From a virus, in the IMG/VR virus record IMGVR_UViG_3300010401_000028, positions 1 to 37,684 of that record: a stretch of DNA of 37,684 bases. One strand, written 5' to 3'. Position 1 is the first letter of the stretch. Every line of letters begins with the position of its first letter. The notes below the pieces were generated by a model that saw nothing but the letters and a program-made list of their open reading frames with translations, made no database searches and had not been told where the DNA came from. Positions 1 to 37,684 of the stretch are shown here, piece after piece. The translations under genes and the position numbers were made by a program.

Positions 1-123
1 CCTCTCATACAGATCGATTGACTGTTGGGCCTCCTTGGAGTCTGTTTTCCAGTTGTCACACATCATATGAAGAGTAGCGAAAAGAGCCCCGAGCATGATT
101 TCTTGCCGTAACAGATTGTCTAA
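1..123. repeat. Terminal direct repeat, left copy (circular assembly overlap)
   Basis: Bases 1-123 are identical to 37562-37684. A protein-coding frame runs through the joined ends without interruption, and neither end holds a complete copy of that gene. The repeat is therefore best read as the overlap of a circular contig, meaning a circular or circularly permuted genome of 37561 bp. A packaged direct terminal repeat would leave the gene broken at both ends. Confidence 0.93.
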
Positions 124-384
124 AAGAACTTGGTAATTTTGGCTTTCTTTTCTTTCCGGATCGTACTCACAAGCCTCGTTATACGCATCGGTATACTTCT
201 GTATGAGGTTATGGACCGGCTTAGCCACACGATCTACTTCACATAAACAGAATACTGGATAGGCTTGGACTATTCTTTCAATGGACCGATCGTAAGCTCG
301 TTGGGATATCTCCTGTGCTTCTACGTCATATCCACGTTTCCAAGAGAGCAACTTATACTTCATGCGCTTCATTAATGTCTTCAT
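1..384 (-). CDS. Hypothetical protein crossing the circle junction (5' part)
   Basis: The ATG at 384 overlaps the terminase stop codon (ATGA) and has GGAG five bases upstream, so it is translationally coupled to TerL. The first 128 codons lie here. The frame continues at 37561 after removing the 123-base overlap and stops at 37508, giving 145 residues. The protein is basic at the N-terminus (MKTLMKRMKYK), then helical and charged, with a few scattered cysteines and no signal peptide. I recognise no family. Its position directly after terminase in one transcription unit suggests a packaging or early function, but nothing more can be supported. Confidence 0.8.
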   Translation of the reverse strand, partial: MKTLMKRMKYKLLSWKRGYDVEAQEISQRAYDRSIERIVQAYPVFCLCEVDRVAKPVHNLIQKYTDAYNEACEYDPERKESQNYQVLLDNLLRQEIMLGALFATLHMMCDNWKTDSKEAQQSIDLYER

Positions 385-1739
385 CTCATCTCCGGTAAAT
401 CATCCCTAAATACTGCGGGCATATTATAATTACTTCCATACACAGTCTGCATATACCTCTTATCAAGCTCATCTGCTGTTCGTTGGTCAGACACTTTTGG
501 CAAACTGATACATAGATATCGCATAGCATCAGCGAAATGTGAAGACCAGTCATGCAACGGATGTGCGGCATAGACCTTGCGCTTATGGTCGTATTCCTGG
601 CGATAGTTCTCAAGAGCTTTGATGAGTGGAGCACAAGCCTTGTCATCTATCCAGAATTTGCCCAGAGACGAACGAACTGACTCTATGCCGTCCTCTACAC
701 TCACCTGGGGCGCAATCGTGAACTGTATGCCCAATTCTTTCGCCTTTTCCCAACGTGTCATGCCGGAGCCAAACTCCTTCACGCGTATATCATGAGGAGC
801 TATATGCTTACCCCATAAGTATGGCTTTTGTTTGATGACATTGGCGTAATGCTCCAAGCCAACCTTTGAGTTCTCGTAGCAGTCTATGATGCGAATGGAC
901 ATCCCGATGATCTGAAACATGATGATGGAGGTATTATCTCTGACTCCAATATCCCATGCAGAATGGACGGGGAATCCATTTTCCCATGATACAACGCTTA
1001 TCTGACCCTTGGTTCTCATTCTGTCTATGTAACGAGCGTAATAGCTTCCTTCCACACCAAGATCCCAGCTGGTGTAATACTCCTGCTGGATCATATCCTC
1101 ACTCATTTCACCCAGATGCTTTTCACGTTCAATCTCGTGCAGGTTGATATGTCCGGTGTCTAAGACAGTGAGCTTCTGACAGAACCAATCGTCTGAGTTA
1201 GAAGCGACCTGAAAGAGGTCATAGAGATGGTTACGTCCGCGTGGAGTGGACAGAAATACGGCAATACCGTCATTGGCGGTAAGGATTGGACGGATATATT
1301 GGTAGGCTCTTGGATCTTGGAGTGCGTACTCAGAGAAGATACAAAGCTGTGGATTGGTTCCCATAAGGGAATCATAATTGTCTGAACCAACAACTTGGAT
1401 TATAGACCCATTAAGCAGCTTGATCTTGAGTTCTTGGTGGTTAGTAGATGCTATAAGGGTAGACGGAATAAAGTCCAGGATCCGTTCTCCGGTATTCGTG
1501 ATACTGTCAAACAGTACTTTTCTTCCCTGATTATACGTGGGAAAGATATAATAGATTACCTGTACTTTCTTCAGTGCTGCCCGTATTGCAAGATTAAAGG
1601 CTGCAATATCTTTTCCTGCTCGTCGAGGCCAGATAAGAAGCACACGCCTATAGCCTTTGTTCTCCACTGCATCAAAGAACGGAAGTTGGTACGGCCTTGG
1701 CTTGAAGCGGTTGAGAAGAATCTGTTCTGCTACCTTCAC
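381..1739 (-). CDS. terL: Terminase large subunit (ATPase-nuclease)
   Basis: 452 residues, the motor that pumps DNA into the prohead through the portal and cuts it. The ATPase half shows a Walker A-type loop WPRRAGKD (residues 37-44), a Walker B-like strand ending in LCIFSE (131-136) and a coupling motif FLSTPRGR (161-168). The nuclease half has acidic residues in the usual order: AWDIGVRDN (D262), then HDWSSHFADA (D396, D403) near the C-terminus. The start is GTG at 1739 with AAAGGAGA just upstream; no ATG is better placed. The gene overlaps the preceding small gene by 68 bases and the next gene by ATGA. The circularly permuted assembly would fit headful packaging, which is inference. Confidence 0.96.
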   Translation of the reverse strand: MKVAEQILLNRFKPRPYQLPFFDAVENKGYRRVLLIWPRRAGKDIAAFNLAIRAALKKVQVIYYIFPTYNQGRKVLFDSITNTGERILDFIPSTLIASTNHQELKIKLLNGSIIQVVGSDNYDSLMGTNPQLCIFSEYALQDPRAYQYIRPILTANDGIAVFLSTPRGRNHLYDLFQVASNSDDWFCQKLTVLDTGHINLHEIEREKHLGEMSEDMIQQEYYTSWDLGVEGSYYARYIDRMRTKGQISVVSWENGFPVHSAWDIGVRDNTSIIMFQIIGMSIRIIDCYENSKVGLEHYANVIKQKPYLWGKHIAPHDIRVKEFGSGMTRWEKAKELGIQFTIAPQVSVEDGIESVRSSLGKFWIDDKACAPLIKALENYRQEYDHKRKVYAAHPLHDWSSHFADAMRYLCISLPKVSDQRTADELDKRYMQTVYGSNYNMPAVFRDDLPEMR

Positions 1740-1887
1740 TACTCTCCTTTAAGAGCTGCTCAGCCTTTTTAATTCTGAGTCGCTCACGTTGTACAGATCT
1801 CATCAAGAAGAACTGGTCTGTGGAATCTATCCAAACTGAATATGGGGTTCTGTGTATAGTAGACCGCATTATTCTACGTCTGCCCAT
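1672..1887 (-). CDS. Hypothetical small basic protein upstream of TerL
   Basis: 71 residues. The ATG at 1887 has GGAG eight bases upstream, in line with the other genes of this unit. The sequence is basic with a probable helix (RSVQRERLRIKKAEQLL) and a low-complexity Ser/Gln tail. The C-terminal 22 codons overlap the TerL gene in another frame, so that tail may be constrained by TerL rather than by function. The overlap also puts the TerL ribosome site inside this gene, which suggests coupling. No family recognised. If this frame were not used, 160 bases between neighbours would be empty, unlike the rest of the block. Confidence 0.65.
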   Translation of the reverse strand: MGRRRIMRSTIHRTPYSVWIDSTDQFFLMRSVQRERLRIKKAEQLLKESSEGSRTDSSQPLQAKAVPTSVL

Positions 1888-1899
1888 TACTACGCTCCA

Positions 1900-2184
1900 T
1901 TAACAATGGGTATTAGTCATACACTCTTCACATTCCCTTTTATGAACTACCCAGTTGTCATCTACATCTTGCCTATCTTTAGGGCAAAGCTGATCGTAGG
2001 TGAGCTGTTCATCAAGAATCATACTCTGCAAGAACCCCGTTAAATCATCAGTCCTTTTTAGCTCGTCTAACGCAGCAGCAGCTGTAGTTTCAACAGGACT
2101 AAAGAACGCATACCATCTAAAATGCGGGCATACGTGACAGGGCTTTTTCAGCTCGCCGAGCAATCGATCCATCTCTCGATTCAT
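1900..2184 (-). CDS. Hypothetical protein with cysteine pairs
   Basis: 94 residues, ATG at 2184 with AAGGA about ten bases upstream. It has CHVCPHF near residue 16, a single Cys in the middle and ECEEC near the C-terminus. This spacing could bind zinc or an Fe-S cluster, but the pairs are far apart and no known fold is recognised. It lies between two other small genes in the leftward packaging unit with only short gaps. A role in DNA transactions would fit the context; this is inference only. Confidence 0.75.
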   Translation of the reverse strand: MNREMDRLLGELKKPCHVCPHFRWYAFFSPVETTAAAALDELKRTDDLTGFLQSMILDEQLTYDQLCPKDRQDVDDNWVVHKRECEECMTNTHC

Positions 2185-2196
2185 CTCTTTGTATCC

Positions 2197-2403
2197 TTAC
2201 TTTTCCATTCGAAACATCTCAATATCATCAGCACCGCTCCTGATAAACGTCATAGGAGCATCCAAGTCTTTCTCGTGGTAGATAAACCCAATAAGCTCGT
2301 CTTTCTCTACTTTCTTGTACACATCGAATACGCCCTGAGCATCACGGCAAGCGATGAAGTTAGACTCTTTGTCTTTGTAAAAGGCTACGATTGGTGATTC
2401 CAT
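2197..2403 (-). CDS. Hypothetical protein
   Basis: 68 residues, rich in acidic and aromatic residues, with no signal peptide or membrane segment. The start ATG overlaps the stop of the gene before it by one base (TAATG), and AAAGGAGGAG lies just upstream. The compact, mostly beta-like composition gives no family clue. It belongs to the leftward unit between probable TerS and TerL. Confidence 0.75.
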   Translation of the reverse strand: MESPIVAFYKDKESNFIACRDAQGVFDVYKKVEKDELIGFIYHEKDLDAPMTFIRSGADDIEMFRMEK

Positions 2404-2924
2404 TACTCCTCCTTTTTCTCTTTCACTTCTTTACTATCTGGCATCTTCTCAATCACTACTATTCTCTGCTGGTTATCCTGTATCTCTTTAGAAAGCTCTG
2501 CTTCAAACTTACGAGCCTTGCGATACTCAGGGTCAAAGGCTGCCTGGGTCCTAGCAGCCCAAGAGGCATCAAACTTCTTAGTCAATGCTCCTTGGTCTCT
2601 GCGTATAGCTATACGCTGTAAGGCGCTCTCATGCGCCTCCTTTAGCTCTTCACAACGATCCACAAAGCGATAGTAATCAAGTTGGCGTATACCATTATCC
2701 AAGTAGAATGATTCTATGCGCAGGGAAGTATCCTTGAGAGACCATGCAAGAAGAGTTTCAGAAAGACGAACTAAGAAAGAGTAAGGGAATGGTCGCATCT
2801 TGAAAGTCTGAAGGTCGTAGTACGTATCAAAGACACTGCCTTTCCTCTTTGTTTCCCTCTCAGGTAGATGTTTTACTATAGGATCACCATTAGTCATTCT
2901 TCGCTTTGGTTTCTTCCCGTTCAT
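2403..2924 (-). CDS. Probable terminase small subunit
   Basis: 173 residues. In phages of this type the small terminase subunit recognises DNA for packaging and lies a few genes before TerL, as here. The central part (MRPFPYSFLVRLSETLLAW, then DYYRFVDRCEELKEAHESA and an RRDQGAL stretch) resembles helical small-terminase-like proteins in which a short HTH-type region is followed by a charged helix. The C-terminal third is highly charged and probably coiled coil. The start at 2924 is chosen for GGAGA upstream; an in-frame start at 2936 lacks it. It overlaps the end of the RusA gene by 35 bases. The family assignment is from pattern and context only. Confidence 0.55.
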   Translation of the reverse strand: MNGKKPKRRMTNGDPIVKHLPERETKRKGSVFDTYYDLQTFKMRPFPYSFLVRLSETLLAWSLKDTSLRIESFYLDNGIRQLDYYRFVDRCEELKEAHESALQRIAIRRDQGALTKKFDASWAARTQAAFDPEYRKARKFEAELSKEIQDNQQRIVVIEKMPDSKEVKEKKEE

Positions 2925-3363
2925 AAATCTCTCCAATGGTTATCTCGGTCTGCGGATGAGCACTAAAAACTTTGATTGCATACAATTCAGCAATCTGTCC
3001 ATCATCCTGGAATATAACACCGGTTTGCTTCATCGCATCAAGAATGTATTTGACATAATTATCGATATCAGGCTTAAAGAAGTGATAGTACTTACCATCT
3101 ATGGGTGATGGGCGTTTACGGGTTACCTGCCTACAGTGATCTGCTCGTGTAGGGATAGAAAAGATAAAGTGGATACGCAGTGGTCCAAAGAGCCTACGTT
3201 CGTCTGCATGCTGTTTGACAAGCTCTATACCCGTGACCAACTTTTCCTGCTTTTGTTGGTCAAAGATGACACGTCTATTAAAGTTCGCTCCGCACCTCTT
3301 CCAAGGGATCGGTTCCCACGGGAGGATGTAGCGCTTGATCAGTGGGATGTTGTGTGGCGTCAT
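2890..3363 (-). CDS. rusA: RusA-family Holliday junction resolvase
   Basis: 157 residues, longer than E. coli RusA (120). The enzyme cuts four-way DNA junctions, which would resolve recombination intermediates and branched DNA before packaging. The diagnostic core is FKPDIDNYVKYILDAM (residues 96-111) followed by IFQDDGQI (117-124). This supplies Asp99, Asp101 and Asp120/121, matching the three catalytic aspartates of the family. The N-terminal ILPWEPIPWKR fits the usual first strand. The ATG at 3363 has AGAAGGAAG upstream. The first 86 bases overlap the end of the preceding gene in another frame, yet conserved residues start early, so the overlap looks real. It pairs functionally with the ERF protein at 5439. 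Confidence 0.92.
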   Translation of the reverse strand: MTPHNIPLIKRYILPWEPIPWKRCGANFNRRVIFDQQKQEKLVTGIELVKQHADERRLFGPLRIHFIFSIPTRADHCRQVTRKRPSPIDGKYYHFFKPDIDNYVKYILDAMKQTGVIFQDDGQIAELYAIKVFSAHPQTEITIGEIYEREETKAKND

Positions 3364-4843
3364 TACTACTGCTTCCTTCTTCTAACAAAGTTTTCATTAA
3401 CCGAAGGCCTTCCTGAAGCTCGCCTGTAAGGGCACGTGGACTTGTTGGTCCCATTTCAATTTCCCGTTTTAGGTCCTTATACCAAGGGTTCCAATGATTC
3501 TGCATGGTTTCCAGAAAGGAAAGAGACCACGCAATAATTTCTGTATCTTCCTGCTTCCACTCTGCTTTGTTCCATTCTTCACTCAAACCCCATCTTCGCT
3601 TTGCTTCCTCAATCTTATTCTCCAACGTAATTATCATGAGCTTTTCAAACTCATTCAAATTTGACTTCAGGCGTAAGTTTTGCAAAGTATCGAAGTTTCT
3701 GTCAAGGGTTTCTTTTTCTTTCGGTGTAATGGATCCTAGTTGCTCTACAACCACATTGGCAGCAATATCAAAGCTCTCTATAGCCTCTATTGCCTGCTGA
3801 GCAGTCTTTGCGTTACGTCTGAAGTATTCGCTGTAAGGGATAAACCTGTTCCATCCTCCATCAGGTCTTCCCAATCCAAGCCAAAACTTATACGCCTTAT
3901 CCTTCAAACCGCAATACGCTTTGTCTATGTCCGTTAACTCTTGTTTCGTAAACTCTCCGCTAGAAGTCTTGGCTTTTGCTGCCATGCTTGTTAAACCAGC
4001 GTGAGCTAAATCCAATCCATCCACTCCAGTTGCCGACGGACTGTCGACATCTTGTCGGCGTTCGATGTATTGCTTGTCATCGGGAGCGTTGTGAGCTCTG
4101 TATAACTCTTGGACCAGGGATTGGTTTGGAGTCTCACCAAGACGGGAACTCTCTTTCAAGCAGGTGGACACAAAGAACGAGAATGGATCCTTCAGCTTCT
4201 TCACATCCGTTGCCTTCATGAGATTGTCCGCATACCGAATCACCCGGTCTGAGAATGCTTGTAAGCGAATCTTACCCCACTGGGTGAGTTTGAGCGATTT
4301 CACGTCGTTTATTGACTGTCTGTCCTGCATACTACACTGCCTTTTTTGAAGCTGTTGTTTGTAACTCTCTCTAACAGAAGGAGTTTGGATAACTTGGATA
4401 AGGGATGGACTTGGATTTTTAGATAAATATTGGGTTGGAAAGTAACAATCCCTAGTCTCTTCTCCTTTTAACTTTAATAGTGTGACACTACTGGACTCCA
4501 GGGAAAGAAGAAGTCGTATAGAAAAGAAAATATTAGTTGCTAAAGCGTATGCTTCTACGATATAGGGCTTCATATAGCGACCAGTATCGGTAATGGCATA
4601 GTGGCACTTTCTATCACTATAGACTTTGGCGATGAGTCCATCCTGCTCAAGTTGTCCAGTAGCTCGAGAAATGGTGGTTGGGCAGACGCCAACAACTGAT
4701 CCTAGCGTAGGACGAGACTTGAACATCTTCTTATAACGGCCACACTCGTTATAAAGAAGCAAAAAGACCTTATTAATCGTGTTTGTATAGTTAGGAAAGT
4801 CTTGCAATATCTGACAAGATTGGTAGGATTTGTTTATTAACAA
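3278..4843 (-). CDS. Winged-helix protein, possible replication initiator or early regulator
   Basis: 521 residues. Translation begins at TTG (4843), set eight bases after a strong GGAGGA site; no ATG has comparable support. Residues about 20-95 read as a winged helix: a helix, then TLGSVVGVCPTTISRATGQL as a likely helix-turn-helix, then the wing KCHYAITDTGRY. The long remainder is charged and helical with a disordered Pro/Asp-rich tail that overlaps rusA by 86 bases. The gene is the first of the leftward early unit and lies next to a divergent control region with short direct repeats, a layout common for replication initiators. No helicase or polymerase motif is present. A transcriptional regulator is the main alternative. 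Confidence 0.6.
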   Translation of the reverse strand: MLINKSYQSCQILQDFPNYTNTINKVFLLLYNECGRYKKMFKSRPTLGSVVGVCPTTISRATGQLEQDGLIAKVYSDRKCHYAITDTGRYMKPYIVEAYALATNIFFSIRLLLSLESSSVTLLKLKGEETRDCYFPTQYLSKNPSPSLIQVIQTPSVRESYKQQLQKRQCSMQDRQSINDVKSLKLTQWGKIRLQAFSDRVIRYADNLMKATDVKKLKDPFSFFVSTCLKESSRLGETPNQSLVQELYRAHNAPDDKQYIERRQDVDSPSATGVDGLDLAHAGLTSMAAKAKTSSGEFTKQELTDIDKAYCGLKDKAYKFWLGLGRPDGGWNRFIPYSEYFRRNAKTAQQAIEAIESFDIAANVVVEQLGSITPKEKETLDRNFDTLQNLRLKSNLNEFEKLMIITLENKIEEAKRRWGLSEEWNKAEWKQEDTEIIAWSLSFLETMQNHWNPWYKDLKREIEMGPTSPRALTGELQEGLRLMKTLLEEGSSSNDATQHPTDQALHPPVGTDPLEEVRSEL

Positions 4844-4927
4844 AACGAAATCCTCCGGTTATTGATCGGTGATTTCTTTGAATCCTCCGTGATTTTTCTA
4901 TTTATCCGTTGGTTCATTTGTTAACTT

Positions 4928-5113
4928 TCAGTTTGTTAGATACAGAGCACCCTGCGAAAGTTCACTGTGTCTAATAGGTGATAAAAAAACATGAGTAACT
5001 ATAAATGTTCGCCACAAAACTGGCAAGGCATTTATACAATGTAAGCAAAATTCCTTTATTTTAGGGCCATCAACTTCACAAGAGCTGGTGGCTTCTGTCT
5101 TTCTAGAACACAT
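4928..5113 (-). CDS. Possible small zinc-finger protein, start uncertain
   Basis: The frame from ATG 5113 encodes 61 residues. Reading upstream in the same frame gives PRCLMCSRKTEATSSC and then GPKIKEFCLHC, which has the CxxC...CxxC layout of a treble-clef or ClpX-type zinc finger, with the first cysteine lying before the ATG. The open frame upstream has no ATG, GTG or TTG before a stop, and the ATG lacks a well-spaced ribosome site (GGAGG is 13 bases away). It may be expressed from an unusual start, be a remnant, or be chance. Low confidence. Confidence 0.25.
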   Translation of the reverse strand: MCSRKTEATSSCEVDGPKIKEFCLHCINALPVLWRTFIVTHVFLSPIRHSELSQGALYLTN

Positions 5114-5122
5114 CAGACAACG

Positions 5123-5143
5123 AGGACCTCCGGGTCCTTTTTT
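5123..5143 (+). terminator. Short intrinsic terminator-like hairpin in the control region
   Basis: AGGACC pairs with GGTCCT around a TCCG loop, followed by a run of six T on the + strand. No rightward gene is visible just upstream, so it may block read-through into the ERF unit or act as an attenuator. Confidence 0.5.
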
Positions 5144-5168
5144 ACTTCTTAAAACCTTCAGAAAATAG

Positions 5169-5174
5169 TATACT
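5169..5174 (+). promoter_or_regulatory. Putative -10 box for the rightward ERF unit
   Basis: TATACT lies 40 bases before the GTG start of the ribbon-helix-helix gene, next to a T-rich stretch. A matching -35 box is weak (TTCTTA at 17-base spacing), so an activator or an extended -10 may be used. Confidence 0.4.
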
Positions 5175-5213
5175 TATAACAGTGAAAAAGTTTCTTTTTT
5201 CAAAGGGGAGAGA

Positions 5214-5426
5214 GTGAAGACACGAGAAGCGTACAAAGCTCTATTTGAAGATATAGAGCCCACGAAACGAATGCGCAAGAATCCTTTCAGGATCGCATTT
5301 GACATGCCAGAGATACCGTACAAGAAGTTTAAGATACTCGCCATAGCCAAAGGAGAGACCATCCAGCGATTAGCCTTGCAAGCCCTAGAAGAGAAGATCG
5401 AGCGAGAAATAGAAAAGATCCCCTAA
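5214..5426 (+). CDS. Ribbon-helix-helix (CopG/Arc-like) DNA-binding protein
   Basis: 70 residues, GTG start with AAAGGGGAG upstream. The second half reads as one strand and two helices (FRIAFDMPEIPYKKFKILA, then ETIQRLALQALEEKI), the pattern of ribbon-helix-helix regulators that dimerise to bind operators. The N-terminal 25 residues are charged. First gene of the rightward unit that includes ERF, it probably represses its own promoter in the control region upstream. The 15524 gene is a second small protein of the same type. Confidence 0.65.
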   Translation: MKTREAYKALFEDIEPTKRMRKNPFRIAFDMPEIPYKKFKILAIAKGETIQRLALQALEEKIEREIEKIP

Positions 5427-5438
5427 CGAAAGAAGTTC

Positions 5439-6194
5439 ATGGAACACAACGATATAACCAAGATGTTACAGGCTGTCGGCGACCTGTGGAACAGTAAACT
5501 CAGTGCCGAAATCACCAACAAACTCAAGCCAGCAGTCCTTGATGACCCCTACCAGAGCACCCAGATTTCTGATATTGCAGCCGCCTTCTCCAAAGCTCAG
5601 GGAGAGTTTCCTGCCATTGGACACAATAGAGACAACACCTTCTTTAAAAGCAGCTACGCAGACCTGCATGCTATTGTGAGCGTCATACGTCCAGTATTAT
5701 CCAAGAATGGGCTCTCATATACCCAGTTCACGGTCATCAAAGAAGCTGGAGAGATCGTTCTTCATACCAGATTGATGCACACCAGCGGTCAATGGATAGA
5801 AACAAGAAGCAGAATAATACCGGAGAAGGGTGATGTTCAGTCTTATGGTCGTGCCGTATCCTATCACAAACGTTATGCCCTTATGGGTCTACTTGGGCTT
5901 ACTGCTAGCAACGATAGTAGCGATGATGACGCTGAGGGTTTGATGGAAAAGCACAGAACCCTCGCTCCAAGTGCACCCCATCACTACGATCCTAAAAAGC
6001 AATCACCAACCACCATCACTCCAGAACAGTTGGAAGAGTTGGAGATGGAATTGGATGGATTCCCAGACTTGGCTAAAGCATTCCTCCATGCTATGAAAAT
6101 AGAACAACTTTGTGATCTTCCTCAGAGCATGTATCATGATGCCCGAAGAAAGATATTGGAGAGAAAAAAGACGATCACTAATCCTTCAAAGTAA
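5439..6194 (+). CDS. erf: ERF-family single-strand annealing recombinase
   Basis: 251 residues. ERF proteins anneal complementary single strands during phage recombination and can circularise infecting DNA. The family signatures are NTFFKSSYADLHAIVSVI and RPVLSKNGLSYTQF near residues 68-105, a central strand region, and GRAVSYHKRYALMGLLGL followed by an Asp-rich stretch (NDSSDDDAE). The C-terminal 80 residues are less conserved and end in a helical EQLEELEMEL-type segment. The ATG at 5439 is 12 bases after the preceding gene with a weak GAAAGAAG site, suggesting coupling. Together with RusA it forms a minimal recombination pathway that relies on host replication. Confidence 0.93.
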   Translation: MEHNDITKMLQAVGDLWNSKLSAEITNKLKPAVLDDPYQSTQISDIAAAFSKAQGEFPAIGHNRDNTFFKSSYADLHAIVSVIRPVLSKNGLSYTQFTVIKEAGEIVLHTRLMHTSGQWIETRSRIIPEKGDVQSYGRAVSYHKRYALMGLLGLTASNDSSDDDAEGLMEKHRTLAPSAPHHYDPKKQSPTTITPEQLEELEMELDGFPDLAKAFLHAMKIEQLCDLPQSMYHDARRKILERKKTITNPSK

Positions 6195-6203
6195 AGAGGC
6201 TCT

Positions 6204-6449
6204 ATGCAGAACCGTATAGAAAAGTACTCAGCTCCTACACGGTTAGATAAAGAGCCACAAGGATCGATTTGGACGCACAAAAAAGATTCTGATCTGGACA
6301 TTACTCTCTATGTGCAGACATCGGACAACCAGGAGGCCCCTGAGTGGATAACACTCGGGGATCTGCTGTCTAAGACCATGAAAGAAAAGGCGTTCGAGCC
6401 CAAGTTCATCAAGGGACAGATAGAAGCGTATCAACAAGTGAAAGAGTAG
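6204..6449 (+). CDS. Hypothetical protein of the ERF operon
   Basis: 81 residues, with AGAGG just before the ATG. Soluble and polar, with a DITLYVQTSDN strand region and a helical C-terminus (AFEPKFIKGQIEAYQQ). No signal peptide, membrane segment or known motif. It follows ERF by nine bases and precedes the next gene by one, so it is co-transcribed with the recombinase. A partner or modulator of recombination is possible but unsupported. Confidence 0.75.
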   Translation: MQNRIEKYSAPTRLDKEPQGSIWTHKKDSDLDITLYVQTSDNQEAPEWITLGDLLSKTMKEKAFEPKFIKGQIEAYQQVKE

Positions 6450-6450
6450 T

Positions 6451-6828
6451 ATGGCAAAAAAGCATCTTATTCCTAAAAAGTATCTCAAGCCCTTACTAGA
6501 AGAGCTCCTAAAAGACAGAGAAAGAAAAGAGCAGCTGTTCCAAGATCTAAAAGCGGTTGCAGAACCGATCGACCTCCTTAAACATCACCTAATGCGTATG
6601 AGTCAGAGGTTGGAAGAACTCCAAGAATACGCCAAGGATGATGAGTATATCCGTATCACCAGAAGTATCGGTATCTATGCTTATTTTGGATGGTTGGTGG
6701 TTGGATTAAAAGCAATCTTGGAGCAGTTTAAGGAGATAGAACATGAGGACGAATTTATACTCATAGCCGACACTCTTGTCGAGATACTCCGAAAACAGGG
6801 ATATACTGAAGAAGAAGTACAGTCATAA
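6451..6828 (+). CDS. Hypothetical helical protein of the ERF operon
   Basis: 125 residues, almost entirely helical and charged. Residues 8-60 have heptad-like spacing (KYLKPLLEELLKDRERKEQL) suggesting a coiled coil. A more hydrophobic helix with YAYFGWLVVGLKAIL lies around residue 80; it is short and flanked by charges, so a buried helix is likelier than a membrane span. The C-terminus is acidic. The start ATG is one base after the stop of the preceding gene. No family recognised. Confidence 0.75.
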   Translation: MAKKHLIPKKYLKPLLEELLKDRERKEQLFQDLKAVAEPIDLLKHHLMRMSQRLEELQEYAKDDEYIRITRSIGIYAYFGWLVVGLKAILEQFKEIEHEDEFILIADTLVEILRKQGYTEEEVQS

Positions 6829-6846
6829 CTCCAAGGAGAAGTCCCC

Positions 6847-7071
6847 TTGAATAGATATATTCTTTTATTGTGCATGGCAGTTGCTACCTGTAATGCTGCT
6901 GAGAAGGTTACTATTGTCAGCTGTTACAGCAGTATGACCAGCAAACACCAAAGGCACGAGATCACCTTGAGTAACGGAAACTTCATTACTATCCAGACAT
7001 CATTGCAAAACGCCACCGATATAAAGGTGAACGTCTCTCAAAAGAAACTACCCATTCCTGTCCACAAATAA
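6847..7071 (+). CDS. Small exported protein (TTG start)
   Basis: 74 residues. The TTG start is set by AAGGAG eight bases upstream; no ATG is nearby. The N-terminus is a typical Sec signal peptide, with a short basic region, hydrophobic YILLLCMAVA and a likely cut after CNA (about residue 17). The mature part of about 57 residues is polar with probable beta strands (HEITLSNGNFITIQT) and one Cys. The TTG and strong ribosome site argue that the start is real. Function unknown; it would act in the periplasm or outside the host. Confidence 0.75.
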   Translation: MNRYILLLCMAVATCNAAEKVTIVSCYSSMTSKHQRHEITLSNGNFITIQTSLQNATDIKVNVSQKKLPIPVHK

Positions 7072-7080
7072 GGAAAGCCT

Positions 7081-7272
7081 ATGAAATGGTATTGGATCCT
7101 TTTGATAACCGTTGTCTGTTGTGGCTCTGACCGCCCTGCTCATTATCCACCACCTGCTCCACATCCTACCGTTATAGCAGCCCATGAAGCCGCTAAGAAG
7201 CAGCAAGCGGAGAACAGCAAGAGGAAAAGCGTTTTTTCAGTATTCACCAAAAAGCAAAGCATCAAGAAATAA
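7081..7272 (+). CDS. Small proline-rich exported protein, possible lipoprotein or o-spanin
   Basis: 63 residues. The N-terminus MKWYWILLITVVCCGS is a short signal with two adjacent cysteines that could be a lipoprotein site, though TVVC and VVCC are imperfect lipoboxes. A Pro/His stretch (PAHYPPPAPHP) follows, then a basic tail. Small Pro-rich lipoproteins in this size range act as outer-membrane spanins in phage lysis, so this is a candidate o-spanin; no inner partner is adjacent. GGAAAG precedes the ATG. The first 15 coding bases are identical to those of the gene at 18080. Confidence 0.7.
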   Translation: MKWYWILLITVVCCGSDRPAHYPPPAPHPTVIAAHEAAKKQQAENSKRKSVFSVFTKKQSIKK

Positions 7273-7273
7273 C

Positions 7274-7304
7274 CTTGTGCGGGGAGAAGCAGGCCCCGCA
7301 CAAG
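7274..7304. terminator. 11-bp hairpin after the ERF operon
   Basis: CTTGTGCGGGG pairs perfectly with CCCCGCACAAG around a nine-base loop, two bases after the stop of the preceding gene. There is no T-run, and a ribosome site (AAAGGAG) follows at once, so it may be an mRNA 3'-end stabiliser or weak bidirectional terminator for the converging units rather than a classical one. Confidence 0.6.
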
Positions 7305-7320
7305 TAACAAAGGAGTGAGA

Positions 7321-7359
7321 ATGAAAGAAGCCAAGATTAAACCACACCAAAAAGTCTAA
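7321..7359 (+). CDS. Twelve-codon leader-like mini-ORF
   Basis: AAAGGAG followed by ATG gives MKEAKIKPHQKV and stop, overlapping the end of the converging fibre gene. The hairpin, then TAACAAAGGA, then ATGAAA layout also occurs at 18033-18085 before a real small gene, so this may be a remnant of a displaced gene or simply chance. Confidence 0.25.
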   Translation: MKEAKIKPHQKV

Positions 7360-8209
7360 ACGTCCCACTAAATAAAAGTGTCGGAGCCAATCTGTTTTGT
7401 GCAATACGAATAGCATTCACCACTGACGTACTACCAATACCCGTTGTTGCTCCTAAAAGCTGCTCTCTGTTGATCGCATCATTAGAAAGATCAGTACCAG
7501 AAAATACTGCCTGCTTAGACATCGCTACACCGAATCCATAGAGCTTCATAATACCGTATCCAGTAGCGGGATGTATGGTTCCCTGAAATCCATTTATCAA
7601 TGCATCTCGAGTAGAAGAAGTGATCCCTAAAGCCCTAAATACTGCAAAGTCACTCTCGTTAGATTGAATAAACTGATTGTAGGTAAAAGTATTCCAGCTG
7701 GCGCCACCATTAATAGAAAATCCTACCGAAAGCGCCTGGTTGTCATTAGTAGTAAAAAAGTACCCCAGACATTCTAACACATAATACGAGTACCCCGTGA
7801 TCCCGCTAACGAAATCAACATTGGTTACCCCTGAAACAGTCTGTGTTTGGATAAGTACTCTCGATCCAGAACCTGCAGGCTGAAAGCTCGGAGCTGTTCC
7901 TGCCGTATTGGCAGTAAGAAGATATCCGGGCGTTCCCGTCACACTAGAAACTCGTCCGGCGGAACTAGTAACCAGTGCACCTTCAGTAAATGCAGGTATA
8001 TTAATTCCGCCTGATCCTGATTGTATATTTGTGGTAGAAGTTGTATTGGTACTTCCTAGATTGAGCGTCTTATTGCCTGAACCCGTGGCAACAAGAATGG
8101 TAGAGGCAAAAGCATCTGTTGAGACGCTAATGGTATTATTCCCTGAATTAAGCGTTATAGCACTATTGGCAGCTGCTATCTGGTTATTCCAACTATTAGT
8201 CGTTGACAT
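7337..8209 (-). CDS. Tail fibre / receptor-binding paralogue A
   Basis: 290 residues. The first 115 or so residues are a Gly/Ser/Thr-rich repeat shaft (SGSGGINIP, STNTTSTTNIQ) nearly shared with the next gene upstream. The remaining 170 residues are a globular domain with aromatic strands (GITGYSYYVLECLG) and the ending GTFRLFGV. The second domain keeps the outline but not the sequence of its paralogue, as expected for receptor-binding heads. The start at 8209 follows AGGAGCGCT; the frame's upstream ATG lacks a site. Last gene of the fibre unit, seven bases after its paralogue. Fibre role is inferred from composition and position. Confidence 0.7.
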   Translation of the reverse strand: MSTTNSWNNQIAAANSAITLNSGNNTISVSTDAFASTILVATGSGNKTLNLGSTNTTSTTNIQSGSGGINIPAFTEGALVTSSAGRVSSVTGTPGYLLTANTAGTAPSFQPAGSGSRVLIQTQTVSGVTNVDFVSGITGYSYYVLECLGYFFTTNDNQALSVGFSINGGASWNTFTYNQFIQSNESDFAVFRALGITSSTRDALINGFQGTIHPATGYGIMKLYGFGVAMSKQAVFSGTDLSNDAINREQLLGATTGIGSTSVVNAIRIAQNRLAPTLLFSGTFRLFGVV

Positions 8210-8216
8210 AGCGCTC

Positions 8217-9092
8217 CTATATAATACCAAATAGCCTGAATGTTCCTACCGATATATTCCCTGAGGAGAACTTCAAACGGATACCATCAGTAGCTGCACC
8301 ACCAATGCCACATCTGCCTGCCGATAAGCACTGAAGCGTATCTAAAGAGGTCGATGCCGTTGATACAAGGCTTGCCGTAACTTGGGGATTGCTCGCAGCA
8401 AAAGCAAAAAGTTGTGCTATTCCATTCAGTCCATAACTTGCATCATTGCTGGTACCAGGAGCAAGAACATATTGACTAGTTCCACCTGCACCACTTACCA
8501 CCGCACTAAACGTAGAAGCTCCTGAATCGGTATTAGTAGTGAAATATTGATACGCCGTACCTGCTGTCCACGAGACGCCAGCAGTGTTTGAGAACTGCAT
8601 CTGAAGATCTGTATTGTCGGTGGCAGGAACTACACCAAGAAACTCGAGTTCGTAGTAGGTATACCCAGTTATGCCTGTCGTGAAATCTATCGTAGCAGAA
8701 CCACTAGCAGTCTGGCTTTGGATTAATACTCTACTTCCCGTTCCTCCACCTGGAGCAGGTTGGAAACTTGGAGCCGTACCGGCTAGATTGGCTGTTAGTA
8801 CATAGCCAGCAGTTCCCGTAACAGATGTCACGTTGCCAACCGAGCTTGTAATAAGAGCCCCTTCAATAAACTGAGGAATATTAATCCCACCTGATCCTGA
8901 TTGGATATTGGTAGTGGAAGTAGTATTGGTACTTCCCAGCGTAAGAGTCTTCGCTCCGGCTCCTCCTGCGGCTACGTTGATCGTAGTTGCAAAAGCATCC
9001 GTTGAGACTGCTACCCCATTCGTGCCCGAGTTTAAAGTGATAACGCTGTTTGCGGCTAATATCCGATTATTCCAACTATTATTCGTTGACAT
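8217..9092 (-). CDS. Tail fibre / receptor-binding paralogue B
   Basis: 291 residues, ATG at 9092 with AAAGGAGC upstream. Its N-terminal 115 residues match paralogue A almost position for position, with a shared opening (ST-NSWNN-I-AANS-ITLNSG) and TAGTAPSFQPA-like ending. The C-terminal domain begins with TGITGYTYYELEFLG and ends with GTFRLFGII. That domain is divergent, which suggests tandem duplication followed by selection on the binding head. No chaperone or enzyme motif is visible. The two proteins could be alternative tips or form mixed fibres. Confidence 0.7.
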   Translation of the reverse strand: MSTNNSWNNRILAANSVITLNSGTNGVAVSTDAFATTINVAAGGAGAKTLTLGSTNTTSTTNIQSGSGGINIPQFIEGALITSSVGNVTSVTGTAGYVLTANLAGTAPSFQPAPGGGTGSRVLIQSQTASGSATIDFTTGITGYTYYELEFLGVVPATDNTDLQMQFSNTAGVSWTAGTAYQYFTTNTDSGASTFSAVVSGAGGTSQYVLAPGTSNDASYGLNGIAQLFAFAASNPQVTASLVSTASTSLDTLQCLSAGRCGIGGAATDGIRLKFSSGNISVGTFRLFGII

Positions 9093-9101
9093 GGTGCTCC
9101 T

Positions 9102-9962
9102 TTATACGACAGACCAGTTTCCAACCATAGAGACCACGCGCCAGATAGTGTTGGGTGTATAGCAGACCATCTTTAAGGTGTCTCCAACAGCAGAAGAGGT
9201 AAGAGTTCCACCAACACCAAGAGTCGTATTGGAACTACCTATGAGAACCTGCTGTCCTGCTGCTTGTGTAATCTGAATTCCCAGAGCAGTGTTTTCATTG
9301 GAGACTTCTATAATGTCTCCCGTTATCGATACTGCAGGCAGAGCAAGAGCAAGCGTTCCCGCTTTATTGCAGAAATATCCATTATTGACCGCTGCTGTTT
9401 GATTGACTGTTATAATAGACCAGGTATCAACAGATCCAGAAGTAGAGATGGTAAGTGTGCTGGTTCCAGGATTGCCTGTAACAGTAATACTACCTGACCC
9501 CACGATATTGATATTACCTCCTGTGGGAAATACTGCTCCTCCTGAGTTACCGGTAAGGGAAGATATGATTCCAGTTCCTATAGCAGAAATGGTAAGCGTT
9601 GATGTGCCAGGATTACCAGCCACGGTAATGGTTGTCCCATCGCCTACGACATTAATATTATTCGCAGTCGGAGGAACTGGCCCTCCTGTATTACCTGTTA
9701 AAAATTCAGCAGCCCCTCCTGATAAAGGAACCCAGGTTGCCACGCTTCCTGCAAGTGATACAAGCACATACAGATCATTGGCAGTCGGAGGAGTATTAGC
9801 AGCAGTATCGAGCCAGAAACATCCAATCTGAAAGTTCTTGAAGTCAGCTGGAGTTGGAGGGAATGGATGTTGAACAAAGTTTGGAGGGGTTCTTGGATTG
9901 ACTCCAAGATAGGCCAATGGATACAGTCCATTGAGCGCATTATTATTGGTTGAATCTGCCAC
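9102..9962 (-). CDS. Tail fibre protein with repeat shaft
   Basis: 286 residues, GTG start at 9962 with GGAGA just upstream. The N-terminal 90 residues include a Pro-rich segment (PPNFVQHPFPPTPADF) that may attach to the tail. The shaft contains at least two repeats of a TGN-GG----NI-VVG / TVTGNPGTSTLTIS unit. The C-terminal domain (about residues 195-286) has the WSIITVN opening and IWRVVSMVGNW ending and resembles the capping domains of the 11497 and 14283 genes. Part of the leftward fibre unit, one base after the small gene at 9964. Confidence 0.7.
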   Translation of the reverse strand: MADSTNNNALNGLYPLAYLGVNPRTPPNFVQHPFPPTPADFKNFQIGCFWLDTAANTPPTANDLYVLVSLAGSVATWVPLSGGAAEFLTGNTGGPVPPTANNINVVGDGTTITVAGNPGTSTLTISAIGTGIISSLTGNSGGAVFPTGGNINIVGSGSITVTGNPGTSTLTISTSGSVDTWSIITVNQTAAVNNGYFCNKAGTLALALPAVSITGDIIEVSNENTALGIQITQAAGQQVLIGSSNTTLGVGGTLTSSAVGDTLKMVCYTPNTIWRVVSMVGNWSVV

Positions 9963-9963
9963 T

Positions 9964-10152
9964 TTATTCTCCTTCGTTTGGACTTGGAGGATAGGCAAAT
10001 GCATTGGATTCTGGATCATATACGTGACCAGCATCACACTTGTCATGTCTAACGACATAATGGCCAGCTGGTGGCTGCCACTTCGTTTCTCCGTCCCAGA
10101 TGATAACAGTGATGACTTTGTGGTTTTTATCGCAGACGGCGTATCTATACAT
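9964..10152 (-). CDS. Small fibre-associated protein
   Basis: 62 residues. The start at 10152 is chosen for GGAGA upstream; the open frame extends further but is a shadow of the Gly-rich fibre gene. A pattern of short strands (KVITVIIWDG) followed by TKWQPPAGH looks like the small proteins that often sit between fibre genes in tailed phages, where they act as fibre assembly or attachment proteins. Role inferred from position. Confidence 0.6.
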   Translation of the reverse strand: MYRYAVCDKNHKVITVIIWDGETKWQPPAGHYVVRHDKCDAGHVYDPESNAFAYPPSPNEGE

Positions 10153-10162
10153 AGCTTCTCCT

Positions 10163-11497
10163 TTATTTGTATTCAAATACCCAGATCTCACCTCGGCCAC
10201 CAGTACCACCAGCTCCAGAGAGGGTACCATTGAGCGATCCGCCGCCACCTCCGCCACCGCCTCCAGGAGCTCCGCCAGTGCCTCCAGTGCCCGCTGCGCC
10301 ACCAGTCTTTTGACCACCGCCGCCACCACCACCAGTACCACCCATTAAAAAATCTATATTGGCAGTAGCAATACCGCTATTACCAGCGGCACCATTAAGG
10401 GTTCCGCTTTCAATGCCTCCTGCGCCACCACTTACAAGGCTAGTAACACCATCAGCTTGTGTTAAAGCTCCTCCAGCACCACCGGCGCGAGCAGTACCGC
10501 TATCAGCACCACCACCACCACCACCACCAGTAACGGCCATAGTGTTGGTTGCAGAATTACCAGCAGTACCAGCGACGACGTCCCCGGCGCCTCCTGCTCC
10601 AGAAGAAGCAACAACTGCCATAATCACAACAGACTGTGCTGATCCTCCACCAGTAGCTGAGTTTGTACCGCCAAAACCTAGTCCACCACCACCAAGCGCT
10701 ACTAAATTGCCCAATGAGCTTGAATTGCCATTGGATCCGGCAATACCATTTGTTGTATTAGTAGTTTGACCTGCGCCTCCACCGCCTCCTGCGCCTATAG
10801 TGACCGTTTCTCCTGCAGCATTAAAAGCAGTTGCTGGAGCCCTAAAGTAGGCACGTCCACCTCCAGCTCCACCGCCTCCTCCTCCAGAAGTAGTACTAGT
10901 GGCACGCCTTCCAGAGCCTCCACCTGCTCCACTACCCCATATATACACATCAACCCATTTAGTAGATGCGTTGATGGTAAAGGTTCCTGAAGAAGTGAAC
11001 TTTGTGAGAATGGTGCTGCTGCCAGCTGAAACTGCCTGATACGTAGGAGCCACGCCAGCGCCGTTAGAAGTTAATACCTGACCTGAAGTTCCTGCTGTAG
11101 TAGTGACCAACCGAGTTCCATCATAGTAGATAACACCATCGGTGGTGGTCATAGAGGTAGCGTTAGTACCGCCATTAGCAATAGCTAAAGTTCCCCCAAG
11201 CGTCTCAGTTGAACCGGCTCCAGCAAAGGTCAATCCAGTTGTTCCTCCTGTAAAGGTGAACGCATTTCCTGTTAAAGCACCGCCACTGTTACCCGTAATA
11301 CTGATTGAACTTGCAGCAGGAGCGGCCCATACTGGATCTGAACCCGTCACTCCGGTAAGAACTTGTCCTGTGGTTCCAACTGCCGTTGGCGTTATCGCTG
11401 ATGTTCCTTCTCCAATAAGTACACCGTGGGCTGTAAGTGTTATAGCTCCTGTGCCGCCCTCAGCAACAGGTTGTGGTGATATTCTTTTATATGCCAT
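10163..11497 (-). CDS. Glycine-rich tail fibre / adhesin
   Basis: 444 residues. The N-terminal part carries phage-fibre repeats (GNSGGALTGNAFTFTGG) shared with the gene upstream. From about residue 175 the sequence is dominated by polyglycine runs (GGGGGGAGGG, several times) separated by short hydrophobic words. This recalls the polyglycine II bundles of phage adhesins such as T4-like gp38, although length and order differ. The protein ends in GEIWVFEYK. The ATG at 11497 shares one base with the preceding stop (TGATG) and follows AGGTG. Probably a receptor-binding tip. Base composition is skewed by glycine codons. Confidence 0.7.
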   Translation of the reverse strand: MAYKRISPQPVAEGGTGAITLTAHGVLIGEGTSAITPTAVGTTGQVLTGVTGSDPVWAAPAASSISITGNSGGALTGNAFTFTGGTTGLTFAGAGSTETLGGTLAIANGGTNATSMTTTDGVIYYDGTRLVTTTAGTSGQVLTSNGAGVAPTYQAVSAGSSTILTKFTSSGTFTINASTKWVDVYIWGSGAGGGSGRRATSTTSGGGGGGAGGGRAYFRAPATAFNAAGETVTIGAGGGGGAGQTTNTTNGIAGSNGNSSSLGNLVALGGGGLGFGGTNSATGGGSAQSVVIMAVVASSGAGGAGDVVAGTAGNSATNTMAVTGGGGGGGADSGTARAGGAGGALTQADGVTSLVSGGAGGIESGTLNGAAGNSGIATANIDFLMGGTGGGGGGGQKTGGAAGTGGTGGAPGGGGGGGGGSLNGTLSGAGGTGGRGEIWVFEYK

Positions 11498-13251
11498 CAA
11501 AACACCTCATAAGCTGAGCCATCAAAAATCACACTTATCGACTCATACGCCGTATTCATCACAAAACTTGTCGCTCCGTCGATATTTACTGCACCACCGA
11601 CCGTTGTGACGGTTATGTTGCTAGCAGCAGCTGTACCATTTGAGTCTTTGATGTAATAGACTCGACCTGTGGCAGGAGCATTAGGAAGTCGTATAGTGAC
11701 CGCTCCTCCTGAAGTATTTACTGCAAGAAATTCATCTGTGGTAAGCACTGTGTAAGGCGATGCCGCATTGTTAACTGAAGTAACGGTAAGTGTTGTTGTT
11801 CCGGTAGCTGATACAGTTATAGTATTAGCACCTGCTGAGACCGAAATGCCTGTTCCCCCGGTGATAGTAGCAGTCCCAAGCTGATCACTTGCCATCGTTA
11901 CTACTTTAGCAACTGAGCCAACATTGACCCCGTCTATACCAACAATGAAGGCAGCCGTCTGAGTTCCATTAGTACCAATACGGATCTTAGCGCTTTCACC
12001 CAACACGCCCAAAGAGCCAACCAGAATATTATTTGATTCTGCTCCTGCATAATTGCTACCTGCTCCGGTTCCTACGGCAGTATTTCCACTACCACTAAGA
12101 AGAGCAGTTAAAGCTGAAGCTCCGAACGCCGTATTTGTTAAGGCTGAGGTTGATGACCCCATAGCATTGGTGCCAACGATGGTATTATTGATACCACCAA
12201 GCAATGATGCGCCGGCATTGAAGCCAACAGCTACGTTACCACTAGCGGTAGTAACAGCATTCAGGCTTGATACTCCCAGTCCAGTATTTGCTACCGCAAC
12301 AGCAGGTGTATGGGTTGTTTTGAAAGCCGTAGCGCCAAGCACAGTATTAAAATCTGAATCGCTAAAAGTAAGAGTTTCAGTCGTTCCTCCACCAGCAAAT
12401 AGAGCTGTACCATTTGTGGTACCACCGGTGAAGGTGAATGCATTTCCTACTAAAGCACCACCACTATCTCCAGTGATAGAAATCGATGACGCAACGCCTG
12501 ATCCATCTACTTGTATCTGGTTAGGGCTTACGTTTATAGCGATACCACCAGCACCAGTAATAGTAGCGGTACCAAGCTGATCAGAGACCTCTGTTACTAC
12601 ATTTGCCGTAGACAAATCTACAGCATCAATACCAGCAATAAAACACGTAGTTTGGTTTCCCAAGGAACCAATTCTGGTAACTCCATTTTCTGAGTTCTGT
12701 CCTGTATTTCCAATAACTATATTGAATGACTCAGATCCGTTGTAGGCATTTCCTGCATCAAATCCAATAGCAATATTGCTACTTCCGGAGGTAAGAGCTA
12801 TTAAAGCACTATGCCCAACTGCTGTATTATCTGTTGTACCGGTAGTGAGATTTGAAAGCGAATTTGCTCCTATCGCTACGTTCTCGCTGTTTCCCGTTGT
12901 TGCAGAAGCAAGGGCATTGTCTCCGATGGCAACGTTACTGTCACCATCAACAAGATTAGTTCCTGCATTAAATCCAATGAGTACGTTGGCAACAGATGAA
13001 GTAATCGAAAGACCAGCATTAAACCCTACCGCAACGTTCTCATCCCCTGTTGTAAGAGGAGGAACTACTCCTAAAAAAAGATTCCTAAGACCAAAATCTA
13101 ACGTTATCGTACCAGCTGCACCAGCAAATATGGGAGTTGAATTAGCCGTAACAAGATGTATTGCTCCCGTCTGTGCTGGTCCGGTATTACCTGTGATAGA
13201 GGTAACGCTACCTGCTGAAGGATTAAAGCCTAAAATACCCGCCTGTGACAT
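11497..13251 (-). CDS. Long tail fibre with head-like repeats and capping domain
   Basis: 584 residues. It has two large internal copies (roughly residues 55-235 and 300-475). Each is made of short repeats of the type N-A-VG--AL (NVAVGFNAG, NVAIGDNAL, NTAVGHSAL), which resemble the beta-solenoid repeats of YadA-type trimeric adhesins. Each copy ends with a FI-GID-V segment and DQLGTATITG. The C-terminal 90 residues (from about 495) are a separate domain (DEFLAVNTSG, RLPNAPATGR, YYIKDSNG) homologous to the C-terminus of the 14283 gene. GGAGAAAC precedes the ATG. A trimeric fibre is the likely form. Confidence 0.7.
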   Translation of the reverse strand: MSQAGILGFNPSAGSVTSITGNTGPAQTGAIHLVTANSTPIFAGAAGTITLDFGLRNLFLGVVPPLTTGDENVAVGFNAGLSITSSVANVLIGFNAGTNLVDGDSNVAIGDNALASATTGNSENVAIGANSLSNLTTGTTDNTAVGHSALIALTSGSSNIAIGFDAGNAYNGSESFNIVIGNTGQNSENGVTRIGSLGNQTTCFIAGIDAVDLSTANVVTEVSDQLGTATITGAGGIAINVSPNQIQVDGSGVASSISITGDSGGALVGNAFTFTGGTTNGTALFAGGGTTETLTFSDSDFNTVLGATAFKTTHTPAVAVANTGLGVSSLNAVTTASGNVAVGFNAGASLLGGINNTIVGTNAMGSSTSALTNTAFGASALTALLSGSGNTAVGTGAGSNYAGAESNNILVGSLGVLGESAKIRIGTNGTQTAAFIVGIDGVNVGSVAKVVTMASDQLGTATITGGTGISVSAGANTITVSATGTTTLTVTSVNNAASPYTVLTTDEFLAVNTSGGAVTIRLPNAPATGRVYYIKDSNGTAAASNITVTTVGGAVNIDGATSFVMNTAYESISVIFDGSAYEVF

Positions 13252-13260
13252 AGTTTCTCC

Positions 13261-13605
13261 TTAACCGTTAGTTCCATACCACACCGATAGATACACAGAA
13301 CTGACGGTAGGAGCACCTTTCACATAGATACGGGTACCAGCCCCGATATAGGCAGCTCCACCATAGGTAGTCATATTCGCTGTAAGATCGAGCAGGATGA
13401 ACGATGACGCAGGAACGACAAAGTAGTCGCTGATCCCATCAATACTAAATGTCAGTAGAACGTCGGTGCCGTTATAGATATGCATGATACGAACTGGATA
13501 GGTAAAGGGAGTTCCTATACCCGCATAGGTGCCAGATATAGATCCAAAAGCCAATGTCCGTAAGGTATCCGGAACGATACGTATTGCAGAACTAAGTGTT
13601 GCCAT
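13261..13605 (-). CDS. Small virion/fibre-associated protein, paralogue 1
   Basis: 114 residues, beta-rich, with the core RIMHIYNGTDV...FSIDG...DYFVVP and the ending GAGTRIYVKG...SVWYGTNG. The next gene upstream is a diverged copy with the same order of motifs. No signal peptide. Its place at the head of the fibre cluster suggests a minor tail or decoration protein; I do not recognise a named family. GGAA precedes the ATG. Confidence 0.65.
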   Translation of the reverse strand: MATLSSAIRIVPDTLRTLAFGSISGTYAGIGTPFTYPVRIMHIYNGTDVLLTFSIDGISDYFVVPASSFILLDLTANMTTYGGAAYIGAGTRIYVKGAPTVSSVYLSVWYGTNG

Positions 13606-13614
13606 ATCAGTTCC

Positions 13615-13965
13615 TTAAGGGTTATAAGGTTGATAATAGGCAGACGCAGCTACAATCCCAGCATTGGCGACATTAACCGGAGCTTTGACATAGATAGAAG
13701 TTCCTGCCGGTATAAAACAGTTATAATTGCCAGCCTGATTTAAGGATCCGACTGGTAGGTTGAACTGCGTGAGGGTAGGAACAAAATCATGGTCATGTGT
13801 TCCATCAAAGCTGACACCCACGTTCGTGTTAGAACCGTTTACGATACGCAGAAAGCTTGCTGGATGAGTCAGAGTCAAAACCAATTGATACGCTCCTGTG
13901 AAAGTCGCTGAATCAATAGTTCCTATGACCATTGGCAATAATTTGTTTGAAATAGATGAGCCCAT
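13615..13965 (-). CDS. Small virion/fibre-associated protein, paralogue 2
   Basis: 116 residues, the tandem partner of the 13261 gene. The shared pattern is RIVNGSNTNVGVSFDG...DHDFVP...IPAGTSIYVKAP and a terminal YYQPYNP. Identity is modest but spacing is kept along the whole length, so an old tandem duplication is likely. GGAGAG lies upstream of the ATG at 13965. A minor structural protein is likely. Confidence 0.65.
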   Translation of the reverse strand: MGSSISNKLLPMVIGTIDSATFTGAYQLVLTLTHPASFLRIVNGSNTNVGVSFDGTHDHDFVPTLTQFNLPVGSLNQAGNYNCFIPAGTSIYVKAPVNVANAGIVAASAYYQPYNP

Positions 13966-13997
13966 TACTACTCTCCTTTTTCAGAATAGTTAGACGA

Positions 13998-14228
13998 TTA
14001 CGCTACTTCTACTTCATGCACCACTTGTTCTTGGCGCTCTTTTTCTTGGGCTTTTGCGGTCTTTTCTAGGTCAGCAATAGCCACCTTAAAGTCATCGCAG
14101 ACACTAATAGCATCTTCCCATTTGGTACCAAGCGGTATCATAAGCTGGTAGCGAATCTTATTTTCGTTTTTATAGATCTCAATACTCACCATACCTAGGT
14201 GATAGATTGATGATTTGTTCTCTTCCAT
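13998..14228 (-). CDS. Hypothetical small acidic protein
   Basis: 76 residues, GGAGAAGAAGC before the ATG. A first beta-like part (SIEIYKNENKIRYQLMIPLG) leads to an all-helical Lys/Glu-rich tail. It lies between two fibre-type genes and follows a hairpin that separates it from the 14283 gene. No family recognised; a fibre assembly partner or regulator are equal guesses. Confidence 0.65.
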   Translation of the reverse strand: MEENKSSIYHLGMVSIEIYKNENKIRYQLMIPLGTKWEDAISVCDDFKVAIADLEKTAKAQEKERQEQVVHEVEVA

Positions 14229-14252
14229 GCTTCTTCTCCTTTATAGGTTTGT

Positions 14253-14272
14253 GGGGGCATATTTCAGCCCCC
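14253..14272 (-). other. Intercistronic GC-rich hairpin
   Basis: GGGGGC pairs with GCCCCC around an eight-base loop, 11 bases after the 14283 stop and 24 bases before the next start codon. There is no T-run in the leftward direction. It is one of several hairpins placed between a stop and a ribosome site in this genome. Confidence 0.6.
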
Positions 14273-14282
14273 GATTATTGTT

Positions 14283-15425
14283 TTATAGAACGTATTGTCC
14301 ATTCCAGATTGTTCCGTTGAAGAACAGATTGAGTGACGCATAGTTGGCAGCTATGGTCGCCGTAGCCGCTGAAACTCCAGAAACGGATATATTGATACCG
14401 TTACCATTGACTGTGATAGCATTAGCGCCTGCGTTTCCTTTGGCATCACAGATGATCAAATATCTTCCTATAGCTGCAGGAACTGCTGGAAGCGTTACGG
14501 TAATTGCTGAACCTGTTGTATCCACAGCCAAATACTGATCAGTTCCAAGAAGGACATAAGGTGTTGTTGAAACATTGGTAACTGAAATGTAGATAGCACC
14601 CTTTAAAGACAGACCACTTGTTCCTGATTGGATAGTAGTACCTGCGGTTGTGTTCGTGCTACCTATAATCACCGTGTTAGCAACGGCTCCGTTAGCAATA
14701 TTGACAAACCCAGCTCTTCCGCCAGAAGCCATAAGACTGAAAGTAGGCGCACCTGCCGTCATAACACCGTTTAAGACGTTAACGATACTATTAGCCGCAC
14801 CATTTCCACTTGCGATATTGATGGTCTGACTACCAGTATTTATCGCATTACCGATATCTATCCGTTGTCCTGCAGTTGATGCACCAACAATGATAGGTCC
14901 GGTCATCGTTGCTAATCCGAGTTGAATAAACGCACTACCACTTGTTGAAGTTGCAAGCGTGATGCCATTAACTCCGCCCAAAATCGTTGTTCCTGCTCCA
15001 CCGGTAGCGCTACCTACAGAAACTGTGTTGGCAGCAGCATCACTTCCGAAACTTATAGAATTACCATTTCCATTGACTGCTACACCACCAGAACCTGAGT
15101 TGATAGTGACAGCTGCCGTATTAGATGAGTTTCCGATAGTTACTGCACCATTACCTACTGTTGAAAGATTTGTTGGTCCTGGGTTGACGGTTAGCGACGT
15201 GAACACACCTGCACCACCAACAAGATTGATCCAGTTAGCCGAATTACTCACAATGGACGTGAGAATAAAGGCAGCATTGGCCGACTTGTTTATCCATACA
15301 GTACCAATCTGAGCAAAATTGGAGGTGGTTGGATTGGCTGATGGAGAGACGATGGGAACGGGAAAGACGTTAATCAACGCCTGGGACAGACCATATGCGG
15401 TCTGCGTAAACTGTATAGATGACAT
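14283..15425 (-). CDS. Tail fibre protein, first gene of fibre unit
   Basis: 380 residues, AAAAGGAGATAGT before the ATG. The N-terminal 70 residues (TQTAYGLSQALINVFPVP, then IGTVWINKSANAAFILTS) are the likely tail-attachment part. A shaft of Gly/Asn/Thr repeats follows (VTIGNSSNTAAVTINSGSGG; STNTTAGTTIQSGTSG), shared with paralogues A and B. The last 100 residues are the capping domain seen also in the 11497 gene (DQYLAVDTTGSAITVTLP, IICDAKGNAGANAITV). A promoter-like motif lies 54 bases upstream, so it probably opens the fibre transcription unit. Confidence 0.7.
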   Translation of the reverse strand: MSSIQFTQTAYGLSQALINVFPVPIVSPSANPTTSNFAQIGTVWINKSANAAFILTSIVSNSANWINLVGGAGVFTSLTVNPGPTNLSTVGNGAVTIGNSSNTAAVTINSGSGGVAVNGNGNSISFGSDAAANTVSVGSATGGAGTTILGGVNGITLATSTSGSAFIQLGLATMTGPIIVGASTAGQRIDIGNAINTGSQTINIASGNGAANSIVNVLNGVMTAGAPTFSLMASGGRAGFVNIANGAVANTVIIGSTNTTAGTTIQSGTSGLSLKGAIYISVTNVSTTPYVLLGTDQYLAVDTTGSAITVTLPAVPAAIGRYLIICDAKGNAGANAITVNGNGINISVSGVSAATATIAANYASLNLFFNGTIWNGQYVL

Positions 15426-15458
15426 ACTATCTCCTTTTTAAAAGACTTTTCATCACCA

Positions 15459-15488
15459 GGTATAACCACGTATATTCAGGGAACAAAA
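15459..15488 (-). promoter_or_regulatory. Late-type promoter for the fibre unit
   Basis: Leftward TTTTGTTCCC (15488-15479) contains a -35-like TTGTTC; 16 bases on is TATACC (15464-15459). The ten-base motif is repeated exactly before the capsid and portal genes. Confidence 0.6.
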
Positions 15489-15523
15489 ATATTGGTATGG
15501 ATATATATCGCAGGAGGGATTGG

Positions 15524-15688
15524 ATGGATAAGCGTATAAGAAGTTACCGAAAGAGATTGATACTCAACATAGACCCGGCAATACACCGAGCGCTGGTTGA
15601 AGCTGCGCGCATAAAAGAGATCACCATCACCAAGTATGTGTTACAGGCGCTAGCAGAACAGATTGTGAAAGATAAATCGCATGAATAA
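15524..15688 (+). CDS. Ribbon-helix-helix DNA-binding protein
   Basis: 54 residues. The start at 15524 follows AGGAGGG by five bases; the longer open frame from 15419 would run through the leftward fibre promoter and is rejected. The sequence has a basic arm, a strand (KRLILNIDP), helix one (AIHRALVEAARIKE) and helix two (TITKYVLQALAEQI), the CopG/Arc layout. It stands alone between the fibre promoter and the exported-protein block, and could repress either or its own promoter. Confidence 0.7.
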   Translation: MDKRIRSYRKRLILNIDPAIHRALVEAARIKEITITKYVLQALAEQIVKDKSHE

Positions 15689-15717
15689 AGCCCAGGAAAG
15701 CGAGGCCGTCCTGGGCT
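15689..15717 (+). terminator. Hairpin after the ribbon-helix-helix gene
   Basis: AGCCCAGG pairs with CCTGGGCT around 13 bases, overlapping the stop codon of the preceding gene. No T-run follows (GAAAGAAAAG), so termination is uncertain. Confidence 0.45.
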
Positions 15718-16015
15718 GAAAGAAAAGTGATGAAGTAGTCATTTTCACCACACTAAGGATCTGCAAAAAGACTATACCCGATTTGCGCTCTTAGAGCTAC
15801 TATTGGAAGAGATTTTCTGTGTGTAATAATACTATTTAAAATCAGCTCTTGACAAGCTTTTTAGATTCCTTACATTGGATTATGGATGTATAAGAGCGTA
15901 AGGAACTCGTCCGAATAGTACAGTCAATTATTCTAGACACTTGTCACGTCTATAAGACCTCCTTGCGTTCATATACCATAGAAAGAAAAGTATCGTTCTA
16001 ACCTAAGGAGTCTCT
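15718..16015 (+). promoter_or_regulatory. Intergenic region with promoter for the exported-protein block
   Basis: About 300 bases without a gene. It contains TTGACA at 15849-15854 and TACATT at 15871-15876, a 16-base spacing that fits a sigma70 promoter for the rightward genes. The TAAGGAG site before 16016 lies at the end. I see no RNA gene or other structure of note. Confidence 0.55.
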
Positions 16016-16291
16016 ATGAATATCAAGAGTCTTATTCTTACTGCCCTTTTAGTTCCTTCTTTCTGCCTAGCGCAGACCAAAGAAGAAAAGAAACAACAAC
16101 TTTCAGCCGATATGAATGCGCTCATCCTGAAGATGGTAGCAGCTGACCACCTCATGATATTAAATCTGTGGAGAGAATATCTCGCCGTAGACAAGGAAGG
16201 AGCGGAAAAAGCGCACCAATATTCACTGAAGATATACGAAGAAGCAGAAGCGCTATTAGACCAAATGGAAGAATTACAAAGTCATGAATAA
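16016..16291 (+). CDS. Small exported helical protein
   Basis: 91 residues with TAAGGAG upstream. The signal peptide ends SFCLA (about residue 19), leaving about 72 residues that are almost entirely helical and charged (a LSADMNALILKMV helix and a second EEAEALLDQMEEL helix). It has no cysteine after cleavage. An extracytoplasmic helical hairpin or coiled coil is likely, possibly a lysis or adsorption-blocking factor, but no family is recognised. First gene of the exported-protein block; the next gene starts inside its end. Confidence 0.75.
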   Translation: MNIKSLILTALLVPSFCLAQTKEEKKQQLSADMNALILKMVAADHLMILNLWREYLAVDKEGAEKAHQYSLKIYEEAEALLDQMEELQSHE

Positions 16292-16979
16292 GTACCCATT
16301 ATCACTCTTAATTATAGTTTCGACAGCAACTATAACAGCAAGCGAAAAAGACAAAAAGGCGTTTGACCTATTGAAGGATAAGTGGGGCGCAGTTACTGCT
16401 AACCAGTACAAACAGACCGCAGAAAACGCAAATGAGGCAGTTAAAACTGCAGCAACAGCATTGAGTCCGGAAGTTCTAGGTGAGTCAGGAAAGGCTCTCA
16501 CCAAAGGCCTTCTGGCTGGATTGGATGATAAAGAACTTGCTGCTAAAGCAGATGCACTAGGAAAGAACTTGGGTGAAGCAGCAGGAGCCGGACTTGTTGT
16601 CGGTATGGCTGGGGCAGTAAAGTCAGGATTAGTGGCCGCTCCTGGAGCAATAAAAGCAGGTGCAATTGTCTATGGACCTCCTCTAGCGGCAGGAACAGCG
16701 GCAGTAGGATTTACGGGATACATGGGCTATGTAGCGTGGGTATGCCACAGAGAGAACGGTTTCAATAGATGCCTGAGTAGACACTTTGATAACGAGAATG
16801 TTAACGAGCGCGGATTTCCAAGGCGCTGCGATTCTCCAGAAAGACGCCTGCGTTATTGGACCAACAGCGTGGCAGAAACATACATAGAACGTTTTAAAGC
16901 CATGAAGAAGAGAGGAGTGCGGCCAGAAGGGAAATGGCTTGGCCACCAAGGAATCGAAGATCAGAAAGACGGCAAGTAA
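16284..16979 (+). CDS. Exported protein with Ala/Gly-rich hydrophobic core
   Basis: 231 residues. The ATG at 16284 overlaps the previous gene by eight bases and has only a weak site, suggesting coupling. A signal peptide (cut after about residue 19) is followed by a helical charged region. Two hydrophobic stretches rich in Ala and Gly come next (EAAGAGLVVGMAGAVKSGLV, then AIVYGPPLAAGTAAVGFTGY). The tail is basic and Arg/Trp-rich, with two Cys near WVCHRENGFNRC. Glycine-zipper-like spacing suggests membrane insertion. The layout would fit a pore-forming or envelope protein; no enzyme motif is seen. Confidence 0.7.
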   Translation: MNKYPLSLLIIVSTATITASEKDKKAFDLLKDKWGAVTANQYKQTAENANEAVKTAATALSPEVLGESGKALTKGLLAGLDDKELAAKADALGKNLGEAAGAGLVVGMAGAVKSGLVAAPGAIKAGAIVYGPPLAAGTAAVGFTGYMGYVAWVCHRENGFNRCLSRHFDNENVNERGFPRRCDSPERRLRYWTNSVAETYIERFKAMKKRGVRPEGKWLGHQGIEDQKDGK

Positions 16980-17010
16980 GTATTGTATTTAATCACACCT
17001 AAGGAACCAT

Positions 17011-17703
17011 ATGTCATCAGTTATATCCAGAATTATGATTGCACCAGTTTTGTTCTCAACTCTATTGGGAGCATCCGAGATTAGAAAAGAAAATATATTC
17101 CACGACCGAGGAGACGTTGTAACGCACGGAAAGAGTGGGTTCAAGGTAAACGGTCAGAAAGTAAATAGCTTTGATCTGAGTGGAGATTTGAGGGGTGTTT
17201 CTTCTAAGAGAGACCTGAAGAATATCTTTGCTACAGGAAAAGCTCTTAGAGTGTCTAGAATAGGCAACAATTATGCTCTTGATACGCAAAGTCGTGTAAA
17301 AGGTGGCGGACCTATCTCTGGGTACATAGCTTACTGGGCAACAAAGGCATTGTGCTATGGTGGTCTAGCTGGCGCAGCAGGTGCAGGAATAGCAGCAGGT
17401 GCCGCTGTTGTCCTTCCAGCGGGAGCCGTAGGAACTATCGCTGCTAGTAGTATTGGTGCTGCTACCGTAGCAGGAGGAGCAAACGCTGCGGTTGGAATTA
17501 CTGCTGCAGCTGCTATGGGTACTCCTGGAGCAGTACTAGTCGCAACCGCTGTTGGCAGTAATGTTGCTGCCGCTACAGGCGTTGCTCTGGTAGCTGGAGA
17601 AGTTGCTTCAACAGCAGCAGCAACGGGTGGAATTATTGCATCAATAGAAGCGGCATCTTTGACCACAGGCCTATTCTTTAGCAGTATTCCGTTTCTTCCT
17701 TAA
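17011..17703 (+). CDS. Exported protein with long Ala/Gly hydrophobic tail
   Basis: 230 residues, TAAGGA before the ATG. The N-terminal signal ends near LLGA (residue 21). A polar beta-like domain follows (residues 22-95), and then about 120 residues composed almost only of Ala, Gly, Val, Ile, Ser and Thr with repeated small-residue spacing (AGAAGAGIAAGAAVV). It shares this two-part design with the 16284 gene, although the sequences do not align closely. Such glycine-zipper stretches insert in membranes in toxins and holin-like proteins. Function unknown; a membrane-active role is inferred. Confidence 0.7.
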   Translation: MSSVISRIMIAPVLFSTLLGASEIRKENIFHDRGDVVTHGKSGFKVNGQKVNSFDLSGDLRGVSSKRDLKNIFATGKALRVSRIGNNYALDTQSRVKGGGPISGYIAYWATKALCYGGLAGAAGAGIAAGAAVVLPAGAVGTIAASSIGAATVAGGANAAVGITAAAAMGTPGAVLVATAVGSNVAAATGVALVAGEVASTAAATGGIIASIEAASLTTGLFFSSIPFLP

Positions 17704-17715
17704 TAGTAAATAATC

Positions 17716-17739
17716 AGGGTGAGGGTAACTTCTCACCCT
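17716..17739 (+). other. Intercistronic hairpin
   Basis: AGGGTGAG pairs with CTCACCCT around an eight-base loop, 13 bases after a stop codon and directly before the AAAAGGAG ribosome site of the next gene. Confidence 0.6.
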
Positions 17740-17757
17740 CCTTCAAAAGGAGTAGTG

Positions 17758-18000
17758 ATGATACAAGATGTATGGGATATATTCACGAGTAAGTTTCAGC
17801 ACTATGTTAACATGGGAGCGACATGGAGCTTCTCTTATGGTGTGTTCCATCTCCTACAAGTTAAATGGGGATGGAAGGAAGCAGGATGCGTATTTGGAGC
17901 CCACGGATTAGGGGGATTCCTCATAAGCATCAGCATATTTATTATATTGTCATCGATTCTTAGTACGTATCAAGAGTACAAGAAAGAGAAAACTTCTTAA
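17758..18000 (+). CDS. Small membrane protein, candidate holin
   Basis: 80 residues. The start at 17758 has GGAG five bases upstream. A semi-hydrophobic aromatic segment (TWSFSYGVFHLLQV) at about residues 20-33 precedes one clear membrane span (GGFLISISIFIILSSIL, residues about 50-66). A charged tail (YQEYKKEKTS) ends the protein. Size, hydrophobic profile and charged C-terminus fit a holin, and it lies among exported proteins. There is no adjacent recognisable endolysin to support the call. Confidence 0.6.
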   Translation: MIQDVWDIFTSKFQHYVNMGATWSFSYGVFHLLQVKWGWKEAGCVFGAHGLGGFLISISIFIILSSILSTYQEYKKEKTS

Positions 18001-18032
18001 GAGGTCTTGATAAAACTAGACACTGCTTACTA

Positions 18033-18061
18033 GGGGAGGCCAAGTGATGGCTTGCCTCCCC
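18033..18061 (+). other. Intercistronic hairpin before the last rightward gene
   Basis: GGGGAGGC and AAG pair with CTT and GCCTCCCC around a six-base loop with one bulged C. It is followed within ten bases by AAAGGA and the next ATG, the same layout as at 7274-7321. Confidence 0.6.
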
Positions 18062-18079
18062 GCTAACAAAGGAATAACT

Positions 18080-18202
18080 ATGAAATGGTATTGGCGAATC
18101 GTCAGAATATGGCTGACAGTCTTCTTTGCAGTCGTACTCTTAGCCAGACTTGCGATTATATTTGACAAATGGCTCTGGGATAGAGACTTAACTTCCGATT
18201 AA
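18080..18202 (+). CDS. Small single-span membrane protein
   Basis: 40 residues, AAAGGA seven bases before the ATG. The sequence MKWYWRIVRIW leads into one membrane span (LTVFFAVVLLARLAIIF) and ends with a charged DKWLWDRDLTSD. Its stop overlaps the stop of the converging ejection-protein gene by three bases. The first 15 coding bases equal those of the exported gene at 7081, as does part of the upstream sequence. It could be a holin-like or inhibitor peptide; unproven. Confidence 0.6.
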   Translation: MKWYWRIVRIWLTVFFAVVLLARLAIIFDKWLWDRDLTSD

Positions 18203-19404
18203 ACCCCACCGTGTCCAAGAATTGATCCAGCCGCTTTCAATAAGGTTCCAGGAAATCCAACCACACTTCCAAGTACTGAACCAAGCGCTGTTGCTAGTTT
18301 AGGTGAAGAGCGTGGAACAGGTTTTTCTAGATCAGCTTTGAACTTCTGCGATATCTTATCCAGTTTAGAATCTATCCTATCATCAATCTGTTCTGTCAGA
18401 TCGTACGGCGGAATGCCTTCGTTCTCTTTGGTGACCTCTTTGAGGGCCTCAGCATATGCCAAGTTTCCTCGTTGAAGGTATTTGAGATTGGCAATAACCC
18501 GCTTTCTGCCTTCAGGACTTTGAGAAAGAGAAGGAATAGTCTTTAGGAACTGTTCTATTTCATAGTTACTTACACGAGATCCAAAGACACTCTTGGCATC
18601 ACGCAAGAATCCTGCAGCCAATTTTTGAAACTCTTCGCTTTCTGGGTTCATTAAGGCAGGAATATCAATACCAGACCGCTTTAGAAATTCCACATAGCCA
18701 GGAGTATCCAGCTTTCCTGTCTTTTCTAATTCTTCGAGCCTATCAAGATCATGAAGTTGCTGACGAGCAGATTTAGCCTTATCAGCAATCTCTTTTCTTT
18801 CTGTGGCAGTAATCTTAAACCGTTCAGCCTTCTCTTTTTGTGCCAGTTTTCGTTCTTCCCGCTCTTCTTGTCTGCGTTTTCTCTTTTCTTCTGGAGAAGT
18901 GAAGATATCAGAAACAAGATTGGCTTGGTTGGAAGCAGCGCCTTTAGGAAGTCCTGTTTCAACAGGAGCAGATGCGGGCTGTACAGGGGTTTTACCTAAT
19001 GCCTGAGCAATCAATGGACTAACCTGGTTCAAGCCTTGTTGGTTTGGATTGGATAATAGTTCAGATAGGTTTTGGATACCGGGTTGGTTAGCCTGCTGAG
19101 GTTGGATATGTTGAGCAGCTTGAGGCCCCAGGGCTTGTCCCAACTGCATCAATGATCCTAAATTTTGTAGCGGATACTTGCGTTCTTCTGGAGAAAGAGC
19201 GGCTAAGAAATCGGCAATCTCAGAAGTAACGCCGGGAAGCTTCTGAAAAGCTTGGCTTGCCTGTTGCATCTGCTGTTTTTGCACGAGTTGATTCAGCTTC
19301 ATGTTAGCAAGCGACTGCAAGGTAGATCCAAGGCCTTGACCAAGACCTGTTCCAAACTGCTCTCCAAATCCAGGATGATCTTGTAATACTGAAGGAAGTG
19401 CCAT
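18199..19404 (-). CDS. Probable internal virion / DNA-ejection protein
   Basis: 401 residues. It opens with a Gly-rich amphipathic stretch (FGEQFGTGLGQGLGSTLQSL), continues with Gln/Leu-rich helices, has a long charged coiled coil (EEKRKRRQEEREERKLAQ) and ends in a hydrophobic Gly-rich segment (LGSVLGSVVGFPGTLLKAAG). Short-tailed phages carry ejection proteins of this composition after the tail hub genes, and they form a channel through the host envelope. No lytic transglycosylase motif is visible. It is the last gene of the leftward virion unit. The call is from composition and place. Confidence 0.6.
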   Translation of the reverse strand: MALPSVLQDHPGFGEQFGTGLGQGLGSTLQSLANMKLNQLVQKQQMQQASQAFQKLPGVTSEIADFLAALSPEERKYPLQNLGSLMQLGQALGPQAAQHIQPQQANQPGIQNLSELLSNPNQQGLNQVSPLIAQALGKTPVQPASAPVETGLPKGAASNQANLVSDIFTSPEEKRKRRQEEREERKLAQKEKAERFKITATERKEIADKAKSARQQLHDLDRLEELEKTGKLDTPGYVEFLKRSGIDIPALMNPESEEFQKLAAGFLRDAKSVFGSRVSNYEIEQFLKTIPSLSQSPEGRKRVIANLKYLQRGNLAYAEALKEVTKENEGIPPYDLTEQIDDRIDSKLDKISQKFKADLEKPVPRSSPKLATALGSVLGSVVGFPGTLLKAAGSILGHGGV

Positions 19405-19413
19405 GATCTCTCC

Positions 19414-20013
19414 TTATAAGAGTCCTAAATATTTGAGTGAAGCAAGCGAACCGAACGACCCTAATCCTTGCCCAAGCGCTCCCCCTGCAGATCCAAAGAG
19501 GCCCGATTTACCAGGTACATAAGAGCTTTCAAACTGAGGCATAAGAGCAAGGCGTAGAAGATTAAGAAGATAGCTCTGATCCAACTGCTGTTGTTGCTGT
19601 CCAAATTGAGCCCCCATTCCTGCCAATTCACTTTCCAATCCAGCACCAGCCTGCCCTAACGCTCCTTGAAAGGCAGAAGAGTTTTGTCCTCCACCAAGAG
19701 CGGTGAAACGTTCTGCAAGGGAGGGAATGGTTTGGGTATTGAACTGATTACGAGCGTTCTGAGCAATAGGAGCAAACGCTTGCTGATACTGCTGCGGCCC
19801 CTGCATTCCTGGTTGGAGCATCTGCATAAGGTTCTGTATGTTCAGACCTTGAAGCTGCTGCTGTTGTGGATTGAGCAGTGGCGATAAGGCAAGTTGACCC
19901 TGACTTCCAAAGAGGCCCTCTTTAATTTTTGTGCCAAACCCTTTTTTCTGTTGAGCAAACGGCATCATGGTTGGCATCATCATCTGTGCCGGTAGGTTAT
20001 TATTGACTGCCAT
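19414..20013 (-). CDS. Gln/Met-rich probable internal virion protein
   Basis: 199 residues, GGGAGAAT before the ATG. The N-terminus is Met/Pro/Gln-rich. The middle has the segment IPSLAERFTALGGGQNSSAF followed by GALGQAGAGLESELAG and a glutamine run. The end is Gly/Leu-rich. Such proteins lie between tail hub and ejection proteins in related podovirus genomes and are probably packaged inside the head. No known enzymatic motif. It probably works with the 18199 protein. Confidence 0.6.
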   Translation of the reverse strand: MAVNNNLPAQMMMPTMMPFAQQKKGFGTKIKEGLFGSQGQLALSPLLNPQQQQLQGLNIQNLMQMLQPGMQGPQQYQQAFAPIAQNARNQFNTQTIPSLAERFTALGGGQNSSAFQGALGQAGAGLESELAGMGAQFGQQQQQLDQSYLLNLLRLALMPQFESSYVPGKSGLFGSAGGALGQGLGSFGSLASLKYLGLL

Positions 20014-20028
20014 ACTTATTCTCCCTTT

Positions 20029-20583
20029 TTAATTTTGTAAATATTCTAAAACAATATACGTCGTTGTATAGGCAGAATAGTTGGCGCCAGTTATCACGTT
20101 TACGTTTGTCGTGTCTACATTCACCTCTATATTATGGGCTACATCTGTGGCAGAAACAAAGGGCAATGGAATGTATGACGTCGATGGGTCTGTTGCAGCT
20201 CCGTAGATCCTGGTGAACGTGGTAGAGGAAGTACAGGTTATGTGGTGTGGCACACTCTTGGTAGCAGCGTTAGGAAGAGCCCCAAAGTTGATAACGGTCC
20301 TGTAGACAGTTCGGAACTCGGGTGTCTGTGCCGTGCCAGAATTCAGGGCTGGATTTGCAAAATATTGATTCGATGTCACAAACTCTTGCAGATTATTGTA
20401 GATGCCTGTCTCTTTGGTATTAACCGCCAGATTGATACGGTTCACAATAAGCGCCAAGCGGACAATAAGTTCCTTAAATTGATCGCTTTTGGGATCAGTG
20501 GAGGATAATTCAGCTATTACCTGCCAGATCTCGGTCGAAGGAACAAATTCACCAAGATACTGAAATAGATTATCTGCTGCCAT
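20029..20583 (-). CDS. Conserved-type virion protein
   Basis: 184 residues. The first 70 residues are helical (EIWQVIAELSSTDPKSDQF, ELIVRLALIVNRINLAV). The second part is beta-rich (FRTVYRTVINFGALPNA, EVNVDTTNVNVITG) and ends YIVLEYLQN. This two-part build and its place next to the tail hub suggest a tail accessory or knob protein. Its ATG overlaps the hub gene's stop by one base. No signal peptide. Confidence 0.6.
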   Translation of the reverse strand: MAADNLFQYLGEFVPSTEIWQVIAELSSTDPKSDQFKELIVRLALIVNRINLAVNTKETGIYNNLQEFVTSNQYFANPALNSGTAQTPEFRTVYRTVINFGALPNAATKSVPHHITCTSSTTFTRIYGAATDPSTSYIPLPFVSATDVAHNIEVNVDTTNVNVITGANYSAYTTTYIVLEYLQN

Positions 20584-22919
20584 TACTGCAACCTATCGCT
20601 TGATTTGTTGGTATGAAGTATGAGACCATCAAGTTCAAAGTCTGAGAACGCTATAGCAAGCGTGGTGATTTGGGTTGGATTCATATACATAAGGATTTGG
20701 ATGCATTCTCCGGTGGTTTGGAAATAGAGAGGATGCCAAAGTCTGTTTTGGACCTGCTCTAATGGATAATAGAGTGGATCATATGGTCGAGTCTCCAATA
20801 CTCCTGTTCCCATGTTAGCGCCGGTTCCTAGTGGCCCTCCTGCATTCAACATAGACAGATCGGTAGCTGACGGGAAATAGTCCACCGTCATTTCACCGCT
20901 TGTGGTCTTTTCTAAACCGAAATCTATCCTTTGCAGGAATACGTTACGGCCTTCTGCAAGATAAGGATTCCACTGCTTAGAGGCTATGCTGATATTAGAA
21001 ACACGAGAAACGGTTCCTCCTCCAGTATAGGTTCCTGTAAGGGTAACTGACGGTATAACAAACTCGTTCTGTTTATCGGTACCTAAGGCATAGACAGGAA
21101 AGATGTTATTCGGATACAAAGATGCAGGAATGCTGGTCAGAGTAGCCCCTTGGAAGTTCTCCAAGATAACATAGTCTCCATCTGTCGGATCGCTCGAGTT
21201 AACAGGAGCAAGCGTATGGTCAATACAGGTCACGATAACGTTACTGCCTGATTGAGCCATATTGGTGATCTGCATAGCGCGAGCATTTCTGCTTTCATCA
21301 GGGTCACAGATGAATGTGTATCCTTGTTGGTTACCTGCAATAACCTGACGGAAGTTGGCATCAAGTGAGCCGCTTTGCCACTGCATGCCGGCTTCTTGCC
21401 ACGTAAGCGTTGTTGCAGCCCACGTTATAGAGTTGTTCTGATCCTGCTGCTCAAAGTACCCAAAGGCAGTAATACAGTCAGTATTGAGTGCCCATGAATC
21501 GTTTCGGTAGTTGTATACAAGGATCTGAGTAGGGTAGACTGAAGCTCCAGAGGCTGCTTCTTCATCAGTTGCAGGAAACGTCCAGTAAACCAACTCGGTA
21601 AAGTAGTCTCTAATGCCATAGACGCGCTGTACGCCAAGATTTCTGTTTTGGATGTTGAATACCTGATCGGGAATTTTCGTGTCTATACGTTCAACGTTGG
21701 AGCCTGAGCATGCATGTACTCCTGTGGTGCCCATGGTCAGGATAACCGTATCAAACGGAACTGTTGAGAACTGAGCTTCTGATCCAAGTTCTGTGTTAAT
21801 CTTTTGCCACACAAAAGGGATCACGTAGTTACCTGTGTAGGCTAATTCCCAGGTGCTGCGCTCAAAGTAGACAACGAGTCGGTCTTTTATAAATTCTGCA
21901 CTAATAATCTGTTCTTCAGTGGTCGCATCAATAAATCCTGCGCCTGCACCGTTTAAGGTTCCATCGGTAGTATTCGGTTCGTACCAGGCGTTTGCTGCAA
22001 AGGGAGAACCATTCCAAGAATATCTACAGCGGTTAGTATAGGCCGTATTGGTTCCTAAGCCACCGCCATTATCGTTTTCTATGGTGCTTAAAAGAAGCAG
22101 CCTATTCTTGAACGATACGATAAGGCGCGAAGTGACGACGAACGGTCCTGTTGTTGGCGCTCCTGTAGGAGCAAAATAGAACTTAGCAGTAGTCCAGGTA
22201 GATCCATTCTGGGTATACCAGATAGGGTCATCGGTAGCTGTTCCAGCACCGTTTGGATTGACGACATGGTAATTGGTTATAAAAAGGCTTGGAACGCCGC
22301 CTGGAGAAACGTTTCTATAGTTGTCTGTCCATACAAAATTTATGTTAGTACCATGAAGCAGTACTGTACCAGATCTCTGCCATGCTCCACCAGTAAATAT
22401 ATAGGCAAACTGAGTATCAAAGCCATAAGAAGGCTGATTATTGATGGGTCCGTTTTCATAATTGCATAATCCCATGACCGGTTCGCCAGGGTAGAAATAG
22501 ATAGGTGTTCCGGCGGCTAAACCAGTAGCTGCTAAAGCGAAAGCTCCTGTAACGGTGCTATACGTACCGGTTCCTGGACCGGTTGCGAGCATTGCAGCAG
22601 GATTACCCGTCTGATAGACCGTAAAGATCTGATCTCCTGCTGAAAACATCTGTCCTACTTTAAAGACTGCTCCTGGAACAGGACTAACCGGAGCTCCTAT
22701 GGTTCCTACTTGTATTCTAAAACGAGAGAAGAGTGGTTCCGTGACAGCACTATCCCATCCGGTTCCCATAAGACGTTCACCAAACCGTTTCCTTACACGA
22801 CCACGAAACACGTATGCATTCTGTAACTGCTCAAAGGCATCATCACTGATGAGGAAAGGGCGCAGGTTCTGTTGCAAACCGGTCTGTAGAGGTCCTATAA
22901 AAAAACGATCGAACGGCAT
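20583..22919 (-). CDS. Tail hub / packaged-DNA stabilisation protein (P22 gp10-like role)
   Basis: 778 residues, the largest protein here. The N-terminus (PFDRFFIGPLQTGLQQNLRP, then FEQLQNAYVFRGRVRKRFG) is typical of large proteins closing the short tail of P22-like phages. The body is beta-rich with many aromatic strands, consistent with a propeller or hub ring between connector and needle or fibres. GGAA precedes the ATG. The gene lies one base after the gp53-like gene and next to virion genes throughout. Assignment to the gp10 role is by context and sequence flavour, not by catalytic motif. Confidence 0.6.
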   Translation of the reverse strand: MPFDRFFIGPLQTGLQQNLRPFLISDDAFEQLQNAYVFRGRVRKRFGERLMGTGWDSAVTEPLFSRFRIQVGTIGAPVSPVPGAVFKVGQMFSAGDQIFTVYQTGNPAAMLATGPGTGTYSTVTGAFALAATGLAAGTPIYFYPGEPVMGLCNYENGPINNQPSYGFDTQFAYIFTGGAWQRSGTVLLHGTNINFVWTDNYRNVSPGGVPSLFITNYHVVNPNGAGTATDDPIWYTQNGSTWTTAKFYFAPTGAPTTGPFVVTSRLIVSFKNRLLLLSTIENDNGGGLGTNTAYTNRCRYSWNGSPFAANAWYEPNTTDGTLNGAGAGFIDATTEEQIISAEFIKDRLVVYFERSTWELAYTGNYVIPFVWQKINTELGSEAQFSTVPFDTVILTMGTTGVHACSGSNVERIDTKIPDQVFNIQNRNLGVQRVYGIRDYFTELVYWTFPATDEEAASGASVYPTQILVYNYRNDSWALNTDCITAFGYFEQQDQNNSITWAATTLTWQEAGMQWQSGSLDANFRQVIAGNQQGYTFICDPDESRNARAMQITNMAQSGSNVIVTCIDHTLAPVNSSDPTDGDYVILENFQGATLTSIPASLYPNNIFPVYALGTDKQNEFVIPSVTLTGTYTGGGTVSRVSNISIASKQWNPYLAEGRNVFLQRIDFGLEKTTSGEMTVDYFPSATDLSMLNAGGPLGTGANMGTGVLETRPYDPLYYPLEQVQNRLWHPLYFQTTGECIQILMYMNPTQITTLAIAFSDFELDGLILHTNKSSDRLQ

Positions 22920-22920
22920 G

Positions 22921-23514
22921 TTAGTTCCCTATAGCTAAGAATTGAAACCCTACAGGTCCAAAGGCTCCAGTTGATGTTCTATGTGAGCCGTACACCGTGA
23001 ACTGTGTCCAAGGGGCTAAGAAGTTATTTAACCTCACAAATCCATCACCATCAGAAGCATTAACATAGGCCGTAGTAAGTATGATGGTAAATATATTGCT
23101 GAATGCCGGTATAGTTGCTCCTGCAGGAAAAGTTATTGTACTCAATCCTGTTGCGCTACTGTTTCCCCACTTAAGAAGAACTCCTGAAGGAAGATAGGCC
23201 CATCCTGGGCTTCCCGCTACCTGTTGTGATTCAGTCAGCGGAACGGTTCCTCCAGTAGAGTTAATGAGATACAACTCATCTTTGGCTGTCTTAGTAGAAA
23301 GAGCATTATAAAGCCCTATTTCTCCTGCATTGATGGCAGGAGCAGCGCCCTGAACAGGAAAGGTTACGAACTTATGTTTTCCCTGATCCGCAGATGCAAA
23401 ATCTACGTGGTTCACATCAATAAGCGTTTGAATAGCTGCAAAGTTATTAAGAATATCTGACTGTGATTGTGACAATGCATCAGTCGGTTGAGGAATATTA
23501 TTCTGATACGCCAT
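22921..23514 (-). CDS. Tail protein with gp53-like C-terminal domain
   Basis: 197 residues. The N-terminal helical part (DALSQSQSDILNNFAAIQTL) may attach to the tail. The C-terminal half matches the fibre-tip domain known from phage gp53-like proteins: GWAYLPSGVLLKWG, a strand block, then FVRLNN and the ending FQFLAIGN. In related phages this domain is receptor-binding. The ATG overlaps the previous stop (shared base at 23514). A probable short fibre or needle tip. Confidence 0.7.
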   Translation of the reverse strand: MAYQNNIPQPTDALSQSQSDILNNFAAIQTLIDVNHVDFASADQGKHKFVTFPVQGAAPAINAGEIGLYNALSTKTAKDELYLINSTGGTVPLTESQQVAGSPGWAYLPSGVLLKWGNSSATGLSTITFPAGATIPAFSNIFTIILTTAYVNASDGDGFVRLNNFLAPWTQFTVYGSHRTSTGAFGPVGFQFLAIGN

Positions 23515-23684
23515 TACTTTCTCCGATAATACATAACTGTTCCTATAAAACCGACCACGACCGTAATCAGCAGAACACTGAACACAAAAATGCAGAGTTC
23601 CTGCTGTTTACACATGACCTCCTGCCTATTATTGAGTGCGTGCAGGATACTAAATAGACCGAACAATAGTTCATCTCTGTCCAT
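23514..23684 (-). CDS. Small single-span membrane protein
   Basis: 56 residues; the start at 23684 follows AGGAGG and overlaps the previous stop (TAATG). A polar N-terminal helix with two Cys (MCKQQELC) is followed by one membrane span (IFVFSVLLITVVVGFIGTVM) and YYRRK. It is the only membrane protein in the leftward virion block. It could be a holin- or spanin-like factor, or a protein displayed in the inner membrane. Unknown. Confidence 0.65.
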   Translation of the reverse strand: MDRDELLFGLFSILHALNNRQEVMCKQQELCIFVFSVLLITVVVGFIGTVMYYRRK

Positions 23685-24829
23685 TAGAACGGTCCTCCTG
23701 ACCAACCCCAGAATCCAGATCCTGAATAGCCAGTAGTCTGTTCGGTATAGATGGTAGCAGTTCGTTCGTTGGTGTTCTGTACAATAGTTCTACGCAGGCA
23801 TAACTGCTCCTGCTTTTGGTATTCAGGTAGGATCAAAGCCACACTGTCCAAGTCCATGCGGTCTTCAAATATCTTCTTTGCTGCGCCATAAGCGATATAC
23901 TGCCACCATTCTTCAAGTTGAGGAGTCTGGTTGGTAGCCATCAAAAACGTAGGACGCATATAGGCTTCAAACTGTATCCTATACGGTTGATCAGGTACCG
24001 GACGTACAAAGAACGTATTGTCATAGAACAATAGTGCTTGAGGTAACGACAGGACCTGGAATACCGTTTGAGAATTGATTGGTTGGCCAGCTCCAGGCGC
24101 TGTCGTAAAGTTGATATTAAATTGTCCCGTATTGTAGTTAATATATCCAGTTCCTGGCAACAGAGGCCCTAGGAAAGGAACAGTTGGAGGAGTAGCTAAG
24201 GCAGCTTGGTATAATGAACTATTAGGGTCGTACAGGTTACCAATCTCGGTATTGTTACCTGTTAAGGTACTGACTACTGGTACATCAACAAGAGTGACAC
24301 CCAGACCATTAGAATCTATGGAATCAAAAAGCACTTCCCATTGGAGAATGCCGGCAGCTTGGTTGGATTGGCCTGGAACTAAACTAGATTGGGCCGTATT
24401 AACTACACCACTAAATATCGTGGAAACACCATTTCCGGTAGCTCCTGTTGCAGCAATGCTATTCGTCTTTGGATAGATGCCAAAAAACTGCTCTCGTGAT
24501 TGGGTGAAAAACGAGTTATAGCCTGCCATATACACAGGGGAATGGATGGATATAAAATTGTTCTGGAAGTTATAGAGTGGATTGGTTATCACTCCGGCAA
24601 AGGAGACTTCGTCTGTTGGATAACGATCTTGGCCTGGATTGGTATAAAACGTATAGGTGGTCCGGTTATTGAACATCCGGAGATGCTCAGGGAAATCATA
24701 GACCACAAACGTATTAATATAATTCTGTAAGTCACTATCACTCAACTGAGAGGTAGAAGGACTTCTGGTAAGCCGTCTAACCTTGGTCTGTATCGCCTGC
24801 AAAGTAGCAGAAGGCGCAGTTATAGCCAT
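23684..24829 (-). CDS. Head-to-tail connector / adaptor protein
   Basis: 381 residues. The N-terminus VRRLTRSPSTSQLSDSDLQN and YINTFVVYDFPEHLR is a helical opening I know from podovirus connector genes lying between the capsid and the tail hub. The C-terminus has helices (WWQYIAYGAAKKIFEDRM, VALILPEYQKQEQLCLRR) like P22 gp4 or T7-type adaptors, and the middle is a beta-rich insertion. It would form the ring below the portal. GGAGAT lies upstream. Role by pattern and place. Confidence 0.65.
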   Translation of the reverse strand: MAITAPSATLQAIQTKVRRLTRSPSTSQLSDSDLQNYINTFVVYDFPEHLRMFNNRTTYTFYTNPGQDRYPTDEVSFAGVITNPLYNFQNNFISIHSPVYMAGYNSFFTQSREQFFGIYPKTNSIAATGATGNGVSTIFSGVVNTAQSSLVPGQSNQAAGILQWEVLFDSIDSNGLGVTLVDVPVVSTLTGNNTEIGNLYDPNSSLYQAALATPPTVPFLGPLLPGTGYINYNTGQFNINFTTAPGAGQPINSQTVFQVLSLPQALLFYDNTFFVRPVPDQPYRIQFEAYMRPTFLMATNQTPQLEEWWQYIAYGAAKKIFEDRMDLDSVALILPEYQKQEQLCLRRTIVQNTNERTATIYTEQTTGYSGSGFWGWSGGPF

Positions 24830-24857
24830 TACTTACATCTCCTTTTTTAAAAGATGT

Positions 24858-25232
24858 TTATGTTGGATTCAGGGCATTCACTACGGCTGCGGTCAGTATG
24901 CTGTTGTCCTCACCAATAGGAACCACTTGGGAATCATTATAGGCTGGTGGCCACACGGAAGGAACAGTAAATGTATCGTAATAGGTCGTGTTGATATCGA
25001 TGGTGAAAGTCGTTGGTGTTGGCACTGAAAGAATCGTTCCCACCTTCTGGTTTGCCTGCAGCATTCCTCCTGTTGAAGCTATGTCCAGACGAACAATAGT
25101 TCCTACCAGATAGCCATGATCAACCGTGGTAGTGACCGTTGCTACGGGAGCATTAGTGATGCCGGCTATCACACGCATAGCCGGCTTATACACTGGGTTC
25201 CTAAAAGAATAAGACGGGACATAGGCTGTCAT
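24858..25232 (-). CDS. Small virion protein with HG-VG (FCCH-like) domain
   Basis: 124 residues, ATG at 25232 after GGAGG, starting just beyond the previous stop. The core has HGYLVGTIVRLDI, GMLQANQ, TILSV and FTIDINTT followed by PVGEDN-type residues (PIGEDN). The same order occurs in the C-terminal part of the 25780 protein, so the two share a domain. Phage proteins of this kind are often annotated as E1 FCCH-like. It is probably a minor virion or head-completion protein. Confidence 0.65.
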   Translation of the reverse strand: MTAYVPSYSFRNPVYKPAMRVIAGITNAPVATVTTTVDHGYLVGTIVRLDIASTGGMLQANQKVGTILSVPTPTTFTIDINTTYYDTFTVPSVWPPAYNDSQVVPIGEDNSILTAAVVNALNPT

Positions 25233-25233
25233 C

Positions 25234-25659
25234 TTATCCTCCAACACCATATTCTATGGTAGCAAGAGGAGTTCCTTCAGGAGTAAGGTCGTCGATATCT
25301 ACAAACTCCAAGCTCTGAAATCCAAATCTGCGGTGCTTGGTTCCAATAACGGCTATGGATTTGCCGTACTCGTCAACGACATGCTTGTGTTCTGGATACC
25401 ATCCGTTTTTGTTCAAGTGTTTGGCAACGCCAAGAGGGATGGAGTAGACTTTACCATCTTCAAAATCAAAACGCTCAGTGGAATCGCCTTTATAAATAGG
25501 ACCGTATACAAAAGAAAAAGTTCCTCCCGGTACTTCGTAGTACTTGAAGATGCCTCTAACTTTCTCTTTGTCTTTTTCTCGTGCGTGTTGGGCATTGATG
25601 TTCGTTTTTTTTTCAGCAGCCTTTTTGGCTGATGTACTTGTTTCTGTTTCTGCTATCAT
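25234..25659 (-). CDS. Conserved-type phage head-region protein
   Basis: 141 residues. The start at 25659 is set by GGAAGTGAA; a longer frame upstream has no such site and crosses a hairpin. A charged Lys/Ala-rich N-terminus (KKAAEKKTNINAQHA) is followed by a compact beta domain (FKYYEVPGGTFSFVYG, YSIPLGVAKHLNKNGWYPEH). I have seen this order in proteins next to podovirus capsid genes, but know no function. Possibly a head-decoration or assembly protein. Confidence 0.65.
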   Translation of the reverse strand: MIAETETSTSAKKAAEKKTNINAQHAREKDKEKVRGIFKYYEVPGGTFSFVYGPIYKGDSTERFDFEDGKVYSIPLGVAKHLNKNGWYPEHKHVVDEYGKSIAVIGTKHRRFGFQSLEFVDIDDLTPEGTPLATIEYGVGG

Positions 25660-25725
25660 TTCACTTCCTTTTTTTTCTGTTATAATGAAACGCGCTTCAT
25701 GAGACCATTCGTTAGGGGTGGGAAA

Positions 25726-25772
25726 GGCAGTGGATAAGTAGCGAGCCAAAAGCCAGCCAAATCTCCACTGCC
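25726..25772 (-). other. Long-looped hairpin between the 25780 and 25234 genes
   Basis: GGCAGTGGA (25726-25734) pairs with TCCACTGCC (25764-25772) around a 29-base loop, in the 120-base gap before 25659. It may be a processing or weak termination site, and the gap also contains a TATAAT-like TTATAATG. Confidence 0.45.
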
Positions 25773-25779
25773 ATTTTTA

Positions 25780-26979
25780 TTACAGTCCGCCGTAGGTAGA
25801 TTTACCAGCAAGCCAATACATAGTATCGCCTGTAGCTACGTTACCAGCGCTCCAAGAAATAGAACCTGAAGGCCCTAAGACTGGGGTAGTAAGCACCGTA
25901 CCATTGCCACCATTTCCAAGAATCATTCCAAGGAAACCTGTGTTGACTGTAGAGTCAGCAAGTATCTGTGTATTGGTATTGTAGATTTGTACTCCACCAA
26001 TAGTTGGAACTTGAGCTGAAACTGAAGACAACGATGTCGCTGTATCTTCACCTACAGGGTTAACTTGAGGGAATGAGCTTGGTTGTTGTGCAATAGTTGG
26101 ATACGTAAATGCAGTGAATCCAGTCGTGTTAATATTGACGGTAAAGTTATAATCATCAACAACAGACAGGATTATTGCAGGCTGATAGTTATTCTGTGTA
26201 GTACCATTCAACTGCACCATTCCAGAGACATCAGGAATGCGGAAGCGTACTTCTTGGCCAACGGTAAATCCGTGAGGCATTGAAGTAGATACCTGTGCAT
26301 TCACTGCTTGTGTGATGTTCACCACAACACGAGATCGTGGATAGAAGAGTGGATTGTAGTTCACAATTCTATAGAATCCAGCACCACCAACTGCTCCAGG
26401 AGCTGTTGCCAATGGGTTGGTTGCTGTCATCAAAGTAAAGCTTGTGTTTGCCACAACAGCACCGACTACGAAATCAACACCATTGATGTCATTTTGGGCA
26501 GTATTGCTTAAACGAACAATGCTTCCTACTGCTAATCCAGCAGTGTTTGCTGTACTTACAACCGGCCTTGTTGCGTTTGTTGAAGCAGTTGTTGCTACTG
26601 CTGTACCAAGCAATGGAAGTGCATTTTGGTCTTGTCCAGATGGATCATAGAGTGTAAATGCCCCAGATACAAAAGTGTCACCGCTGACAGCTTGAGATCC
26701 GTTTGCGTAGTATCTCACCATCCCTGTGCCAGGAGCCATGCCGCGCTGCCAATAGAACTCTACGCCGACAAATGAGTTGGCAGTTCCATTGAAGTAAGCA
26801 CCGCTTGAACCAGCTGCGCCAGATTTGGTGTAGTTACGTACTGAAATCCAGTCAACACCAGAAGGTATAACAATAACCGCTGCGTTGGCTTGACCAATAG
26901 TCGCGTTTCCTGGGTTGGGATTTGCAAGTCCTAAGGAAGAGGCAACAAATGTACCTTGTCCTATAATAGTTCCGTCCAT
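25780..26979 (-). CDS. Virion structural protein with FCCH-like domain
   Basis: 399 residues. The N-terminal half is Gly/Ala/Asn-rich and beta-like, with WISVRNYTKSG and VEFYWQRGMAPGTGMVRYY. Residues about 225-325 hold HGFTVGQEVRFRIP, GMVQLNG, ILSVVDDYNFTVNINTT and PVGEDT, the domain shared with the 24858 protein. The gene follows the major capsid gene by nine bases and would be made in high amount. It is probably a head-decoration or second major virion protein. GGAGAATTC precedes the ATG. Confidence 0.65.
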   Translation of the reverse strand: MDGTIIGQGTFVASSLGLANPNPGNATIGQANAAVIVIPSGVDWISVRNYTKSGAAGSSGAYFNGTANSFVGVEFYWQRGMAPGTGMVRYYANGSQAVSGDTFVSGAFTLYDPSGQDQNALPLLGTAVATTASTNATRPVVSTANTAGLAVGSIVRLSNTAQNDINGVDFVVGAVVANTSFTLMTATNPLATAPGAVGGAGFYRIVNYNPLFYPRSRVVVNITQAVNAQVSTSMPHGFTVGQEVRFRIPDVSGMVQLNGTTQNNYQPAIILSVVDDYNFTVNINTTGFTAFTYPTIAQQPSSFPQVNPVGEDTATSLSSVSAQVPTIGGVQIYNTNTQILADSTVNTGFLGMILGNGGNGTVLTTPVLGPSGSISWSAGNVATGDTMYWLAGKSTYGGL

Positions 26980-26988
26980 GAATTCTCC

Positions 26989-27643
26989 TTAACTTGCTAG
27001 AGTTGCACGAAGGTTGATGACCCATAGGTCATTTGTAATACGTGGGACCTCAGCAAACTTGTAGCCAACAGAAGCGTTAAGCGCCAATGGGCCATCATAT
27101 ATTGGTGGTCGATAGATAAAGCTTGCGCTGTATCCGTCTTGCTCTATGCATGCATATGCTTCCATACCTACACAGAAGATGTTGTAGACCGTGTTGCCTA
27201 AGCTAGAAGAGTTAGCAACTTGTGATCCGATTGAGGATATGAGGAAACGTAGGTTGCCTGCTGCACCCCATTCTGAGCGAAGAGCGTTCATAGGAGCTGG
27301 ATACTGGTTCTTTTGTACAAAGCCAGCGATGTTATCCAAGTTTCCTGTAAGGTTAGTGCTGCAAAGAGCAAAGTAAGCATCACGTACAGGAGCTGTACCG
27401 AACTTATCTTCACCTTCGATGTTGTCCATGATGGTGTATGCGTTGTTGTTCAACAAGGCACGAACCACGGTATCAACGTCTGAGCGGGTTATTTCCGTGG
27501 GGACGTCGCCATCGACTCCGCCAACACAGTTAATGAAGGATGCGGTAGCAGCCAACATATCACGGGTTAATTGGTCTTCTGTTTGACGAAGAGACACGCC
27601 AAGACGTGCTGCACATTCGTTTAATACAGGATCTTGATTTTGA
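26989..27643 (-). CDS. Major capsid protein, N4-gp56 type, exon 2
   Basis: Second exon of the split capsid gene, 655 bases: one base of codon 99 plus 218 codons. Without joining, the frame begins only at a stop within the intron; joined to exon 1 at 28445 it gives TLQNQDPVLNECAARLG across the splice, exactly as expected for this family, followed by LRQTEDQLTRDMLAAT. The rest includes helical and strand segments typical of the HK97-like capsid fold and ends WVINLRATLAS. The complete protein is 316 residues. A bare GTG at 27597 would remove conserved residues and is not the start. Confidence 0.92.
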
Positions 27644-27785
27644 CTAATAGAAACTTAATTCTATTATTCTGTTACTTTTATGACCAATATAATTGGCGGT
27701 AGGTCTTGTTATTCCCTACTCCCAGTCTTTCGAAAGGGTTCAGACTATCGCATATACCATTACTGGTATCCAAAGGGCTTAGTCG

Positions 27786-27814
27786 TTGCGGCTGTCCATC
27801 CGTTATGTTATTCT
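27786..27814 (+). promoter_or_regulatory. Possible promoter of the homing endonuclease
   Basis: TTGCGG (27786-27791), 17 bases, TATTCT (27809-27814), 38 bases before the endonuclease ATG. It lies inside the intron core on the strand opposite to the intron, so the ribozyme sequence would double as promoter DNA. Confidence 0.35.
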
Positions 27815-27851
27815 GTATTGTAGTGTTACATTCATTAACAACGGAGTCGTC

Positions 27852-28400
27852 ATGAACGAACGATTGCAATACAAACGTAAAGAATACAAAACAACTGATC
27901 TTGCTTATTTGGCCGGTATAATAGACGGAGAAGGTAGTATCTATATTGGAAACTTTAGCTGTAATCCACACACCAAACTTCCATATTATCAAACCAGCAT
28001 GCAGGTCACCAATACTGATGAAGCCCTTATTAGATGGCTTCAAGAAACTTTTGGTGGCCTTGTTAATGGCAAGTCTAAAGAGAATACCGATCGTCCCCGA
28101 AGAACAGCCTTTGTTTGGACTGCTACCGGAGAAAGACTCACGCATTTGTGTGAGCTCTTGATGCCGTATCTTATCTGTAAGAAGCGACAAGCAGAAATCA
28201 TGCTCAAAATGCGCGCCACATTTACCAAAAATGGTGCCACAAAAGGTCGCCAAGGAGTTCCAATACTTCCTGAAGAAGTCAGAATTCTTAGGCAAACTCT
28301 TATGGACGAAATGCGCGGTCTCCATATTCGTATTCATTCCTATAAAAATCACGGACACTTGCCTCGGGTTGCCATGCCTCCATTGCTAGAAGAGGTTTAG
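27852..28400 (+). CDS. LAGLIDADG homing endonuclease in the capsid intron, antisense
   Basis: 182 residues. The motif AYLAGIIDGEGSIYIG (near residue 20) is the single LAGLIDADG helix, so the enzyme probably acts as a homodimer. It would cut intronless capsid alleles and spread the intron. Other typical parts are strands after the motif (QTSMQVTNTDEALIRWL), an Arg/Lys-rich stretch (RPRRTAFVWTA) and a helical C-terminus. The ATG at 27852 has GGAG five bases upstream; a TTG further out lies in the ribozyme core and is not used. The gene runs opposite to the intron and capsid, so it needs its own promoter. It fills most of the intron after P1 and ends 44 bases from the 5' splice site. Confidence 0.88.
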   Translation: MNERLQYKRKEYKTTDLAYLAGIIDGEGSIYIGNFSCNPHTKLPYYQTSMQVTNTDEALIRWLQETFGGLVNGKSKENTDRPRRTAFVWTATGERLTHLCELLMPYLICKKRQAEIMLKMRATFTKNGATKGRQGVPILPEEVRILRQTLMDEMRGLHIRIHSYKNHGHLPRVAMPPLLEEV

Positions 28401-28444
28401 GTTTTCCCAGTAATCACCTTCGGTTTATTCACGCCTCAAAACCA

Positions 28445-28740
28445 AGCGTGACCTGCTCATTCAATTGGACATAGGTACCATAGAAACTAATCTTAGCGTC
28501 AATATCCACTGCAGTAAGGTTTTGTGCAGGGGGAGTAACGCCTGAGTTTCCTAGTGGAACCATAGCTGTATTTAACGCGTTATACCGTCTCATACGTAAA
28601 GTTGTACCACCATTGCGTGGCATATTTTTACGCATTGCTGGGATCTTATGAATCATATTGGGGACTGGTACGCTCAGAAGTTTATAACTGAAACTTTGCT
28701 GCACTGGTGCAGGTAGCGTACTAGTAGTAGTGATTGCCAT
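28445..28740 (-). CDS. Major capsid protein, N4-gp56 type, exon 1
   Basis: 296 bases, 98 codons plus two bases. The ATG at 28740 follows AAAAAGGAG; the ATG at 28764 lacks a site. The residues MIHKIPAMRKNMPRNGGTTL and RMRRYNALNTAMVPLGN match the N-terminal arm and first strand region of N4-gp56-type capsids, followed by ISFYGTYVQLNEQVTL. Read through without splicing, the frame adds GFEA and stops inside the intron. After splicing it joins 27643 in frame (296 + 655 = 951 bases, 316 residues). It is the main shell protein, assembled with the scaffold next upstream. Confidence 0.92.
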
Positions 28741-28899
28741 AGCAATCTCCTTTTTAAAAGACACTACTAATGTTTAAGAGAGGGCGATTCTCACATACGC
28801 CTGGGTTGGCGAGTCCCGTACGCCGATTCCATTTCGCTCTTGGCCAAAAAGCTACTTAGGATAGAGGTGGAGATGCGAGCTCCGATACGCAGTAAGATC

Positions 28900-28930
28900 A
28901 GAATAATAGAAGAAAATTGTGGGAACAAAA
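28900..28930 (-). promoter_or_regulatory. Late-type promoter for the capsid unit
   Basis: Leftward TTTTGTTCCC (28930-28921) with TTGTTC as -35, then 17 bases to TATTCT (28905-28900). The same ten bases precede the portal and fibre genes. The capsid start lies 160 bases on. Confidence 0.6.
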
Positions 28931-28940
28931 AGATTATTTT

Positions 28941-28966
28941 GTCACGGTACCGCACCCAACCGTGAC
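28941..28966 (-). terminator. Hairpin GTCACGGT/ACCGTGAC
   Basis: Eight perfect pairs around ten bases, flanked by TTTT and AAAA; in the leftward direction it is followed by AAATAATCTTTTTG, a poor but possible terminator T-tract. It could instead be an operator for the capsid promoter, which starts eleven bases further on. Confidence 0.5.
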
Positions 28967-28977
28967 ACAAAAGACTA

Positions 28978-29013
28978 TCCTCACCTACCGGAAGCGTAAC
29001 CGGTAAGTGAGGA
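28978..29013 (-). terminator. Hairpin after the scaffold gene
   Basis: TCCTCAC and TACCGG pair with CCGGTA and GTGAGGA, 13 pairs with one internal mismatch and an eight-base loop. Leftward it is followed by TAGTCTTTTG. It lies 32 bases after the scaffold stop and probably reduces read-through into the capsid unit. Confidence 0.55.
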
Positions 29014-29044
29014 GGAGCTAGAAGATGAGGGAGTAAGCAGTAAC

Positions 29045-29866
29045 TTAATATCTATTCTTCATGGCTTGGAACATCTCTTGTCGAAGCTGTTTAGCCAGAT
29101 CATCCGTAAGACCATCAGCGAATGCGTTGGCACGAGATAACGGTGTATCCCCTTGTGTTGGGGCAATGCTGGTTAGTGGTCGTGGTTTAACTGAATTCTG
29201 AGCAGCAATCACCTTATCCTTCTGAAAATCATCGGTATAGATGCCAAGGTTCTTGATAACCGTATACGCGGTAACGGCCTTACTATACAAGTCTTGAGAA
29301 TCTCCAATAGTTTTAGCAACATCAGGATACATCTCCGAGAGAGAGGCAATATTGGACGCAGAGACAACTTTATCAAAGTCTGGGTATTGATGCTTTAAGC
29401 GAGCTTCTGTGCTCCAGGATTGCGTCTGTTGTTTGCTCTGAGTGATCTGCTCTTCAAGGTTACGGATCTTTTTCTGTAATTTGGTTAAGTGCTTACCCTC
29501 TACCAAATCATCAGCACCAATAGAAAGGTCTTCTGTCTCTTGGCTGGCTTGGGTTTGGTTTTGGATTGGTTTTTGTTGATAGGACTGGAGTTGGCGCATT
29601 AATTCTTCGCGCTCAGCCTCTGCCTTACGAGCACGTTCACGCAACAGAGCCATATTCTCTTCTTTGGAATAGGCGCTTGGCTTGGGAGCTGGGGCTGGTG
29701 CTGGTTCAGGTTGAGCGGCTTCAACTGTCTCCTGTTCTTGAGCTTCTTGCTCAACTACCGGCTCTTCTACCGGTGCATCTGGCACAACACCGAAATTCTT
29801 CTGCGCTTCTTTATTCATAAGGTCTATTTGCTGCTGCGACACGGGCGGCAGGGAATGCATTGACAT
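29045..29866 (-). CDS. Head scaffolding protein
   Basis: 273 residues. It is highly charged, with a Glu/Gln/Pro-rich N-terminal third (APAPAPKPSAYSKEE) and a long coiled coil (NMALLRERARKAEAEREELM; HLTKLQKKIRNLEEQITQ). A globular helical region with YPDFDKVVSASNIASLSEMY follows, and the C-terminal helix is basic (DDLAKQLRQEMFQAMKNRY). Such composition immediately before the capsid gene is typical for scaffold, which is needed for shell assembly and then leaves. AGGAGCAG precedes the ATG. No protease motif is present. Confidence 0.8.
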   Translation of the reverse strand: MSMHSLPPVSQQQIDLMNKEAQKNFGVVPDAPVEEPVVEQEAQEQETVEAAQPEPAPAPAPKPSAYSKEENMALLRERARKAEAEREELMRQLQSYQQKPIQNQTQASQETEDLSIGADDLVEGKHLTKLQKKIRNLEEQITQSKQQTQSWSTEARLKHQYPDFDKVVSASNIASLSEMYPDVAKTIGDSQDLYSKAVTAYTVIKNLGIYTDDFQKDKVIAAQNSVKPRPLTSIAPTQGDTPLSRANAFADGLTDDLAKQLRQEMFQAMKNRY

Positions 29867-29886
29867 ACTGCTCCTTTTTTAAAAAG

Positions 29887-30369
29887 CTATGCTTCTAGTA
29901 GTGGAGAATGCTCCATCTCCTGGTTCAATTTCTTTGCAAGTTTGAAGAGGGTCCCATCTGAGAACGACAAAACAAATCCAAGGAGCACCCTTTCTTCTGG
30001 AGCTACCTGTAAGGCGTTCAGGGTCAGATGTTCACAAGTATCCTTGGAAGGGATAACCCACAGAAACTCAATCTCTTCAAATGAGGATTCGTAACGGTAG
30101 ACTGTTTGATCCCAGTCCGGGGTAGGACAACTCGTCCTGGAAAAAAAGTAGTTACGAAAGACGTTGGGCATCAGCCGCTCACGCTTGGTAATCACTACCA
30201 CGTAAAAACTCTTTCCGTGCATCTTCTTGCCGGTTTCGATACAAGACATCAGATTAGCTTCATAATCCGTATGCATCTCCCGTTCAAGTTCGATAGGAGA
30301 ACGTGTCGGAGACTCCTGTAGAAGGAGTTCCGACGATAGCTTTCCTACTGTCTCCCTTTTTTCTTCCAT
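29887..30369 (-). CDS. Conserved-type phage protein of the portal-scaffold region
   Basis: 160 residues. A polar N-terminal region is followed by strands (KSFYVVVITKRERLM), the motif FFSRTSCPTPDWDQTVYRYE and EIEFLWVIPSKDTCEHL, and then VLLGFVLSFSDGTLFKLAKK. I know this pattern from proteins near portal and scaffold genes in P22-like phages; no function is known to me. It would be cytosolic. GGAGAGTGAAGC lies upstream. Confidence 0.7.
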   Translation of the reverse strand: MEEKRETVGKLSSELLLQESPTRSPIELEREMHTDYEANLMSCIETGKKMHGKSFYVVVITKRERLMPNVFRNYFFSRTSCPTPDWDQTVYRYESSFEEIEFLWVIPSKDTCEHLTLNALQVAPEERVLLGFVLSFSDGTLFKLAKKLNQEMEHSPLLEA

Positions 30370-30384
30370 GCTTCACTCTCCTTT

Positions 30385-30639
30385 TTATTTCTTCTTCTTA
30401 GAGCCCTTTTTCTTAGGCTTTACTTCTTCTCCAGCCTTACGGGCTTCTGAAAGAGCGATAGCAACGGCCTGTTTGCGAGATTTCACTTCAGGTCCTTTTT
30501 TAGAGCCAGAGTGAAGTTCGCCTTCTTTGTACTCGTGCATCACTTTTTCAACTTTGTCTTCTTTCTTGGCACGTTTAACCATCTTTTTGACCACGCGTCC
30601 TGCTTTTTTACCAGCACGCTTCATCTTTTTTGTTGCCAT
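30385..30639 (-). CDS. Basic DUF6496-like protein
   Basis: 84 residues, about one third Lys and Arg. A Lys-rich N-terminus (KKMKRAGKKAGRVVKK) is followed by the DUF6496 core VMHEYKEGELHSGSKKG and RKQAVAIALSEARKAG, then a second polylysine tail. Proteins of this type are common in phages and bacteria, are probably DNA-binding, and have no defined role. In a virion block it could condense packaged DNA. GGAGAGATA precedes the ATG. Confidence 0.8.
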   Translation of the reverse strand: MATKKMKRAGKKAGRVVKKMVKRAKKEDKVEKVMHEYKEGELHSGSKKGPEVKSRKQAVAIALSEARKAGEEVKPKKKGSKKKK

Positions 30640-30658
30640 TATCTCTCCTTTTTATGAA

Positions 30659-30680
30659 GGGACGTCCCGAAGGACGCCCC
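30659..30680 (-). other. Intercistronic hairpin with UUCG loop
   Basis: Leftward GGGGCGTCC, loop TTCG, GGACGTCCC: nine pairs (one G.U) closed by the very stable C(UUCG)G tetraloop. It lies 13 bases after a stop and just before the GGAGAG site of the next gene. No T-run follows. Confidence 0.65.
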
Positions 30681-30693
30681 GTTTTAATTGTTA

Positions 30694-31593
30694 TTAGCAC
30701 ATACCAGAATCACATGGCTTTGGCGCACCAGGAACTGGTGGTACCAACGGCTGACATGGATTAGTTACCGCACTACAAGGGATATTTACCAGCGGACATA
30801 CTTTACAAGCGGTGCCTGTAGAGCTGCTAGAAAGAGCTGACATGAATATGATCTTGAATAGAGAGTTACCGTCTTCTATACCAGCACCTACAATATCTAC
30901 GGTTCCTGTTACAGCAACGCCATTTCCGCCCAAGATGTCATACTTCATGGTAACCACATCACCTTGTTGTAAAGTGATCAAGCTACTCAGAATTACTCTT
31001 TGATCATTAAGGAAGCTTAAGAACGGCGAGAATGATTCTCGAACCAAGATAGCGTTTACGTATATCTCAACATTAGCTATAGGGGTTCCCAAGATTGGAC
31101 CATTAGTAGGCTGAACATTGGTTACATTGACCTTAAACGTCATCATGTAGTAACCAGCGGAAGGAGCTGTATAGCTCGTGTTAGGAGAAAGAGAGACGTT
31201 GTTATTAGGGTCATCGACTATGTTATTAAAGTTTAAGAAGGATCCTAAGGTGTAAGTCGTGTTTGTGCTGTAATTGACTGTCGCTCTAAACTTTGTGAAC
31301 GGTTGCAGATTACTCACGGTGAGATCATCAACACAAAGCTTGTTAATGGTTCCTTCCTTTACACACAGGCTATTAGCACCGAGCATGTCTGCTGATACTT
31401 GAGATGCCTGGAGAGCAACGGGAACACAAAGGTTATTAATGACTGCGCTTTCAGCATTGAGGTTCTTTGCTGAAACGAGTTGAGAACAGATATTATCAGC
31501 TACTATTTGTTGAAGTTTACCGCAATCTGCTTTTAAGCATTTTGCACAGATACAATCAACATTCATACAATTAGAAGAACATAACGACGCCAT
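30694..31593 (-). CDS. Cysteine-rich C1q/TNF-like virion or surface protein
   Basis: 299 residues. The start at 31593 follows AGAGGTG. The N-terminal 35 residues hold eight Cys (CSSNCMNVDCICAKC). Next come short repeats with NLCV-, SLCVK- or KLCVD-type words, up to about residue 115. A C1q/TNF-like jelly-roll domain follows (FRATVNYS, NTSYTAPSAGYYMMTFKV, EIYVNAILVRESF, LQQGDVVTMKY), which would trimerise. The C-terminus is a Cys/Pro-rich tail. More than twenty Cys is unusual for a phage protein made in a reducing cytoplasm. It is probably exposed on the virion and used in attachment. It follows the exported peptidase. Confidence 0.7.
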   Translation of the reverse strand: MASLCSSNCMNVDCICAKCLKADCGKLQQIVADNICSQLVSAKNLNAESAVINNLCVPVALQASQVSADMLGANSLCVKEGTINKLCVDDLTVSNLQPFTKFRATVNYSTNTTYTLGSFLNFNNIVDDPNNNVSLSPNTSYTAPSAGYYMMTFKVNVTNVQPTNGPILGTPIANVEIYVNAILVRESFSPFLSFLNDQRVILSSLITLQQGDVVTMKYDILGGNGVAVTGTVDIVGAGIEDGNSLFKIIFMSALSSSSTGTACKVCPLVNIPCSAVTNPCQPLVPPVPGAPKPCDSGMC

Positions 31594-31668
31594 TAGGCAC
31601 CTCTTAGTAATACGGGAAACTCTCAAATAACAACCAGCACTCAACCCTCCCTTTTTAGTTGTTTCTCT

Positions 31669-32466
31669 TTACACATGAAACCATTGCACCGAGAATGAAG
31701 ATCCATCAGGAGACAAAGCAGAGACAATCGACTTTTTAGTTCCGTCTGGAGCAACCATATTCATGGCCTCATGGGACCATGCAGGGTTATTAATTACGCC
31801 CACAATACCTGTTATCTCAGCTGAACATTCTGACATATAAATCTTTCCAAAATCTGACAACGGAAGCGTCTGATTAAGCCAAGGAGCTTCCACTATCCAC
31901 TCAGCACAGACGCGTTCAAGAATAGCAGGGCTAATACGAGGAATAACGCTGTATACCTTCTTGGTATGGTTCATAATCTCTAGTATGAAAAGACCATTAG
32001 CGATAGGAATAACGCCGTTTAAGGTGCTATAACTGACTGAAGCCGTGATAAAGTCACCAACTTCAACAGGGAATCCTACAATCTCATTACTTCCGGCAGG
32101 AAACATCTCATACCATGCATAATGTGTCTCGTATCCATCGGTCCAATCATGCTCGGTACCAAGCTGTTCTACAGAATAGCTGCCAGCTCCGTCTATACCG
32201 ACCCATATTGAACAGGAAGTATTCACGGTTGCTGCAACTATGTTAGGAACTACCCATGATCCAGTCACTTGGGTAACGGTGTAGAATGTAGGCCTTAAAA
32301 GATTGGGAGCTGCGACATACCCGCTCCAGTTGCCACTACTTACGGTGGTGTCAAGATGGCTACGAGAAGCTCTGATACGCGGCTTTAGATCGCAAGAAAG
32401 GTGGGTATACCCTTCATGACAATCAACAACGAAACCCAGCAAGAGAAGAATGACTAAAAAGATCAT
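31669..32466 (-). CDS. Exported glutamic peptidase, family G1 (eqolisin)
   Basis: 265 residues. A signal peptide (MIFLVILLLLGFVVDC) is followed by a linker and a G1 domain from about residue 44. The family signatures are in order: NWSGYV (46-51), TGSWVVP (68-74), SIWVGIDG (86-93), VEQLGTE with Gln101, HYAWYEMFP (115-123) and CAEWIVEAP with Glu193. Gln and Glu at these places form the catalytic pair of eqolisins, acid peptidases best known from fungi and also found in bacteria. The domain looks complete. The ATG overlaps the previous stop (ATGA) after AGGAG. The gene sits in the virion block, so the enzyme may be carried or released at lysis. Substrate unknown. Confidence 0.92.
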   Translation of the reverse strand: MIFLVILLLLGFVVDCHEGYTHLSCDLKPRIRASRSHLDTTVSSGNWSGYVAAPNLLRPTFYTVTQVTGSWVVPNIVAATVNTSCSIWVGIDGAGSYSVEQLGTEHDWTDGYETHYAWYEMFPAGSNEIVGFPVEVGDFITASVSYSTLNGVIPIANGLFILEIMNHTKKVYSVIPRISPAILERVCAEWIVEAPWLNQTLPLSDFGKIYMSECSAEITGIVGVINNPAWSHEAMNMVAPDGTKKSIVSALSPDGSSFSVQWFHV

Positions 32467-32765
32467 AGGTCTCCTTCAGTGTCGAATAATTGGTTGGTTG
32501 CAAACCCGTATGAGTTCAATGAACGCCTTGGATATTCGGTGTGGATTGGTGTTCCAGAAAGATTGGCCATGGCTCTGGTGTCTTCTTTGACCATGCCGCC
32601 TTCAGCCATTTCAATACGACGTCTTGGATCTACGCCTCTCCAGAAATAATCTGAAACTTGTTGTGCTCTTTGGAAAGAAAGTTCGTCCGTACGACGCTCA
32701 TATTTTCCCATAGTGCCATATTCCTGCTCAGATCCTGGACGGGACATAGCTTTTCTGTTTTTCAT
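32463..32765 (-). CDS. Small virion-block protein, PRRR-EM paralogue 1
   Basis: 100 residues. The start at 32765 is chosen for GAAAGGAAAGC upstream; an ATG at 32789 lies inside a palindrome and lacks a site. The N-terminus is basic. The C-terminal half has VDPRRRIEMAEGGMVKEDTR and AMANLSG...EYPRR, which repeats the layout of the 33019 protein (PRRRQEM, GM, EDHRAIANL, EYP). The two are paralogues separated by one gene. No function known to me; a minor virion component is possible. Confidence 0.7.
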   Translation of the reverse strand: MKNRKAMSRPGSEQEYGTMGKYERRTDELSFQRAQQVSDYFWRGVDPRRRIEMAEGGMVKEDTRAMANLSGTPIHTEYPRRSLNSYGFATNQLFDTEGDL

Positions 32766-32781
32766 TGCTTTCCTTTCAACC

Positions 32782-32798
32782 CGTGACATTTTGTCACG
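32782..32798. promoter_or_regulatory. Perfect palindrome, possible operator
   Basis: CGTGACA TTT TGTCACG, seven pairs around three bases, just before the ribosome site of the 32463 gene. It is too short-looped for a good terminator and has no T-run. A DNA-binding dimer site is plausible. Confidence 0.4.
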
Positions 32799-32816
32799 AC
32801 CTGGATAGATCAGCAA

Positions 32817-32854
32817 GGGGAGGGACAGGTATGTATTACGATCATTCCCTCCCC
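32817..32854 (-). other. Intercistronic hairpin
   Basis: GGGGAGGGA pairs with TCCCTCCCC around 20 bases, 12 bases after the stop of the 32867 gene. No T-run. Confidence 0.5.
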
Positions 32855-32866
32855 CTACCGAATGTC

Positions 32867-33019
32867 TTAACGGACGCGAACTGTCTCTTCAAACAACAGG
32901 CGTTGATTAACACGCTTTTGTTGTTTAGTACGCTTAGATTGTATGTTGGCAGGCACTCCTAATATCGCGTAGGCAATTCTTTTTGCCCTACCTGACATTC
33001 TTGGAATAACTGGCATCAT
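32867..33019 (-). CDS. Small basic protein
   Basis: 50 residues, starting at ATG 33019 (TAATG overlap with the previous stop) or at the next codon 33016, which is better spaced from AAAGGTG. The sequence MMPVIPRMSGRAKRIAYAIL is followed by VPANIQSKRTKQQKRVNQRL and an acidic end. Strong positive charge suggests nucleic-acid contact. It fills the gap between two paralogous genes in the virion block. No family recognised. Confidence 0.65.
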   Translation of the reverse strand: MMPVIPRMSGRAKRIAYAILGVPANIQSKRTKQQKRVNQRLLFEETVRVR

Positions 33020-33390
33020 TACACCTTTTTCGGATAGAAGTTCATTGCGCGTTTACCATCGTCATAGTCCATTTGGCGATCAACACCTGCAATAGTGTCA
33101 TCAAGCCCTTCTGGCATGTATGGTCCGGGTTTTGGATATTCTTTGATCATCACGTTTTGAGGCAAGTTGGCAATTGCTCGGTGATCTTCATGGATCATGC
33201 CAGCATCTTCCATCTCTTGGCGTCTGCGTGGTTCCATTCCTGCATACGGCTCATACCCTACTTTGAAGCTGTGCGGTTCTGCACCACGACGAGCTTTTTT
33301 GTAGTGTTCTGAATCCCCTTTGCCACCATGAGACTCATTAAGGCTTATGCTGCCTCCGCCATCACCACGGTGAAATCTTTTCTTTGCCAT
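33019..33390 (-). CDS. Small virion-block protein, PRRR-EM paralogue 2
   Basis: 123 residues. The ATG at 33390 follows GGAACGATA; the longer frame upstream overlaps the portal gene and has no site. The N-terminus is basic and Gly-rich (AKKRFHRGDGGGSISL). The core is MEPRRRQEMEDAGMIHEDHR and AIANLPQNVMIKEYPKPGP, shared with the 32463 gene. The end is polar. It follows the portal gene, so a portal- or head-associated minor protein is likely, without proof. Confidence 0.7.
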   Translation of the reverse strand: MAKKRFHRGDGGGSISLNESHGGKGDSEHYKKARRGAEPHSFKVGYEPYAGMEPRRRQEMEDAGMIHEDHRAIANLPQNVMIKEYPKPGPYMPEGLDDTIAGVDRQMDYDDGKRAMNFYPKKV

Positions 33391-33457
33391 TATCGTTCCT
33401 TTTTTGGTAGAAACTGTCACGCCATAGCCTTGTGCGACGGCGGACAACGTTATACGT

Positions 33458-35515
33458 CTAACTACCTGAAACAGAACCATTCTGCTCAGGGCGTATTTCT
33501 CTCACATTTTGACTAACATTAGCCTGGGAACCAACTGTTTCTTTCTCCTTCAAAAGATGGGAAAGACTCACGAGTTTCTCAACGTGTGCTAGATCAATTC
33601 CTTCAATCTCTTTGAGCGCTTTGACCAAGTTGAGTAGACCAATCTCTTGATCCTTCACTGCAGCCGCACGACGTTCAACGGCAAGCGCCTGATTCTCTTG
33701 TACCCGACTCGTACGTTCAACACCAAGTCCACGATCAGCCTCAGCCCGAGCTTGTGCAAGTTCTGTACGAGCTGCCTGCTCTTGAAGAGCTGCCTGCATC
33801 TGTTGCTGTTGCATCTCAGCCTGTTGTTGTTGAGCCTTCTGCATGTTCTCGATGATACGTTTCTTATTCTGCACAGTAGAGACTTCAAGAAGATCTTCGC
33901 TAGTGATAGCAACGCCCGCTTCACGAAGCATGAGCATCTGCGCCATCTGCATCTGTTGTTGGGTAGAAGTATTAAGACCTTCTTCAACGACAGCGTGGTA
34001 TTTTCCAAACGCCTTGGAGTAAAACTGTGGCTGTGGTTCTTCACCTTCAAGAATCTTTTTCACTTTGCCTGGCACGAAATTAGCCTGTATCAGATCGATC
34101 ATTTTACGACCCAGCAGCTTTTGTGACTTATCTAGAAGATCAAAGACGCATTGCAGCGTGGTAGTAGAAGCTGATTGTTTAAGCATAGAGTGATAGCCGG
34201 AAAGCGTGTCTTTGTTATCAAAGCCAAGAAGCTCATCAGATACGCCTGCAACCTCTTGGATCTCTTTGGCTAAAAGTTCAGACAATTGGATCATGGATGG
34301 TGGAATCTGTGGTGCTTCTATCTTGATCACATCGGTCATGTTGGCATCAGACTTGAGCGCAAGCCCTTTACCCTGTCCTGAAAGGAATACATCTCGAGGA
34401 TTCACGAGAGCATTCTCTTTGTATATGTAGCCACTATTGATCTGTGACTCTAGGATATCGAGTTCAACAATACGTCTACGGTTGTAGAGATATTGAGCAT
34501 CACGCAATCCACGAACCATCCCTTGGACACGGAATGGCCAGTATGGACTTTCTGGATGATAATACGTGAGTACTGGAACGAATGGATAAGAGTCTATACC
34601 TATTGGCTGTGGACCATCAAACATAACTTTGTTTTGGACAACGATTGCAAGACGGACGGTTGGAATCTCTTGGTCTATAACCGTAACGGATGGATAGGTT
34701 TGGAGGAACTTCTTCAAGCGCTCATCGTTGGTGCTCTTCCATTCCATGGTCTCACCGGTTTGGGTATCGACCAGCATCTTTTGGGTTCTATAATCACGGT
34801 AATAATATTCGTCATACGTAAGAAGATTCTTGAGTCCGTAATTGTAAGATTCTGGCATGTACTGGAACTTACCGTCACGGTTATCATGCCCCCATAAAGA
34901 AAGGATCTCGTCAGTGTATTCAGGAAGAAGAGCGATGCATTCACGCTTGGTTAGATAAGAACGTTTCCAGATATAGTTGCAGTCCGACATATCCTGCTTG
35001 CGCATATAGGGATCGACAAGGAAAGAGTTATAGGCGCAGTTATCAACTTTGATATTGCCGGATATAGGATCTTCACGGTAATCCATCCAGACCTGCAAGA
35101 AGTTCATACCGGTGATAAGTGAACCCTGGAATGCTTCTGAGATGGTGTCTAGAACGCCTTCCTGATTGTTAATCCACATAAGTATCTTGGTGAACTGGTC
35201 AGCTGTCTGCGCATCTCCATTTTCAACCGGGGTACAGACGGTGGATTTACGATTTCGGCGCTGATGTCCAGAAACCATGTCGACAACCCGGCGAATTCTA
35301 TTGAAATTGAAGTTCCTACGTCGATTGGCAGGCAGGTTCCCATAAAGATCGTTCCACATGGTCTGATCGCCAGTATAAAAGCGAAGATCAGTGTCAGCTT
35401 CAGCCCATTGTGATTGGTTAATGGTGATAGATTCAGCATACGCGGCTTCCATACGCGACAAGATACCCTTGTGGCGTTCGTCATAATATTGTGGACCCAA
35501 CTGAGGGAAAAGCAT
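33458..35515 (-). CDS. Portal protein (P22-like)
   Basis: 685 residues, the size of P22-type portals. It forms the twelve-fold ring through which DNA enters and leaves the head and to which terminase docks. The N-terminal part has FNFNRIRRVVDMVSGHQRRN and a helical wing (QFTKILMWINNQEGVLDTIS); the middle has FVPVLTYYHPESPYWPFRVQ and GMVRGLRDAQYLYNRRRI. The stem region is followed by a Gln-rich coiled coil (MQQQQMQAALQEQAARTELA) like the barrel or crown of P22 gp1. The ATG at 35515 has GGAGG upstream. First gene of the structural block, with its own promoter motif. Confidence 0.92.
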   Translation of the reverse strand: MLFPQLGPQYYDERHKGILSRMEAAYAESITINQSQWAEADTDLRFYTGDQTMWNDLYGNLPANRRRNFNFNRIRRVVDMVSGHQRRNRKSTVCTPVENGDAQTADQFTKILMWINNQEGVLDTISEAFQGSLITGMNFLQVWMDYREDPISGNIKVDNCAYNSFLVDPYMRKQDMSDCNYIWKRSYLTKRECIALLPEYTDEILSLWGHDNRDGKFQYMPESYNYGLKNLLTYDEYYYRDYRTQKMLVDTQTGETMEWKSTNDERLKKFLQTYPSVTVIDQEIPTVRLAIVVQNKVMFDGPQPIGIDSYPFVPVLTYYHPESPYWPFRVQGMVRGLRDAQYLYNRRRIVELDILESQINSGYIYKENALVNPRDVFLSGQGKGLALKSDANMTDVIKIEAPQIPPSMIQLSELLAKEIQEVAGVSDELLGFDNKDTLSGYHSMLKQSASTTTLQCVFDLLDKSQKLLGRKMIDLIQANFVPGKVKKILEGEEPQPQFYSKAFGKYHAVVEEGLNTSTQQQMQMAQMLMLREAGVAITSEDLLEVSTVQNKKRIIENMQKAQQQQAEMQQQQMQAALQEQAARTELAQARAEADRGLGVERTSRVQENQALAVERRAAAVKDQEIGLLNLVKALKEIEGIDLAHVEKLVSLSHLLKEKETVGSQANVSQNVREIRPEQNGSVSGS

Positions 35516-35556
35516 GTAATACCCTCCAAGATATTTTCTTTAATAACAGCAAGAAA

Positions 35557-35586
35557 ATTCTAGGAAGATATGTGTAGGGAACAAAA
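35557..35586 (-). promoter_or_regulatory. Late-type promoter for the portal unit
   Basis: Leftward TTTTGTTCCC (35586-35577), -35-like TTGTTC, 16 bases, then TAGAAT (35562-35557). It begins within the T-tract of the preceding terminator and lies 42-71 bases before the portal ATG. Confidence 0.65.
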
Positions 35587-35618
35587 TAATAGAAAACCCC
35601 GAGGTGCGAGACTCGGGG
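35583..35618 (-). terminator. Intrinsic terminator of the packaging/early unit
   Basis: Leftward CCCCGAG, eight-base loop, CTCGGGG, then TTTTCTATTATTTT. It is a classical stem plus T-tract after the last gene of the unit that started at 4843, and directly before the portal promoter. Confidence 0.85.
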
Positions 35619-35674
35619 AATAAACAAAAAAGAAACTGAGGGCTCATGGTAGGCCACAAGCAGGATACTAGTCC

Positions 35675-35848
35675 TTATTCTTCGAAATGTGAAGATACTT
35701 TCTTATCCAGATTAGCCAGCGACTTACGTATCTCTTCCATAAGATCAATGTTGTCACACGAAGCCTTTTCCGTAAACGACATGCTGTAATCTTCATCCTT
35801 GGTTATCCGGCAGGTAATGTTGTACTTGTAGCCGTATAGATTCTCCAT
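35675..35848 (-). CDS. Hypothetical small protein
   Basis: 57 residues from ATG 35848, chosen for AAGGAAG seven bases upstream; the frame stays open to 35893, overlapping the previous gene, so a start at 35872 is possible. Soluble, with a beta-like first half (YGYKYNITCRITKDEDYSMS) and a helical acidic second half. Last gene before the terminator. No family recognised. Confidence 0.65.
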   Translation of the reverse strand: MENLYGYKYNITCRITKDEDYSMSFTEKASCDNIDLMEEIRKSLANLDKKVSSHFEE

Positions 35849-35861
35849 CACTTCTTCCTTC

Positions 35862-36083
35862 TTATTTGTCATCCGTCGATTTGTCTTCGCCATTCAGATC
35901 TTCAAGATACATATAGACAATGGTACGGTCGTCGATGCTCATCTTCTCCAAGAGATTGCATACATACGACAACCAGACACGTCGTTGCGAATTGGTTACA
36001 CCGGCTAGATCGAGCGTCTGTTCAAGGGTGATTGCCTGCATTGAACCAAAACAGAGCAATAAGCCTAGTATGAGCTTTTTCAC
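35862..36083 (-). CDS. Small exported protein
   Basis: 73 residues. A signal peptide MKKLILGLLLCFGSMQA (17) is followed by about 56 residues that are helical and end in an acidic tail (LEDLNGEDKSTDDK). The ATG overlaps the previous stop (ATGA), so it is coupled to the gene at 36080. It has one Cys in the mature part. Unknown function; an envelope-acting early protein such as superinfection exclusion is one possibility among several. Confidence 0.75.
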   Translation of the reverse strand: MKKLILGLLLCFGSMQAITLEQTLDLAGVTNSQRRVWLSYVCNLLEKMSIDDRTIVYMYLEDLNGEDKSTDDK

Positions 36084-36388
36084 TTTATATCCCTTTCTCC
36101 ATTGTACTTCCTTTTTTGCTTATCAAACTCATCTTGGGACGCTTTATTTATCTGTATTTGAGAATCTAAACTGGCTATAGCTATCGACTCCGATAAACGC
36201 TTAAGCTCATCTATCTTTTGAGATAAATACTTACCCGCTTCTCTTGCCCTTCTCAGTTGTTCTTCCTTATCGTCCATCCAACCGTCAGTAAGGGAACTAA
36301 AAAGATCATTAGCGAGTAATTCGAATTCTTCTGTTGCTTTATCTACTCTCTCTTTGTATTCGCAACAAAACCACATTCTATCCATCAC
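36080..36388 (-). CDS. Hypothetical coiled-coil protein
   Basis: 102 residues from GTG 36388 (or ATG 36385), with AGAGGAAAATAG upstream that also contains the previous stop. It is almost fully helical, with heptads in KEEQLRRAREAGKYLSQKID and onward, and two Cys near the N-terminus. No membrane segment or signal. Not recognised. Confidence 0.7.
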   Translation of the reverse strand: MMDRMWFCCEYKERVDKATEEFELLANDLFSSLTDGWMDDKEEQLRRAREAGKYLSQKIDELKRLSESIAIASLDSQIQINKASQDEFDKQKRKYNGERDIK

Positions 36389-36850
36389 CTATTTTCCTCT
36401 AAGATGAGCTTCCTTCAATCTGCTAACGATTTCCATTGCTATTTCAAGAAAGTATTCAGCCTGGCCAAGCAACTTAATATCAGCTTCGTCCAGCTGACTC
36501 TGCTGCTTTACAGGTTCCTCTGGGGGCAACGAAGCAAGAGAGAGTTGTCCATCAGGAGCAACTTTTTCTTCTTCGAACTGTAGAAAGTCTTTGTCATCCC
36601 ATTCTTCAGCCTTATTCTTGTTTCTTTGTTCTTTGCCGAGCTTCCACGTCTCTTTTTTGGCTTCATTAGAGCATAAAACACACTGTGAACTCTCCTTCAA
36701 GGCATAAGGAGCCATCCATTGTACGGTTCTTTTACAGTCGCATTCCACGAGCCACATGGTACGTCGGTCTCTCTTCTCAGCTACCTTAAAATTCCATTTG
36801 CCCATTCCTGCTTTTATGGGCTCCTTTTTCAATCTTCTTCCTCTAGTCAT
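36389..36850 (-). CDS. Zinc-ribbon protein
   Basis: 153 residues; the start at 36850 has GGGAG eight bases upstream. The N-terminus is basic. A zinc-ribbon-like unit follows: WLVECDCKRTVQWMAPYALK then CVLC (CxC...CxxC). This matches the layout in the next gene upstream, so the two are probably related DNA- or RNA-binding proteins. The C-terminal 70 residues are acidic and helical. Unknown role. Confidence 0.7.
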   Translation of the reverse strand: MTRGRRLKKEPIKAGMGKWNFKVAEKRDRRTMWLVECDCKRTVQWMAPYALKESSQCVLCSNEAKKETWKLGKEQRNKNKAEEWDDKDFLQFEEEKVAPDGQLSLASLPPEEPVKQQSQLDEADIKLLGQAEYFLEIAMEIVSRLKEAHLRGK

Positions 36851-36876
36851 TCTCACTTCTCCCCCTGTAAGCACTA

Positions 36877-37485
36877 TTAAAAGAAAAGATCATCTTCATC
36901 GTCTTCTAGATCTTTTTTCTGTTCAACTCTCTCCTTGCGGGCGTAGTACCGGTCCTTAGCTCTTTCCTTTCTTCTCTTGTATCCTTCTGTCTCTTGAAAA
37001 CGTCCCCATTTACAGTTCTCTTTGTAAAAGTCTTTCTTAGGATCAAGACGCACAAGATGGGTGTTTATCGGCTTATCTTCTCCCATATCCTCGCAAAAGG
37101 ATTGGAATGACTTCCAGCGATCGCAGACCTTGATGCCTACAGCACCATAATACTTATAACCTGGATGTAAGGGATTGATACAGGGACGTCGCATAGCCAT
37201 CCAATCATGCCAAAGAGGATGACCCATCCTATACTTACCCAGCCTTGCAGAAAAAGTTCTTCTGTTTTCTTTTGCTTGTATAAAGCAGCCATAGCAGCGA
37301 CTGGTCTGGTTGTTTCTTAAAAGGTAACCAAGAGCTATATGGTCATTGCCACACTCACACTTGCATAGATAATAACGAGCGCCTTTCTGCTTGCTTCTAG
37401 CCACATCCAAGGAGATTACGGTAAGCTTTCCAAACTCTTTTCCAATCATATATTCTGGTGGATACTTATTTCGTTTATCTGCCAT
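36877..37485 (-). CDS. HNH/AP2-like DNA-binding protein with zinc ribbon
   Basis: 202 residues from ATG 37485 (GGGAGAGAG upstream); a longer open frame has no site. Residues 14-25 (IGKEFGKLTVIS) and the cysteines CKCEC (41-45) and CYGC (64-67) form a zinc ribbon. Residues 110-165 (YKYYGAVGIKVCDRWKSFQS, then FCEDMGE, LVRLDP, YKENCKW) match the domain common in phage HNH-type and AP2-like proteins. The catalytic HNH histidines are not evident, so DNA binding is surer than cutting. The C-terminal tail is Arg/Lys- then Asp-rich. It lies in the packaging unit just after the junction-crossing gene. Confidence 0.7.
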   Translation of the reverse strand: MADKRNKYPPEYMIGKEFGKLTVISLDVARSKQKGARYYLCKCECGNDHIALGYLLRNNQTSRCYGCFIQAKENRRTFSARLGKYRMGHPLWHDWMAMRRPCINPLHPGYKYYGAVGIKVCDRWKSFQSFCEDMGEDKPINTHLVRLDPKKDFYKENCKWGRFQETEGYKRRKERAKDRYYARKERVEQKKDLEDDEDDLFF

Positions 37486-37507
37486 ACTCTCTCCCTTGTG
37501 GTTTTTC

Positions 37508-37684
37508 CTACTTGTGACACGAGTCCGCTTTGCGTCCACTCTTCTTGTAAGCCTTATAATACCTCTCATACAGATCGATTGACTGTTGGGCCTCCTTGGA
37601 GTCTGTTTTCCAGTTGTCACACATCATATGAAGAGTAGCGAAAAGAGCCCCGAGCATGATTTCTTGCCGTAACAGATTGTCTAA
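37508..37684 (-). CDS. Hypothetical protein crossing the circle junction (3' part)
   Basis: The last 58 codons plus stop of the 145-residue protein that starts at 384. Bases 37562-37684 repeat bases 1-123 in the same frame. The unique end reads YYKAYKKSGRKADSCHK, basic with one Cys, and stops 23 bases before the start of the zinc-ribbon gene. The intact frame across the joined ends supports circularity. Confidence 0.8.
   Translation of the reverse strand, partial: LDNLLRQEIMLGALFATLHMMCDNWKTDSKEAQQSIDLYERYYKAYKKSGRKADSCHK
37562..37684. repeat. Terminal direct repeat, right copy
   Basis: Second copy of the 123-base terminal overlap, identical to bases 1-123. It lies inside the coding frame of the gene that crosses the circle junction. 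Confidence 0.93.

Follow-up and report, generated by a model that had tools for sequence, protein, structure and literature searches.

What is a gene for an apparently secreted acid peptidase doing among the head genes of a phage? The gene in question occupies positions 31669-32466 (minus strand) of the window – by which we mean the whole stretch of DNA analysed, the 37,684 nucleotides of IMG/VR record IMGVR_UViG_3300010401_000028. A reading made from the sequence alone (the sequence-only reading) had assigned its product to family G1 of the glutamic peptidases, the eqolisins. The eqolisin proves to be a secure and otherwise unremarkable G1 peptidase in a most unusual setting, and apparently represents the first branch carried by phages in a family that has been described from fungi, bacteria and archaea.

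Identity of the peptidase

PF01828 (Peptidase_A4, corresponding to MEROPS G1) is the sole Pfam family on the 265-residue, ATG-initiated product (E=3.8e-28), and its score of 98.8 bits exceeds the curated cut-off (22.3 bits) more than fourfold. Up to E=1 the only PDB sequences to match were scytalidopepsin B and aspergillopepsin II; a search of NCBIfam with the protein gave no match. The active-site glutamine and glutamate that the sequence-only reading had recognised in the motifs VEQLGTE and AEWIVEAP are both in place. Alignment with aspergilloglutamic peptidase (1y43) sets Gln101 (codon 32164-32166, minus strand) on the catalytic glutamine and Glu193 (codon 31888-31890, minus strand) on the catalytic glutamate. 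In the alignment with scytalidopepsin B (SGP, 1s2b) Glu193 falls on E136, and the glutamine region is out of register for want of a gap at that point.

Conservation extends well beyond the catalytic pair. Across 48 homologues W47, G49, G90, G93, Q101, G103, W190, E193 and C214 are invariant and D92, W88, W118 and E120 nearly so; moreover, the supporting residues of SGP (W39, G41, D43, G44, G55, W67 and E69) are matched by W88, G90, D92, G93, G103, W118 and E120 of the window protein. Between close pairs of phages dN/dS is 0.07-0.15, which indicates that the gene is under strong purifying selection.

A structure prediction, which like the profile search had been suggested by the sequence-only reading, gave a G1 beta-sandwich. 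The AlphaFold2 model, built from the 48 homologues, has a mean pLDDT of 89.6 and a pTM of 0.87; Foldseek ranks 2ifw, 2ifr, 1s2b, 1y43 and 3trs first (E 1e-11 to 3e-8), with TM scores against G1 structures of 0.80-0.85, normalised on target length, and 0.82 for the best hits. YncM and neprosin follow at a distance, and no viral structure in BFVD matches the model as a whole. Since the G1 fold is of the concanavalin A-like class (PMC6357015, PMC6154417), the protein could be thought an inactive or lectin-like descendant serving in binding; the catalytic pair and the supporting residues are fully conserved, however, and dN/dS is about 0.1, which makes this very improbable. We have next to no doubt that 31669-32466 codes for a bona fide glutamic peptidase of family G1, its activity being predicted from sequence and model.

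Comparison with known systems places the protein within the family while setting it apart from each characterised relative. SGP (1s2b/2ifw) is alike in fold, in the catalytic Gln and Glu and in the supporting Trp, Asp, Gly and Glu; it differs in being fungal, in having a longer prepro-segment and in sharing only about 20% identity with the window protein. The disulfide conserved among fungal enzymes (C101-C181) has no counterpart in the window protein, in which other cysteines are conserved. A phage glutamic peptidase is known in MEROPS family G2, the pre-neck appendage of phi29, which is a self-cleaving chaperone unrelated to the eqolisin in fold and role. The Pro2-Glu protease of strawberry mottle virus is likewise a virus-encoded glutamic protease with a predicted lectin-like fold, but it is a polyprotease of a plant RNA virus, and its sequence, spacing and sheet arrangement are unlike those of eqolisins (PMC6357015). 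PepG1 of Alicyclobacillus sp. DSM 15716 is closer in being bacterial and secreted, with a similar spacing between its catalytic residues (Q117 and E199, as compared to Q101 and E193), but it is the chromosomal enzyme of a free-living acidophile (PMC3009609).

A probable signal for export

The presence of a signal peptide, also claimed by the sequence-only reading, is likely: a strongly hydrophobic N-terminal stretch is found in the window protein and in every complete homologue, phage and cellular. Judged by eye and by hydrophobicity, a probable Sec signal peptide spans residues 1-19 (32410-32466, minus strand), and a helix is modelled, at lower confidence, at residues 2-13. The position of cleavage is uncertain, as many phage eqolisins end the hydrophobic stretch with an Ala-x-Ala-like site and the corresponding site in the window protein, FVVDC|HEG, is atypical. 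Residues 20-43 (32338-32409, minus strand) may form a prosegment, a short basic segment containing the stretch KPRIRASRSH, which the model leaves disordered, with confidence below 50 at residues 35-40. Given that eqolisins are known as preproproteins, with prosegments rich in positive residues (PMC6154417), and that the homologues have hydrophobic N-termini, we consider it likely that the phage eqolisin is exported.

Setting within the phage genome

An exact direct terminal repeat of 123 bp (1-123 = 37562-37684) indicates that the window is probably a complete or circular phage genome of about 37.56 kb. The eqolisin lies, as the sequence-only reading had it, inside a virion block, on the minus strand with the genes for portal, scaffold and major capsid. 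Upstream are a P22-like portal protein (33458-35515; PF16510, 1.7e-71; phrog_156) and two small conserved genes, 33019-33480 and, between portal and eqolisin, 32463-32816, the former partly paralogous to the latter. Downstream follow the gene for a Cys-rich protein (30694-31644), a variable neighbour whose relatives are mainly from Dependentiae, then that for a small basic protein (30385-30639), a probable scaffold gene (29045-29866), so named for its conservation and its position ahead of the capsid gene, and the major capsid gene (26989-28764). The large terminase subunit is encoded at 381-1739, also on the minus strand (phrog_2, 1.1e-31). A Shine-Dalgarno sequence, AAGGAG, at 32471-32476 (minus strand) stands 4 nt ahead of the eqolisin ATG, which overlaps the stop of 32463-32816 as ATGA; on this basis the eqolisin is probably translated together with the portal operon.

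The major capsid gene is split in the window by an intron-like insert (27636-28455), with phrog_1357 matching both parts and the frame intact in relatives. The insert holds an antisense ORF for a LAGLIDADG endonuclease (27786-28400, plus strand). In relatives the capsid gene is uninterrupted or carries other inserts (L005, L022, L025; labels beginning with L are ours). Rfam matched no intron and nothing else in the window.

Cargo in a fixed slot

A critical issue is whether the eqolisin belongs to the head or is merely carried among its genes. Scans of IMG/VR brought the number of contigs with an eqolisin to 20 by adding 19, all from a single lineage, and wherever the flanks are covered the slot is the same: one flank consists of the portal gene with one or two small genes, the other of the small basic gene (the conserved downstream boundary), gene 29887 and the scaffold gene. 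The same flanks in 20 contigs, a G+C content of 0.445 in the gene as against 0.447 in the genome, and a start codon overlapping the end of the preceding phage gene render negligible the chance that assembly or binning fused a bacterial gene to a phage contig; nothing was found in favour of such a fusion, and on the strength of the repeated synteny we rejected contamination. Beyond this lineage, INPHARED holds no homologue at E<=1, PHROGs has no family for the protein and our literature searches found no phage eqolisin; the remark in the sequence-only reading that no phage example was known thus agrees with everything searched, BFVD included. A distant G1 peptidase (31%) is encoded at 7755-8705 of L289, a 69-kb, 70% G+C IMG/VR contig that is possibly actinobacterial; genes of the window phage lineage were not found in the stretch of L289 examined, and its G1 gene may be bacterial.

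The slot is constant; its occupation is not. L093, whose portal is 91% identical to that of the window, has the homologue of 32463-32816 followed by an unrelated small gene. The eqolisin is also absent from L088, L090 and L091, from numerous relatives at a greater distance and from phage contigs binned in Chlamydiota genomes. Mapped onto the portal tree, the presence of the eqolisin requires four state changes (3-4 across bootstrap trees). Furthermore the two trees disagree, L024 being placed with L027 in the eqolisin tree (100/97) and with L006 and L008 in the portal tree (100/100). This conflict, combined with the four state changes, argues that the eqolisin has passed from one phage subclade to another, always into the same slot.

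In many phages the gene for the head protease stands between portal and scaffold, and precisely this position could be taken to mean that the eqolisin is a virion-associated or head-maturation protease acting on scaffold or capsid proteins. Its probable signal peptide and acid-type active site speak against such a function, as does its absence from relatives that share the portal, scaffold and capsid genes; the head module evidently does without it. We consider a virion or head protease very improbable, and rejected a part in head maturation because relatives retain the head module without the eqolisin. Variable presence within a conserved structural operon, and the existence of cellular homologues in the likely hosts, are features of cargo, and the eqolisin is very probably an interchangeable, moron-like auxiliary gene in the head operon, and not a head protein.

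The sequence-only reading had also raised the possibility that the eqolisin trims its Cys-rich neighbour. This found no support: the Cys-rich gene adjoins the eqolisin in one other contig only, L006, and is missing from the remaining eqolisin contigs examined, for which reason we rejected trimming as the function. Relatives of the Cys-rich protein, up to 40% identical in Dependentiae, occur in 6 of 101 genomes of that phylum as compared to 1 of 234 from Chlamydiota. By description, its outline resembles a secreted family of Babela that combines a Cys-rich part with a beta-barrel (PMC4378268).

Cellular relatives and the likely hosts

Among 84,980 species genomes, relatives of the eqolisin are found in Dependentiae (TM6, Babeliales) and in Chlamydiota, including Parachlamydiaceae, with G1 genes in 10/101 and 16/234 genomes, respectively. 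Those inspected are chromosomal and have signal-type N-termini; their neighbours we take, by sequence recognition, to be tsf/frr, ruvB/ftsW, enolase and a secretin. The chromosomal eqolisins (L012, L014, L016, L013 and others) share about 32-48% identity and the same motifs with the window protein, and differ in lying outside phage operons, adjoining housekeeping genes where inspected. To our knowledge none of these chromosomal enzymes has been characterised.

The closest cellular eqolisin (L012) is that of SZAS-2, a member of Dependentiae represented by 1.08 Mb of genome. Together with the phage eqolisins it forms a clade (100/99) placed among Dependentiae genes (92/92); the hypothesis that the phage eqolisins have one origin cannot be rejected (p-AU 0.405), but the best tree nests the SZAS-2 gene inside them. 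Apparently, then, the eqolisin has been exchanged between phages and the chromosomes of such bacteria, in one direction or the other. SZAS-2 also carries a match to a second element of the window, a cassette of three signal-peptide ORFs and a small membrane ORF (16016-18000, plus strand): homologues of 16284-17703 stand in the same order in SZAS-2, adjoining ribosomal protein genes, and 16284-16979 is matched by SZAS-2 alone among 335 Dependentiae and Chlamydiota genomes. Among the phages the cassette shifts position and strand, adjoining the eqolisin in L009 and L027; in L006 and L008 it stands between the genes for scaffold and capsid. A cassette common to a phage and a Dependentiae genome offers a handle on hosts for which hardly any phages are known.

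The host signals nonetheless conflict, with backbone genes pointing to contigs binned in Chlamydiota and cargo genes to Dependentiae. The portal is matched in 10 of 234 Chlamydiota genomes as against none of 101 from Dependentiae, and of these two sets only Chlamydiota yields long, strong matches to the terminase; these links depend on contigs assigned by binning, and binning can place a contig wrongly. We consider it likely that this lineage has obligate bacteria of protists as its hosts; for the branch with the eqolisin, whose backbone would be common to phages of Chlamydiota, Dependentiae are the likeliest hosts. The eqolisin is a marker for an extensive and hardly described group of uncultured tailed phages, apparently linked to bacteria that dwell within amoebae and other protists.

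A possible role for the eqolisin

Two observations from related systems bear on function. PepG1, a bacterial member of G1 that has been characterised, is active at pH 2-5 (PMC3009609), and Chromulinavorax, of the Dependentiae, enters its protist by way of food vacuoles and encodes many proteases that carry signal peptides and are predicted to be secreted (PMC6561590). For these reasons the likeliest role, to which we give a probability of roughly one half, is that of a late-made, host-derived acid protease, exported by Sec as a zymogen and having its site of action in the acid vacuole of the protist or the envelope of the bacterium. The acidic niche proposed by the sequence-only reading is supported in spirit, since the relatives of the eqolisin are from obligate intracellular bacteria of protists.

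We infer the following course of events. Phages of Dependentiae or of environmental Chlamydiota would carry the eqolisin as cargo in its fixed slot in the head operon, having exchanged the gene with those for secreted eqolisins on the chromosomes of Dependentiae. Its product, translated late along with the portal operon, would be a precursor comprising signal peptide, short basic prosegment and catalytic beta-sandwich with Gln101 and Glu193. Export would follow the Sec pathway of the host, and activation would occur in acid only – in the food vacuole or phagolysosome of the protist, or in the bacterial periplasm and on the surface facing the vacuole. Cleavage of proteins there might feed or protect the infected bacterium, or might aid release of the phage. 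A phage with an acid protease of the host secretome suggests an influence on a third partner, the protist, or else proteolytic release.

The main alternative is a lysis enzyme, which placement in a late operon would also suit. The exported eqolisin might replace or assist a peptidoglycan endolysin by cleaving proteins in the envelope of a host that has scant peptidoglycan or none, and at least one member of the Dependentiae, Babela, is predicted to be without peptidoglycan (PMC4378268). Endolysin matches are absent from the window genome (Pfam, PHROG) and from the unmatched ORFs of the other eqolisin phages (Pfam). Seven relatives in which no eqolisin was detected carry an M15-type peptidase (PF13539) in the stretch from portal to capsid, and this gene never occurs together with an eqolisin; the exclusion (0/14 versus 7/29, p=0.076) is however not significant, is uncorrected for kinship and includes three slots of the seven that are only partly covered. 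Most relatives lacking the eqolisin likewise lack a recognised lysin, the cellular orthologues lie outside lysis loci, and the acid optimum of the family suits the periplasm only when the bacterium is inside an acid vacuole. Taken together, these points leave such a replacement or auxiliary function unlikely, and decidedly unlikely in its stricter form, in which a protein-cutting lysis enzyme takes the place of the endolysin in a host whose wall is slight or protein-based, with the acid of the vacuole as the switch. The secreted acid protease remains our preferred reading.

The M15-type peptidase is itself a likely endolysin, found at 5942-6295 of L090 and also in L209, L214, L217, L219, L223 and L256.

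Minor features of the window deserve mention. HNH endonuclease-like ORFs at 36877-37620 and 36389-36874 (minus strand) occupy the interval between terminase and portal, and their homologues have several different locations among relatives. Additional small ORFs, at 6847-7071 (plus strand) and 35862-36083 (minus strand), have starts resembling signal peptides; the candidate exported proteins of the window phage number about six.
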